64,000 nt of DNA from Kitasatospora sp. NBC_01250 (lineage in GTDB: Bacteria; Actinomycetota; Actinomycetes; Streptomycetales; Streptomycetaceae): the NCBI RefSeq assembly GCF_036226465.1, contig NZ_CP108476.1, positions 8,246,001-8,310,000 of the forward strand. Direction: 5' to 3'. The notes beneath the pieces are model-generated. The model did not search any database. It saw only the letters and a program-made list of their open reading frames with translations, and was not told the origin of the DNA. Shown here piece by piece: positions 1 through 64,000 of this stretch. Position numbers and translations under genes: made by a program. Within the stretch, counting starts at the first letter, position 1, and every line of letters starts with the position of its first letter.

Positions 1-16447
<16,447 letters not shown>

Positions 16448-16451
<4 letters not shown>

Positions 16452-19400
16452 CCGCGCCGACGCTGCGCGCCGAGCCGGTCCGCACCCCGCCGGCGCACGT
16501 CGGTCCGGCCCACGTCGCCGGGCCGCCCACCGGGTCCCTGCCCGTGGTCCTCATGTTCTCCGGGCAGGGCTCCCAGTACTACCGGATGGGCGAGGAACTC
16601 TTCGACGAGGACGAGGTGTTCCGCACCGCCCTGCAGCGCTACGACGCCGTGGTCGCCGAGGCCCTGGGCGAGTCCGTGCTCGCCCGGCTCTTCGACCCGG
16701 CCAAGCGCAAGAACGACCCCTTCACCGACACCCGGATCACCCACCCGGCGATCGTCATGATCGAACTCGCGCTGGCCGAGAGCCTGCGGGCGGCCGGGAT
16801 CGAGCCCGACTACCTGCTCGGCTCCAGCCTCGGCGAGTACGCGGCGGCGGCCGTGTCGGGCAGCATCGACCCGCTGGAGTGCCTGCGGGTCCTGGTCCGG
16901 CAGGCCGACGGCCTGCGGGCCGGCCCGCGCGGCGGCATGCTCGCCGTGATCGCCCGGCCCGAGGCGCTGGACCGGGTGCCGGAACTGCACGAGTGCGAGG
17001 TGGCCGCCCGCAACTACCCGGGCCACTTCGTGGTGGCGGGCACCGAGCAGGCGCTGGCCCGGGCCGAGGCGGCGCTGCGCGCGGCCGACGTGCTGCACCA
17101 GCGGGTGCCGGTCGAGTACGCCTACCACTCCGGCCTGATGGACCGGGTGCTCGACGAGTGCCGGGGAGCCCTGGACGGCGTGGAGTTCGCCCCGCCGCGG
17201 ATTCCGTGGGTCTCCTGCGTGGACGGCCGCCTGGTCGGGCGGGCCACCGCGGAGCACTTCTGGCGGGTGGCGCGCCTGCCCATCGAGTTCGAGCGGACCA
17301 TGGCCGGGATGCTGGGCCGCGGCGACTTCCTCTACCTGGACCTCGGCCCCTCCGGCACGCTGCACAACTTCGTGCGCAACAACCTGCCGGCGGGGGCGCG
17401 GTCCAGGTCGCTGCCGCTGCTCAGCCCGTTCGGCCACGACCGGGAGGTGACGGCCAGGGCCCGCCGGCTCGCCGCCCCGAAGCCACCGGCACCGGCACCG
17501 GTGTCCCCGGCCCCGACGACAGCAGCCCCGAAGACACCGGCCCCGACGACAGCAGCCCCGAAGACGGCAAGGAAGGCACGCGGCATGAAGGTCTACGGTT
17601 TCCCAGGTCAGGGGTCGCAGCAGCGGGGGATGGGCAGGGAGCTGTTCGAGCGGTTCCCCGAACAGACCGCGATCGCCGACCGGGTGCTCGGCTACCCGAT
17701 CCAGGAGCTCTGCGTCCTCGACCCCGAACGCAAGCTCGGCCGCACCGAGTTCACCCAGCCCGCGCTCTACGTGGTGAGCGCCCTGAGCTACCTGGACCGG
17801 CTGGCCCAGGACCCCGAGCCCGCCGACTTCCTGATCGGCCACAGCCTCGGTGAGTACGTCGCACTCTTCGCCGCCGGGGTCTTCGACTTCGAGACCGGGC
17901 TGCACCTGGTGCGCCGGCGCGGGGAGCTGATGGCCGCCGCCGGCGGCGGCTCGATGGCCGCGGTGGTCGGCACCGACGAGGCCACGGTGACCCGGGTGCT
18001 CGCCGAGTCCGGGCTCGACGGCCTGGACCTCGCCAACCACAACGCGCTCGACCAGTTCGTGATCTCCGGGCCGGGCGAGCAGATCGACGCGGCCTGCACC
18101 GCTTTCGAGGCCGCCGGCGCCCGCGCGGTGCGGCTCAACGTCAGCGCCCCCTTCCACTCCCGCTACATGCGCGACACGGCCGCAGAGTTCGCCGCCTACC
18201 TGGACGGCTTCACGCTGCACCCGCCGACCGTCCCGGTGCTCGCCAACGTGGACGCCCAGCCGTACGCGCCGGGCGCGCTGAAGCAGACCCTGACGGCGCA
18301 GATCGCCTCCCCGGTCCGCTGGACCGAGACGGTGCGCCGGCTGATGGGGCTCGGCGACTTCGACTTCGTCGAGCTGGGACCGGGGCGGGTGCTCGGCAAG
18401 TTGGTCACCAAGATCCGGGCCGCCGCCGAGCCGCTGCCCGCCCCGACCCTGCCGCCCGCGCCCGCGCCTGAGCCGCAGACCGTCCCCGTCGCGTCCGTCC
18501 CCGCCGTCCCCAGCGCTGCCCCCGCCGCCCGTGTTGCTCACGCTGCCCCCGCCGCGCTCAGCCCCGACGACCTGGGCGCCCGCGGCTTCCGTGAGCGCTA
18601 CGGGCTGCGCCGCGCCTACCTGGTCGGCTCGCTCTACGGCGGCGTCTCCGGCCCCGACCTGCTGCGCGCCTCGGCCAAGGCCGGGCTGCTCGGCTTCCTC
18701 GGCACCGGCGGCCTCGCGCCGGCCGAGGTGGAGCGGCAGCTGCGCGCGCTGACCGGCGAGCTGGGCCTCGGCGGCGCCTTCGGCGTCAACCTGCTCTACC
18801 GCCACGGCGCACCGGAGCAGGAGTCCGCCCTGGTCGACCAACTGCTGCGCCACGGCGTCGATCTGATCGAAGCCTCCGGCTTCCCGCTGATCACCCCGGC
18901 GCTGGTCCGCTTCCGCCTCAAGGGCGGGCGGATCATCGCCAAGGTCTCCAGGACCGACGTCGCCGCCGAGTTCCTCGCGCCGCCGCCGCAGCACCTGGTC
19001 ACCCGGCTGCTCGCGGCCGGCGAGGTGACCGAGGAGGAGGCCCGCGCCGCCGCCGCGCGTCCGATGGCCGACGACCTGTGCGTGGAGGCGGACGGCGGCT
19101 GGCTGAGCAGCACGGCCGACCTGCTGACCCTGCTGCCCTCGGTGCTCCGGCTGCGCGACGGGGCCGCCCGGCCCGGCGGCCACCGGGTGCACGTCGGCTG
19201 CGCGGGCGGCATCGGCACGCCGGAGGCGGCCGCGGCGGCGTTCCTGCTCGGCGCCGAGTTCGTGCTGACCGGCTCGGTCAACCAGTGCACGGTGGAGGCG
19301 GCCACCAGCACCCAGGTCAAGGACCTCCTCCAGGAGGCACGCGAATACGACGTCGACACCGCGCCCTGGGGCGAGATGTTCGAACTCGGCGTCCGCGCCC

Positions 19401-19813
19401 GCTACCTGAAGCGCGGCCTCTTCTTCCCCGCCCGGGCCGCGAAGCTGCACGACCTGTGGCGCCGCCACACCTCACTCGCCGACCTCGACAGCGACACCCG
19501 CACCCAGGTCCTCGACCGCTACCTCGGCGGCGAGCTGCCGTCGGCCGCGGCGCCTGGCGGGGACCCGAAGGCGGAGCTGACCGCGCTGTGCCGGGGCTAC
19601 TTCGAGCGCGGTTTCCGCCTCGCGGTGACGGGCGACCAGCGCGCCAGGGTCGACTACCTCGTCCACTGCGGCCCCTCGATGGGCGCCTTCAACCAGGTGG
19701 TGGCCGGCACCGGGCTGCACCCCTGGCAGGCCCGCACGGTCGCGGCCGTCGCCGACGTCCTGATGGAGGGCGCGGCGGCCCACATCACCACCCGCCTGCG
19801 CGCCTTCGGCTGA
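16448..19813 (+). CDS. Trans-acting acyl hydrolase-like / acyltransferase / enoyl reductase tridomain protein
   Basis: This 1121-residue protein serves the AT-less megasynthase upstream, with which it shares a GTGA overlap (translational coupling). AT-fold 1 spans ~30-330 with nucleophile Ser127 (GSSLGEY) and His227. Gln152 sits where malonyl-binding ATs carry Arg, and the KRKNDPF and AAAAVSG stretches resemble PksD/PedC-type acyl hydrolases. AT-fold 2 spans ~380-650 with Ser466 (GHSLGEY), Arg491 and His570 (APFHSRY), the pattern of malonyl transferases such as PksC. Residues ~700-1121 match the FMN-dependent PfaD/trans-ER family, ending in an HPWQARTVA motif. An AT-AT-oxidoreductase order is known from OzmM of oxazolomycin biosynthesis. 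The linker contains a duplicated 30 bp unit followed by an internal RBS-like start at 17585. The hydrolase assignment for domain 1 is inference. Confidence 0.92.
17508..17567 (+). repeat. Two tandem 30 bp copies in the AT1-AT2 linker
   Basis: The unit ccggccccgacgacagcagc... occurs twice head to tail, encoding PAPTTAAPKT twice. It is a flexible Pro/Ala/Thr linker; the near-identity at DNA level points to a recent duplication. Confidence 0.8.
17569..17587 (+). promoter_or_regulatory. Internal RBS-like sequence and in-frame ATG before the second AT domain
   Basis: AAGGAAGG at 17569-17576 stands 8 nt before an in-frame ATG at 17585, exactly where AT-fold 2 begins (MKVYGFPGQGSQ). It looks like the fossil or functional start of a once separate AT-ER gene now fused to the upstream acyl-hydrolase-like domain. 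Whether it is used is unknown. Confidence 0.4.
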
Positions 19814-19835
19814 CCCGCGCCAGCGCGACCGCGGA

Positions 19836-19860
19836 CCCGGCCCCTGCCCCGGGGGCCGGG
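19836..19860 (+). terminator. Hairpin after the AT-AT-ER gene
   Basis: Arms CCCGGCCCC (19836-19844) and GGGGCCGGG (19852-19860) with a 7 nt loop start about 22 nt after the stop codon. No T-tract follows, as is usual in streptomycetes. It is the likely end of the biosynthetic operon. Confidence 0.6.
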
Positions 19861-19869
19861 CCACGGCTG

Positions 19870-19967
19870 CGCCACCACCTCCGCGCCACGACCTCCGCGC
19901 CAGCACCTCCGCGCCAGCACCTCCGCGCCACGACCTCCGCGCCACGACCTCCGCGCCACCACCTCCG
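19870..19967. repeat. Seven tandem 14 bp repeats downstream of the PKS operon
   Basis: Seven head-to-tail copies of cgccaNNacctccg occupy the intergenic stretch right after the hairpin, differing mostly at two positions (cc, cg or gc). With 14 bp units the array is not in frame over one unit. No coding role is apparent; it is one of several short arrays near gene ends in this window. Confidence 0.85.
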
Positions 19968-20089
19968 CGCCCGCCCCGGGATCCCCGCCGCACGGCCCCT
20001 TCGGTGAGATGCTCGACCCCGTCGCGCCGCCCCTGACCTGGGCGGCCTCTGATTGCGGGCAGACCCGGACGGGCGAGGGAAGGGCGCGG

Positions 20090-21853
20090 ATGACGTCGCA
20101 GCAGATCTTCATCGGGGCCGGCCTGATCGTGGTGCTCGCCGTGGGCGGGCAGGTGCTGGCGGCCCGGCTGCGGATCCCGGCGATCATCGTGCTGCTGCCT
20201 CTCGGCTTCGCCGCGGGCGCGATCACCGACGACGTCCACCCGGACCGCATCCTCGGCCCCGCCTTCGCCCCGCTCGTCTCGCTGGCCGTCGCGGTGATCC
20301 TCTACGACGCGGGCCTCGGGCTGGACCTGCGGCACCTGCGCGGCGACACCCGGCGGGTGGTCAACCGCCTGGTCTGGGGCGGCCTGGTGCTGACCACCGT
20401 GATCGCGGGGGTCACCGCGGCCCCGCTGCTGGGGCTCTCCGCCCAGGCCGCCGCCATGCTCGGGGTGATCCTGGTGGTCTCCGGCCCCACCGTGGTCGGA
20501 CCGCTGCTGACCTTCGTCCGCCCGGAGGTGCGGCTGCAGCGGATCCTGCTCTGGGAGGGCTCGCTGATCGACGCGGTCGGCGGCATCGCCGGCGCGCTGG
20601 TCTTCCACGCGCTGCTCAACGACCGCCGGCACGGCCTGGGCGGCGGCAGCGGGCAGTTCCTGGCCAGCATCGGCATCGGGCTGCTCGGCGGTGCAGTCGG
20701 CATCGCGCTGCTCTGGTGGCTGCTGGTGCGCCTGCGGCTGGGCGAGATCCTGGGCACGACCGTCCAACTGGCGGTCGTGATCGGGGTCGCCGCCGGCTGC
20801 GACGCGATCCGCGACGACACCGGACTGATCGCGGCGATCGCGACGGGGGTGGCGGTGGCGACCCTGCCCGACTTCCACTTCGCGATCCGCCGGCCGTTCT
20901 TCGAGGCACTGGTCTCGCTGGTGGTCGGCGTGCTGTTCATCTCGATCTCCGCCACCGTGACCTGGGACTCGCTGCGGCCGGTCGTGCTGCCCGCGCTGGG
21001 CCTGGTGGCCGTGCTGGTGGTGGTCGCCCGCCCGCTGCTCGCCTCCCTCTGCACGATCGGCACCGAGCTGTCCGAGGGCGAACGGGCCTTCCTGGGCTGG
21101 ATGGCGCCGCGCGGCATCGTCGCGGCAGCCACCGCGGCCACCTTCTCCGCCGGGCTGGCGTCGGCCGGGATCGGCGGGGCCGCGAAGATCCTGCCCGCCA
21201 CCTTCCTGGTGATCGTCGCGACCGTCACCCTCTACGGGTTCACCGCCACCCCGGTGGCCCGACTGCTGGGCGTGGTGCGCCCGGCCCGCACCCGGCCGCT
21301 GCTGGTGGGCGGCGACCCGTGGGTGCTGGAGCTCGGCCGACTGCTGCGCGCGGCCGGGCTGGAGGCACTCCTGTGGGCCGGGCGCACCACGCAGCGCGAG
21401 CGGATCGCCGCGGCCGGTCTGGACCTGGCCGAGGGCGACCTGCTGGACTGCGCCAGCGGGGAGGGCGCCGAGACCGAGAGCATCACCGCCGTCTACCTGC
21501 TCACCGGAGACGACGAGTTCAACGCCCTGGTGGCCGTGCTGCTGGCACAGGACGAGGACCGGGAGGTCTACCGGCTGGCCCCGGCCGAGCCGATGCAGCA
21601 CGGCGCCGAGGCCGGTCCCAGCGGTGCCGTGCTGTTCGGCGCCGGGCTGACCGGCGCCGACCTGGCCGACCGCTTCGCCCACGGCGCCCGGCTCACCACC
21701 CGTCCCGCCACCACCGGCCTCCCGCCCGGCCACGACCTGCTCTTCACCGTGGCCCCGGACGGCCGCCTGCTCCCGGGCGGCCCCGGCCCCGCCGGGAAGC
21801 CGGGCACCGCCGCGGTGCAGATCCTGCTCGGCCCGGCGGCCGGGCACCGGTGA
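20090..21853 (+). CDS. CPA1-family cation:proton antiporter
   Basis: A 587-residue protein with about 12 hydrophobic segments in the first ~400 residues and a soluble C-terminal part of ~180 residues. The membrane part has features of monovalent cation/proton antiporters of the NhaP/CPA1 type: LYDAGLGLD after an early helix pair, SGPTVVGPLL (the helix carrying the transport site) and WMAPRGIVAAAT. The tail (GGDPWVLELGRLLRAAG, LAEGDLLD) resembles a TrkA-N-like regulatory domain without a clear GxGxxG. The start was placed at ATG 20090, preceded by GAGGGAAGG; an upstream in-frame ATG at 20009 would add residues of no membrane or antiporter character. It is unlikely to belong to the PKS cluster, from which the terminator and repeat separate it. 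Confidence 0.88.
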   Translation: MTSQQIFIGAGLIVVLAVGGQVLAARLRIPAIIVLLPLGFAAGAITDDVHPDRILGPAFAPLVSLAVAVILYDAGLGLDLRHLRGDTRRVVNRLVWGGLVLTTVIAGVTAAPLLGLSAQAAAMLGVILVVSGPTVVGPLLTFVRPEVRLQRILLWEGSLIDAVGGIAGALVFHALLNDRRHGLGGGSGQFLASIGIGLLGGAVGIALLWWLLVRLRLGEILGTTVQLAVVIGVAAGCDAIRDDTGLIAAIATGVAVATLPDFHFAIRRPFFEALVSLVVGVLFISISATVTWDSLRPVVLPALGLVAVLVVVARPLLASLCTIGTELSEGERAFLGWMAPRGIVAAATAATFSAGLASAGIGGAAKILPATFLVIVATVTLYGFTATPVARLLGVVRPARTRPLLVGGDPWVLELGRLLRAAGLEALLWAGRTTQRERIAAAGLDLAEGDLLDCASGEGAETESITAVYLLTGDDEFNALVAVLLAQDEDREVYRLAPAEPMQHGAEAGPSGAVLFGAGLTGADLADRFAHGARLTTRPATTGLPPGHDLLFTVAPDGRLLPGGPGPAGKPGTAAVQILLGPAAGHR

Positions 21854-21854
21854 C

Positions 21855-21900
21855 CGGACCGGCCCCGGCCCCTGCCCGACCGCTCACTGCGGCCGGTCCG
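21855..21900. terminator. Inverted repeat between convergent antiporter and TetR genes
   Basis: Ten-base arms cggaccggcc (21855-21864) and ggccggtccg (21891-21900) flank a 26 nt loop. The right arm lies inside the end of the TetR gene. It may act as a shared terminator for the two converging genes. Confidence 0.4.
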
Positions 21901-22498
21901 CTGCCGCGGCCGAGTCGGCCGGCAGGAGTGGCTGCAGTGCTCCGAGGGCGGCGCCGACGCAGATGTCGCGCAGTTGGGTGCGGGTGCAGGTCTCCTCGGT
22001 GAGCCAGTCGACGCAGAGGATCTGGACGAAGACCAGCCAGCTCTTCAGCACGCCGGAGACCGCTTCGCGGGCGGACGCGTCGGCGAGCGGCAGCACGGTG
22101 AGCAGCCGGGCACGCAGGGCGTCCAGTTCGTTGGTCATGATGGTCCCGATCACCGGGTCGCCGGCGAGCACCCGGTTGGCGGCGAGGACGGCGTTGCGGT
22201 TCGCGACGAAGTAGTCCAGGTGCACGTCCATGCCCTGGACGAGCTGGTCCACCAGGGACTCGGCGGGATCGATCCGGGTCTCGGCGAGCAGCCGGTCCGA
22301 GGCCTGCCGGTACACCGCCGCGAAGAGCGCGTGCTTGTTCGGGAAGTGGCGGTAGAGCAGCGCCCGGGAGACACCCGCCGCTTCGGCCACCTGCTCCATC
22401 TGCACGTCGTCGTAGGGGTGGGCGGCGAACAGCCGGGCGCCGACGGCCAGGAGCTGGTCCCGGCGGTCGGCGGGGGTGAGGCGCTGGCGGGGAGGCAT
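21884..22498 (-). CDS. TetR-family transcriptional regulator
   Basis: A 204-residue TetR-type repressor. The N-terminal helix-turn-helix lies at ~12-58, with VAEAAGVSRALLYRHFPNK as recognition region; the remainder is an all-helical ligand-binding and dimerisation domain with no recognisable specificity. The ATG at 22498 is the natural start. It is transcribed away from the broken DUF4345-like gene. The 76 bp between them carry two copies of gacacatgtctac spaced by 30 bp, so it probably represses itself and its neighbour. The inducer is unknown. Confidence 0.9.
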   Translation of the reverse strand: MPPRQRLTPADRRDQLLAVGARLFAAHPYDDVQMEQVAEAAGVSRALLYRHFPNKHALFAAVYRQASDRLLAETRIDPAESLVDQLVQGMDVHLDYFVANRNAVLAANRVLAGDPVIGTIMTNELDALRARLLTVLPLADASAREAVSGVLKSWLVFVQILCVDWLTEETCTRTQLRDICVGAALGALQPLLPADSAAAADRPQ

Positions 22499-22511
22499 GG
22501 CGGAATCTTAC

Positions 22512-22560
22512 TTGACACATGTCTACCAGGGTCTACCTTAGTGGACACATGTCTACTAAG
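22512..22560. promoter_or_regulatory. Divergent promoter with twin TetR-type operators
   Basis: The 13-mer gacacatgtctac occurs at 22514-22526 and 22544-22556, exactly 30 bp apart. The second copy lies within the imperfect 24 bp palindrome 22537-22560. TTGACA at 22512-22517 with TACCTT at 22534-22539 (16 bp spacer) could be the rightward promoter, so a bound repressor would cover it. Confidence 0.65.
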
Positions 22561-22574
22561 GCGGGGTGGAAATC

Positions 22575-22979
22575 ATGGCCAGGACCCTCCGGGTGCTCGT
22601 GCAACTGATGGGCTGGGCGTGCGTGGCGATCGGGCTGTTCCACGTGCTGCTCGGCAACGCCGCGATCCCCGGCGCGGGCGGCGCCGGGGTGACGGTCGAC
22701 AGCTGGGGCCGCTTCATGGGGGCGGGCTTCGCCGGGTACGGGCTGGCGTGGCTCTGGGCCGCTCGGTAGCGCCCGATCCCGGCGGCGGCGGTGCGGGTGC
22801 TGGCCGGCGTCCTCCTGCTCGGCGCGGCGGGCCGGCTGCTCTCGCTGGCCCGGTACGGCTGGCCGCAGTGGTTCCAGATCGCCCTGACCGTGATCGAACT
22901 CGTCCTGCCGCCCGTCTGCTTCCTGCTGGCCGACGCGGAGGAGCGGGTGGCGTCGGCGCACGCGGCGCCGGTGCGCTGA
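22575..22979 (+). pseudogene. DUF4345-like membrane protein gene interrupted by an in-frame TAG
   Basis: The reading frame begins at ATG 22575 (GGTGG just upstream) and encodes a small membrane protein with the layout I associate with DUF4345 proteins: a first helix pair around VAIGLFHVLLG, a conserved VDSWGRFMGAGFAGYG segment, then RVLAGVLLLGAAGRLLSLA and a last helix ending in a charged tail. After 64 codons a TAG at 22767-22769 interrupts it, yet the same frame continues without further stops, in matching protein sequence, to TGA at 22977. The full frame would be 134 residues. This is a recent nonsense mutation, a sequencing error or, less likely, read-through. The TetR gene upstream probably controls it. 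Confidence 0.7.
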
Positions 22980-22999
22980 GGGGGCTCGGCGCACCGGCG
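22966..22999. terminator. Hairpin at the end of the DUF4345-like frame
   Basis: Eleven-base arms at 22966-22976 and 22989-22999 (core gccggtgcgc/gcgcaccggc) with a 12 nt loop that contains the TGA stop. It could also end the convergent SHOCT gene. Confidence 0.6.
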
Positions 23000-23028
23000 G
23001 CCGGTGAAGCGTCAGGTATCGGTCCCGG

Positions 23029-23532
23029 TCAGCCGACTCCGCTGCCCGTCCCCGTGCCCGTGCCCGTCCCCGTGCTGGTGCCCGTGCCGGTGCTGCCCGT
23101 GCTGCCCGCGGGTGCCACGCCGGTGCCCGTGCCCAGGAGCCGGCCCTTGGCCGCCTGGTACTCGTGCTCGGTCAGGGCGCCGCTGGCCTTGAGGTCGGCG
23201 AGTCTGGCCAGCTGATCGACGTGGGATCCGGATCCGCCGTCTCCCGGCGCCCCGGCCGCGTCACGGATGTACTGCTTGACGGCCGCGTCCGTCTGCCGGG
23301 CCTGCTCGCGATCGCGTTCGGCCATCGACTTTCCGCGCACGATCACGTAGAGCAGGATGCCGAGGAAGGGCAGCAGGATGACCAGGACGATCCAGCCGGC
23401 CTTGGCCAGGCCGCCCATGTCATGGCTGCGGAAGATGTCGGAGATGACCTTGAAGAGGAGGAACAGCCAGAGGATCCAGAGGAAGAACTCCAGCATGGTC
23501 CAGAAGAGGTTGAGCAGGGGGTAATCGGTCAT
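23029..23532 (-). CDS. Small membrane protein with PLDc_N-like helices and a SHOCT domain
   Basis: A 167-residue protein. Residues ~8-30 and ~43-65 are two membrane helices (FFLWILWLFLLFKVISDIF; AGWIVLVILLPFLGILLYVI), the arrangement of PLDc_N-type membrane anchors. A SHOCT motif follows at ~105-133 (LARLADLKASGALTEHEYQAAK), a short domain found at the ends of many actinobacterial membrane proteins with unclear function. The last ~30 residues are a Gly-Thr repeat encoded by GTGCCC/GTCCCC-like units. The start is ATG 23532 with GGAGC upstream. It is a single-gene unit converging with the DUF4345-like frame. Confidence 0.85.
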   Translation of the reverse strand: MTDYPLLNLFWTMLEFFLWILWLFLLFKVISDIFRSHDMGGLAKAGWIVLVILLPFLGILLYVIVRGKSMAERDREQARQTDAAVKQYIRDAAGAPGDGGSGSHVDQLARLADLKASGALTEHEYQAAKGRLLGTGTGVAPAGSTGSTGTGTSTGTGTGTGTGSGVG

Positions 23533-23754
23533 GTCGGCTCCTGGTGTGGCTGGGCCTGCCCCGAGCGGACCATTCAGGCATATCAGCCAGGTGGCAGGCC
23601 TGCGACCGGTGGCGCAGCCGTGCCGGAATCACGGTGCCCAACCCTCTGGGCGGGCAAAGACCACGCAAAGGCCGACCCGCGGCGGGCCGGATCCGCGAAA
23701 TCCACCACTGGTTTCTGTTCCCAGTGACACCGAGCGACGACAGACTGTTCAACT

Positions 23755-24735
23755 ATGATGATCAACCAGGATGTTCTTCCGATTGCTGACGGTGTCTATG
23801 CCCGCCTGACCACGCCGAGTGCCGGCTGGGGGCTCTCCAACGGCGGGCTCATCGCCTGCCCCAGCGGCCCGGCCGCCTGGGTCGACGCCCCCTATGACCG
23901 GCGTCTGGCGGAGGAGTTCCGCGTCGCGAGCGCCCCGCTGCTCGCGCCCGGCGGCACCGTCGAGTCCGTCTTCGTCACCCACGGCAACGGCGACCACCTG
24001 TGGGGCGCCTCGGTGCTGCCGGAGGCGGAGATCATCGCCACCGAGGAGACGGTCCACCACATCGAGTTCGACCCCGACCCGGCCACTATGCGTGCGCTGG
24101 TGCACAGCGGCGCCACCGACCCGGTCACCCGCTACCTGCTGCGGCACTTCGGCGGGTTCGACTGGTCGGACTGCGTGCCGGTGCTGCCCACCCGGACCTT
24201 CACCGGCGAACTCGACCTGCAGGTCGGCCGGATCCCCGTCCGGTTGCGCACGGTCGGCCCCGCGCACACCAGCGGCGACCTGATCGTCCACCTGCCCGAG
24301 CAGCAGGTCGTCTTCGCCGGCGACGTCATCTTCGCGAGCACCGACGAGCAGCCGGGCGACCACGTCGTGCACTGGGCCGGCCCGCTGTCCGGCATCATCC
24401 GGGCCTGCCAGGACATCCTGGACACCGGGGCGCAGACCATCGTCCCCGGTCACGGCCCGCTGCTGGACCGGGCCGGGGTGCGTTCCCACATCTCCTACCT
24501 GGAGTACCTCGCCGAGCGGGCCGGGGCCCTGCACAGCGCCGGGTTCACCCCCTACGAGGCGGCCCGGCAGCTGGCGACCGAGCGCCGCTACCCGGAACTC
24601 GGCCTGGTGGAACGCCTGCTGGTCACCCTCAGCAGCGAGTACCGGTACCTGGACGGCAGCACCGAGACCCCGAACCCGCTCGCCGTCGCCGGCCAGATGG
24701 CTCAGCTGGCCTGGGAGCTGGAGGAGTCCGCCTGA
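23755..24735 (+). CDS. MBL-fold metallo-hydrolase
   Basis: A 326-residue metallo-beta-lactamase-fold hydrolase. The metal-binding motifs are THGNGDHLWG (~63-72; HxNxDH, with Asn replacing the first usual His of HxHxDH, as in a known subgroup), the GPAHTSGD His (~171), VFAGDVIF with its Asp (~190) and the late VPGHGP His (~233). The rest is the usual C-terminal helical extension. The substrate cannot be told: such proteins include quinoprotein relay/SoxH-like hydrolases and lactamase-like enzymes. Two consecutive ATG codons (23755, 23758) could serve as start. It converges with the SDR gene. Confidence 0.85.
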   Translation: MMINQDVLPIADGVYARLTTPSAGWGLSNGGLIACPSGPAAWVDAPYDRRLAEEFRVASAPLLAPGGTVESVFVTHGNGDHLWGASVLPEAEIIATEETVHHIEFDPDPATMRALVHSGATDPVTRYLLRHFGGFDWSDCVPVLPTRTFTGELDLQVGRIPVRLRTVGPAHTSGDLIVHLPEQQVVFAGDVIFASTDEQPGDHVVHWAGPLSGIIRACQDILDTGAQTIVPGHGPLLDRAGVRSHISYLEYLAERAGALHSAGFTPYEAARQLATERRYPELGLVERLLVTLSSEYRYLDGSTETPNPLAVAGQMAQLAWELEESA

Positions 24736-24747
24736 CCGACGCGGTGC

Positions 24748-25455
24748 CTACCAGGGCAGCGGACCACCGGCGGCGAAGAATCCGCCGGTCGGTCCGTCCG
24801 GCCCCAGCAGCGCCATCCTGACGATGATCTCGGCGCCCTCCTCGACGGTCTGGTGGCCCGCGCGCCCGTTCAGGTCCGTCGCGGTGTAGCCCGGCTCCAC
24901 CGCGTTGATCCGGATGTCCGGGAACGCCTTCGCGTACTGCACGGTGACCATGTTGAGCGCGGTCTTGGACGCGGGGTAGGCGACGCCCGGGAACCCATGC
25001 GCCACGTCCTGCGGGTCGCTGACCCGGGTCAGCGAGGCCAGGCCGCTGCTGACGTTGACCACGACCGGGGCCGCGGAGCGCCGCAGCAGCGGCAGGAACG
25101 CGTGCGTCACCCGGACCACCCCGAAGACGTTCGTCTCGAACACCGAGCGCATCGTGTCGGCGGTCAGCTCGGCGGCGCCGATGGTCGAGTTGTCCGGCCC
25201 GTGCTGCTCCACGCCGGCGTTGTTGACCAGGACGTCCAGACCGCCCGCGGCCTCGACGGTCCGCACCGCCGCGGCGACGGAGGCGTCGTCGGTGACGTCG
25301 AGCAGGACCAGTCGGGCCCCCAGCGCCTCGGCGGCCCGGCGCCCGCGCTCCTCGTCCCGGCTGCCGAGGTGGACGGTGTGGCCGGCGGCGACGAGCCGTC
25401 GGGCGGTCTCGAAGCCGAGACCCTTGTTGGCGCCGGTGATCAGTGTTGTCGTCAT
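24748..25455 (-). CDS. Short-chain dehydrogenase/reductase (SDR)
   Basis: A 235-residue classical SDR: GANKGLGFETA near the N-terminus (TGxxxGxG dinucleotide site), NNAGV at ~80, a catalytic Ser in VVNVSSGLA and the YPASK pair (Tyr-x-x-x-Lys) at ~155. It ends after a short GPDGPTGGFFA segment. The start was chosen at ATG 25455, where the protein begins MTTTLITGANKG; a longer frame upstream has no SDR character. It is transcribed divergently from an MmyB-like regulator 103 bp away, a common pairing in streptomycetes, so the regulator likely controls it. The substrate is unknown. Confidence 0.9.
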   Translation of the reverse strand: MTTTLITGANKGLGFETARRLVAAGHTVHLGSRDEERGRRAAEALGARLVLLDVTDDASVAAAVRTVEAAGGLDVLVNNAGVEQHGPDNSTIGAAELTADTMRSVFETNVFGVVRVTHAFLPLLRRSAAPVVVNVSSGLASLTRVSDPQDVAHGFPGVAYPASKTALNMVTVQYAKAFPDIRINAVEPGYTATDLNGRAGHQTVEEGAEIIVRMALLGPDGPTGGFFAAGGPLPW

Positions 25456-25511
25456 GCCCCGAGCCTGCCCCCCGGCCACCGGGTCCAGCCAGCTGCCCGC
25501 TCTTCCTGGGA

Positions 25512-25524
25512 CTGGTGGTACCAG
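25512..25524. promoter_or_regulatory. Inverted repeat between the SDR and MmyB-like genes
   Basis: ctggt-ggt-accag (25512-25524) lies 35 bp before the regulator start in the 103 bp divergent gap. It is a candidate operator for the adjacent XRE regulator; the assignment rests on position and symmetry only. Confidence 0.35.
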
Positions 25525-25558
25525 GCAGTTCCCCGGCCGCCGAGGCACACTGGTCCGC

Positions 25559-26518
25559 ATGACCACAGGGGAGTTCGGACCGGCACTGCGCCGCTGGCGC
25601 GACCGGGTCGCGCCGGTGGACGCCGGGCTGCCCGGCGGCGGGCACCGGCGCGCGGCCGGCCTGCGCCGCGAGGAACTGGCCCTGCTGGCCGGGATCTCCG
25701 TCGACTACGTCACCCGGCTCGAACAGGGGCGCGCCGCCAATCCGTCGGCGCAGGTCGTCGAGGCCCTGGCCAGGGCGCTGCGACTGTCGGCCGCCGAGCG
25801 CGCCCACCTGTACCTGTTGGCCGGGCTGGCACCGCCGGGCCCGCTGACGGTGCCCACCCACATCACCGCGAGCGTCCAGCGGCTGCTGGACCGGCTGACC
25901 GGCACCCCCGTCGCCGTCTTCGACGCGAGCTGGACGCTGCTGCTGGCCAACCCGCCCTACGCGGCCCTGATGGGCGACCCGTCGGGCCGGCGCGGCAACG
26001 AGCGCAACGGCGTGTGGCGCAACCTGCTCGGACCGGGCGGCCGGGTGCGGCACACCGAGCAGGAGCGGCCGCGCTTCCAGAGTGCGCTCGTCGCCGACCT
26101 GCGCGAGGCCGCCGCCCGCTACCCGGCCGACCAGCGGCTGCGCGGGCTCGTCGCCGAGCTGCGCGCGAAGAGCGAGCGGTTCGCCGAACTGTGGGACTCC
26201 GGCGCGGTCGACCGGCACGAGGCCGCGCGCAAGACCATCGACCACCCGCAGGTCGGCCCGCTCACGCTGGACTGCGACACGCTCACCGTGGCCGGCAGCG
26301 ACCTGCGCATCATGGTCTACACCGCCGAGCCCGGCACACCGGACGCCGACCGGCTGGCGCTGGTCGTGACCCTGGGCACCCAGAACCTGGGCACCGAGAA
26401 CCTGGGCACCCAGGACCTCAGCACCGAAAACCTGAGCACCCAGAACCTCAGCACCGAGAACCTCAGCACCGAGAACCGGGGCACCCAGAGCCTCGGCACC
26501 CGGAACGTCGACGTGTGA
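25559..26518 (+). CDS. XRE-family regulator with MmyB-like ligand-binding domain
   Basis: A 319-residue regulator. The N-terminal helix-turn-helix (~30-75) has RREELALLAGISVDYVTRLEQG. The C-terminal domain (~100-265) has the features of MmyB-type ligand-binding domains: TPVAVFDASWTLLLANP, WRNLLG, ADLREAAARYPAD and a Phe-rich FAELWDSGAVDRH stretch. The start was set at ATG 25559. The last ~48 residues are an unusual tail of nine five-residue units (LGTQN, LGTEN, LSTEN and variants), encoded by nine 15 bp DNA repeats ending four codons before the stop. That tail is not a family feature I recognise. Divergent from the SDR gene, its probable target. Confidence 0.88.
   Translation: MTTGEFGPALRRWRDRVAPVDAGLPGGGHRRAAGLRREELALLAGISVDYVTRLEQGRAANPSAQVVEALARALRLSAAERAHLYLLAGLAPPGPLTVPTHITASVQRLLDRLTGTPVAVFDASWTLLLANPPYAALMGDPSGRRGNERNGVWRNLLGPGGRVRHTEQERPRFQSALVADLREAAARYPADQRLRGLVAELRAKSERFAELWDSGAVDRHEAARKTIDHPQVGPLTLDCDTLTVAGSDLRIMVYTAEPGTPDADRLALVVTLGTQNLGTENLGTQDLSTENLSTQNLSTENLSTENRGTQSLGTRNVDV
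26372..26506 (+). repeat. Nine tandem 15 bp repeats at the 3' end of the MmyB-like gene
   Basis: Consensus ctSRgcaccSagaac repeated nine times in frame, giving L-[GS]-T-[EQ]-N units. A degenerate copy (cgagcacccggac) continues beyond the stop codon at 26523-26535, so the array is a DNA-level expansion that the frame reads through. Confidence 0.9.
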
Positions 26519-26537
26519 AGCCCGAGCACCCGGACCC

Positions 26538-26987
26538 TCAGCGGCCGGCCGGCGGCGGGACCCGGTGGCTCGGGTCCTCCTCGGGGGTGATCTCCCGCGG
26601 GCCCCGGGCGAAGGTGTGACAGAACTCGACCGCCTCCTCGAAGGTGATCGCCGGCAGCGGATCGGCGTCCGGCATCGGCACGGCGGAGCCGATCGTGTAC
26701 CGGTGCCGCGTCACCTCGCCTGCCCACACCGGCGGTTCGGTGCCGGCGAAGGCCAAGGGGCCCGCCGTCCCGCCCAGTTCCCCGGCGACGGTCCACTGTT
26801 CGCGCAGTTCCAGCACCCCGGGCTCCGGGCAGTGCCAGCGCAGCCGGGTCACGCAGAGCGAGTCCGCGTTGAACCAGGCGCTCCACCCCCGCCCGTCGCC
26901 GAGCAGCCCCAGCTCGGAGGCCTCCATCACGCCATAGGAGAACGGCACACTGCTCCAGTGGCCGACCAGCAGCTCATTCAGGTCCAC
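26538..26987 (-). CDS. Conserved hypothetical protein
   Basis: A 149-residue soluble protein starting at GTG 26987 (VDLNELLVGHW). It contains many Trp/Tyr-rich beta-like segments (WSAWFNADSLCVTRLRWHC, LREQWTVAGE, RHRYTIG) and a short acidic-rich C-terminal helix (FEEAVEFCHTF). No catalytic motif or membrane segment is visible, and I cannot assign a family. It converges with the MmyB-like gene (19 bp apart) and diverges from the ribosomal-protection gene. The frame has strong third-position GC bias, which supports that it is a real gene. Confidence 0.65.
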   Translation of the reverse strand: MDLNELLVGHWSSVPFSYGVMEASELGLLGDGRGWSAWFNADSLCVTRLRWHCPEPGVLELREQWTVAGELGGTAGPLAFAGTEPPVWAGEVTRHRYTIGSAVPMPDADPLPAITFEEAVEFCHTFARGPREITPEEDPSHRVPPPAGR

Positions 26988-27093
26988 CCGGCCATCTTCG
27001 CACCGGTCGGCGAGCCGTAAATCGGTTGCCACCGCGGGCGGCCGGCTGATCCACTGCCCGGCGGCGCCGCAACGCCCCAGCGCCCCCATCGAC

Positions 27094-27218
27094 CAAGGAG
27101 CACACCCATGCGTCCACTGTCTGCGTCCCTCGCCGCCGAAACCATCGCCGAATCGAAGGACCTGACGCACCGTGCACATGCTGAACCTGGGCATCCTGGC
27201 GCACATCGACGCCGGTAA
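27094..27218 (+). CDS. Candidate 36-codon leader ORF upstream of the ribosomal protection gene
   Basis: ATG 27108 follows AAGGAG (27095-27100) at good spacing; the feature start includes this ribosome site. The frame encodes 36 residues rich in Arg/His at the end (GHPGAHRRR) and stops at TAA 27216-27218, 44 nt inside the next gene in another frame. The downstream GTG 27172 therefore lies within the leader, so ribosomes translating the leader must pass or mask the resistance gene start. Tet(M) is preceded by a 28-residue leader peptide that takes part in drug-dependent expression, which makes a similar role here plausible. It could also be a chance ORF. Confidence 0.45.
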
Positions 27219-29172
27219 GACCAGTCTGACCGAGCGGCTGCTGCACGCCGCCGGAGTCGTCGACGAGTTGGGCAGCGTCGACGACGGCAGTACCCGGACC
27301 GACTCGCTGGCGCTGGAACGGCAGCGCGGGATCACCATCAAGGCGGCGGTCGTGTCGTTCGCCGTCCGGGGAGCGACGGTCAACCTCATCGACACCCCCG
27401 GCCACCCGGACTTCATCGCCGAGGTGGAACGGGTGCTCGGCGTGCTCGACGGCGCCGTGCTGGTCGTCTCGGCCGTCGAAGGCGTCCAGGCGCAGACCCG
27501 CGTGCTGATGCGCACGCTGGAGCGGCTGCGCATCCCGACCCTGCTCTTCGTGAACAAGATCGACCGTCGCGGCGCCGACCGCGACCGGGTGCTGCGCGAG
27601 ATCGCCGAGCGACTGACCCCGGCCCTGGTGCCCCTCGGATCGGTCACCGGGAGCGGGACGCGCGCGGCGGCCTACGCCCCTTACGCCGACTCCGACCCCG
27701 CCTTCACCGCCGCGCTCGTCGACCGGCTCGCCGAGCAGGACGACGAGTTCCTGGCCGCCTACCTCGCGGACGAGGCGAAGGCCTCGGCCGGCGGGCAACT
27801 GCGCCGTCGGCTCGCGGCGCTGACCTCGCGCGGGCTGCTCCACCCGGTGCTGTTCGGCTCGGCGATCACCGGCGCGGGCATCGACGCCCTGCTGACCGGC
27901 ATCGCCACGCTGCTGCCCGCCGCGGGCGTTGACGCCGAGGGCGAGCCCAGCGGCACGGTCTTCAAGGTGGAGCGCGGACCGGCGGGGGAGAAGATCGCCT
28001 ACGTCCGGATGTTCGCCGGGACGGTCCGCACCCGCGACCAGGTGGGCTTCGGCGCGGGCGACGACCGGCGGGCCGGCAAGGTCACCGCCGTCGAGCTGTT
28101 CGAGGACGGCTCCTGCGTGCGGGCCGACGCTCTCGCCGCGGGCCGGATCGGGCGGCTCCGGGGCCTGGGCGAGGTGCGGGTCGGCGATCCGCTCGGCGCG
28201 CACCCCGGCCCGGCGGGGGAGCAGCGCCACTTCGCGCCGCCGACCCTGGAGACCGTCGTCGTCCCCCGGGACGGCGCCGGCCGGGCCGCGGTCCATCTCG
28301 CGCTGGCCCAACTCGCCGAACAGGACCCGCTGATCAACCTGCGCCAGGACGACCTGCGCGGCGAGGTGTCGGTCTCGCTGTACGGGGAGGTCCAGAAGGA
28401 GGTCATCCAGGCCACCCTCGCCGACGAGTACGGGGTCGCGGTCGACTTCCGCGAGACCACCACCATCTGCGTCGAGCGCCTGTGCGGCGCCGGCTCGGCC
28501 GTGGAGGTCATCGCCAAGCCGCCGAACCCGTTCCTGGCCACCGTCGGGCTGCGCGTCGAGCCGGGCCCGCCCGACTCCGGGGTGCGGTTCGAACTGGCGG
28601 TCGAACTCGGCTCGCTGCCACTGGCGTTCATCAAGACGGTGGAGGAGAGCGTCAGCCGGACCCTGACCCAGGGGCTGCACGGCTGGCAGGTGCTGGACTG
28701 CACGGTGACCATGACGCACAGCGGCTACTGGGCCCGCCAGAGCCACGCCCACGGCACCTTCGACGCCAGCATGTCCAGCACTGCCGGGGACTTCCGCCAC
28801 CTCACGCCGCTGGTGCTGATGGCGGCGCTGCGGCAGGCCGGCACCACGGTCCACGAGCCCGTGCACCGGTTCCGGCTGGAGCTGCCGAACGATGCGTACG
28901 GCCCGGTGCTGCCGCTGCTGACCCGGCTCGGGGCCCTCCCGCACGCCCCGGTGCCGCACGGCGCCGGCTGCCTGCTGGAGGGCGAGATCCCCGCCGCCGC
29001 GGTCCACCGGCTGGAGCAGCGCCTGCCGGGGCTGACCCGCGGCGAGGCCGTCCTGGAGTACGCCTTCGAGCGCTACCGCCCGGTCCGCGGGGCGACCCCG
29101 GAGCGGGCGCGCACGGACCACAACCCGCTGGACCGCAAGGAGTACCTGCTGCACGTCCAGCGCCGGGTCTGA
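27172..29172 (+). CDS. otr(A): Otr(A)/Tet(M)-family ribosomal protection GTPase
   Basis: A 666-residue EF-G paralogue of the tetracycline ribosomal-protection family. G1 is AHIDAGKTS (with LTERLLH after it), G2 contains RGITIK, G3 is DTPGH and G4 is NKID. Unlike EF-G it lacks a long G' insertion, and the domain IV-V part ends with a YLLHVQRRV tail. The start MLNLGILAHIDAGKTSLTERLL closely resembles Otr(A) of Streptomyces rimosus as I remember it. Such proteins bind the ribosome and expel tetracycline, protecting producers and other soil bacteria. GTG 27172 or ATG 27178 could be the start; GAAGGA at 27155-27160 precedes GTG. It is preceded by a leader ORF and followed by a bidirectional hairpin. 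Drug specificity is inferred from family only. Confidence 0.85.
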   Translation: MHMLNLGILAHIDAGKTSLTERLLHAAGVVDELGSVDDGSTRTDSLALERQRGITIKAAVVSFAVRGATVNLIDTPGHPDFIAEVERVLGVLDGAVLVVSAVEGVQAQTRVLMRTLERLRIPTLLFVNKIDRRGADRDRVLREIAERLTPALVPLGSVTGSGTRAAAYAPYADSDPAFTAALVDRLAEQDDEFLAAYLADEAKASAGGQLRRRLAALTSRGLLHPVLFGSAITGAGIDALLTGIATLLPAAGVDAEGEPSGTVFKVERGPAGEKIAYVRMFAGTVRTRDQVGFGAGDDRRAGKVTAVELFEDGSCVRADALAAGRIGRLRGLGEVRVGDPLGAHPGPAGEQRHFAPPTLETVVVPRDGAGRAAVHLALAQLAEQDPLINLRQDDLRGEVSVSLYGEVQKEVIQATLADEYGVAVDFRETTTICVERLCGAGSAVEVIAKPPNPFLATVGLRVEPGPPDSGVRFELAVELGSLPLAFIKTVEESVSRTLTQGLHGWQVLDCTVTMTHSGYWARQSHAHGTFDASMSSTAGDFRHLTPLVLMAALRQAGTTVHEPVHRFRLELPNDAYGPVLPLLTRLGALPHAPVPHGAGCLLEGEIPAAAVHRLEQRLPGLTRGEAVLEYAFERYRPVRGATPERARTDHNPLDRKEYLLHVQRRV

Positions 29173-29245
29173 CCGCAACGCCGCCGGGAGCCGCACCTGC
29201 GTCCCGGTCCACGGGCGCTGAGCCTGGCGCGGCCGAACACCCCAG

Positions 29246-29277
29246 CCGGGGCCGCCCGTTCACGCGGGCGGCCCCGG
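29246..29277. terminator. Bidirectional hairpin terminator
   Basis: Perfect 13 bp stem CCGGGGCCGCCCG (29246-29258) / CGGGCGGCCCCGG (29265-29277) with a 6 nt loop, between the stop codons of two convergent genes. Confidence 0.85.
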
Positions 29278-29286
29278 TCGATCCGG

Positions 29287-29880
29287 CTACCCCTTGCCGG
29301 CGGTCCGGTAGGTGCACACGTTGACGCCCGTGCTGCCGGTGACCGTGGAGACGAGTTCGAGCGTGCGCAGCGCCCCGTCCTCGGGGAAGATCGACTTCCC
29401 GCCGCCGAGCAGCACCGGCATGACCATCAGCCGCAGCTCGTCGACCAGCCCTTCGCCCAGCAGCGCGCGGACCAGGGTGGGGCTGCCCATCACCAGCAGG
29501 TCGCCGCCCTCGCTCCGGCGCAGCTGTTCGATCCGGGCCACCGCGTCCTGGCCGGGGATGCGGGTGGAGTTGCGCCAGCCCGGCTCGTCACCGAGGGTGC
29601 TGGAGACGACGTACTTGGGGATGGCGTTCATCCGGTCGGCGAAGGGATCGCCGGCCCGCTCGGGCCAGGCGGCGGCCATCGTCTGCCAGGTGCGGCGCCC
29701 GAAGAGCAGCGCCTCGGCCGTGGCCAGCGCCTCGGAGAAGGCGCCGCCCACCACCTCCGGGTCGAAGAACGGGTGCGACCAGCCGCCGTGCGCGAAGCCG
29801 CCGTCGGTGTCCTCCTCGGCGCCGCCCGGCGCCTGCACCACGCCGTCCAGGCTCATGAACTCGCTGACCACGATGCGCAT
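29287..29880 (-). CDS. RibD C-terminal-domain dihydrofolate reductase-like protein
   Basis: A 197-residue protein beginning MRIVVSEFMSLDGVVQAPGG, the hallmark start of the RibD_C/DHFR-like family common in actinobacteria. Further family features are ALLFGRRTWQTM (~60), KYVVSSTL (~93), GDLLVMGSPTLVRALL (~130) and DELRLMVMPVLLGGGKSIF (~150), forming the NADPH-binding Rossmann-like fold. Physiological substrates are unknown; these stand-alone proteins are not the riboflavin pathway enzyme. ATG 29880 was preferred to a longer frame because the family starts there, with GGAGCAAC upstream. It converges with the ribosomal protection gene. Confidence 0.88.
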   Translation of the reverse strand: MRIVVSEFMSLDGVVQAPGGAEEDTDGGFAHGGWSHPFFDPEVVGGAFSEALATAEALLFGRRTWQTMAAAWPERAGDPFADRMNAIPKYVVSSTLGDEPGWRNSTRIPGQDAVARIEQLRRSEGGDLLVMGSPTLVRALLGEGLVDELRLMVMPVLLGGGKSIFPEDGALRTLELVSTVTGSTGVNVCTYRTAGKG

Positions 29881-29965
29881 GGGGTTGCTCCTCGTCCTCG
29901 TTCCGGGGTGACGGCACAGCAGACTGCCGCACAGGTGTGACAACCGGTGGGACAACACACCGAAC

Positions 29966-30010
29966 CGCAGCCGTGACGCTCGCAGCCGCGCCGCTCGCAG
30001 CCGTGACGCT
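29966..30010. repeat. Three tandem 15 bp repeats just after the dicarboxylate carrier stop
   Basis: Three copies of cgcagccgtgacgct (the middle one with two changes) run up to the TGA of the convergently read carrier gene, sharing its last base. Between genes; no coding role seen. Confidence 0.8.
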
Positions 30011-31392
30011 CAGACCCCCGCCGGCTGGGGGTCGGCCGGGTCCGCGCGGGGCGCGGCCACCGGTGCGTCGGCCGCGTCCGCCAGGAGCAGCTCGTCGAAC
30101 GGCGCCTGGCCGGACAGCACCCGGTGCAGCTGACCGTGGTCCAGCTCCTTGGTCCAGTGCCCGATCAGCACGGCGGCCACCGCGTTGCCGGCGAAGTTGG
30201 TCAGCGCGCGGGCCTCCGACATGAAGCGGTCGATGCCCACGATCAGCCCGACGCCGTCGACCAGTTCGGGCCGGTGCGACTGCAGACCGCCGGCCAGCGT
30301 GGCCAGGCCCGCACCGGTGACCCCGGCGGCGCCCTTGCTGGCGATCACCATGAAGACGAGCAGCGAGAGCTGCTGACCGAGCGACATCGGCCTGTCCATC
30401 GCCTGCGAGATGAAGATCGAGGACATCGTCAGGTAGATCGCGGTGCCGTCCAGGTTGAACGAGTAGCCGGTCGGCACCGTGATGCCCACCACCGGGCGGC
30501 TGACCCCGAGGTGCTCCAGCTTGGCGATCAGGCGCGGCAGCGCGCTCTCCGAGGAGGAGGTGGAGAGGATCAGCAGGAACTCCCGGCCCAGGTAGCGCAG
30601 CAGGGCGAGCACGTTGACCCCGGCCACCAGGCGCAGCAGCAGCCCGAGGACGACCACCACGAAGAGCACGCAGGTCAGGTAGAAGCCGATCATGATGACG
30701 GCCAGGCTCTTCAGCGCGGCGGTGCCGGTGGCGCCGACCACGGCGGCCATCGCGCCGAAGGCGCCGATCGGGGCGACCCACATGATCATCGACATGATCC
30801 GGAAGACCAGCCGCTGCAGGTGCTCGATGCCGCGCAGCACCGGTGCGCCGGCCGCGCCCATCGCCTGCAGCGCGAAGCCGGCCAGCAGGGCGACCAGCAG
30901 GGTCTGCAGGACCTGGCCCTGGGTGAGCGCGGAGACCAGGGTGTTCGGGATGATCCCGAGCAGGAAGTCACTGGCGCCGGTCGCCTGGCCGGCCGCCGCC
31001 TGGGCATGGCCCGCCTTGGCGAGCGCCGCGGTGAGGTGCAGTCCGGAGCCGGGTTCCAGCAGGTTGCCGACGACCAGGCCGAGGCCCAGCGCGATGGTGG
31101 AGGTCACCAGGAAGTAGCCCAGGGCCAGGCCGCCGACCCGGCCGACGCTGGCGGCCTTGCTCACCGAACCGACGCCCAGCACGATCGTGCAGAAGATCAC
31201 CGGGCTGATCATCATCTTGATCAGGTTCACGAATCCGGTGCCGACCGGCTTGAGGCCGACCGCGAACCCCGGCGCCAGCAACCCGACCAGGATGCCCGCG
31301 AGGACCGCGGCCAGCACCGCGAGATAGAGGTACTGGGTGCGGTCGGTCGCCCGTCTGGTCCGGTCGCTCCGGTCCGTACTGATGATCGCCAT
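30010..31392 (-). CDS. dctA: Dicarboxylate/amino acid:cation symporter (DctA type)
   Basis: A 460-residue DAACS-family carrier with about eight membrane helices and two re-entrant hairpins. The substrate-site motifs are ILSTSSSESALPRL (hairpin 1, serine-rich) and TGYSFNLDGTAIYLTMSSIFI (TM7), both matching DctA, which takes up C4-dicarboxylates (succinate, fumarate, malate) with cations. FVNLIKMMISPVIFCTIVLG near the start is also typical. ATG 31392 follows AAAGGAG; the frame could extend slightly upstream but without SD. Transcription is divergent from a CitA/CitB-type sensor-regulator pair, the classical regulation for such carriers. Confidence 0.93.
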   Translation of the reverse strand: MAIISTDRSDRTRRATDRTQYLYLAVLAAVLAGILVGLLAPGFAVGLKPVGTGFVNLIKMMISPVIFCTIVLGVGSVSKAASVGRVGGLALGYFLVTSTIALGLGLVVGNLLEPGSGLHLTAALAKAGHAQAAAGQATGASDFLLGIIPNTLVSALTQGQVLQTLLVALLAGFALQAMGAAGAPVLRGIEHLQRLVFRIMSMIMWVAPIGAFGAMAAVVGATGTAALKSLAVIMIGFYLTCVLFVVVVLGLLLRLVAGVNVLALLRYLGREFLLILSTSSSESALPRLIAKLEHLGVSRPVVGITVPTGYSFNLDGTAIYLTMSSIFISQAMDRPMSLGQQLSLLVFMVIASKGAAGVTGAGLATLAGGLQSHRPELVDGVGLIVGIDRFMSEARALTNFAGNAVAAVLIGHWTKELDHGQLHRVLSGQAPFDELLLADAADAPVAAPRADPADPQPAGV

Positions 31393-31459
31393 GGCTGTCG
31401 GCTCCTTTGCCTCGCTGCGGCCCACGGGGGGACGGGCCGCTCCGACTATCGGCGGCGGG

Positions 31460-31475
31460 CGTGACGACGGTCACG
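31460..31475. promoter_or_regulatory. Inverted repeat in the dctA/sensor-kinase divergent gap
   Basis: cgtgac-gacg-gtcacg lies in the 208 bp between dctA and the kinase gene, 68 bp upstream of the dctA start. It is a reasonable binding site candidate for the response regulator encoded beyond the kinase. Identified by symmetry and position only. Confidence 0.4.
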
Positions 31476-31600
31476 TTTGCGTTCATAGAGTTCACGAGGG
31501 CCGGACCGGCCCCGATCGGCGCCCGAGCAGCGGCCCGTCGGTCCGAGGCCGCCCGGACCAGGGCCTCTCGTGAGGGAGGCGCTAAGGCAGACTGTCCGCC

Positions 31601-33316
31601 ATGCCGCGCCCACCCCGTCCCACCCGACCACCCGGCAGCGCCCCGCCCGCCGCCGGCCGGCGCCGCCGCCGGCTGCCGCGCAGCCTGGCGGGCCAGCTGT
31701 TCTCCGTGCAGATCGTGATCGTGGCCGCCGTGGTGGCCGGATGCGCGGTGCTGGCGTACCTGGGCGCCGGGGAGCGGGCCGAGCAGAGCGCGCGCCGCCA
31801 GGTGACCGCCGCCGCGCGGGCGGTGGCGGACTCGCCGTCGGTGCGGGCGGCGATCGTCGGCCCCGACCCGACGGCGGTGCTCCAGCCGTACGCCGAGCAG
31901 GTCAGGGCGGACAGCGGGGTGGACTTCGTGACCGTGCTGGACACCCACGGGATCCGGCTCGCGCACCGCGACCCGGCGCAGATCGGCAAGCCGTACCTCG
32001 GGCACATCGGGCAGGCGCTGGCGGGGGAGACCTTCACCGAGACCTACACCGGCACGCTCGGCCCCTCGCTGCGGGTGATCACCCCCGTGCGGGACGACAG
32101 CGGACAGGTGATCGGGCTGGTCAGCTCCGGCATCACGCTGCAGTCGATCAGCGAGCAGCTGCGCGGACCGCTGCTGGCCCTGGTCGGCGTCGCGCTGGCC
32201 GCGCTCGCCCTCGGCGGCCTGGGCACCTACCTGGCCAACGCCCGGCTGCGCCGGCACACCCACGGCATGGGCGCCGCCGAGCTGAGCCACCTGTACGAGT
32301 ACCACCAGGCGACCCTGCACGCGGTGCGCGAGGGCCTGGTGCTGCTCGACCCGGCCGGGCGGGTGGTGCTCTGCAACGACGCGGCGCGCGAGCTGCTGGA
32401 CCTGGACGAGGACGTCGAGGGCCGGCCGTTCGCCGACCTCGAACTGCCCCGGGCGCTGACCCGGGCGGTGCTGGCCGAGGGCCCGGTGCTCGACGAGGTG
32501 CACCTGACCGCCGAGCGGGTGGTGGTGCTCAACACCTCGGCGATCGGCACCGGCCCGGCCGGCCCCGCCCGGGTGCCGGGCCGCCCGATGGGCACCGTGC
32601 TGACCCTGCGCGACCACACCGAACTCCAGTCGCTGAACGGCGAACTGGACTCGGTGCGCGGCTTCACCGAGGCGCTGGGCGCGCAGGCGCACGAGGCCGC
32701 CAACCGGCTGCACGCGGTCGTCTCGCTGGTCGAACTCGGCCGCTACCAGGAGGCGGTGGAGTTCGCCACCGCCGAACTCGCGCTCGCCCAGCGGCTCACC
32801 GACCGGGTGGTCGGCGCGGTCGGTGAACCGGTGCTGGCCGCGCTCCTGTTGGGCAAGGCGGCCCAGGCCGCCGAGTCCGGCGTCGAGTTCGTGCTCAGCG
32901 AGGACAGCCGGATCGACGACGGCGTGCTGCCGCCCGACCTGCCCGCCCGCGACCTGGTGACCATGCTCGGCAACCTGATCGACAACGCCCTGGACGCCGC
33001 GATCCTGGGCGCCGGCGACCACGCGGCGGCCCCCGAGGTGACGGTCACCGCGCGCACTGACGCCGGCCAGCTGCTGCTGCGGGTCGCCGACACCGGCCCC
33101 GGGATCGACCCCGATGCGGTCGAGTCGGTCTTCCGGCGCGGCTGGTCCACCAAGGAGGGCGGCGGCCACGGGCTGGGCCTGGCCCTGGTGGCGCAGGCCG
33201 CGCGGCGCAACGGCGGCACGGTGGAGGTGGGACGCGAACGCGGCGCGGTGCTCACCGTCCGGCTCCCGCTGACCACCGGCGCCGCGCGCCCCGCGGGCCG
33301 GGTGGGGGCGCCGTGA
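31601..33316 (+). CDS. CitA/DcuS-type sensor histidine kinase
   Basis: A 571-residue membrane kinase. A basic, Pro-rich N-terminus precedes TM1 (~30-52); an extracytoplasmic Cache/PASTA-like sensor follows (~55-185, with FVTVLDTHGIRLAHRDP and GSSGI-like turn), then TM2 (~185-205), a cytoplasmic PAS (~225-330) and a short SpoOB-type helix pair containing the phospho-acceptor (His364 in AQAHEAANRLHAV). The ATPase has NLIDNALDAA, DTGPGID and GGHGLGLALV. This architecture senses citrate or C4-dicarboxylates in its relatives, agreeing with dctA transcribed away from it. It overlaps the regulator gene by GTGA. Confidence 0.92.
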   Translation: MPRPPRPTRPPGSAPPAAGRRRRRLPRSLAGQLFSVQIVIVAAVVAGCAVLAYLGAGERAEQSARRQVTAAARAVADSPSVRAAIVGPDPTAVLQPYAEQVRADSGVDFVTVLDTHGIRLAHRDPAQIGKPYLGHIGQALAGETFTETYTGTLGPSLRVITPVRDDSGQVIGLVSSGITLQSISEQLRGPLLALVGVALAALALGGLGTYLANARLRRHTHGMGAAELSHLYEYHQATLHAVREGLVLLDPAGRVVLCNDAARELLDLDEDVEGRPFADLELPRALTRAVLAEGPVLDEVHLTAERVVVLNTSAIGTGPAGPARVPGRPMGTVLTLRDHTELQSLNGELDSVRGFTEALGAQAHEAANRLHAVVSLVELGRYQEAVEFATAELALAQRLTDRVVGAVGEPVLAALLLGKAAQAAESGVEFVLSEDSRIDDGVLPPDLPARDLVTMLGNLIDNALDAAILGAGDHAAAPEVTVTARTDAGQLLLRVADTGPGIDPDAVESVFRRGWSTKEGGGHGLGLALVAQAARRNGGTVEVGRERGAVLTVRLPLTTGAARPAGRVGAP

Positions 33317-34035
33317 GCCCCTGGCGATCGGGCCCGATCGAGGTGCTGGTGGTCGAGGACGACCCGGTGGCCGCCGACGCGCACACCCGCTACGTCGGCC
33401 GCACCCCCGGCTTCCGGGCGGCCGGCACCGCGCACACACTGGCCGCCGCGCTGCGCTTCCTGGAGCGGACCCGGGTCGCCGGCACCCCCGTCGACCTGGT
33501 CCTGCTCGACCTGCACCTGCCCGACGGCCACGGCCTGCGGCTCTGCCGTGCGCTGCGCGCCGCCGGGCACGAGACCGACATCATCGCGGTCACCTCGGCC
33601 CGGGAGCTGGCCACCGTCCGCCAGGCGGTCTCCGCGGGCGTGGTGCAGTACCTGCTCAAGCCGTTCAGCGCCGCCGCCCTGCACGAGCGCCTGGACCGCT
33701 ACGCCCGCTACCGCCAGAGCCTGGCCCGCAGCGGCGAGGCCACCGGGCAGGATGAGGTGGACCAGGCCTTCGCCGTGCTGCGCACCGCCGAGCGCAGCAG
33801 CCTGCCCAAGGGCCTGAGCGCCCCGACCCTGGAGACCGTGGCGGCGGTGCTGCGCGCGGCCGACGGCAGCATCTCGGCCGCCACCGCGGGTGTGGCGGCC
33901 GGCGTCTCGCGGATCACCGCCCGCCGCTACCTGGAGCACCTGGTGGACGTGGGCCTGGCCGTGCGCGAGCCGCGCTACGGGCAGGTCGGCCGCCCGGAGC
34001 TCTGCTACCGCGCCCGAAGGCCCGACCGGGGCTGA
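33313..34035 (+). CDS. CitB/DcuR-type response regulator
   Basis: A 240-residue response regulator. Receiver domain at ~10-130: acidic pair VVEDDP, phospho-acceptor Asp66 (LLDLHLPDG), Thr/Ser of VTSARE and Lys in LLKPF. The C-terminal ~80 residues hold an HTH (SAATAGVAAGVSRITARRYLEHL), matching the CitB/DcuR output domain with its LVDVGLAVREPRYG end. The GTG start overlaps the kinase stop, so the pair is translated together. It most likely activates dctA when the substrate is present. Confidence 0.92.
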   Translation: MSPWRSGPIEVLVVEDDPVAADAHTRYVGRTPGFRAAGTAHTLAAALRFLERTRVAGTPVDLVLLDLHLPDGHGLRLCRALRAAGHETDIIAVTSARELATVRQAVSAGVVQYLLKPFSAAALHERLDRYARYRQSLARSGEATGQDEVDQAFAVLRTAERSSLPKGLSAPTLETVAAVLRAADGSISAATAGVAAGVSRITARRYLEHLVDVGLAVREPRYGQVGRPELCYRARRPDRG

Positions 34036-34077
34036 CGGGTCCGAGCCGGGGGCCGGCCTCTTGCGTGCACCCTCGGG

Positions 34078-34119
34078 CGAACATGTTCGTCACGTACTTG
34101 TTCGCTACGAACATGTTCG
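34078..34119. promoter_or_regulatory. Twin palindromic operators of the second TetR regulator
   Basis: CGAACATGTTCG occurs as a perfect palindrome at 34078-34089 and again at 34108-34119 (14 bp if extended by one pair to 34107-34120). Their centres are exactly 30 bp apart. The last copy is only 13 bp before the GTG start of the regulator, so binding would block its promoter; a classical TetR autorepression layout. Confidence 0.8.
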
Positions 34120-34132
34120 TTACGCTTCAGGA

Positions 34133-34879
34133 GTGACCACAACCCCTCAGCCCCCCAGAAGCCGCCGCGAACGCCCGGCGAAGCCGCCCCTGAGCAGGGC
34201 GGGCATCATCGGGGCCGCGGTTGCGATCATGCGTGCCGAGGGCCTGGAGAAGGTGACCATGCGCCGCCTGGCGCAGGAGCTCGACACGGGCCCCGCCTCG
34301 CTCTACGTCTACGTGCGCAACACCGCCGAGCTGCACGCCGCGATCCTCGACGAGTTGCTCGGCGGCATCGACCTGGGCCCGGCCGAGGGGCACGGGGACT
34401 GGCGCGGCCGGCTGGAGCGGATCCTCACCGACTACACCGCGATGCTCTTCGAGCTGCCGGGCCTGGCCCGCTCCGCGCTCTCCGCGCGACCCGGCGGACC
34501 GCACTACCTGAACCTGATCGAGGCGCTGCTCGCCCTGCTGGACGAGGGCGCGGTACCGCCCGGGCAGGCGGCCTGGGGCGTGGACGTACTGCTGCAGTTC
34601 GCCACCGCCACCGCGGCCGAACACGCCACCCGCGGCCAGTCGGGCCGGGCCGGGGCCGACTGGGACGCCCTCACCCGGGCGCTGCACGGCGCCTCCCCGG
34701 ACACCCACCCGCAGATCGCCGCCCTGGCGGCCCCGCTGATCTCCGGCGCCCCGGAACAGCGCCTCGCCTGGGGCTTCCACGTGCTGCTCAACGGCATCCT
34801 GCACACCCCCACCCCGGTCGCCCCCGCCCACCACGGCCCCCCACCACGCCCCGAGCCCACACCAGGAGACAGCAGATGA
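34133..34879 (+). CDS. TetR-family regulator
   Basis: A 248-residue TetR protein with a basic N-terminal tail, an HTH at ~30-75 (VTMRRLAQELDTGPASLYVYVRN) and a TetR_C-like effector domain. The LDTGPASLYVYVRN recognition helix and WGVDVLLQFATATAAEH segment resemble the tetracycline/drug-responsive branch of the family. GTG 34133 was chosen; AGGAG touches the start codon directly, so the true start may be slightly off or the mRNA leaderless. It is preceded by two identical palindromes and overlaps by ATGA the Tet(X)-like monooxygenase it probably controls. Confidence 0.85.
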   Translation: MTTTPQPPRSRRERPAKPPLSRAGIIGAAVAIMRAEGLEKVTMRRLAQELDTGPASLYVYVRNTAELHAAILDELLGGIDLGPAEGHGDWRGRLERILTDYTAMLFELPGLARSALSARPGGPHYLNLIEALLALLDEGAVPPGQAAWGVDVLLQFATATAAEHATRGQSGRAGADWDALTRALHGASPDTHPQIAALAAPLISGAPEQRLAWGFHVLLNGILHTPTPVAPAHHGPPPRPEPTPGDSR

Positions 34880-36048
34880 CCACCCACACCCACACCCCGA
34901 TCGCCATCGTGGGGGCCGGCCTCGGCGGCCTCACCCTGGCCCGCGTCCTGCACCTGCACGGCATCGCGGCCACCGTCCTCGAGCTCGACGCCTCCCGGCA
35001 CGCCCGGGTCCAGGGCGGCATGCTCGACATCCACGAGGAGTCCGGCCAGGCCGCGCTGCGCGCGGCCGGCCTGTACGAGGACTTCCGCCGGCTGGTGCTG
35101 CCCGGCGGCGAGGCGACCCGGGTGCTCGACCGGCACGCCACCGTCCACCTGGCGGAGGACGACGACGGCACCGGCACCCGTCCCGAGGTCGACCGCGGCC
35201 GGCTGCGCGACCTGCTGCTCGACGCGCTGCCCGCCCAGGCCGTCCGCTGGGGCGCCAGGACCACCGCCGTGCGCACCCTGGCCGACGGCCGGCACGAGCT
35301 CACCCTCGCCGACGGCGGTACCGTCACCGCCGACCTGCTGATCGGGGCGGACGGCGCCTGGTCGAAGGTCCGCACGCTGCTCTCCGCGGCGCGCCCCGCC
35401 TACAGCGGCCTGTCCTTCGTCGAGACGGACCTGCCGGACGCCGACGTCCGCCATCCCCGCAGCGCGGCCGTGGTCGGTGGCGGCATGCTCTTCGCGCTCG
35501 GAGCCGGCCGGGGCTTCCTGGCGCACCGCGAGTCCGACGGCAGCGTGCACGTCTACGCCGCCTTCCTGGCGCCCGAGGACTGGGCGGCCGGCATCGACTT
35601 CACCGACCGAGGGGCTGCCGCCCAGGCCGTGCTGGCGCACTTCGACGGCTGGGACGAGAGCCTGACGGCGCTGATCGGCGACAGCCGGCACCCGCTGGTG
35701 CCGCGCCCGATCCACGCGCTGCCGGTCGGCCACCGCTGGGAGCGGGTGCCCGGGGTGACCCTGCTGGGCGACGCGGCCCACCTGATGTCGCCGTTCGCCG
35801 GCGAGGGCGCCAACCTCGCCATGCAGGACGGCGCCGAGCTCGGCCTGGCCCTGGCCGACCACCCCGGCGACACCGAGGTCGCGCTCGACGCCTATGAGAA
35901 GGCGATGTTCCCGCGCAGCGAGTCGGCCGCCGCCGAGTCCGCCGCCAACCTCGTGCTCTGCTTCGCCGAGGACGCGCCCCGCGGGTTGGTCGCCCTCTTC
36001 ACCGGTGGCGGCGACCCGGCCGCGGACGCCCCCGCCCCGGCGGTGTGA
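34876..36048 (+). CDS. FAD-dependent monooxygenase, Tet(X)-like
   Basis: A 390-residue class A flavoprotein monooxygenase. The N-terminal GxGxxG is AIVGAGLGGLTLARVL (~10-25) and the FAD/NADPH DG motif is LIGADGAWSKVR (~155). GDAAHLMSPFAGEGANLAMQDG (~297 on) is the ribityl-binding GD motif. GGMLDIHEESGQAALRAAGL and the WDESLTALI stretch line up well with Tet(X), the tetracycline-inactivating hydroxylase, as I remember that sequence. It is coupled by ATGA overlap to the TetR gene, which suggests regulated expression in response to a substrate drug. Whether it degrades tetracyclines or acts in biosynthesis of another aromatic compound is not decided by the sequence. Confidence 0.85.
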   Translation: MTTHTHTPIAIVGAGLGGLTLARVLHLHGIAATVLELDASRHARVQGGMLDIHEESGQAALRAAGLYEDFRRLVLPGGEATRVLDRHATVHLAEDDDGTGTRPEVDRGRLRDLLLDALPAQAVRWGARTTAVRTLADGRHELTLADGGTVTADLLIGADGAWSKVRTLLSAARPAYSGLSFVETDLPDADVRHPRSAAVVGGGMLFALGAGRGFLAHRESDGSVHVYAAFLAPEDWAAGIDFTDRGAAAQAVLAHFDGWDESLTALIGDSRHPLVPRPIHALPVGHRWERVPGVTLLGDAAHLMSPFAGEGANLAMQDGAELGLALADHPGDTEVALDAYEKAMFPRSESAAAESAANLVLCFAEDAPRGLVALFTGGGDPAADAPAPAV

Positions 36049-36421
36049 GCTGGGCCATCGGGGCGGGGGTGGTGGATCTTGGTGGCGGGTGCGGGGCGTG
36101 GGGGCGGGGTGACGGTGGGTGGAGTTTGTGGTCGGGCTCACGGGCGGTGGGCGGTGATGGCGGCCACATCGGGGGGTGCGGGGTGGTGGCCGGGCCGGTG
36201 TTTTCAAGGGTTTCAGGGGCGGGTTACCGGTGGTATTGCGGGTCTGGCCTGGGGTTCTGTGGTGATTGCTTGATGGCGGCCGGGGCGGGCCCGTAGCTTC
36301 GTTGGTGTCGGCGCGGCGAGTCCCGGGTGTCCCGGGCGGGCCGCGCTTCTTCCTGCACAGGCGAGTTGGCCCTTCGGGGTCTGGTTCCGCCTTGTCTTTT
36401 TGGCTTGTCGAGAGGATTTAT
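36049..36421. other. Intergenic region / long leader upstream of the Rpf-like gene
   Basis: About 370 bp without a gene, less G/C-extreme and T-richer than its surroundings. A stem gcgcggc/gccgcgc (36311-36317 / 36340-36346) enclosing two cccggg palindromes suggests a structured leader. Some actinobacterial rpf genes carry a c-di-AMP (ydaO) riboswitch, but I could not identify its conserved core here. Confidence 0.35.
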
Positions 36422-36814
36422 ATGACTTTCCGTAACGAGACCACTGTGGCCACCGTCAGCACTGCTGCCCGTCGGCGCAACCGGCGGCGGATGGCCGTGC
36501 TGGGTGGCGCTCTGGCGGTGCTGCCGGTGGCCGGTCTTGTGACGGCGACGGCTTCTTCGGCTGCTCCGGCGTCGGCCTGGGACAAGGTGGCGCAGTGCGA
36601 GGCGACGGGGAACTGGGGCATCGACTCCGGCAACGGTTTCTACGGCGGTCTGCAGTTCACGCCGTCGACGTGGGCGGCGTTCGGTGGCACCGCGTATGCG
36701 GGGCAGGCGAACCAGGCGACCAAGGCGCAGCAGATCGAGATCGGCGAGAAGGTCCTCGCCGCGCAGGGCCCCGGTGCCTGGCCGATCTGCTCCACCAAGG
36801 CCGGCCTCGCCTGA
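36422..36814 (+). CDS. Rpf-like secreted transglycosylase
   Basis: A 130-residue secreted protein. A basic start (RRRNRRRM) and hydrophobic helix with AxA (SSAAPASA) form a signal peptide. The mature part is a single transglycosylase domain of the resuscitation-promoting factor type: WDKVAQCEATGNW with the catalytic Glu, NGFYGGLQFTPSTWAAFGG, ANQATKAQQIEIGEKVLAAQG and GAWPICS. These enzymes cleave peptidoglycan glycan strands during resuscitation and spore germination. ATG 36422 follows GAGAGGA. No LysM or other wall-binding part is present, so it is a minimal form. A very strong hairpin ends the transcript. Confidence 0.92.
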   Translation: MTFRNETTVATVSTAARRRNRRRMAVLGGALAVLPVAGLVTATASSAAPASAWDKVAQCEATGNWGIDSGNGFYGGLQFTPSTWAAFGGTAYAGQANQATKAQQIEIGEKVLAAQGPGAWPICSTKAGLA

Positions 36815-36863
36815 CACCGGGGCAACAACAGCAGCTACGGCAGCAACGGCAGAAACAGCAGCA

Positions 36864-36926
36864 CAGCGCACAGCGCCGCAGCGCGGGCCGGGATCACCCC
36901 GGCCCGCGCTGCGGCGCTGTGCGCTG
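36864..36926 (+). terminator. Perfect 29 bp hairpin after the Rpf-like gene
   Basis: Arms at 36864-36892 and 36898-36926 are exact reverse complements (core gcagcgcgggccggg), with a 5 nt loop atcac. No T-tract. It begins 49 nt after the stop codon. Confidence 0.9.
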
Positions 36927-37186
36927 CCTGACGGACCGTCAAGGGCAGCTCGCACGCGGCGCTGTGGGCGCAGTAGCGCCTATTGACGTAGCCGGTCCCG
37001 CGATGTGACTGTTGCACCGGCACTCTTCAATGGACACCTCGGGCAAGGTCCGTGCGCCGCGCGCAGCCGTGGCACGGGCCCGCGCCGACTGTCCGTCGGG
37101 CGGTTGACGGCCGCTCGGCCGCGCCGTCGATGAACGCACCAGGTATCAGCACGGTTCTGATCGCGCGAGTCTCGCGAGCCCAATCT

Positions 37187-37202
37187 TGACGTGCCCACGT
37201 CA
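37187..37202. promoter_or_regulatory. Inverted repeat upstream of the S53 peptidase gene
   Basis: TGACGTG-CC-CACGTCA lies 42 bp before the start codon in a stretch otherwise free of features (36927-37243). It is a perfect 7+7 bp inverted repeat and a good operator candidate. The binding protein is unknown. Confidence 0.45.
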
Positions 37203-37243
37203 TCTGGTGCGAGCTCGCGCCCGGTGAGAGGAAGCCCCCTTTG

Positions 37244-38569
37244 ATGAACCTCCGCAAGGCCACCCTGGCGGCCCTGGCGGTCGGCGCACTGGCCGTCGCC
37301 CCGACCATGCTGCCGGCCGGTGCGGCGCAGGCGCAGGGCACCGCGAGCCCGCACCTCGGCTCGGCCGCGACCCTGCCCAACCCCGAGCTGGCCAGCCGGG
37401 GCACCGCCCAGGTCTGCGCCGGCATCGCGCACAACCGCTGCATGGCGCAGGTCGTCACCGTGGCCGCCGGCTCGACCAAGAAGCTCGCGACCAGCACCCC
37501 GGCCGGGTACGGGCCGGCCGACTTCGCCGCCGCGTACCACCTGCCGGCCGTCACCTCCGGCCCGGCCAACACCATCGCGATCCTGGACGAGGGCGCCTTC
37601 CCGACCCTCGAAGCCAACCTCAACGCCTACCGCGCGCAGTACGGCCTGGCCGCCTGCACCGCGGCCAGCGGCTGCTTCAAGCAGGTCGACGAGCACGGCG
37701 GGGCGCCGCTGGCCCCGGGCACGACCGACGACGAGAAGAACTTCGACGAGCAGGTCGGCGTCGAGACCACGCTGGACGTCGACATGGCCACCGCCGCCTG
37801 CCCGACCTGTCACATCCTGGAGATCACCGTCAACCGGGACATGACCAGCAGTGAGGACCAGGCGGCCGAGGACTTCGGCGTCGCGATGAACACCGCCGCC
37901 GCGCTCGGCGCCTCGTCGGCCAGCGTCAGCTACCAGTTCGACCCGGACGCGACCCTCGACCTGGGGCAGGCGGCCCGCGACTTCTACCACCCCGGCATGG
38001 CGATCACCGCCTCCTCGGGCGACGGCGGCTACGAGGGCACGCCCTCCGGCTGGCCGCAGAACCTGCCCACCGTCACCTCGGTCGGCGGCACCGCGCTCTA
38101 CCGCACCCCCGGTGCCGGCCACAACGGCTACTCCGAGGTCGCCTGGGACGGCTCCGGCAGCGGCTGCGCCGCCGAACTGCCGCCCGCGCTCGGCCAGCCC
38201 ACCAGCGTCGCGGCCAACTGCGGTGGCCACCGCGCCGCTTCGGACATCTCCGCGGACGCCGACCCGACCACCGGCGCGGCCGTCTACGACGACTACACCC
38301 CGTTCACCGGCTCGCAGCAGTCCTGGCTGGTGGTGGGCGGTACCAGTGAGTCCAGCCCATTCATCGCCGGTGTCTACGCCCGCGGCGGCCACGTGGCGTA
38401 CGTCGAGGGCCCCAACACCCTCTACGCCGCCCCGTCCTCGGCGTTCAACGATGTGACGATGGGTCAGAACGCGCCCGCGAACGCCGGCTGCACGGTCGTC
38501 TGCACCGCGGGCCGCGGCTGGGACGGCCCGACCGGCCTGGGGACGCCGAACGGCCTGTCCGGCTTCTAG
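37244..38569 (+). CDS. Secreted S53 (sedolisin-like) peptidase
   Basis: A 441-residue protein with a signal peptide (MNLRKATL..., AxA near residue 30). The catalytic residues of the sedolisin family are present: Glu174 and Asp178 (VETTLDVDMA), oxyanion Asp260 (SSGDGGYEG) and Ser368 (GGTSESSPF; S in GTSxxxP). The catalytic domain starts near GYGPADFAAAYHL (~90), so only about 60 residues separate it from the signal peptide: the long S53 pro-domain (usually ~180-200 residues) is absent. Members act on proteins at acidic pH outside the cell. ATG 37244 follows GAGAGGAAG. The protein ends a few residues after the last core motif, and a 22 bp hairpin follows. Confidence 0.88.
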   Translation: MNLRKATLAALAVGALAVAPTMLPAGAAQAQGTASPHLGSAATLPNPELASRGTAQVCAGIAHNRCMAQVVTVAAGSTKKLATSTPAGYGPADFAAAYHLPAVTSGPANTIAILDEGAFPTLEANLNAYRAQYGLAACTAASGCFKQVDEHGGAPLAPGTTDDEKNFDEQVGVETTLDVDMATAACPTCHILEITVNRDMTSSEDQAAEDFGVAMNTAAALGASSASVSYQFDPDATLDLGQAARDFYHPGMAITASSGDGGYEGTPSGWPQNLPTVTSVGGTALYRTPGAGHNGYSEVAWDGSGSGCAAELPPALGQPTSVAANCGGHRAASDISADADPTTGAAVYDDYTPFTGSQQSWLVVGGTSESSPFIAGVYARGGHVAYVEGPNTLYAAPSSAFNDVTMGQNAPANAGCTVVCTAGRGWDGPTGLGTPNGLSGF

Positions 38570-38579
38570 GGATCGCATG

Positions 38580-38627
38580 GCACGGCGCGGGCACCGGTGC
38601 GCGATCGCACCGGTGCCCGCGCCGTGC
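38580..38627 (+). terminator. Hairpin terminator after the S53 gene
   Basis: A perfect 22 bp stem (38580-38601 / 38606-38627, core ggcgcgggcaccggtg) with loop cgat, 10 nt after the stop codon and next to the convergent DUF6295-like gene end. Confidence 0.9.
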
Positions 38628-38635
38628 ACGGCTGT

Positions 38636-38902
38636 TCAGACGGTGAGTTCGGCCGGAGCCGCCGCCAGGGCCTCCTGGATCGCGGCGACCAGGCGCCGCG
38701 CGGACTCCGCGGTCAGCTCCACCGCGACCCGGGCGGCGGGGTCCCGCTCCGGGTCGGCGAAGTCGATGTTCAGGGTGTGCTCGGCCATCGCGTGGACCGG
38801 GTGGTCGAAGTACACCGTGGCGGTCGAGACGTGGAACCAGGTGCCGTTCGGGCCCTTGGCGCTGCCGTTGATGCTCTCCTTGACGGTCGCGTAGGTGCAC
38901 AT
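38636..38902 (-). CDS. Small DUF6295-like protein
   Basis: An 88-residue protein starting MCTYATVKESINGSAKGP, then WFHVSTATVYFDHP, HTLNIDF and AVELTAESARRLVAAI. This matches the small actinobacterial family I know as DUF6295, usually found beside dienelactone hydrolase genes; function unknown. ATG 38902. Its start is 2 nt after the stop of the upstream hydrolase gene, so the two form an operon and probably act on one substrate or stress. Confidence 0.7.
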   Translation of the reverse strand: MCTYATVKESINGSAKGPNGTWFHVSTATVYFDHPVHAMAEHTLNIDFADPERDPAARVAVELTAESARRLVAAIQEALAAAPAELTV

Positions 38903-38904
38903 GC

Positions 38905-39648
38905 TCAGGCTCCCAGGTGCTTGGCGTAGAAGGCGGTGATCCGCTCCCAACCGTCGTTGGCGGCAGGCACGTTGTAGGCGGGCCGGTCGGTCGAGAAGAA
39001 CCCGTGCCCGGCTTCCGGGTAGGTGTGGAACTCGAAGTCCTTGCCGTTGGCGGTGAGGATCTGCTCCAGCTCGCCGACCTGCTCGGGGCCGGGGAACTTG
39101 TCCTCCGCGCCGAACAGGCCCAGCAGCGGGGCGCCCAGCTCGGGGAGCTGGTCGACCAGGTTGGTGACCCGCAGCGGGAAGCCCTCCGGCGGGGTGCCGG
39201 TGACGAAGGCGCCGTAGCAGTCCACCGCGGCGTCCAGGTCGAGCTTGCAGGCGGCCAGCACGCTCTGCCGCCCGCCCGAGCAGTAACCGATGATGCCCAC
39301 CTTGCCGTTGGAGGTCGGCAGCGACCGCAGATGGGCGGCGGCCCCGGCGAGGTCACCGACCACGCGCGCGTCCGGTGCACCGCCGTTGGCGCGGGCCACC
39401 GCGGCGGCGTCGTCGGGGGAGGCGCCCGGCGCCTCGCGGGTGTAGAGGTTCGGGCAGATCGCGTCGTAGCCGAGCTCGGCGAAGCGGCGGGTGATCTCCT
39501 TGGTGGACCGGTCGTAGCCGGGCATGTGGTGGATCACTACGACGCCGCCGCGTCGGGCGTCGCCTTCCGGGCGGGCCAGGTAGGCCTCGACGTCATCACC
39601 CTCGTGCCCGGCGAAGTGGATGGTGGTCGCGGTGAGAGAACCATTCAT
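38905..39648 (-). CDS. Dienelactone hydrolase-family protein
   Basis: A 247-residue alpha/beta hydrolase. The nucleophile elbow is GYCSGG (Cys, as in dienelactone hydrolase), and the catalytic His is in EAGHGFFS near the end; the Asp is likely in LFGAEDKF. VVVIHHMPGYDRSTKEITRRF near the N-terminus is the oxyanion strand. DLH enzymes open dienelactones in aromatic breakdown; many paralogues have other ester substrates. ATG 39648. It leads the two-gene operon with the small DUF6295-like gene. Confidence 0.88.
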   Translation of the reverse strand: MNGSLTATTIHFAGHEGDDVEAYLARPEGDARRGGVVVIHHMPGYDRSTKEITRRFAELGYDAICPNLYTREAPGASPDDAAAVARANGGAPDARVVGDLAGAAAHLRSLPTSNGKVGIIGYCSGGRQSVLAACKLDLDAAVDCYGAFVTGTPPEGFPLRVTNLVDQLPELGAPLLGLFGAEDKFPGPEQVGELEQILTANGKDFEFHTYPEAGHGFFSTDRPAYNVPAANDGWERITAFYAKHLGA

Positions 39649-39699
39649 GCGGTCAGCTATATCAAACCGTTGGGGTGCGGAGCGGCCCGGGGGCGGCGC

Positions 39700-39732
39700 G
39701 TGGCGCGCGACCGGAGGTCGGCCGCGCGCCAC
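39700..39732 (-). terminator. Hairpin after the ABC transporter operon
   Basis: Ten-base arms gtggcgcgcg (39700-39709) / cgcgcgccac (39723-39732) with a 13 nt loop lie downstream of the leftward ABC genes. Confidence 0.55.
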
Positions 39733-39780
39733 CGGAGCCGCACCCGCTCCCGGGCCGCCCCTCGCGGGCCGGGGCCTGCG

Positions 39781-41574
39781 CTACTGGTCCTGCCGCCCCG
39801 CCGGCCGGGAGAGTCCGGTCAGCTCCGAGGCCCTGGTCCGCGCCCACCAGAGCAGCACGGCTGCCGCCACCAGGCCCACCACGGCGGCGTTGCCGCAGCC
39901 GGCCGCCGTGTCCGCGCGCAGCGCCTGGGCGAACGGCAGGGTCAGCGCGAGGACGGCCGCCCCCGGACCGGCCGCGTACCAGGCGGCGAAGAGGAACAGG
40001 CCAAGGCCGCCCGAGGTGGGCGACTTGTACATCAGGTCGCGCCGCACGGCGCCGCGGCAGGTGTTCACCAGCCCGGCCCCCACCAGCGCCGGCACCACGG
40101 CCGGCGCGAGCCAGACCGACGGGCCCGCCCCGGACAGCGCCGCCGCCCCGGCCCCGGCCAGCCCGATCAGCACCCCGGCCACGGTGGGCACGATCGCGTG
40201 GCGCAGCATGAGCTCGGCGAACGGATAGGGCGACCAGGCCGCCCGCCGCACGTCGTCCGTCTCGATCCGGGCCGGCTCCAGCAGCTGGGCCACCGCCAGG
40301 TAGCCGAAGACCAGCGCGACCGCCGTCGTCGGCACCGACGGCTTGCTGCCGATCCCGTGCGCCAGCGCCGCGCAGAGCAGCGCCGGCACGCTCAGCAGCA
40401 CGGCGCGGCCGAGCCGGGCGGGGGAGCGCAGCAGCGCCGTCGCGTCCCGCCAGGGCACCACCAGCCAGGCCCGGCGCGGCATCGGCAGCCGCACCCGGCG
40501 CACCCGCGCGCTCCCGGCCGCGCCGCTCACCGCCAGCCGCGCGGCCCGCAGCTCCACGGTGCGCAGCGCGGCGAACACCCCCGCCGCCGTCCGGGCCCGC
40601 TCGCGCAGCCGGCCCAGCGGCACCGTGCCGGCTGCCCGGTCGGCGAGCACCAGGGCGCCCGCGGTGCCGACGAGCAGCAGCGCGGCGGCCACCCAGCCGC
40701 CGGGCACCGCGCCCCGGGTGGGCGACAGCGCGGCGATCCCGGCCCAGCCCCACGGCCCCGACCACAGCTCGACCAGCTCCAGCCAGTGCACCCGGTGCCC
40801 GGCCACCGCCAGCGCGCTCTGCGCCGCGAACAGCAGCACCAGCACGGTCGCGGCCGGCGTGAGCCGGCGCACCCAGCGGGCGGCGGCGTCGCTGCGCTCC
40901 ACCAGCAGCCCGGCACAGGTGGCCAGCAGCGGCAGGCAGGCCCCGCCGAGCAGGCACCAGCCGAGCGCCGCCGGCAGGCCGACCCGCAGCAGCAGCCCGA
41001 GCGCGACCATCCCGCCCACCGCCGTCACCAGGCCGGGGAAGACCGCCAGCGCGCAGGAGAGCCAGAACCACGGCCGCAGCACCGGGCGCGGGCGCACCGG
41101 GTGGGCGAGCAGCCAATCGGTGGCCGCCCGGGGCGGCACCACCGGGCCGCGCCACAGCCCGTCGCGGACCGCGAGCAGCACGAAGGCCAGCCCGACGGCG
41201 GCGATGCCGCTGGGCATGGCGGCGAGCAGGTCGCCGCCGTGCGCGGTGTAGTCGGCGCCCATCGAGGCCTGCAGGAAGAGCCCCAGGCTCGGCACCCCGC
41301 CCCAGATGATCAGCACGAGCAGCACGCAGTAGAGCGCGAAGCCGAGCTGCTTGGCCCGGTTCAGCCGGTACGGGGCCCGCAGCGCGCGCAGCAGGGCGAG
41401 CGTCTCGTCGGTCCAGTCCTCGTCCTCGCTCCAGGCCTCGGGCTCGACCGCCTCGGCGGTTTCCGCCACCTCGGCTGCCTCCGCCACCTCGTCCGTCCCC
41501 TCGTCCGTCCCCTCGCCCGCTTCCTCGCCCGGCTCCTCTTCCGTCTCCGCCACCTCTTCCGCCTCGGCCGTCAT
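39781..41574 (-). CDS. ABC transporter membrane protein (DUF6297-like)
   Basis: A 597-residue protein. The first ~50 residues are an acidic Glu-rich cytoplasmic tail (EEPGEEAGEGTDEGTDEV), followed by about 12 hydrophobic segments grouped in two halves (~75-270 and ~385-585), with a cytosolic Arg-rich stretch in between (RRVRLPMPRRAW). I associate this layout with a family (DUF6297) of actinobacterial ABC exporter permeases. It overlaps the ATPase gene by ATGA and is surely the membrane partner of that ATPase. The substrate is unknown. Confidence 0.8.
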   Translation of the reverse strand: MTAEAEEVAETEEEPGEEAGEGTDEGTDEVAEAAEVAETAEAVEPEAWSEDEDWTDETLALLRALRAPYRLNRAKQLGFALYCVLLVLIIWGGVPSLGLFLQASMGADYTAHGGDLLAAMPSGIAAVGLAFVLLAVRDGLWRGPVVPPRAATDWLLAHPVRPRPVLRPWFWLSCALAVFPGLVTAVGGMVALGLLLRVGLPAALGWCLLGGACLPLLATCAGLLVERSDAAARWVRRLTPAATVLVLLFAAQSALAVAGHRVHWLELVELWSGPWGWAGIAALSPTRGAVPGGWVAAALLLVGTAGALVLADRAAGTVPLGRLRERARTAAGVFAALRTVELRAARLAVSGAAGSARVRRVRLPMPRRAWLVVPWRDATALLRSPARLGRAVLLSVPALLCAALAHGIGSKPSVPTTAVALVFGYLAVAQLLEPARIETDDVRRAAWSPYPFAELMLRHAIVPTVAGVLIGLAGAGAAALSGAGPSVWLAPAVVPALVGAGLVNTCRGAVRRDLMYKSPTSGGLGLFLFAAWYAAGPGAAVLALTLPFAQALRADTAAGCGNAAVVGLVAAAVLLWWARTRASELTGLSRPAGRQDQ

Positions 41575-42299
41575 CGGGCACCCACCGCGCCGCCGCCGTC
41601 CAGGACCTTGCCCGGTGCCCCCTGGGCCACGATCCGGCCGTCCTCCAGCACCACCACCCGGTCCGCCAACTCCCGTGCCAGGTCGGTGTGGTGGGTGACC
41701 AGCAGGACCGCCACGCCGTCCGCCAGCTCACCGCGCAGCAGCTCCGCGAGCCGCTTGCGGGCCTCCGGGTCCAGCCGCTGCTCCGGCTCGTCGAGCAGCA
41801 GCAGATCGCGCGGGCGCACCAGCGCACAGGCCAGCAGCAGCGCCTGGAGCTGCCCGGAGGAGAGCGCGGAGGGCAGCGCGTCGGCCCGCTCGGTGAGCGC
41901 CCGGTCCGCGAGCACCTGCTCGACCCAGTCCCGGGCGTCGGCCACCCCGTGCGCGACCGCGACCAGCAGCAGGTGCTCGCGCACCGTGAGGTCGGGGTAG
42001 TGCGCGACGGTGTCGCCGACCACCGCGACCCGGGCCCGGATCCGCGGGTCGTTCTCGTCCATCGGCAGCCCGTCGAAGCGGACCGTCCCCTTCGTCGGCA
42101 GGTCGCGCCCGGCCGCCACCCGAAGCAGGGTGGACTTGCCGGACCCGTTGTGCCCCAGCAGCGCGACGCACTCGCCGGCGGCCACCGCGAGGTCCACGGG
42201 GTGCAGCACCTCACGGTCGCCGTAGGAGCGGCTCACCCCGGTCAGTTTCAGCAGCGCCGGACGCGCGGGGGTGCGTGCTGCGGCGGATTTCTTGGCCAT
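41571..42299 (-). CDS. ABC transporter ATP-binding protein
   Basis: A 242-residue nucleotide-binding subunit. Walker A is GHNGSGKST (~51-59), the Q-loop lies near VVGDTVAHYPDLT, the signature is LSSGQLQ (a variant of LSGGQ), Walker B is DLLLLDEPEQ and the switch His is in VLLVTHHTDL. A short basic N-terminus precedes the domain. ATG 42299. It is translationally coupled to the membrane protein. Structure resembles exporter-type ATPases; the substrate cannot be inferred. Confidence 0.93.
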   Translation of the reverse strand: MAKKSAAARTPARPALLKLTGVSRSYGDREVLHPVDLAVAAGECVALLGHNGSGKSTLLRVAAGRDLPTKGTVRFDGLPMDENDPRIRARVAVVGDTVAHYPDLTVREHLLLVAVAHGVADARDWVEQVLADRALTERADALPSALSSGQLQALLLACALVRPRDLLLLDEPEQRLDPEARKRLAELLRGELADGVAVLLVTHHTDLARELADRVVVLEDGRIVAQGAPGKVLDGGGAVGAR

Positions 42300-42653
42300 G
42301 CGGACGGTGCCTCCAGAGGTGATGTCCGCCCACCCTAGCGACCCAACCTGTGGGACGACGGGGTCGCCTTATACCTCGCCGCAGTCCACCCGCCGGGCTC
42401 TTCCCGGCACCTCCGCTCGATCGAGTGATCGTCGCGTGCCGGGCCGCACGGCCCAGCGGTTCAGCGACCCGCACTCCCGGGCGCGCACGCCTGGGCGCGG
42501 TCACATTCCGACCCTGACCCGGAAGGTGGCCCGCTACTTCTGTCGAGACGCTGACAGCCCGCTGTCGCCCGTCCTAGGGTTTCCTCAACTCGCCGCACAG
42601 TGCGGCGAATTGCACGCCCGGGGCGGCCGTCCCGGGACATGGGGGGAGCAACA
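42300..42653. other. Divergent intergenic region, ABC operon / lectin gene
   Basis: About 350 bp with no gene. A small hairpin tcgccgca-cag-tgcggcga spans 42590-42608, 46 nt before the lectin start, within its likely 5' untranslated region. I see no clear promoter motif. Confidence 0.4.
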
Positions 42654-43265
42654 ATGCGCAGTCGTGCACGTTCAGCCGTGCTGGCCGTCTCGGTGACGGT
42701 CTGCCTGGGGGTCGCGGGGGTGGCCCAGGCCAGTGCCCACAGCAGCGCGGACAGCGCCGCCGGGCCGCGGATCATCAAGGTGGCGTCGGTCTCGCAGATC
42801 CCGACCGTGAGCAACCACGCCAAGGTCGTGCCGAACGCCATCTACCAGGTGACGATGACCAACAACGACCGGGGCCAGTGTCTCGACGGTGACACCAACA
42901 CCATCCCGAACAACGGGGCGAAGGTGCAGCTCTGGGGCTGCAACGGCTGGTCGAACCAGACCTGGGACTGGGCCCCGGCCGCCGGCTACCCGGCCGGCTA
43001 CTACAGCATCCAGAACAACGACCGGGGCGAGTGCCTGGACGGTGACACCAACACCATCCCGAACAACGGGGCGAAGGTGCAGCTCTGGGGCTGCAACGGC
43101 TGGTCCAACCAGACCTGGGCCTGGGGCGGCGCCACGCTGGTGAACGCCGACAAGGGCGAGTGCCTGGACGGTGACACCAACACCATCCCGAACAACGGCG
43201 CCAAGGTGCAGCTCTGGGCCTGCAACGGCTGGTCCAACCAGAACTGGACCCTGCACAACGTCTGA
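42654..43265 (+). CDS. Secreted three-repeat ricin-B-type lectin protein
   Basis: A 203-residue secreted protein with signal peptide (MRSRARSAVLAVSV..., AQASA near 27-31). The mature part holds three near-identical 35-residue repeats beginning at 42861, 43014 and 43143. Each carries QCLDGDTNT (or ECLDGDTNT) and ends QLWGCNGWSNQTW, with the QxW motif of ricin-B lectin beta-trefoils. A trefoil has three such lobes, so a single complete trefoil is formed; it could bind sugars of cell walls or polymers. No catalytic domain is attached. ATG 42654 follows GGGGGGAG. The lobes are far more similar to each other than usual. Confidence 0.88.
   Translation: MRSRARSAVLAVSVTVCLGVAGVAQASAHSSADSAAGPRIIKVASVSQIPTVSNHAKVVPNAIYQVTMTNNDRGQCLDGDTNTIPNNGAKVQLWGCNGWSNQTWDWAPAAGYPAGYYSIQNNDRGECLDGDTNTIPNNGAKVQLWGCNGWSNQTWAWGGATLVNADKGECLDGDTNTIPNNGAKVQLWACNGWSNQNWTLHNV
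42861..43247 (+). repeat. Three near-identical 105 bp repeats in the lectin gene
   Basis: Repeat copies at 42861-42965, 43014-43118 and 43143-43247 are largely identical at DNA level, including synonymous positions (ggtgacaccaacaccatccc in all). This indicates recent duplication or gene conversion rather than ancient trefoil symmetry. Confidence 0.9.
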
Positions 43266-43292
43266 CCTGCGTGAGCGAAGGCAGGTCCACCA

Positions 43293-43325
43293 GTGGCCGG
43301 TTCCCCAGGGCGGGGAGCCGGCCAC
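43293..43325. terminator. Bidirectional hairpin between lectin and GPx genes
   Basis: Stem gtggccggttcccc (43293-43306) / ggggagccggccac (43312-43325), 14 bp with one G-U pair, loop of 5 nt. A smaller hairpin gacctgc/gcaggtc (43264-43287) overlaps the lectin stop. Confidence 0.8.
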
Positions 43326-43340
43326 CGGCAGCCGCGCTCG

Positions 43341-43826
43341 CTACGGCAGCTGGGCCTCGATGGCCGCGACCAGTTCGGCGTCCGACGGCTCGGTCCGGGG
43401 CCGGAACCGGCCGACGGCAGCGCCGGCGGGGGAGATCAGGAACTTCTCGAAGTTCCACTGCACGTCCCCGGCCGCCCCGGTCTCGTCGGCGAGGGCGGTC
43501 AGCTCCTGGTAGAGGGGGTGGCGGCCTTCGCCGTTCACCTCGATCTTCGACAGCAGCGGGAACGAGACGTTGTAGTTGGTCTGGCAGAAGCTCTGGATCT
43601 CCGCTGCGCTGCCCGGCTCCTGCCCACCGAACTGGTTGCACGGCACCCCGAGCACGGTGAACCCGCGCTCCGCGTACCGCTGCTGCAACTCCTCCAGCCC
43701 GGTGTACTGCGGAGTCAGCCCGCACTTCGAGGCCACGTTGACCACGAGGACGGCCTTGCCCGCGAAGTCGGCCAGGCTCGTCGGCTCGCCGGCCAGGGTC
43801 TGCAGGGGGATGTCGGTCAGGCTCAT
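43341..43826 (-). CDS. Glutathione peroxidase-family thiol peroxidase
   Basis: A 161-residue single-domain enzyme. NVASKCGLTPQYTGLEEL holds the peroxidatic Cys (~35), GVPCNQFGGQEPG the second motif with Gln and the possible resolving Cys (~64), and WNFEKFL the catalytic Trp-Asn. It is a Cys-type enzyme (no selenocysteine), probably reduced by thioredoxin or mycothiol-linked systems in an actinomycete rather than by glutathione. ATG 43826 with GGAGG upstream. It is a single-gene unit. Confidence 0.93.
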   Translation of the reverse strand: MSLTDIPLQTLAGEPTSLADFAGKAVLVVNVASKCGLTPQYTGLEELQQRYAERGFTVLGVPCNQFGGQEPGSAAEIQSFCQTNYNVSFPLLSKIEVNGEGRHPLYQELTALADETGAAGDVQWNFEKFLISPAGAAVGRFRPRTEPSDAELVAAIEAQLP

Positions 43827-43900
43827 GGGGTGGGTCCCTCCGGGAGGTGGGTGCTGCCGTGCGGTTCCTTTGTACCAGGGCCCGTCGGGCTCCTGTTCGT

Positions 43901-44371
43901 TCAGCCTAGGTGGGGAGCCTCCCGGTGCTCCAGGAAGTGCTGGAGCCGGAGCCGCTGGGTGTGGTGCATGGGAAGGGCTTCGACGTCCTCCGGGGCGACG
44001 AACCGGAGATCGGTGGATTCGCTGGAGATCCGTAGCTCTCCTCCCGTGATGCGAGCGGTGAAGCAGACGTTGAACTGCTGGCGGACCTCGCCGTCCGAGT
44101 AGGCGATGATGTGCCGGGGGTCGGTGTACGTGCCGACCAGCCCGGTGATCTCGATGTTCAGGCCCGTCTCCTCCCGGACCTCGCGCACGGCCGTGTGCGG
44201 CAGCGACTCGCCGAGATCCATCGTCCCGCCGGGCAGCGGGTACAGCCCGTTGTCGGTTCGCCGTTGCAGCAGAATGCGGCCCGCGTCATCGGTCACGACG
44301 GCGGACGCCGCGACGACGACCCGGTTCGGCTTGGGGGCGTTGGGATCGTTGTAGTACTCGGTTCGTGCCAC
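43901..44371 (-). CDS. NUDIX hydrolase
   Basis: A 156-residue NUDIX protein. The box GGTMDLGESLPHTAVREV, continuing into REETGL, fits GX5EX7REUXEEXGU. A short tail after YTDPRHIIAYSDGEV resembles NTP- or NDP-sugar-cleaving members. GTG 44371 is preceded by GAGGAG; the start MARTEYYNDPNAP is typical of the family. It lies 104 bp downstream of a second NUDIX gene and ends the Gfo/Idh-DegT operon. Confidence 0.9.
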   Translation of the reverse strand: MARTEYYNDPNAPKPNRVVVAASAVVTDDAGRILLQRRTDNGLYPLPGGTMDLGESLPHTAVREVREETGLNIEITGLVGTYTDPRHIIAYSDGEVRQQFNVCFTARITGGELRISSESTDLRFVAPEDVEALPMHHTQRLRLQHFLEHREAPHLG

Positions 44372-44475
44372 GTGATCAGTTCTCCTCAACCGGTCGAGCG
44401 GTGTCCCACACTGCGTCGAAGCTCGCGGCATTGGTATCGAATCAGCACCGCCCTGACCGAGGTGGGGGATGCCCC

Positions 44476-44916
44476 TCAGCGAGTGATCAGTTTCCTTACT
44501 GCTTCGCTGACACCGGGCAGTTCGCCGCGGTCGGCCCAGGTGTGGTCGTCGTGCTCGGTGAGGGTGATCGGGGCGGCATTCTCGACGGTGGCCTCGAAGG
44601 TGAGCTGGCGGGTGAGGGCGCCGCTCTTGGAGGCATAGTCGAACCGGCCGAGGTAGGCGGTGACCTGGTCGATGGTGAGGCCGGTCTCCTCTCTGGTCTC
44701 CCGCCGCAGGGCCTTCTCGAAGTCCTCGCCCGGCTCGACCTTCCCGGAAGGCAGCTCCCACAGGCCCGGCATGAAGTCGTCGGCGGGCCGGCGCAGGAGG
44801 AGGACGCGGTCGCCCTCGGTGATGACCGTGGCGACGACGAATCGGGTGATCCCGGTCTCCTGGGCGTCGAAGAGCAGGCCCGGAGTGAAGGCAGGATCGG
44901 CGAAGGGGGAGATCAC
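44476..44916 (-). CDS. NUDIX hydrolase
   Basis: A 146-residue NUDIX protein with the box GKVEPGEDFEKALRRETREE, continuing TGL. The N-terminus (LFDAQETGITRFVVATVI) and the PGLWELPSGKVEPGE lead-in are typical of MutT-like pyrophosphatases. The GTG start overlaps the DegT stop by GTGA, so it is translated as part of the DegT operon. In this context it may act on a nucleotide-activated intermediate, which is inference. Confidence 0.9.
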   Translation of the reverse strand: MISPFADPAFTPGLLFDAQETGITRFVVATVITEGDRVLLLRRPADDFMPGLWELPSGKVEPGEDFEKALRRETREETGLTIDQVTAYLGRFDYASKSGALTRQLTFEATVENAAPITLTEHDDHTWADRGELPGVSEAVRKLITR

Positions 44917-46166
44917 AGCAGCTCCTTGTGGTGGTTGCTCACCTTAATGGCCGCGCGGACGTAACTCTCGGCCAATGGACGATCCTGCTCACGATGCCAG
45001 ACCGGGAGCTTGATCGTATGCGCGTGGGCGTGCTCGGCGATCGGGAAGTCCCCTTCCTTGTAAGGGCGGTGGGAGCGCGGGTGGCCGGGGAACAACTGCG
45101 CTGGATGCTGGTAGAGCGGGAGCTGGTTCAGTGGGCAGGTGGAGCCGGGCCGGTCGAACTCGGTTGCTCCCTCGGCGATGAGGGCCTGGTGGAAACGTTC
45201 GATGCTCAGGCCGTCGAGCTCGCCGGGGTGGTAGGTGAGCGTCAGCCCGTACCAGGACGGGATCACTCCATCGGGCATCGGCACGACCTCGAAACCGGGG
45301 ATGCGCGCGAACTCCGTGGTGAGGTAGGCGGCGATCTCGGCCCGGCCGGCGAGGTAGCCGTCGAGGCGGGTGAGCTGGTCGTGCGCGAGGGCCGCGGCCA
45401 GCGGGTGGATGCGGAGTTTGAGGCCGGACCCGGTGACCGCGTACTTGGCCAGCGGGTGTCCGTCCGGGATCTCGGACTTGGCCCGCTTGTTGTAGTGGGC
45501 GAAGGTCACCAACTGGTAGTACGTGTCGTCGTCGTCGGTGAGGACGAACCCGCCCTCGCCCCCGGACAGCGGCTTGGGGCCGTTGAGGGAGAAGGCTCCG
45601 GCAAGTCCGAAGGTGCCGACCTTCTTGCCGCCCTGGGAGGCTCCGTGGGCGTGTGAGCCGTCCTCCAGCAGGGCCAGGTTGTGCGCCTTGGCGATGGACC
45701 GCAGGGCGATCATGGCGGCCGGCCTGCCCCACAGGTGGGTGACCATGAGGGCCCGGGTGCGCGGGGTGATCAGCTCCTCGATCCTGGTTGGGTCGATGTT
45801 GCCGTCCGGGCCGGTCTCGCAGAGCACTGGCACCGCGCGGAGATGGAACAGGGGAGAGGCGGTGGCGTGGAAGGTCCAGGCCGGGACGATCACCTCATCG
45901 CCGGCCTTGATCCGCGCAGCCGAGTAGGTAGCGTGCAGGGCGGCAGTGCCGCAGCTGGTGGTGACCGCGTGGCGGACGCCGAAGTACTCCTGCAGGGCAT
46001 CCTCCAGCTCGGCCACGATGCCGCTCCGGCCGGGAACAGAGATCGCGGTGTCGAGCTGGGCAGCGACCTTCGCGCGGGTGGTGTCGTCGATCGGCGGCCA
46101 CTGGAAGTGCGGGCCGTTGGCGGTCACTACGGCGTCGCCGCCGAGCAGGGCGAGAGTGTTGGTCAC
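44913..46166 (-). CDS. DegT/DnrJ/EryC1/StrS-family PLP aminotransferase
   Basis: A 417-residue sugar-type aminotransferase. Family motifs are AVTTSCGTAALHATYSA (cofactor phosphate loop, ~70-85), AGDEVIVPAWTFHATA (~95), LLEDGSHAHGA (Asp near the pyridine nitrogen), and SLNGPKPLSGGEGGFV with the Schiff-base Lys (~190). Its relatives transfer an amino group to keto-sugars or keto-cyclitols in antibiotic and lipopolysaccharide synthesis. The GTG start overlaps the end of the Gfo/Idh/MocA gene and the gene overlaps the next NUDIX, so oxidation followed by amination of a shared substrate is a natural reading. Confidence 0.93.
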   Translation of the reverse strand: MTNTLALLGGDAVVTANGPHFQWPPIDDTTRAKVAAQLDTAISVPGRSGIVAELEDALQEYFGVRHAVTTSCGTAALHATYSAARIKAGDEVIVPAWTFHATASPLFHLRAVPVLCETGPDGNIDPTRIEELITPRTRALMVTHLWGRPAAMIALRSIAKAHNLALLEDGSHAHGASQGGKKVGTFGLAGAFSLNGPKPLSGGEGGFVLTDDDDTYYQLVTFAHYNKRAKSEIPDGHPLAKYAVTGSGLKLRIHPLAAALAHDQLTRLDGYLAGRAEIAAYLTTEFARIPGFEVVPMPDGVIPSWYGLTLTYHPGELDGLSIERFHQALIAEGATEFDRPGSTCPLNQLPLYQHPAQLFPGHPRSHRPYKEGDFPIAEHAHAHTIKLPVWHREQDRPLAESYVRAAIKVSNHHKELL

Positions 46167-47155
46167 AGCATCTCCTCGGGGTTGATGTAATGCCCGGTCG
46201 TCTTGGACCGGTAGCAGGAGGCGATGAAGGCGGCGTGGGCCAGGTGCTGCCGGGGACCGGAGGTGTTGGGGCGCTCGCCATCCAGCACCCGGCAGAAGTA
46301 GTCGATCTGGGCTGTAGCCGCACTCGCCGGCGCCTGCGGGCGGGTCAGCTCCTCGACCACTGAGCCGTCCAGAGCGAGCCGCTGGACCCTGCCCTTCGTC
46401 AGCAGCACGGAGCCTTGTGTGCCGACGACGTGCAGTCTCTCGGTCTTCGGCGCCATCCACCGCGACAGCAGTACCGTGCCGTAGAGGTCGGAGTCGTAGC
46501 CGACCTGGATGACGGCAGTGTCCTCGGCGTCGTAGCCACCCCCGGGCAGCGCGGCCGTGGAGAAATCGGCCATGACGCGGTTGGGCATCCCGAAGTACCA
46601 CAGCAGGAGGTCGACCAGGTGGTAGCCCATGTCGATGATGCAGCCGCCGCCGGCCTGCTTCACGTCCCCGCGCCAGCCGGCCCCGGGGTCGTCGGTGTGG
46701 AACGTGTACTGACCGTCGATCAAGAACGGAGTGCCGATCTGGTCGAGGAACTGCACCACGGAGATGTAGATCGGGTTGAAGCGCCTCTGGAGAGTGACCA
46801 TCAGCTCTGCCCCGCCCGCCTCGCAGATCGCCGCGAGCTCGCGGGCTTCCTGCGGGGAGGTTGCGAACGGCTTCTCCTTGAGGACGTGCACGCCCCGGGA
46901 CGCGCACTCTTCGATCACGGCCCGACCCGCGTGGTGCGGGACCGCGACGATCACGAAGTCCGGCTTGACAGCGTCCAGCAGGTCGGTGGCCTTGGCAAAG
47001 CCCGGGACCCGGTGGGCTTCCTGCTGGGCACGAAGAGCGTTCGGGTCGATGTCACAGACCGCGACCAGCTCGGCCCTGGTGGAGCCGAGCAGGCCCGGCA
47101 GGTGGTCTTCGAGTGTCTGGTGGCCGAGGCCGATGACTGCTGAGCGTCGCTTCAT
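46163..47155 (-). CDS. Gfo/Idh/MocA-family oxidoreductase
   Basis: A 330-residue NAD(P)-dependent oxidoreductase. The N-terminal Rossmann motif is AVIGLGHQTLEDH (GxGxxx; the usual second Gly of GxGxxG is His), followed by VAVCDIDP. EKPFATSPQEA is the family hallmark holding the catalytic Lys. The C-terminal domain has GGGCIIDMGYHLVDLLLWYFG with the conserved Asp-His pair. These enzymes oxidise hydroxyls of sugars, inositols and related compounds. ATG 47155. It opens the operon with the aminotransferase, which suggests that it makes the keto substrate. Confidence 0.93.
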   Translation of the reverse strand: MKRRSAVIGLGHQTLEDHLPGLLGSTRAELVAVCDIDPNALRAQQEAHRVPGFAKATDLLDAVKPDFVIVAVPHHAGRAVIEECASRGVHVLKEKPFATSPQEARELAAICEAGGAELMVTLQRRFNPIYISVVQFLDQIGTPFLIDGQYTFHTDDPGAGWRGDVKQAGGGCIIDMGYHLVDLLLWYFGMPNRVMADFSTAALPGGGYDAEDTAVIQVGYDSDLYGTVLLSRWMAPKTERLHVVGTQGSVLLTKGRVQRLALDGSVVEELTRPQAPASAATAQIDYFCRVLDGERPNTSGPRQHLAHAAFIASCYRSKTTGHYINPEEML

Positions 47156-47289
47156 GGGCAGACTCCTTCCGCTCCGTGCGGGAACTTGTCGATGCGTGTC
47201 GAGTACAGCCCAACTGCCCGTGGTCGGATAGGCATTGTCTGTAGTCCCGGGGTGGTCCCGCCGGTGCGCGCAGTAGGCTTCCGGTCACT

Positions 47290-48627
47290 GTGAATGATGG
47301 AATTGGCCCTGTGAGCGACCCGATCCGGCACCCCCTCGCCTACGCCCGTCAACTGTGCGGCAACCTCTCGCAGACAGGGCTGGCCGTTCGCATGGACCAG
47401 GCCGCCCGTCGGCGCGGGCTTCGCTCCGGCGCGGACAAGCAGGCCATCAGCAAGTGGGAGAACTGGATCAAGGAGCCCAACTCGGACTCCCAACTCCTGA
47501 TCGCCGAAGCCCTCGACGTCCCGATCGCGGACGTCGAACTACTGGGTTGGCCCTACTGGCTCCCGGGTTGTGACTCCCCGCTGCCCTTGGGCTCCGCGTA
47601 CACCGTCCAAGCACTTCGAGAGGCCCAGAGAACCGCGATGGACCGCCGTAACTTCATGACCTTCGGCGCTGTCGCGCTGGCCGGCCTCTCGGCGCAGTGG
47701 GCCGCGATCGAACCCGAGAGGATCAGTACCGTCCTCGATGGCAGGCGCGTCGATCTGGAACTGGTCGACTGGCTGGAGGAGACCACCGCAAAGCTGACCT
47801 CCCTACCGACCGAACAGCGCCAGCACACGGCGAAGCTGATGGACGCCCACCTGGCCACTGTCACCGACCTCATCGAACCCGGCAACTACACTGAGGCCAC
47901 CGGCAGGCGGCTGCACCTGCTGGCCGCGTCACTGGCGGGCATCTGTGGCTGGCACCGTTTCGACCAAGGTCGGCACTATGCGGCGGGCAAGCACTGGAAC
48001 GCCGCGTTGACCAGCGCGCATGCCGCCGGTGACCGTGACCTCGGCGCCGGCGTGCTGTCCGACTTCGCGTACCAGTCCATCTGGCTCGGAGACCCGAAGG
48101 CAGCCGTCGAACCACTCAGCCAGGCACTGATCCACACCCGTCACCCCACTGCTCGGTCCCTGCTGTTCCTTCGCCGGGCCCGCGCGCATGCCGCGCTCGG
48201 TGAGCGCGCCGCTTGCCACCGCGACCTCTCTGCCGCCGAGACCGAGCTGTTGACCGACGCGGTCGACCCGGCGCCTCGCTGGTGCTCGTGGATGAGCACT
48301 GCGGATCTCGCCGTCGACTCCGGCCAATGCCTGCTCGACCTTGGCCGCACAGAGGAGGCTCATGCCCGCATCGACGAAGGCATGCGTCTATTGCCTCGCT
48401 CACGTGACAAGACGCGAGGGATTTTCCTGACCTACGAAGCCCGCAGCCTGCTGCGCGCCTGCGAGATCGAGCAGGCCCTCGCCGTCACCACCGAGTCGCT
48501 GGACCTCGCCGAGCGTATCGGCGCCGGACGGTGCATCACCCTGGTCCGCGAACTCGCCCCGACCTTCAAGCGGTACCACGGCATCGACGGCGTGCCCGAA
48601 CTGATGGAACGCCTGCGGGCGGCGTGA
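47290..48627 (+). CDS. XRE-type regulator with tetratricopeptide-like domain
   Basis: A 445-residue regulator. The N-terminal ~70 residues form an XRE-type HTH (GLAVRMDQAARRRG, ADKQAISKWENWIKEPN). Residues ~118-135 (RRNFMTFGAVALAGLS) are a short hydrophobic stretch that sits between the HTH and the helical part, a feature repeatedly seen in this streptomycete family and not a signal. The remaining ~300 residues are a string of helix pairs typical of TPR/bacterial-transcription-activation-type domains (AALTSAHAAGDRDLG, LIHTRHPTARSLLFLRRARA, LLRACEIEQALAVTTESLDL). GTG 47290 or GTG 47311 may be the start. It is divergent from the Gfo/DegT operon by 134 bp and is probably its regulator. Confidence 0.85.
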   Translation: MNDGIGPVSDPIRHPLAYARQLCGNLSQTGLAVRMDQAARRRGLRSGADKQAISKWENWIKEPNSDSQLLIAEALDVPIADVELLGWPYWLPGCDSPLPLGSAYTVQALREAQRTAMDRRNFMTFGAVALAGLSAQWAAIEPERISTVLDGRRVDLELVDWLEETTAKLTSLPTEQRQHTAKLMDAHLATVTDLIEPGNYTEATGRRLHLLAASLAGICGWHRFDQGRHYAAGKHWNAALTSAHAAGDRDLGAGVLSDFAYQSIWLGDPKAAVEPLSQALIHTRHPTARSLLFLRRARAHAALGERAACHRDLSAAETELLTDAVDPAPRWCSWMSTADLAVDSGQCLLDLGRTEEAHARIDEGMRLLPRSRDKTRGIFLTYEARSLLRACEIEQALAVTTESLDLAERIGAGRCITLVRELAPTFKRYHGIDGVPELMERLRAA

Positions 48628-48669
48628 CATGCCCGCGAACGGGTGAATCGTGGCCCGTGACCGCTTCCT

Positions 48670-48707
48670 GCGGTGGGATTCCGTTGGGATTCAGGTCGTC
48701 CCACCGC
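48670..48707 (+). terminator. Hairpin after the XRE-TPR gene / before the small secreted gene
   Basis: Arms gcggtggga (48670-48678) / tcccaccgc (48699-48707) with a 20 nt loop, ending 19 bp before the next ATG. It could be a terminator or a 5' leader structure; the loop repeats gggattc of the arm. Confidence 0.4.
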
Positions 48708-48726
48708 CTCAACTCAGGGAGCTGTC

Positions 48727-49008
48727 ATGCGTCTTCGTCATGCCTTGGTCGCCGTCCTCGCGGCCGCCCTCGTCTTGGTCTGCACGTCTCCCGCTCAGGC
48801 GGCGACAGGGCTTCTGGTGGTGAACGGGGTTGCCCATGAGAACCCGGGGCGGGGGTGCTATCCGGCGTCGTCTCCGGTCTCCGTCAAGAACTTCACGGAT
48901 TCGACGGTCCTGGTGCATGCGGCGGCGGATTGCCAGGGGCCGGTGACTGCGGAGGTGGGTCCCGATCAGAGCGTGACGGCGTTCGGCGGGAGCTACTACG
49001 TGTTCTGA
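48727..49008 (+). CDS. Small secreted protein
   Basis: A 93-residue protein with a clear signal peptide: MRLRHALVAVLAAALVLV then AQA|ATG. The mature part of ~68 residues has two Cys (GRGCYPA; AADCQG), enough for one disulfide, and Val/Thr-rich strands (STVLVHAAAD, TAEVGPDQSVTAF). I do not recognise a family; it may be a short structural or surface protein. ATG 48727 follows AGGGAG. Its layout matches the next small secreted protein and their N-termini after cleavage both begin ATG. Confidence 0.75.
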   Translation: MRLRHALVAVLAAALVLVCTSPAQAATGLLVVNGVAHENPGRGCYPASSPVSVKNFTDSTVLVHAAADCQGPVTAEVGPDQSVTAFGGSYYVF

Positions 49009-49048
49009 GCGGCCCCCGAACCGCCGACTGCCGACCGGTGATGGATCG

Positions 49049-50767
49049 TCAGTTCCAATGCCACCATCCATGACGCCGCACGAGGGACATCGTGTCTAGC
49101 CAGGCATGACCTGGGGCATCGTTCGTGTGCTGCGCTCTGCGAGTCCGCTGGGCGCGAGACCGTTCGAACAAGGAAAGTCCGTCATGCGATTCCGTCAGAC
49201 CGCTGTCGCCGCTCTCGGCGCCCTCACGCTCCTCATTGCCGTCCCCAGCTCGGCCCACGCCGCCACCGGAGAGTTCCTCTACAAGGTCGGGCCGGGCGTC
49301 CCTGCGGGACTCGCCGATCCCGAGAGCGGCCAATGCATCAACCTGTTCGGGGCCACCGACATCGACCCGGCCTTCGCCCCGGAGAATTTCACCCGGTCCA
49401 CCGCCACGGTCTATCTGGACTTCGACTGCGAGGGTGACGTGTACCGCGTGATGAACCCCGGCACGAAGCTCGGTGACCGCCTCAAGCTCCGCTCGGTCGT
49501 CTTCTCGTAGCCACCGCATGCTGTGCGGGCCCCGCCGGTCGCCACCGGCGGGGCCTTCGCACGCCCCCGCCTGCCCGCCCCCGACCCCGGCCGCGACGGC
49601 GAGCGCCGCGCCCGCCGCAGCCGCTCCCACCACCGTCACCGCCGGCCAGCCGCCGTGTGGCCAGGCCAGTGAACCCGCCAGTGAGCCGACGGCGATGCCG
49701 AGGAAGCGCAGCGTGAAGTAGCAGGTGTTCAGCCGGCTGTGCTGGCCGACCGGGAAGGCGGCGAACAGCGCGCTCTGGCAGACCACTTGGTTCCCCCACG
49801 TCCCGACGTCGAGCACCACCACCCCCGCCAGCAGCCAGCCGAGCGAGCCGCCGCCCGGCAGCAGCAGCGCCCAGCCCGCCAGCACCACGGCGATCAGGGC
49901 GGTGAGCGCGCCGCGTCGGCCGAGACGGTCGGCGAGGCGGCCGATGGGCGGGGAGGCGAGCGCGCTGGCGGCGGCGACCAGGCCGAACAGGCCGACCTCG
50001 GTGGAGTCGTAGCGGTAGTGCTGGGCGAGCAGGAAGGTCAGCGCGGTCCAGAACGCCCCGAAGGAGGCGCCGACCAGTGCCCCCGAGAGCGTCACCCGGC
50101 GGACCACGGCGTGCCCGGTGAACAGGCGCGGCAGCGAGGCCAGCGCGGCCCGGTAGGCGAGGGCGCCCGTGGGCACAGAGGTGGGCAGTGCGCGCCACAG
50201 GAGGGCGGTCAGCAGCAGGGTGAGGGCGGCCGAACACCCGTAGACGGCCCGCCAGCCGCACAGCTGCGCCAGCCAGCCGGAGTACGCGCGAGCGGCCAGT
50301 ACCCCCACCAGCAGGCCGCCCTGGATCGTGCCCAGTACCCGTCCTGGCTGCCGCCCGCCCGCGAGCGCGACGGCCAGCGGCGCCACCAGCTGCGGGACGG
50401 GGGAGCACAGGCCGAGCGCCAGGCTCGCCGCGACCAGCCAGGGCACGCCCGGTGCCAGCGCGCAGGCGGTGAGCGCGAGCGTGGCGGCCGTGCCGAGCAG
50501 CAGGATCAGTCGGCGCCGGTCCCGGCTGTCCCCGGCCGGGACCAGCAGCGCGATGCCGAGCGCGTAGCCGAGCTGGGTGGCCGTCGGCACCGCGCCCAGC
50601 AGCGCGGGCGCGCGGTGGAAGTCGTGGGCGGCGGCGGTCAGCAGCGGCTGGTTGAGGTAGACGTTGGCGGCGGTGACCGCGCTGGTGGCGGCCAGCAGCG
50701 CGGTGCGAGTGCGAGTGCGAGTGCGGGGACGAGGGCGGGGGCGGTGGTCGGAGGAGAGCGCTGTCAC
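49049..50767 (-). CDS. MFS transporter with run-on 3' end
   Basis: A major facilitator carrier with ~12 helices in its first ~390 residues. Motif-like signatures are NVYLNQPLL at helix 1, GDSRDRRRLILL (loop 2-3 with an acidic-basic signature) and GRLADRLGRRGAL (loop 8-9 motif A). The family suggests drug or metabolite export; NQPLLTAAAHDF at helix 1 resembles MFS proteins of the YnfM-type group. After the last helix (GAALAVAAGVGGG, ~49570) the frame does not stop but passes antisense through the hairpin and all of the small secreted gene to TGA 49049. A lost stop or frameshift near 49560 is likely; another frame stops at 49482. Start taken as GTG 50767, just before the Arg-Thr/Pro repeat; GTG at other positions is possible. 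Confidence 0.75.
   Translation of the reverse strand: MTALSSDHRPRPRPRTRTRTRTALLAATSAVTAANVYLNQPLLTAAAHDFHRAPALLGAVPTATQLGYALGIALLVPAGDSRDRRRLILLLGTAATLALTACALAPGVPWLVAASLALGLCSPVPQLVAPLAVALAGGRQPGRVLGTIQGGLLVGVLAARAYSGWLAQLCGWRAVYGCSAALTLLLTALLWRALPTSVPTGALAYRAALASLPRLFTGHAVVRRVTLSGALVGASFGAFWTALTFLLAQHYRYDSTEVGLFGLVAAASALASPPIGRLADRLGRRGALTALIAVVLAGWALLLPGGGSLGWLLAGVVVLDVGTWGNQVVCQSALFAAFPVGQHSRLNTCYFTLRFLGIAVGSLAGSLAWPHGGWPAVTVVGAAAAGAALAVAAGVGGGQAGACEGPAGGDRRGPHSMRWLREDDRAELEAVTELRAGVHHAVHVTLAVEVQIDRGGGPGEILRGEGRVDVGGPEQVDALAALGIGESRRDARPDLVEELSGGGVGRAGDGNEEREGAESGDSGLTESHDGLSLFERSRAQRTRRAQHTNDAPGHAWLDTMSLVRRHGWWHWN
49184..49510 (+). CDS. Small secreted protein
   Basis: A 108-residue protein with signal peptide (MRFRQTAVAALGALTLLI..., AHA|ATG). 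The mature part has two Cys (SGQCINLFG; FDCEGDVY) and ends MNPGTKLGDRLKLRSVVFS. Sequence after the signal, ATGEFLYKVGPG, is reminiscent of the neighbour at 48727 (ATGLLVVNG), so they may be distant paralogues. ATG 49184 follows AAGGAAAG at good spacing. The opposite strand carries the run-on 3' end of the MFS frame, so the two would overlap antisense if that frame is really translated. Confidence 0.75.
   Translation: MRFRQTAVAALGALTLLIAVPSSAHAATGEFLYKVGPGVPAGLADPESGQCINLFGATDIDPAFAPENFTRSTATVYLDFDCEGDVYRVMNPGTKLGDRLKLRSVVFS
49528..49555. terminator. Hairpin after the small secreted gene
   Basis: An 11 bp stem ggccccgccgg (49528-49538) / ccggcggggcc (49545-49555) with a 6 nt loop, 17 nt after the secreted gene's stop. 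It also lies where the convergent MFS gene should end. Confidence 0.8.
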
Positions 50768-50813
50768 GTGGGACCACGCTAGGGAGCACGCGCTGTGGCA
50801 TGCTTTCGCGGTT

Positions 50814-51659
50814 GTGACGTCCACTGTCGAGAGTGCGCCATTCCACCGGAGAGGCGGAGAGGCGGGGAGAGCGTTGTTCGAGAAGAGCGAGAACCGGGAC
50901 GACTACCAGCGGGTGCCGCGGCCACTGGCGGCGATGGCGCGTGACCTGCCCGACCGGCACCACATCCCCGACCACCACCACCGCCGCGCCCAGCTGATCT
51001 ACGGCACCACCGGGGCGATCGCCGTCGACACGGCCCACGGCACCTGGGTGGTGCCCGCCACCCGCGGGGTCTGGGTGCCGGCCGGCGTCACCCATGCGAT
51101 GAGCTGCATCGGCGCGGTCCGGATGCGCACCCTCTACATCCGGCCCGCGGCGGCGCCGCGGCTGCCGGCGGTGCCGACCGTGGTGGCCGTCTCCCCACTG
51201 CTGCGCGAGCTCATCGAGGCGGCGACCCGGATCCCCGTCGAGTACGAGGTCGGCGGGCGCGACGGCGCGGTCATGGACCTGCTGCTGCGCGAACTCGAAC
51301 CGCGCCCGGTGCCCGCCCTGCACCTGCCGTCCGCGGCCGGCGACGAGCAGCTCGCCCGGCTCTGTGCCGCGATCCACGCCGAGCCGGGCCGGCGCTGGAC
51401 GACGGCGACGGCCGCCGCGCATGCGCACCTGAGTCCACGCACCCTGCACCGCAGGTTCGGGTCCGCGACCGGGATGACGCTCGCCCACTGGGTGCAGCAG
51501 TCCCGCCTGCTGCACGCCGTGACGCTGCTGGCCGGCGATGTGCCGGTCACCGCGGTGGCCGCCCGGCTCGGCTACGCGACGCCGAGCGCCTTCACGGCCA
51601 TGTTCCGCCGGGCCCTCGGGGTGGCCCCGAGCAGCTACTTCGCCGTGCCCGGCGAATAG
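50814..51659 (+). CDS. AraC-family regulator with cupin-type N-terminal domain
   Basis: A 281-residue regulator if begun at GTG 50814 (ATG 50934 is an alternative). An N-terminal cupin-like domain (~60-140) contains HHIPDHHHRRAQLIYG, WVVPATRGVWVPAGVTH. The C-terminal ~100 residues are the double HTH of AraC proteins: ATAAAHAHLSPRTLHRRFGSATGMTLAHWV and VTAVAARLGYATPSAFTAMFRRALG. It is divergently transcribed from the MFS gene with only 46 bp between, so it likely controls that carrier. It converges with the nitrate reductase gene. Confidence 0.9.
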   Translation: MTSTVESAPFHRRGGEAGRALFEKSENRDDYQRVPRPLAAMARDLPDRHHIPDHHHRRAQLIYGTTGAIAVDTAHGTWVVPATRGVWVPAGVTHAMSCIGAVRMRTLYIRPAAAPRLPAVPTVVAVSPLLRELIEAATRIPVEYEVGGRDGAVMDLLLRELEPRPVPALHLPSAAGDEQLARLCAAIHAEPGRRWTTATAAAHAHLSPRTLHRRFGSATGMTLAHWVQQSRLLHAVTLLAGDVPVTAVAARLGYATPSAFTAMFRRALGVAPSSYFAVPGE

Positions 51660-51690
51660 GTCCGGCACGGCGAACAGCTCCCGGCGCGGC

Positions 51691-54600
51691 TCAGTAGACG
51701 TCCCGGCTGTAGCGCCGCTCGCCGGTGAGCCGCTTGAGGTAGGCGCCGGCCTCCTGCTCGCTCAGCCCGCCGTGGGTGCAGGCGATGTCGCGCAGCGCCA
51801 GGTCGACGTCCTGGGCCATCCGGCGGGCGTCGCCGCAGACGTAGAGGTGGGCGCCGTCCTGGAGCCAGGACCACAGCTGGGCGCCGTGCTCGCGCATCCG
51901 GTCCTGGACGTAGACCTTGGCGCGCTGGTCGCGTGAGAAGGCCAGGTCCAGGCGGGTCAGGGTGCCGTGCCGGTGGAGTTCCGCCAGCTCCTCGCGGTAG
52001 TAGAAGTCGGTGGCCCGGCGCTGCTCGCCGAAGAAGAGCCAGTTGCCGCCCTGGTGGCCGAGGATCCGGCGCTGCTCCAGGAAGCCCAGGAACGGGGCGA
52101 CGCCGGTGCCGGGGCCGACCATGACCGCGGGTGTCCGGGAGTCCTCCGGCGGGCGGAAGTTGGGCGAGTGCTGGACGAACAGCGGCACGGGGCTGCCGAG
52201 TTCGCCGTCCGCGAGGAAGGTCGAGGCAACTCCCTTGCGCTGCCGTCCGCCTGGCCCCTCGTAGCGCACCACCGAGACGGTCAGTCGGACCTCGTCCGGA
52301 TTGCTCAGCGGGCTGGAGGCGATGGAGTACCGCCGTGGTTGCAGCCGCTCGAGCCGTTCCGCCCACTCCTGGGCGCCGAGCCGCACCGGGTACGCGGTGA
52401 GCAGGTCGACGGCCTGCCGGCCCCAGGCCCATTGCGCCAGGCCACCCTTGTTGTCCGGGCGGAGCAGCTGCTTGAGTTCGCGGTCGCCGGTGCGCTCGGC
52501 GGCCAGCCGCAGCAGCTCGGGGGTGAGCCGGGTGATGTCGAGCCGCTGATGCAGCGCCTGGGCGAACGGCATGGGCGAAAGGCCCGGCAGCAGGACCTCG
52601 GCATCCCCGTCCAGACCGGTGACCGACAGCCACTCCGCCACCAGGGAGGGGCAGTTGACGGGCCAGACGCCGAGCGCGTCGCCCGCCTCGTAGGCGAGGG
52701 TGCCGCCGCCGAGGTCGAAGGTGAACTGGCGGACCTCCTTGGCCGCGCCGGGCAGGCTGAGCAGCCGGTTGCCGCTGAGCCGGGCGAGGTACGGCTCGGC
52801 CTTGCTGGGGCGGGCCGCAGGGGCGGGAACGGCAGGGGCAGCCGGTGCCGCTGGGACGGCCAGGGCGGTGACCACCTGCTCCAGCCACCCGCCGGCCGCC
52901 GCCTCGTAGTCCGGCTCGCAGTCGACGCGCGGCAGCATCCGCACGGCGCCGAGTTCGGCGAGCCGCTGGTCGAGCCGGCGGCCGTGGGCGCAGAACGCCG
53001 TGTAGCTGGAGTCGCCGAAGGCGAGCACCGCGTAGCGCAGGTCCGCGAAGCGGGCGGCGTCCGCGGCGCTGAGGGCCTGCCAGAAGCCGGCGCCGTTGTC
53101 CGGTGCGTCGCCGTCGCCGAAGGTGGAGCTGATCACCAGCAGGTCGGCGCCGGCCGGCACGGCGTCCGGCGCGCAGTCCGCCATGGCGCGGACGGTGGTG
53201 GGGTGCCCGGCCTCGGCCAGCCGCCCGCCGACGGTGGCGGCGAACTCCTCGGCGGTGCCGGTCTGCGAGGCCCACAGGACCACGACCTGGCGGGCCCGCG
53301 AAGGCGCCGCCGAGGAGTCCGCCCCGGCCCCCGCCTGCGCCCCCGCCACCAGCGCCGGAACCGCCTGCGCCGGAACCGCTGGCCCGGGCACCGCCGCCGA
53401 GCGCGAGTAGCGGCCCGCCAGCAGGCCGTCCACCCACAGCGCGTGCGCGGGGTCGAGCGGGGCGGTGGCCGGGAGCACCGGCACCCCGCCGCCGGGCCCG
53501 GGCGGAGCGGCGGCGAGTCCGGCGAGGAAGCCGGCCAGGTAGCGCCGCTCGTGGTCGGCGAGCACCGGTGGCGCCGCTCCTGCCACGCCCAGCACCTCCG
53601 CCAGGCTCAGCCCGTCCGCCGGCACCTCCACCGGCCCATCCGCCGGCCCCACAACCCCGCCGGCCGCCTCGCCGGTCACCCCGTCATCAACAGCCGCCGA
53701 AGCCACCTCCCGCGCGCCGACCCGGCCGAGCGCCACCGCGCACGCCTTGAACTCCGGCTGGAAGGAGATCGGATCCACGGCGTCGTTGGTCACCGCATTG
53801 ACGCTCAGGTACTCGCCGAACAGGTCGTTCCAGTGGAACGGCGCGAAGCAGTTCCCCGGTCCGACCCGGTCGGTGACCACGGCGGGCAGCACCGCCCGCC
53901 CGCGCCGGGAGGCCACCTCCACCTCGTCCCCCTCCGCGATGCCGAGCGCGCCCGCGTCCTCGGGGTGGAGTTCGACGAACGGTCCGGGGTTGAGCCGGTT
54001 GAGCCTGGCCACCTTCCCGGTCTTGGTCAGGGTGTGCCACTGGTGCTGCAGTCGCCCGGTGTTGAGGACGAACGGGTAGTCGTCGTCCGGGAGTTCGGCG
54101 GCGGGCAGGTGCGGCCGGGCGAAGAAGGCGGCGCGTCCGGAGGCGGTCGGGAAGACCAGCCGGGGCCGGCTGCCGTCCGGCCGCTCGACCAGCGGCCGGC
54201 TGACGCCGTCGTTGAGGTAGCGGATCGGGTTGCGGTCCGGTCCGTCCACCCGCGCGGCCGGCCACTGCACCGGGCTTTCGCGCAGCCGCGGGTAGTCGAC
54301 GCCGCGCAGGTCCCAGCCGGTCTTCGGGTTCCAGGCCCGCTTGAGCTCCTCGAACACCTCCTCCGCGCTCGCGTACGTGAAGGCCTGGGCGAACCCGAGC
54401 TCGCAGGCGACGGCGGCGATCAGCTGCCAGTCCGGCAGGGCCTGGCCGGGCGGTGTGACGGCACCGGGGACGAGGGTCAGGGTGCGCTCGGAGTTGACCA
54501 TGACGCCCTCGGCCTCCGCCCAGAGGGTGGCGGGCAGCGCGATGTCGGCGTACGCGTTGGTCTCGGTCTCGGCGAACACGTCCTGGGTGATGACCAGTTC

Positions 54601-55926
54601 GGCGCTCTTCAGCGCCTGGACCACGGTGCGGCGGTTGGCGACCGAGGCCACCGGATTGGTGCAGATGATCCAGCAGGCCTTGATCCCGCCGGCCGCCATC
54701 CGCTCGAACAGCTCGACCGTGCCCCGGCCGGCCTCGGTGCGCAGCGTGCCCTCGGGGATGCCCCACAGCTCCTCGGTGAACCGCCGCTCCTCGTCCACCA
54801 GCACCGAGCGCTGCCCGGGCAGGCCGGGGCCCATGTAGCCCATCTCACGGCCGCCCATCGCGTTGGGCTGGCCGGTCAGCGAGAACGGGCCGCTGCCGGG
54901 GCGGCAGATCGCACCGGTGGCCAGGTGCAGGTTGACCAGGGCGTTGGTGTTCCAGGTGCCGTGGGTGGACTGGTTGAGGCCCATCGTCCAGCAGCTCATC
55001 CACTCGCCCGCCTCGCCGATCCACTGCGCCGCCCGGCGGATGTCCGCCTCCGGCAGGCCGGTGATCGCGGCGACCGCGGCGGGCGGGTAGCCGGCCAGGA
55101 AGTCCGGCAGCTGCTCCCAGCCGTCGGTGTACGCGGCGATGAACTCCGGGTCGGTCCAGCCGCCTTCGACCAGCAGGTGGAGCAGCCCGTTGAGCAGGGC
55201 GAGGTCGGTGCCGGGCCGGATCTGCAGGAACAGGTCGGCCTTGTCGGCCGTCGCGGTGCGGCGCGGGTCGACCACGATCAGCTTGGCGCCGGCGGCCTTG
55301 ACGCGGTCCATCATGCGCAGGAACAGGATCGGGTGGCAGTCGGCCATGTTGGAGCCGATCACCAGGAACGCCTCGGCGTGGTCGAAGTCCCCGTACGAGC
55401 CCGGCGGCCCGTCGGCGCCCAGCGACAGCTTGTAGCCGCTGCCCGCACTGGCCATGCAGAGGCGGGAGTTGGACTCGATCTGGTTGGTCCCGAGGAACCC
55501 CTTGGCCAGCTTGTTGGCCAGGTACTGCGCCTCCAGCGACATCTGCCCCGAGACGTAGAGGGCGACCGCGTCCGGTCCGTGCTCGTCGAGGATCCGCCGC
55601 AGCCGCCGGGCGGCCTCGGCGACCGCCCGGTGCACGTCCAGCGCCACGGGCTCGTCACCGCGGCGCTCGCGGACCAGCGCGGTGGTCAGCCGTCCGGGGG
55701 CGGCCAGCAGGTCGGCGTGCGTGGCGCCCTTGGTGCACAGCCGGCCGCGGTTGGCCGGGTGCGCCCGGTCGCCGGCGGCCCTGGCCACCGTCCGCCGTCC
55801 CTCGGCGTCCCGGGCGAGGTCCAGCACCATCCCGCAGCCGACCCCGCAGTATGAGCAGACCGTCCGCACCCGCTCGACCGCCGCGGTCGCGGGAGCCGCC
55901 CCGGTCGCCGCCGTTGCCCGGGTCAC
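51691..55926 (-). CDS. Fused assimilatory nitrate reductase / flavoprotein reductase
   Basis: A 1411-residue two-part enzyme. N-terminal part: [4Fe-4S] ligands CSYCGVGC (CxxCxxxC, ~24-31) and RLCTKG; then the bis-MGD domain with the molybdenum ligand Cys in SNSRLCM; then a molydopterin-binding domain (~600-745). C-terminal part: a flavodoxin FMN domain ([12 protein letters not shown], ~880), an FAD domain with RRYSIASS (~1199) and an NADPH domain with GPGTGVAPF (~1270), as in CysJ/cytochrome P450 reductase. It thus reduces nitrate to nitrite with electrons from NADPH in one polypeptide. GTG 55926 follows GGAGGGAG. No nitrite reductase or transporter for it is in the window. The family is known in actinobacteria as a nitrate reductase/sulfite reductase flavoprotein fusion. 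Confidence 0.93.
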
Positions 55927-56102
55927 AGCCGCACTCCCTCCACCGCGGGGCACCGACAGCTCCCGCCCCTCCCCGGTCAACCTGCGAACCCCCTGTTGCG
56001 CTCGGACGACGAACACCGCCGTGCCATGGTCGCACCCGCCGCACCGGCACCCCGCACGGTTGTGGGGCGGGACTGTCAGTGGGGTCGGTCTGACTGCCGG
56101 GC

Positions 56103-56453
56103 ATGACCGTCGACGACGTCGCCCGCCTGCTGCCCGAGCCCGACGCGCTGCGCGACCACTGCCGCGCGCTCGCCGTGCTGGATGCCATTCTGAGCCCCGA
56201 CTGGGAGGCCCGCCATTACTCCTTCGACTCCCGCTGGTCGCCGACCGAGCAACTGGCGTCGATGCGCAACGGCTCCGGGGACGAGTACTCCATCGTCTTC
56301 GCCCCGGCCGGTGTGTACATCCGCGGCTTCGACCACGAGTCGCCGATGAGCCCGTACGCGGCGGACGGCGGGTGGCCGGGGGCCGAGGCGACCCTCGCGG
56401 ACCTGGCCGAGGACATCGCCGAGATCGGCTACCCGGGCGCCACCACCCGCTGA
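56103..56453 (+). CDS. Hypothetical protein, probably internally deleted
   Basis: A 116-residue protein starting [31 protein letters not shown], then [14 protein letters not shown] and [13 protein letters not shown], which I remember as the N-terminal half of a longer streptomycete family of ~250 residues. After ADGGWPG it continues directly to [15 protein letters not shown], which in relatives is the very end. A central segment seems to be missing in frame. No catalytic motif is visible. The 5' gap from the nitrate reductase gene (176 bp) has no visible feature. Confidence 0.6.
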
Positions 56454-56669
56454 CGGCCCACCGCGTGAGGGGCGGGCCGGAGTGCTGTTCGGGGCGGGGG
56501 ACTACTGCGCTGGGTGGACGAAAGCGCCGGGGTAGTGCGGAGGTTGACCGCGCGCCCCTCCGGTCGGGGGACGGCGAACTCATCCCGGCGCTCCATGCGC
56601 TCGTGCGGGGGCGGCTCGTAGTGTTCCTGACAGATCGCACACAGCACTCCGATCTGGAGGAACCTGACC

Positions 56670-57245
56670 ATGCGAACCATCCGCAGGACCAGCCTTGCCC
56701 TGGCCGCGACGGTGTTGGGCCTGGCCGGCGCGGTCGCCGGCGCCGGCACCGCCTCCGCCGCCCCGCAGAGCCCCTTCCTGGCCCAGGGGCGCGCTGCCGG
56801 GCTGACCAGCAGTCAGATCAACGGACTGCAGCAGGAGGTGAAGTCCTTCATCGCGAGCTCCGGCGGCACCCAGGTCGCGCTCGACAAGGTCGCCCTGGGC
56901 GACGGCGCCGCCGTGGTGCTCACGGTGCCCGGGGAGAGCCGGGTCCGGGACCTGAGCAACGGCCCGTCGGTCAAGTACGGACCGGGCAACTGCGCGGCGG
57001 GCAACTTCTGCGCGTACAAGGGCGCCAACTACTCCGGTTACGAATTCACGATGTGGAAGTGTCAGACCTGGGAGCTGCCCGGCAGCGGGTGGGGCAGTGG
57101 CGGCTCCTGGTACAACAACCAGACGCCCGGCGTCCGGGCGGTGATGTACGGGAAGTCGATGAACTGGGTCTACACCACCCCGCCGGCCGCCTCCGGCGAC
57201 CCGCACGGCAACTGGGCGCCGGTCTGGTTCATCAAGAACTGCTGA
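56670..57245 (+). CDS. Secreted I36-type peptidase inhibitor-like protein
   Basis: A 191-residue secreted protein. Signal peptide with AGTASA|AP (~30). The C-terminal ~90 residues form a beta/gamma-crystallin-like domain of the streptomycete peptidase inhibitor (I36) type: [40 protein letters not shown] and a final WFIKNC; four Cys are present. The N-terminal ~80 residues include a [14 protein letters not shown] helix stretch. Such proteins inhibit metalloproteases or bind wall components. ATG 56670. A 17 bp hairpin terminates it. Confidence 0.85.
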
Positions 57246-57267
57246 CCCGGTAGCCGAGCCGACTGAC

Positions 57268-57306
57268 GCCGTCGGCGGCCCCGGAGGGTCCGGGGCCGCC
57301 GACGGC
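57268..57306 (+). terminator. Hairpin terminator after the I36-like gene
   Basis: A perfect 17 bp stem gccgtcggcggccccgg (57268-57284) / its complement (57290-57306) with loop agggt, 22 nt after the stop codon. Confidence 0.9.
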
Positions 57307-57314
57307 CTCCCCGG

Positions 57315-57361
57315 GTCCGCCTCCGGTCACGGCCTCCTCGTGTCCGCCTCCGGTCACGGCC
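57315..57361. repeat. 27 bp direct duplication at the sigma gene 3' end
   Basis: gtccgcctccggtcacggcc occurs at 57315-57334 and at 57342-57361. The second copy includes the stop codon and last two codons of the sigma factor gene on the opposite strand, so the 3' end of that gene was copied just outside it. Confidence 0.75.
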
Positions 57362-58565
57362 GCAGGCGGGCGGCCCGGGAGTCCAGGTAGCGCTGCTCGG
57401 CGATGCTGGCGGTCGCTCTCGCGGCGCGCCGGTAGTGCTCGTAGGCGCCGGCCCGGTCGCCGGTCTTCTCCAGCAGGTGTGCCCGGACGGACAGCAGCCG
57501 GTGGTGCCCGGCCATCCGGGCGTCGCCGTCCAGGGCGGCCAGCAGGGCCAGCCCGGCCTGCGGGCCCTCGGTCTCGGCGAGGGCGATCGCCCGGTTGAGG
57601 GTGACCATCGGGTTGGGGGCGATCCGCTCCAGGATCAGGTAGAGGGCGTGCACCTGCGGCCAGTCGGTCTCCTCGGCGGTGGCCGCGTCGGCGTGCGTGG
57701 CGGCGATGGCGGCCTGCAACTGGTACGGCCCGAGCGAGGGGCCGGCCAGCGCGGCCCGGACCAGCTCGGTGCCCTCCTCGATCAGCGCGCGGTCCCAGGC
57801 CGTCCGGTCCTGCTCGTCCAGCGGCACCAGGTCGCCGGCCGCCGTCGTGCGCGCCTCCCGGCGGGCGTGGGTGAGCAGCATCAGCGCGAGCAGTCCGGTC
57901 ACCTCGTCGTCCCCGGGCAGCTGCGCGTGCACCATCCGGGTCAGCCGGATCGCCTCGCGCGCGAGGTCGGCGCGGTGCAGCGCGTTGCCCGAGGACGCCG
58001 TGTAGCCCTCGTTGAAGATCAGGTAGAGCACCTGCAGGACGACCCGCAGCCGCTCCTCGCGCTCCGCGCCGTCCGGCAGGGCGAAGGTGCTGCCGGACGC
58101 CTTGATGCGCTGCTTGGCCCGGCTGATCCGGGCCGCCATGGTGGCCTCCGGCACCAGGAAGGCGCGGGCGATCTCGGCCGTGGTCAGGCCGCCGACCGCC
58201 CGCAGCGTCAGGGCGGTCTGGGAGGCGGCGGTCAGCGTCGGATGGCAGCACAGGAACAGCAGGACGAGCGTGTCGTCGGTGTCCGGCACCTCCTCGGGCA
58301 GGACCTCGGCGGCCGTCGCCGACTCCCGCTCGCGGCGGGCGTGGTCGCTGCGCAGCTGGTCGATCAGCCGCCGGGAGGCGACGGTCACCAGCCAGCCGCG
58401 CGGGTTGTCCGGCACCCCCTCGGCCGGCCACTGCAGGGCGGCGGCGAGGACGGCCTCCTGCACGGCGTCCTCGCACCCCTCGAAGCGGTCGTACCGGCGT
58501 ACCAGCGTGCCGAGGACCTGCGGCGCGAGCTCACGCAGCAGGTCCTCGAAGCCCAGTGGTGTCAT
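57354..58565 (-). CDS. ECF42-type RNA polymerase sigma factor with C-terminal extension
   Basis: A 403-residue extracytoplasmic-function sigma factor. Region 2 is at ~10-75 (CEDAVQEAVLAAALQWP; RGWLVTVASRRLIDQLR), region 4 at ~115-170 (LTLRAVGGLTTAEIARAFLVPEATMAARISRAKQRI). Unlike plain ECFs it has ~220 more residues of helix pairs (LYLIFNEGYTASSG, LALMLLTHARREART, YLILERIAPNPMVTLNRAIA), the C-terminal extension of the ECF42 group. That group is coupled to DGPF-domain proteins, as here: the gene starts overlapping (ATGA) the YciI/DGPF gene. No anti-sigma factor is seen; the extension is thought to take part in regulation. Confidence 0.92.
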   Translation of the reverse strand: MTPLGFEDLLRELAPQVLGTLVRRYDRFEGCEDAVQEAVLAAALQWPAEGVPDNPRGWLVTVASRRLIDQLRSDHARRERESATAAEVLPEEVPDTDDTLVLLFLCCHPTLTAASQTALTLRAVGGLTTAEIARAFLVPEATMAARISRAKQRIKASGSTFALPDGAEREERLRVVLQVLYLIFNEGYTASSGNALHRADLAREAIRLTRMVHAQLPGDDEVTGLLALMLLTHARREARTTAAGDLVPLDEQDRTAWDRALIEEGTELVRAALAGPSLGPYQLQAAIAATHADAATAEETDWPQVHALYLILERIAPNPMVTLNRAIALAETEGPQAGLALLAALDGDARMAGHHRLLSVRAHLLEKTGDRAGAYEHYRRAARATASIAEQRYLDSRAARLRP

Positions 58566-58933
58566 GCCTCCAATGGTCCGTCGCAGAACATCACCTGTCG
58601 CACCTCGACCCCCAGCCCCTCGATCGCGCTGTCCGGGATCCGCGCCGCCAGCTCGATCGCCCGCTCCTTGTCCTCGCAGTCGATCAGGTAGAAGCCGCCC
58701 AGGTACTCCTTCGCCTCCAGGAAGGGGCCGTCGGTCACCACCGGCTGGCCGTTGCGCACGGTCACCACGGCGGCCTGCGACGGGTCGACCAGCGCCTGCG
58801 TGGTGATCAGCTCGCCGGACTCCTTGAGCGCCTCGATGAACGCGCCGTGGCCGGCGCCGACCGCCGCCTTCTCCTCGTCGGTCAGCGCGGCCAGCACTGC
58901 GGGATTGATGTGCAGACTGATCAGGAACTTCAT
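58562..58933 (-). CDS. YciI-family DGPF-domain protein
   Basis: A 123-residue dimeric alpha/beta-barrel-like protein. MKFLISLHINPAVLAALTDEE opens the YCII fold, and VTDGPFLEAKEYLGGFYLID carries the DGPF motif. It is translationally coupled to the ECF sigma gene. DGPF proteins are the hallmark partners of ECF42 sigma factors and may be its targets or sensors; their biochemical role is open. ATG 58933 follows GGAGGACGAG. Confidence 0.93.
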   Translation of the reverse strand: MKFLISLHINPAVLAALTDEEKAAVGAGHGAFIEALKESGELITTQALVDPSQAAVVTVRNGQPVVTDGPFLEAKEYLGGFYLIDCEDKERAIELAARIPDSAIEGLGVEVRQVMFCDGPLEA

Positions 58934-59247
58934 CTCGTCCTCCGGTGGTCTCGCGAGCCCGCTCCGGGCCCTTCTGCCGCTTGGTCGGAGCCGCCGCCGG
59001 CTTCTTGACGTCCGCAGGCAGGACTTTCGCAGGAATTCTTTCGCCGTTGCCGCGCCACGCGGTGGGAGGCTAGGGTCGGTCGGGTGACTGCCGGGTCGGC
59101 CATGGGCCACGCACGAGTGAGGCGCCCGGCCTCGGGGTGAGCCCGGGGCGGGCCAGGGCCCCGCCGCACCCTCTCCACGAATCCTGCTCCGCGCCCGCGC
59201 GCGGCGATGTTCGTTCCCGTGGAACCCACGATCCGGAGAGAGCACAG

Positions 59248-59685
59248 ATGTCCCACGACCAGCACGACCAGCACCCGTCCCCGGCCGCCGAGCCGGTCAC
59301 CGACACCGTCCAGCTCAACCACACCGTCGTCTTCGCCAAGGACCGGCAGCTGTCGGCCGAGTTCCTCGCCGTGATCCTCGGCCTCGCGGTCGGCGCCCCG
59401 TTCGGGCCGTTCCTCCCGGTGGACCTGGGCAACGGCGTCACGCTGGACTACTACCAGAAGAGCGACGAGCCGATTCAGTCGCAGCACTATGCGTTCCTGG
59501 TGCCCGAGGCGCAGTTCGACACCATGATCGCCCGCCTGGAATCGCTGCGCGTCACCTACTACGCCGACCCGAGCCACACCGAGCCCGGCCGGATCAACCG
59601 GCTCTTCGGCGGACGCGGCGCCTACTTCGCCGACCCGGACGGCCACAACATGGAGATCATCACCCGGCCCTACAGCCGGCGCTGA
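59248..59685 (+). CDS. VOC-family (glyoxalase-like) protein
   Basis: A 145-residue metal-dependent-fold protein of the vicinal oxygen chelate superfamily. A His-rich start (MSHDQHDQH) precedes LNHTVVFAKDRQLSAEFLAVI with a metal His; later SQHYAFLVPE carries another, and GRGAYFADPDGHNMEIITRP has the closing PDGH/E motif. Substrate unknown: bleomycin-type resistance, glyoxalase and dioxygenase members share this fold. ATG 59248 with GGAGAGAG upstream. It converges with the DUF4193 gene. Confidence 0.85.
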   Translation: MSHDQHDQHPSPAAEPVTDTVQLNHTVVFAKDRQLSAEFLAVILGLAVGAPFGPFLPVDLGNGVTLDYYQKSDEPIQSQHYAFLVPEAQFDTMIARLESLRVTYYADPSHTEPGRINRLFGGRGAYFADPDGHNMEIITRPYSRR

Positions 59686-59837
59686 CCGAACCGGCCGCCC
59701 CGGTGGCCGGCCTTCGGCTGACAGCGGGTCAGAGCGGGCCCGGCGCGACGAGAATCACACCGGTGGCGGGCCGCCAGCGGAGCGAGCGGGCCGCGGGTGG
59801 TGCTCCCGGCCGGGCGCGGCGAGGCCGGCGCCCGGCC

Positions 59838-59876
59838 CCAGGGCCTGTCCGACGTGCATGGTCGGACAGGCCCTGG
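59838..59876. terminator. Bidirectional hairpin between VOC and DUF4193 genes
   Basis: A 16 bp stem (59838-59853 / 59861-59876; core gggcctgtccgac / gtcggacaggccc) with a 7 nt loop stands between the convergent gene ends, 7 nt from the DUF4193 stop. Confidence 0.9.
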
Positions 59877-59882
59877 CGTGCC

Positions 59883-60191
59883 TCAGGAGCTGGAGGCGCA
59901 GTCCCGGCAGATGGGGTGACCGTTCTTGTCCTCCCCGGCGAGCTGGGTGCGGTGGTGGACCAGGAAGCAGGTCATGCAGGTGAACTCGTCCTGCTGCAGC
60001 GGGATGACCCGGACGGTGAGTTCCTCACCGGACAGGTCGGCGCCGGGCAGTTCCATGCCCTCGGCGGCATCGGTCTCGTCGATGTCGACCGAGGCGCTGG
60101 ACTTGTTGTCGCGCCGGCCCTTCAGCTCCTCGATGCTTTCGTCGTTCGAGTCGTCGCTGCTGGTGCGCGGGGCGTCGTAGTCGGTAGCCAA
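59883..60191 (-). CDS. DUF4193 zinc-ribbon-like protein
   Basis: A 102-residue actinobacterial protein of unknown function. The acidic N-terminal half (DESIEELKGRRDNKSSASVDID) is followed by LPGADLSGEELTVRVIPLQQDEFTCMTCFLVHHRTQL and ends in PICRDCA: CxxC...CxxC suggests a small zinc-binding site. DUF4193 is near universal in actinobacteria and close to the 16S-associated cell physiology set. The start appears to be TTG 60191, which is rare; GAAGG stands 8 nt before it and the family's first residues (MATDYD) begin there. Confidence 0.9.
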   Translation of the reverse strand: MATDYDAPRTSSDDSNDESIEELKGRRDNKSSASVDIDETDAAEGMELPGADLSGEELTVRVIPLQQDEFTCMTCFLVHHRTQLAGEDKNGHPICRDCASSS

Positions 60192-60674
60192 AGCGGTGCC
60201 TTCTCGTCAGGTGGGCGGGATCCGGAGAGATGATACGTGCCAGCCTGCCCTGTCAGCGGCGCACCGGCACGGTAGCCGGGGCGCTGTTCGGGTGACGGCC
60301 CGGCCCTGGCCCGTCATCGCGCCGTCACCGTCCCGCCGCCGAATCGTCACCACGGCCTGGGCGCCGCCCTGTTGGGCCGTGACGCTCCGATCGACGGTCT
60401 GCCGTGCCCGGGCGAGGCGGCGGGAAATCTGCTCAGGGCGGCTGGGCCCAAGGGTGACGCGCGGCACTCGGCGCGGCGTCCGACCGAGCGCTCCGCCGTC
60501 CCGTCGGCCATCGGCGCCGTCCCATCCGGAAGCGCGCCATCCGGAAATCCCGCGCCGGAAACTCTGCGGCCGGAAGCCCGCGGCCGGAAACCGCACGGCC
60601 GGAAACCGCACGGCCGGAAGCCGCGCGGGCGGAAATCGGTGGCGGTCGCGGCTGCGGACGGGCACCGTGGCCGC
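60192..60674. other. Intergenic region between DUF4193 and GNAT genes
   Basis: About 480 bp in which I see no convincing gene. The first half is plain GC-rich sequence; the second half is dominated by a CCGGAA tandem array (60523-60640). Frames through the array encode low-complexity GRKPH units only. Confidence 0.5.
60523..60640. repeat. Eight-unit CCGGAA tandem array
   Basis: Eight head-to-tail units of 14-15 bp, each built on ccggaa (for example cggccggaaaccgca twice in a row), lie 34 bp before the GNAT start. Units in the middle are near identical; those at the edges are degenerate. Confidence 0.85.
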
Positions 60675-61181
60675 ATGGACATCGAACTCGTTCCGGTCAC
60701 CGCCGAGGGCAGGCAGGTATTGGCGAACCTGATGCAGCTCTATCTGCACGACTTCTCGGAGCTGGACAACCGGGAGCTCTCCGCGGACGGGACCTTCGGC
60801 TACCCGTGGTTCGACGCCTACTTCACCAGCCCGGCCCGCGAACCGTACCTGATCCGGGTGGCCGGTCGGCCGGCGGGCTTCGCGCTGGTCCGTTGCGACG
60901 TGGCGGGGGACGAGGGGGCGTGGAACGTCAGCGAGTTCTTCGTGGTGCGCCGGTACCGCCGCCAGGGCGTGGCCGCCACCGCCGCGCGCCTGCTGTTCCA
61001 GCGGCACCCGGGACCCTGGACCCTCGCCTACCTCCACCACAACACGGCAGCCGCCCGCCTGTGGCCGGCGCTGGCCGCGGCGGTCGCCGACGGCGCCGTG
61101 CGCCACGAGGAGCAGCATCCGCCGGCCGTGCCGCTCGCGAAGTCCCGCCTGCGCTTCGAGGTGCCCGTCGCCACGGTCTGA
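60675..61181 (+). CDS. GNAT-family N-acetyltransferase
   Basis: A 168-residue acetyltransferase. MDIELVPVTAEGRQVLANLMQLYLHDFSE opens the fold; FALVRCDVAGD and WNVSEFFVVRRYRRQGVAATAARLLF form motif A with the acetyl-CoA loop (RRQGVAA). WTLAYLHHNTAAARLWPAL follows as motif B. The acceptor substrate is unknown. ATG 60675 was chosen; the frame stays open upstream through the CCGGAA array, which would add a basic low-complexity extension, but no family member needs it. Confidence 0.88.
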   Translation: MDIELVPVTAEGRQVLANLMQLYLHDFSELDNRELSADGTFGYPWFDAYFTSPAREPYLIRVAGRPAGFALVRCDVAGDEGAWNVSEFFVVRRYRRQGVAATAARLLFQRHPGPWTLAYLHHNTAAARLWPALAAAVADGAVRHEEQHPPAVPLAKSRLRFEVPVATV

Positions 61182-61354
61182 GCCCGCTGCCCGGGTCCGC
61201 GACCCGAGCCCCGAGCACGGGGCACGGGGCGGCGGCAGCCGGCTCCGGAGACCCTACTTTCGCCGAGACCCGCTCCTGGGTGAACACTCCTCCATAGACT
61301 GGCGGTTGAGGTCACCGAGCAGACTGCGATCCAAGGGATCTGGGGGCAGGGCGG

Positions 61355-63316
61355 ATGCCACAGGACGAACCACGCGAGGACATGGACCCGGCCACCGAAC
61401 GCGGCAGCCGGGAGGCGCCGCGCCCCGCGACCGTGCACGCCGCCTTCGAGGCGCAGGCGCGCCGGGACCCGCACGCCGTGGCGGTGCGGTGCGGCACCGA
61501 GCAGCTCAGCTACGGCGAACTCGACCGCAGGGCCGACCGGTTGGCCGCCGAGCTGCGGCACCTCGGACTGCCGCGCGGTGGCTTGGTGGTGGTGTCGCTG
61601 GGGCGCTCGCCGTTGGTCCTGGTCGCGATGCTCGGGGTGCTGAAGGCCGGCGGCGCCTACGTCCCGGTGGAGCCGACCGCGCCCGACCGGCTGCTGCGCC
61701 ACGTGCTGGCCAGGGCCGAGCCGTTCGTCGTGCTGACCGAGGAGGCGCACCGGGTCCGGCTGGCCGACGCCACTGACCGCCCGCTGCGCCTCCTGGACCG
61801 CGAGGCCCAGGCGCAAGCGCTGCCCGGCCCGCGCGCCGCCACGCCCGCGAGCGCCGCAGCAGCCGCCGCCGTGATCGACGCCGCAGTCGACGCCGCCGAC
61901 CTGGCCTGTGTCTTCTTCACCTCGGGCTCCACCGGCCTGCCAAAGGGTGCGCTGCTGGAGCACCGCAACCTGCTGAGCGCCTTCCACGGCTGGCAGCGGG
62001 AGCTCGGGCTGACCCCGGCCGACCGCCATCTGCAGAGCACCACCTTCGAGTTCGACGTGTTCACCGCCGACTGGCTGCGCGCCCTCTGCTCCGGCGGCTC
62101 GCTGATCATGTTCGAGCCCAACGTCACCCTGGACCGCACGCCCGACCTGGGCGCGCTCCACCAGCTCCTGACGACCCAGCAGGTCACCGTCGTCGGCATC
62201 AGCGCCCGGACGTTCCAGCGGCTCTACGCCCACGTCGGCCGGTTCGGGCTGTGGCTGGGGTCGGTGCGGCTGCTTCTGGTGGGAGCCGAGAAGTGGTACC
62301 TGGACCGGCAGTTGGAGGTGCAGCAGTACCTGGGTGAGCAGGTCAGAGTGGTCAACAGCTACGGGACGGCCGAGGCCGGGATCGACAACCTGCACTTCGA
62401 ACCGGCCGATCTGCCGGGCCCGGTGACCCACCCCGAGCGGGTGTCGCTGATCGGCCGGCCTTATCCGGGGACGGAGGTCATGGTGGTCGACGCGGCCGGC
62501 CGGCCCGTCGGCCCCGGGGTGGTGGGGGAGATCCAGCTCGCCGGCGCGGTGGTCGGCCGCGGCTACCTCGGCGAGCCGGCGCTGACCGCGGCGCGGTTCC
62601 ACCCCGTCGACCTCCGCCCCGGCAGCCCGCTCTGCTACCGGACGGGGGACGCCGGGCGGCTGCGCGAGGACGGCCTGGTGGAGTACCTCGGCCGGCTCGA
62701 CACCAACGGCGGGGTCGAGGCGGTGGCCGAACTGGCCGAACTCGACGGCGTGTTGCGCTCCCATCCGCTGGTGGCCGAGAGCTGGGCGGCCGACATCGAG
62801 CTGATCCCGGTCGAGTCGGCCGAGGCCGGTGCGGCGCAGCGCCCGCTGGTGCGCGTGGGGTACGTGGTGCCGGTCGACCCCGAGGCGCCGTTCGACGCCG
62901 AGCAGGTGCGGGCCCACGCGGTCGAGCGGCTGCCCGGCGGCCGGGGACCGGAGGTGGTGGTGCCGCTGCCGGTGCTGCCCCGCACCCGGGCCGGCAAGGT
63001 GGATCGCGCTGGCCTGCCGCTGCCGGCCGCCCAGCAGCTCGAAGCCGCGGGCGCCGTGGCTGCCGGGAGTGCCAAGGGGGCCGGGGCGGTTCCGGTGGGT
63101 GCGGGACGCAAGGCGGCTGCTGGGGGCAAGGCGGGGGTGCCGCTCGGCAAGACCCGGGCGTCCGCGCTCAAGGGCCGGGCCGTGGGAGCCGGGCCGGCCG
63201 GAGCACTGGCGCGCCCGGCTCCGCAAAGGCGGGCGCGGTGGTGGCCGCTGCGCTGGTGGCCGGCCCGGCGACGACCCGGCCCGCCGCCTGCGGACCGCCC
63301 GCCCCGCACCCCGTAG
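61355..63316 (+). CDS. Free-standing NRPS-type adenylation protein
   Basis: A 653-residue AMP-forming enzyme. Core motifs: FFTSGSTGLPKGAL (A3, ~190), FEFDVFTADW (A4), NSYGTAEAG (A5), GEIQLAG and YRTGDAGRLREDG (A7) and PRTRAGKVDR with the catalytic Lys (A10, ~548). No carrier or condensation domain follows. The A8 segment after LGRLD is unusual: TNGGVEAVAELAEL replaces the normal QVKIRGxRIELGEIE. The pocket residues read D-V-A-R-L-V-S-I-D-K, which I cannot match to a known substrate; Asp235 is kept, so an amino acid is likely. The C-terminal ~90 residues are low complexity, then Trp/Arg-rich. ATG 61355. Stand-alone A proteins load carrier proteins in trans. Confidence 0.88.
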   Translation: MPQDEPREDMDPATERGSREAPRPATVHAAFEAQARRDPHAVAVRCGTEQLSYGELDRRADRLAAELRHLGLPRGGLVVVSLGRSPLVLVAMLGVLKAGGAYVPVEPTAPDRLLRHVLARAEPFVVLTEEAHRVRLADATDRPLRLLDREAQAQALPGPRAATPASAAAAAAVIDAAVDAADLACVFFTSGSTGLPKGALLEHRNLLSAFHGWQRELGLTPADRHLQSTTFEFDVFTADWLRALCSGGSLIMFEPNVTLDRTPDLGALHQLLTTQQVTVVGISARTFQRLYAHVGRFGLWLGSVRLLLVGAEKWYLDRQLEVQQYLGEQVRVVNSYGTAEAGIDNLHFEPADLPGPVTHPERVSLIGRPYPGTEVMVVDAAGRPVGPGVVGEIQLAGAVVGRGYLGEPALTAARFHPVDLRPGSPLCYRTGDAGRLREDGLVEYLGRLDTNGGVEAVAELAELDGVLRSHPLVAESWAADIELIPVESAEAGAAQRPLVRVGYVVPVDPEAPFDAEQVRAHAVERLPGGRGPEVVVPLPVLPRTRAGKVDRAGLPLPAAQQLEAAGAVAAGSAKGAGAVPVGAGRKAAAGGKAGVPLGKTRASALKGRAVGAGPAGALARPAPQRRARWWPLRWWPARRRPGPPPADRPPRTP

Positions 63317-63346
63317 CCCCGCACCCGATAGCGCCGCACCCTGTAG
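63304..63346. repeat. Three 15 bp repeats spanning the adenylation gene stop
   Basis: ccgcacYcYRtag recurs three times with a 15 bp period (63304, 63319 and 63334). The first copy contains the TAG stop codon of the adenylation gene, so the following two carry in-frame TAG codons as well. Confidence 0.75.
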
Positions 63347-63396
63347 CCCTGCTCACCGGCGTGGCGCTCAGCAGCAGGCGAGTCCGCTGGCGGTGC

Positions 63397-64000
63397 TCAG
63401 CGGACCAGGCCGGCGAAGAGCAGGCCGAGGTCCGCGTTGGCGGCGCGGACCAGAGCCTCGGCGGTGTCCAGTGCGGAGCGCGACCGCGCCGCGATGGCCA
63501 CCCCGACCGAGGGGATCGGGTCGAAGGCGGTGTCGGGCAGCGTCGGCAGCAGCAGGGCGCCGTGGCGCTCGCAGCGGCGGGCGAGCCGCTGCAGGTGGTC
63601 GAAGAGGTGCTCCTGGGCCAGCCGCGCGCCCAGCGGGAGCTCGTCCAGGACCCGGACGAGGTGACCGGGGCCGCGGACCCGGTCGAGCCGGGCCTTGATC
63701 ATGAAGGCGATGGCGGGGCCGGTCAGCCGCAGATTGGTCTCCATCGGGGCGAGCGTGCGGTCCGGGCCGGCGACGAAGTCGATGTCGTACCAGCCCCGGT
63801 AGCCCAGCCCGGCCAGCCTGCGCCCGACGTCCAGGCCGAACCGGGTGGCCCGCTCGGCGAGTTCGGGCGGCACCACATCCGGCCCCACGGTCGCACCCTG
63901 GTAGCCGGTGCCGGCCACGTGCATCACCGCCACGCCGACCGGATGGACGCCTCCGTCCCGGGCCACCACCGCGTCGAAGGTCAGGTCCCGCAGCTCGGTG
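63397..64000 (-). CDS. ATP-grasp peptide-ligase-like protein (5' part outside window)
   Basis: The visible part is the C-terminal ~200 residues of a leftward gene that starts beyond the right edge; the frame is open there. RGWYDIDFVAGPDRTLAPMETNLRLTG holds the Glu-x-Asn metal-binding end of an ATP-grasp domain, and the segment after it (GPGHLVRVLDELPLGARLAQEHLFDHLQ) resembles the PGM1-type C-terminal part of peptide ligases. PGM1 forms peptide bonds during pheganomycin synthesis. It converges with the adenylation gene; a peptide-type natural product locus may continue to the right. Confidence 0.65.
   Translation of the reverse strand, partial: TELRDLTFDAVVARDGGVHPVGVAVMHVAGTGYQGATVGPDVVPPELAERATRFGLDVGRRLAGLGYRGWYDIDFVAGPDRTLAPMETNLRLTGPAIAFMIKARLDRVRGPGHLVRVLDELPLGARLAQEHLFDHLQRLARRCERHGALLLPTLPDTAFDPIPSVGVAIAARSRSALDTAEALVRAANADLGLLFAGLVR

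What the first reader, a model, noticed from the sequence alone, without database searches (positions are those of the whole stretch)
43901..48627. Lower-GC island: oxidoreductase - aminotransferase - two NUDIX with a divergent XRE-TPR regulator
The first three genes overlap by 4 nt, and the second NUDIX follows 104 bp downstream. Oxidation plus transamination is the standard way to make an amino-sugar or amino-cyclitol; two NUDIX enzymes suggest activated or nucleotide-linked intermediates. Codon third positions are visibly less GC-saturated than in flanking genes, consistent with transfer. I cannot name a known pathway with exactly this set, so it is a candidate for a small undescribed system.
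Basis: partly seen in the sequence, partly recalled or inferred. Interest (0 to 1): 0.6.

Follow-up and report, generated by a model that had tools for sequence, protein, structure and literature searches.

The report
Portable four-gene amino-nucleotide cassette
Next to a divergent regulator sits a compact three-enzyme operon whose closest recognisable relatives belong to pathways for amino-nucleoside antibiotics such as puromycin; it turns up at unrelated places in soil bacteria, and many relatives have lost the building enzymes but kept the one that may protect the cell.

Summary
In detail: oxidoreductase (OX), aminotransferase (AT) and NUDIX1 overlap by GTGA, NUDIX2 follows after 104 bp, and an XRE regulator diverges. 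The interpretation needs changing. OX-AT-NUDIX1, mostly with the divergent XRE, is a conserved cassette in 16 of 297 Streptomycetaceae genomes, mostly at unrelated places. NUDIX2 is not part of it. OX and AT group with enzymes of puromycin/ADG-type pathways and share residues that are rare in the other relatives sampled; NUDIX1 fits by position, its own sequence link being weak. Best reading: a minimal amino-deoxynucleotide pathway with NUDIX1 as maturation and self-protection enzyme, not an amino-sugar system. Unlike pur and adg it has no Pur3-type phosphatase nearby (0 of 24 loci). Unexpectedly, 15 of 297 genomes keep only an intact NUDIX1, 14 of them behind AT 3' stumps of various lengths, interleaved with intact cassettes on the tree; one reverse case was seen. 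The same regulator and promoter precede peptide natural-product genes elsewhere. New variant of a known kind; chemistry untested.

The parts
47290..48627 (+). Divergent NsdA-family XRE-TPR regulator (445 aa)
   Evidence: NCBIfam NF053720 E 4.6e-97; 70-86% identical regulator at the same place in most other A-type cassettes
47156..47289 (.). 134-bp divergent intergenic region with 11-nt direct repeat GGGACCACCCCGGGACTAC (minus strand), probable operator
   Evidence: Region alignable in 20 of 21 loci; only perfect match to GGGACNACCCCNGGACTAC in the 9.0-Mb genome; 31 matches with up to 3 mismatches against 41 for the reversed control
46163..47155 (-). OX: Gfo/Idh/MocA oxidoreductase (330 aa), Pur10/AdgB-like, predicted nucleotide dehydrogenase
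   Evidence: Pfam PF01408/PF22725; tree with pur/adg-type enzymes 98/97*; shared residues H74, K93, F97, M176, Y178, K237
44913..46166 (-). AT: DegT-family PLP aminotransferase (417 aa), Pur4/AdgC-like
   Evidence: Pfam PF01041 E 7.4e-71; tree; SHAHG and TGxGL residues
44476..44916 (-). NUDIX1: MutT-type hydrolase (146 aa), in the place of Pur7/AdgD; predicted pyrophosphohydrolase and self-protection enzyme
   Evidence: Pfam PF00293; PDB hits named mostly as NTP pyrophosphohydrolases; kept without complete OX or AT in 15 of 297 genomes
43901..44371 (-). NUDIX2: second NUDIX gene (156 aa); neighbour, not part of the conserved cassette
   Evidence: Never the best hit at any place in 32 other cassette or remnant loci; 53% relative in L144, 5 kb from a related AT

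Best explanation
The cassette is a minimal aminonucleotide pathway of the puromycin/ADG type under its own regulator. OX (Pur10-like) oxidises a ribose hydroxyl of a nucleoside triphosphate, most likely the 3'-OH, to a ketone. NUDIX1 (in the place of Pur7) cuts off pyrophosphate to give the monophosphate. AT (Pur4-like) puts an amino group on the ketone, giving a 3'-amino-3'-deoxy nucleotide. If host kinases turn this back into a triphosphate it would mimic ATP or GTP and stop RNA chains; NUDIX1 would destroy that triphosphate in the producer. The XRE regulator controls the operon, probably through the GGGAC direct repeat (11-nt period) between the genes. Shown here: gene content, order, homology, operator conservation, portability, NUDIX retention. 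Inferred: substrate base, position of the amino group, direction of regulation, toxicity of the product, protective role of NUDIX1.
For: Gene order OX-AT-NUDIX equals adgB-C-D = pur10, pur4, pur7 homologues (PMC9239236 passages) and the OX-AT-NUDIX-inositol-monophosphatase order on symbiont plasmids pBMSBPS2 (annotated) and pPstS2 (annotated as hypothetical, matched). The pPstS2 AT and OX hit cassette proteins better than pur-type ones: AT 266-285 vs 177-192 bits (four other loci printed: up to 144), OX 122-132 vs 80-84; its NUDIX 57-74 vs 44-49 for pur-type and at most 45 for seven NUDIX loci of the window's genome. L136, one pur anchor, carries a puromycin N-acetyltransferase homologue (E 1.2e-82 to 7k09) and an inositol monophosphatase homologue. 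AT and OX trees put cassette, adg-like, pur-like and L145/L147 rows together and leave 70 other AT rows and 16 other OX rows outside. Shared residues lie next to the catalytic motifs. Pur10 is described as NAD-dependent ATP dehydrogenase and Pur7 is listed among resistance-mediating enzymes (PMC11641026 passages). NUDIX1 stands without complete OX/AT in 15 of 297 genomes; in 16 of 16 such loci (15 genomes, one plasmid) it reads without a stop, median omega 0.38.
Against: No enzyme was assayed and no product seen. Original Pur4/7/10 and Photorhabdus Adg sequences could not be fetched. NUDIX1 matches pur-type NUDIX (50-52 bits) no better than the best other NUDIX of its own genome (57 bits) and only slightly less than the adg-like ones (64-69); for L042 the own-genome NUDIX even ties with the adg-like ones. 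AT relatives of unknown function without detected OX neighbour (L137, L140-L144) score like the pur-type ones (205-224 bits) and lie inside or beside the clade, so membership does not fix the substrate. Outgroups had no functional labels, some branches are long, and the AT tree was a quick one. No Pur3-type phosphatase lies in 24 cassette loci. NUDIX1 can also be lost: G097 (B-type) keeps OX and the AT start but no NUDIX; G090 has a truncated NUDIX1.
Confidence: 0.6

Rival explanations
1. Amino-sugar or aminocyclitol pathway: OX oxidises a (nucleotide-)sugar or inositol, AT aminates it, NUDIX1 releases the sugar phosphate.
For: Named solved relatives of AT include perosamine synthetase and 2-deoxy-scyllo-inosose aminotransferase; best NCBIfam hits of OX are inositol 2-dehydrogenase and UDP-GlcNAc 3-dehydrogenase, far below their cut-offs.
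Against: Pur/adg-type homologues score higher than the solved enzymes and the 68 cross-phylum loci (AT 218-243 bits for pur-like and L145 rows against at most 171; OX 127-201 against at most 97); OX and AT trees and shared residues; solved relatives of NUDIX1 are named mostly as NTP pyrophosphohydrolases.
Confidence: 0.22
2. Intracellular anti-phage system: the three enzymes make a chain-terminating nucleotide inside the cell, as prokaryotic viperins do (recalled), with NUDIX1 as brake.
For: No Pur3-type phosphatase in 24 loci; patchy, portable distribution; ADG triphosphate interrupts RNA synthesis (PMC9239236, abstract and Discussion part 1); CRISPR genes are annotated within about 10 kb on two plasmids, one beside a cassette and one beside an orphan NUDIX; single flanking ORFs match defence models such as mad2, mad3, mad6.
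Against: Among 122 flanking ORFs of 21 cassette loci no PADLOC model matched more than two, and no integrase or transposase family is among the 25 commonest Pfam families; there was no control set. No cassette protein matches a specific defence model, NUDIX hitting only PDC-S07. The same regulator and promoter precede peptide natural-product genes elsewhere.
Confidence: 0.12
3. NUDIX1 retention is not immunity: deletions happen to spare the 3' end, or NUDIX1 has a general nucleotide clean-up role and is kept for that.
For: The A-type remnants counted spare the 3' end that holds NUDIX1, but they were found by searching with NUDIX1 and AT; NUDIX proteins are abundant (18 places including itself in this genome); many AT stumps stay open, perhaps as leaders for coupled translation; pairwise omega also covers time before the loss.
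Against: 15 NUDIX-only genomes against 16 with the full core; searches with OX and with the AT N-terminal half found one reverse case, of B-type. The orphan label needs 12 changes on the NUDIX tree (starred branches force 3), and median omega is 0.38 in orphans against 0.47 in cassettes.
Confidence: 0.35

Closest known systems
adg operon of Photorhabdus luminescens (3'-amino-3'-deoxyguanosine; PMC9239236: abstract, passages, Discussion part 1)
   Same: Homologues of pur10, pur4 and pur7 in the same order; small operon of lower GC than its neighbours
   Different: adg has a pur3-type phosphatase and an MFS gene; in 24 cassette loci no such phosphatase was found, an exporter is not among the recurrent genes, and a divergent NsdA-family regulator is
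pur (puromycin), ata (A201A) and cst (cystocin) clusters (PMC11641026: passages)
   Same: Pur10/Pur4/Pur7-type trio that builds the amino-nucleotide core; Pur7 counted among resistance-mediating enzymes
   Different: The pur cluster also has Pur6 synthetase, Pur3, an O-methyltransferase and PAC (passages); the cassette stops at the core
mdp-nud-xre gene set of actinomycete integrating elements; Pif of pSAM2 (PMC3218068: passages)
   Same: XRE regulator next to a NUDIX gene in mobile context; Pif is a NUDIX-domain protein that prevents redundant transfer; NsdA-like proteins occur in such elements
   Different: The described set has a metal-dependent phosphohydrolase, not OX and AT; integrase and transfer genes are not among the 25 commonest families beside the cassette
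Prokaryotic viperin (chain-terminating nucleotides against phage; recalled)
   Same: Would act through a modified ribonucleotide that stops RNA synthesis
   Different: Unrelated radical-SAM enzyme (recalled); no defence role shown here

Membership tests
Pur10/Pur4/Pur7-type aminonucleotide pathway | Pur10-type dehydrogenase and Pur4-type aminotransferase | tested here: met
   Trees and shared residues with the symbiont operons and the PAC-bearing cluster L136; original Pur sequences not available
Pur10/Pur4/Pur7-type aminonucleotide pathway | Pur7-type NUDIX in the same operon | tested here: inconclusive
   Right place and order; sequence link to adg-like NUDIX slightly, to pur-type NUDIX not above own-genome NUDIX
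Pur10/Pur4/Pur7-type aminonucleotide pathway | Pur3-type monophosphatase that releases the nucleoside | tested here: not met
   No hit at E<=1e-3 in 24 cassette loci of up to 24 kb
Pur10/Pur4/Pur7-type aminonucleotide pathway | Oxidation and amination of a nucleotide at the 3' position | not testable with these tools
   Needs enzyme assay or product isolation
NsdA-family regulators (NF053720) | Full-length match above the curated cut-off | tested here: met
   326 bits against a cut-off of 75; NsdA itself (NF050130) 93.7 bits against 830, so not NsdA proper
Known anti-phage defence systems (PADLOC 2023) | Specific model match or defence-island neighbourhood | tested here: not met
   Only the NUDIX model PDC-S07; 28 models matched one or two of 122 flanking ORFs each among the 25 shown, no control set
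Amino-sugar (DegT/Gfo) equivalogs such as PseC or IolG | OX or AT above the curated equivalog cut-off | tested here: not met
   TIGR04380 82 bits (cut-off 355), NF040723 73 (450), PseC 160 (423.5)
Actinomycete integrating conjugative elements (AICE) | Integrase, replication or transfer genes beside the cassette | tested here: inconclusive
   None among the 25 commonest of 107 Pfam families in 122 flanking ORFs; families seen once are mostly not listed

The most novel reading that the evidence does not exclude
A portable poison-and-antidote cassette made of small-molecule enzymes: OX and AT make a chain-terminating amino-nucleotide, NUDIX1 is its antidote. Lineages lose the poison genes again and again but keep the antidote, as orphan immunity against producing neighbours. 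The regulator with its promoter is a plug-in head that has been joined to other natural-product payloads (graspetides, radical-SAM peptides), so payload swapping behind one switch may be a general way in which these bacteria renew small weapons.
Probability: 0.25. Interest if true: 0.82.

Novelty: new variant of a known kind. Interest (0 to 1): 0.6.

Why it matters
It points to a minimal genetic unit for amino-nucleotide antibiotics, freestanding and not rare (16 of 297 sampled genomes of the family). It gives a natural set of 'antidote-only' genomes in which the idea of NUDIX enzymes as self-resistance to nucleotide analogues can be tested directly. The exchangeable regulator-promoter head offers a search handle for other small natural-product operons.

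Tried and rejected
Amino-sugar/aminocyclitol filing: rejected as first choice after the trees and shared residues. NUDIX2 as a member: rejected; extra NUDIX genes beside cassettes (L036, L117, L121, L146) are 32-43% identical to NUDIX2 over 54-105 residues. Phage or viral origin: in IMG/VR only two relatives of 27-28% (exact peptide patterns), in phage records at E<=1e-30 only three of 31%. Defence or mobile island: flanks of 21 loci gave no clear sign; no control set, so this is weak; L261 was meant to be a 22nd locus but no flanking ORF passed my filter, and the window's own flanks were not in the set. AlphaFold model of OX: mean pLDDT 53.5, not used. Regulon search with the operator pattern: nothing above the reversed control except the cassette's own site. 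Paper searches (ten) listed no paper that I could tell to be on this four-gene set; the library lacks most subscription journals.

Limits of the counts: the family searches drew 297 genomes and score only candidates of a loose first look, so short remnants can be missed, and thresholds differed (AT 1e-60, NUDIX1 1e-30, OX 1e-25, AT N-terminal half 1e-40, XRE 1e-70). AT stump starts come from tblastn and are rough. Flank ORFs came from a simple GC-frame picker of mine. Omega values are Nei-Gojobori type from my own script on 37 NUDIX sequences, pairs not independent. An earlier count gave about 19 genomes for full AT and another 22 loci for the flank scan; on recount the OX-AT-NUDIX1 core is in 16 genomes and the flank scan covered 21 loci.
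Full report
OBSERVATION. The five ORFs are real and correctly placed. OX-AT and AT-NUDIX1 overlap by the four bases GTGA; NUDIX2 starts 104 bp later; the regulator diverges across 134 bp. Pfam gives Gfo/Idh/MocA, DegT aminotransferase and two NUDIX. NCBIfam gives NsdA-family for the regulator (NF053720, 326 bits against a cut-off of 75). GC of the island is 67.8% against 74.8% in the window outside 42.5-49.6 kb. GC3 of the enzymes is only mildly low (0.88-0.90; mean of 28 other ORFs 0.938, s.d. 0.044), that of the regulator clearly low (0.818).

A PORTABLE CASSETTE. In 297 Streptomycetaceae genomes, full-length OX orthologues of at least 77% identity occur in 16, each with AT and NUDIX1. Partial cases are G077 (OX and AT truncated), G114 (fragments) and G131 (AT without OX, on a short contig whose end lies inside NUDIX1). 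G036, by its contig lengths Kitasatospora sp. GP82, has three copies. A divergent regulator 70-86% identical to the window's lies beside OX in most A-type loci; in K. cheerisanensis (L042) another XRE protein takes its place (26%), and L133 has none. The intergenic region aligns in 20 of 21 loci, with the motif GGGACnACCCCnGGACTAC or close variants, an 11-nt direct repeat. In the window's genome the only perfect match is the cassette's own; matches with up to 3 mismatches (31) do not exceed the reversed control (41). With cassette sequence masked, 22 of 703 pairs among 38 loci share 400 bp or more of flanking DNA at blastn E<=1e-20, so the cassette sits at many unrelated places. NUDIX2 was never the best hit in 32 other loci.

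A SECOND BRANCH. A B-type (AT 54-59% identical) has the same OX-AT-NUDIX order under a different helix-turn-helix regulator with different upstream sequence: plasmid pSGZL of Streptomyces sp. 769 and G152, G202, G206. The G202 AT has one stop, and the G206 OX and AT are split across frames. In 394 genomes drawn from the class, a search with the B-type AT found 6 (E<=1e-70). Of the four outside the family, L261 has the core (OX 58%, AT 58%, NUDIX 57%), L263 a more distant OX-AT-NUDIX (29%, 44%, 50%), and L262 and L264 show no adjacent NUDIX.

WHAT THE ENZYMES ARE. The biosynthetic part of the ADG operon of Photorhabdus consists of homologues of pur10, pur4, pur7 and pur3 in that order; expressed in E. 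coli it gave a compound matching 3'-amino-3'-deoxyguanosine, whose triphosphate is a GTP mimic that interrupts RNA chains (PMC9239236: abstract, passages and first part of the Discussion). [quoted passage not shown] I could not fetch those sequences. As anchors I used (a) two plasmids of stink-bug gut symbionts with OX-AT-NUDIX-inositol monophosphatase in that order (pBMSBPS2, annotated so; pPstS2, annotated as hypothetical but matched by blast), and (b) L136, where a puromycin N-acetyltransferase homologue (E 1.2e-82 to PDB 7k09) and an inositol monophosphatase homologue stand beside NUDIX, OX and AT homologues; L138 and L139 are relatives with AT, OX, NUDIX and an inositol monophosphatase.

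TESTS OF THAT ASSIGNMENT. The pPstS2 AT scores 266-285 bits with six cassette loci, 266-269 with L145/L147, 177-192 with pur-type and at most 144 with the four other loci printed; OX 122-132, 108-110, 80-84 and 58 (a chosen subset was printed). In the AT tree (97 rows, quick) cassette, adg-like, L145/L147 and L143/L144/L228 rows form one set (99*); with pur-like rows, L137, L140, L141 and L142 they form a 26-row set (95*); L002 of the window's genome lies just below, 70 other DegT rows outside. In the OX tree (36 rows, careful, bootstrap not settled) cassette, pur-like, L145/L147 and adg-like rows form one set (98/97*) apart from 16 others. Residues invariant in these sets and rare outside include, in OX, H74, K93 and F97 around EKP, M176 and Y178 in DMGYH, and K237; in AT W146, S171-H172 (SHAHG), T245-G246-L249 and P255. 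For NUDIX the link is weak: the pPstS2 NUDIX scores 57-74 bits with cassette NUDIX, 44-49 with pur-type and at most 45 with seven NUDIX loci of the window's genome. Window NUDIX1 scores 64-69 with adg-like, 57 with the best of those seven, 50-52 with pur-type; L042 NUDIX1 shows no preference. Best solved relatives of AT by plain sequence search include sugar and cyclitol aminotransferases, those of OX are various Gfo-type dehydrogenases, those of NUDIX1 are named mostly as NTP pyrophosphohydrolases. AT relatives of unknown function (L137, L140-L144) score about as high as pur-type ones, so the clade alone does not fix the substrate. No Pur3-type phosphatase was found in 24 cassette loci, a real difference from pur and adg.

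NUDIX1 IS KEPT WHEN THE REST IS LOST. NUDIX1 at E<=1e-30 occurs in 43 of 297 genomes. In 15 of them (G061, G065, G114, G134, G143, G147, G149, G159, G185, G195, G197, G205, G207, G209, G216) an A-type NUDIX1 stands without a complete OX or AT. In 14 of these, all but G149, a 3' stump of AT precedes it, starting anywhere from about residue 251 to about 382; the one in G209 is very short. The plasmid locus L148 has a longer stump split over two frames. All 16 such NUDIX1 genes read without a stop; median omega is 0.38 in 120 pairs, against 0.47 in 210 pairs from cassettes, though pairwise values also cover time before the loss. One of them, L131, has a changed residue in the Nudix box. On the NUDIX tree the labels 'orphan' and 'full' need 12 changes, about as many as shuffled labels (12.2); starred branches alone force 3. 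At two places the same flanks carry an intact cassette in one genome and a remnant in another: L121/L128, and L041/L131 with L206. Against this: a search with the AT N-terminal half found no A-type AT start without NUDIX, G131's being cut by the contig end. But G097 (B-type) has OX and the AT start without NUDIX and with a broken regulator gene, G090 has an N-terminally truncated NUDIX1, and L239 holds a NUDIX1 fragment. Weaker NUDIX1 relatives without cassette (L215-L223) were not counted.

THE REGULATORY HEAD IS EXCHANGEABLE. XRE at E<=1e-70 occurs in 54 of 297 genomes. I fetched 16 XRE loci away from cassettes, 56-78% identical to XRE; none has OX, AT or a complete NUDIX1 beside XRE. The upstream regions of 11 of the 16 were aligned: most resemble the cassette promoter and 9 of 11 match a strict operator expression, which one intact cassette (L041) also misses by a base. 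The payload behind the promoter is a graspetide set in L242 (TIGR04186, TIGR04187, TIGR04188, all above cut-off), with similar ORFs in L243, L244 and L246. In L240 it is a radical-SAM ORF related to AmcB (326.8 bits, below the cut-off of 425) with an AmcA-like end (above cut-off). Its start MKRRAAVTGLG matches 10 of the first 11 residues of OX in L041. In L247 and L250 the first genes are of other kinds, a dTDP-glucose dehydratase in L247.

MECHANISM. Most likely OX oxidises an NTP at the ribose, NUDIX1 removes pyrophosphate, AT aminates. NUDIX1 would also clear the toxic amino-NTP. Homology, order, operator, portability and retention are shown; substrate, product, toxicity and regulation are inferred.

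NOVELTY. The trio is known from puromycin, A201A, cystocin and ADG. Not found in ten searches of an incomplete library: the freestanding regulated cassette without Pur3, its spread in Streptomycetaceae, the recurrent antidote-only state and the exchangeable head. PMC13097080 (passages) notes DUF397-DUF5753 XRE pairs beside some graspetide genes, which is a different regulator type.

Noticed in passing
L226 (pPstS2) 7004-10451; L227 (pBMSBPS2) 2396-5843: Gut symbionts of stink bugs carry an OX-AT-NUDIX-inositol monophosphatase operon in adgB-E order on plasmids, in one case a 6.3-kb plasmid whose only other annotated gene is repA: perhaps an antibiotic made for the host (speculation).
   Followed up: partly
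L239-L248, L250: A similar XRE head and promoter precede other payloads: graspetide genes (L242; similar ORFs in L243, L244, L246) and a radical-SAM ORF that begins like OX (L240).
   Followed up: partly
   Followed up: partly
L147 6938-10627: Related OX-AT pair on a Streptomyces plasmid beside genes annotated as thymidine phosphorylase, glycosyltransferases and GTP cyclohydrolase II: possibly another nucleoside cluster.
   Followed up: no
L261 209-7608: The cassette in another family lies on a 13-kb contig with ORFs that look like Cas1 and a B-type DNA polymerase (by eye, untested), with another XRE-like regulator; possibly a mobile element.
   Followed up: no
window 42600-43265: Ricin-type lectin, probably secreted, with three near-identical repeats of CLDGDTNTIPNNGAKVQLWGCNGWSNQ.
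   Followed up: no
window 48727-49510: Two small, probably secreted proteins of low GC3 (0.80, 0.84) beyond the regulator, without Pfam or NCBIfam match; the low-GC stretch runs on through them.
   Followed up: no
L036 6196-6630, L117 11085-11399, L121 11531-11944, L146 12099-12515: Further NUDIX genes repeatedly stand next to cassettes; NUDIX was the commonest Pfam family in 122 flanking ORFs (4 members).
   Followed up: partly
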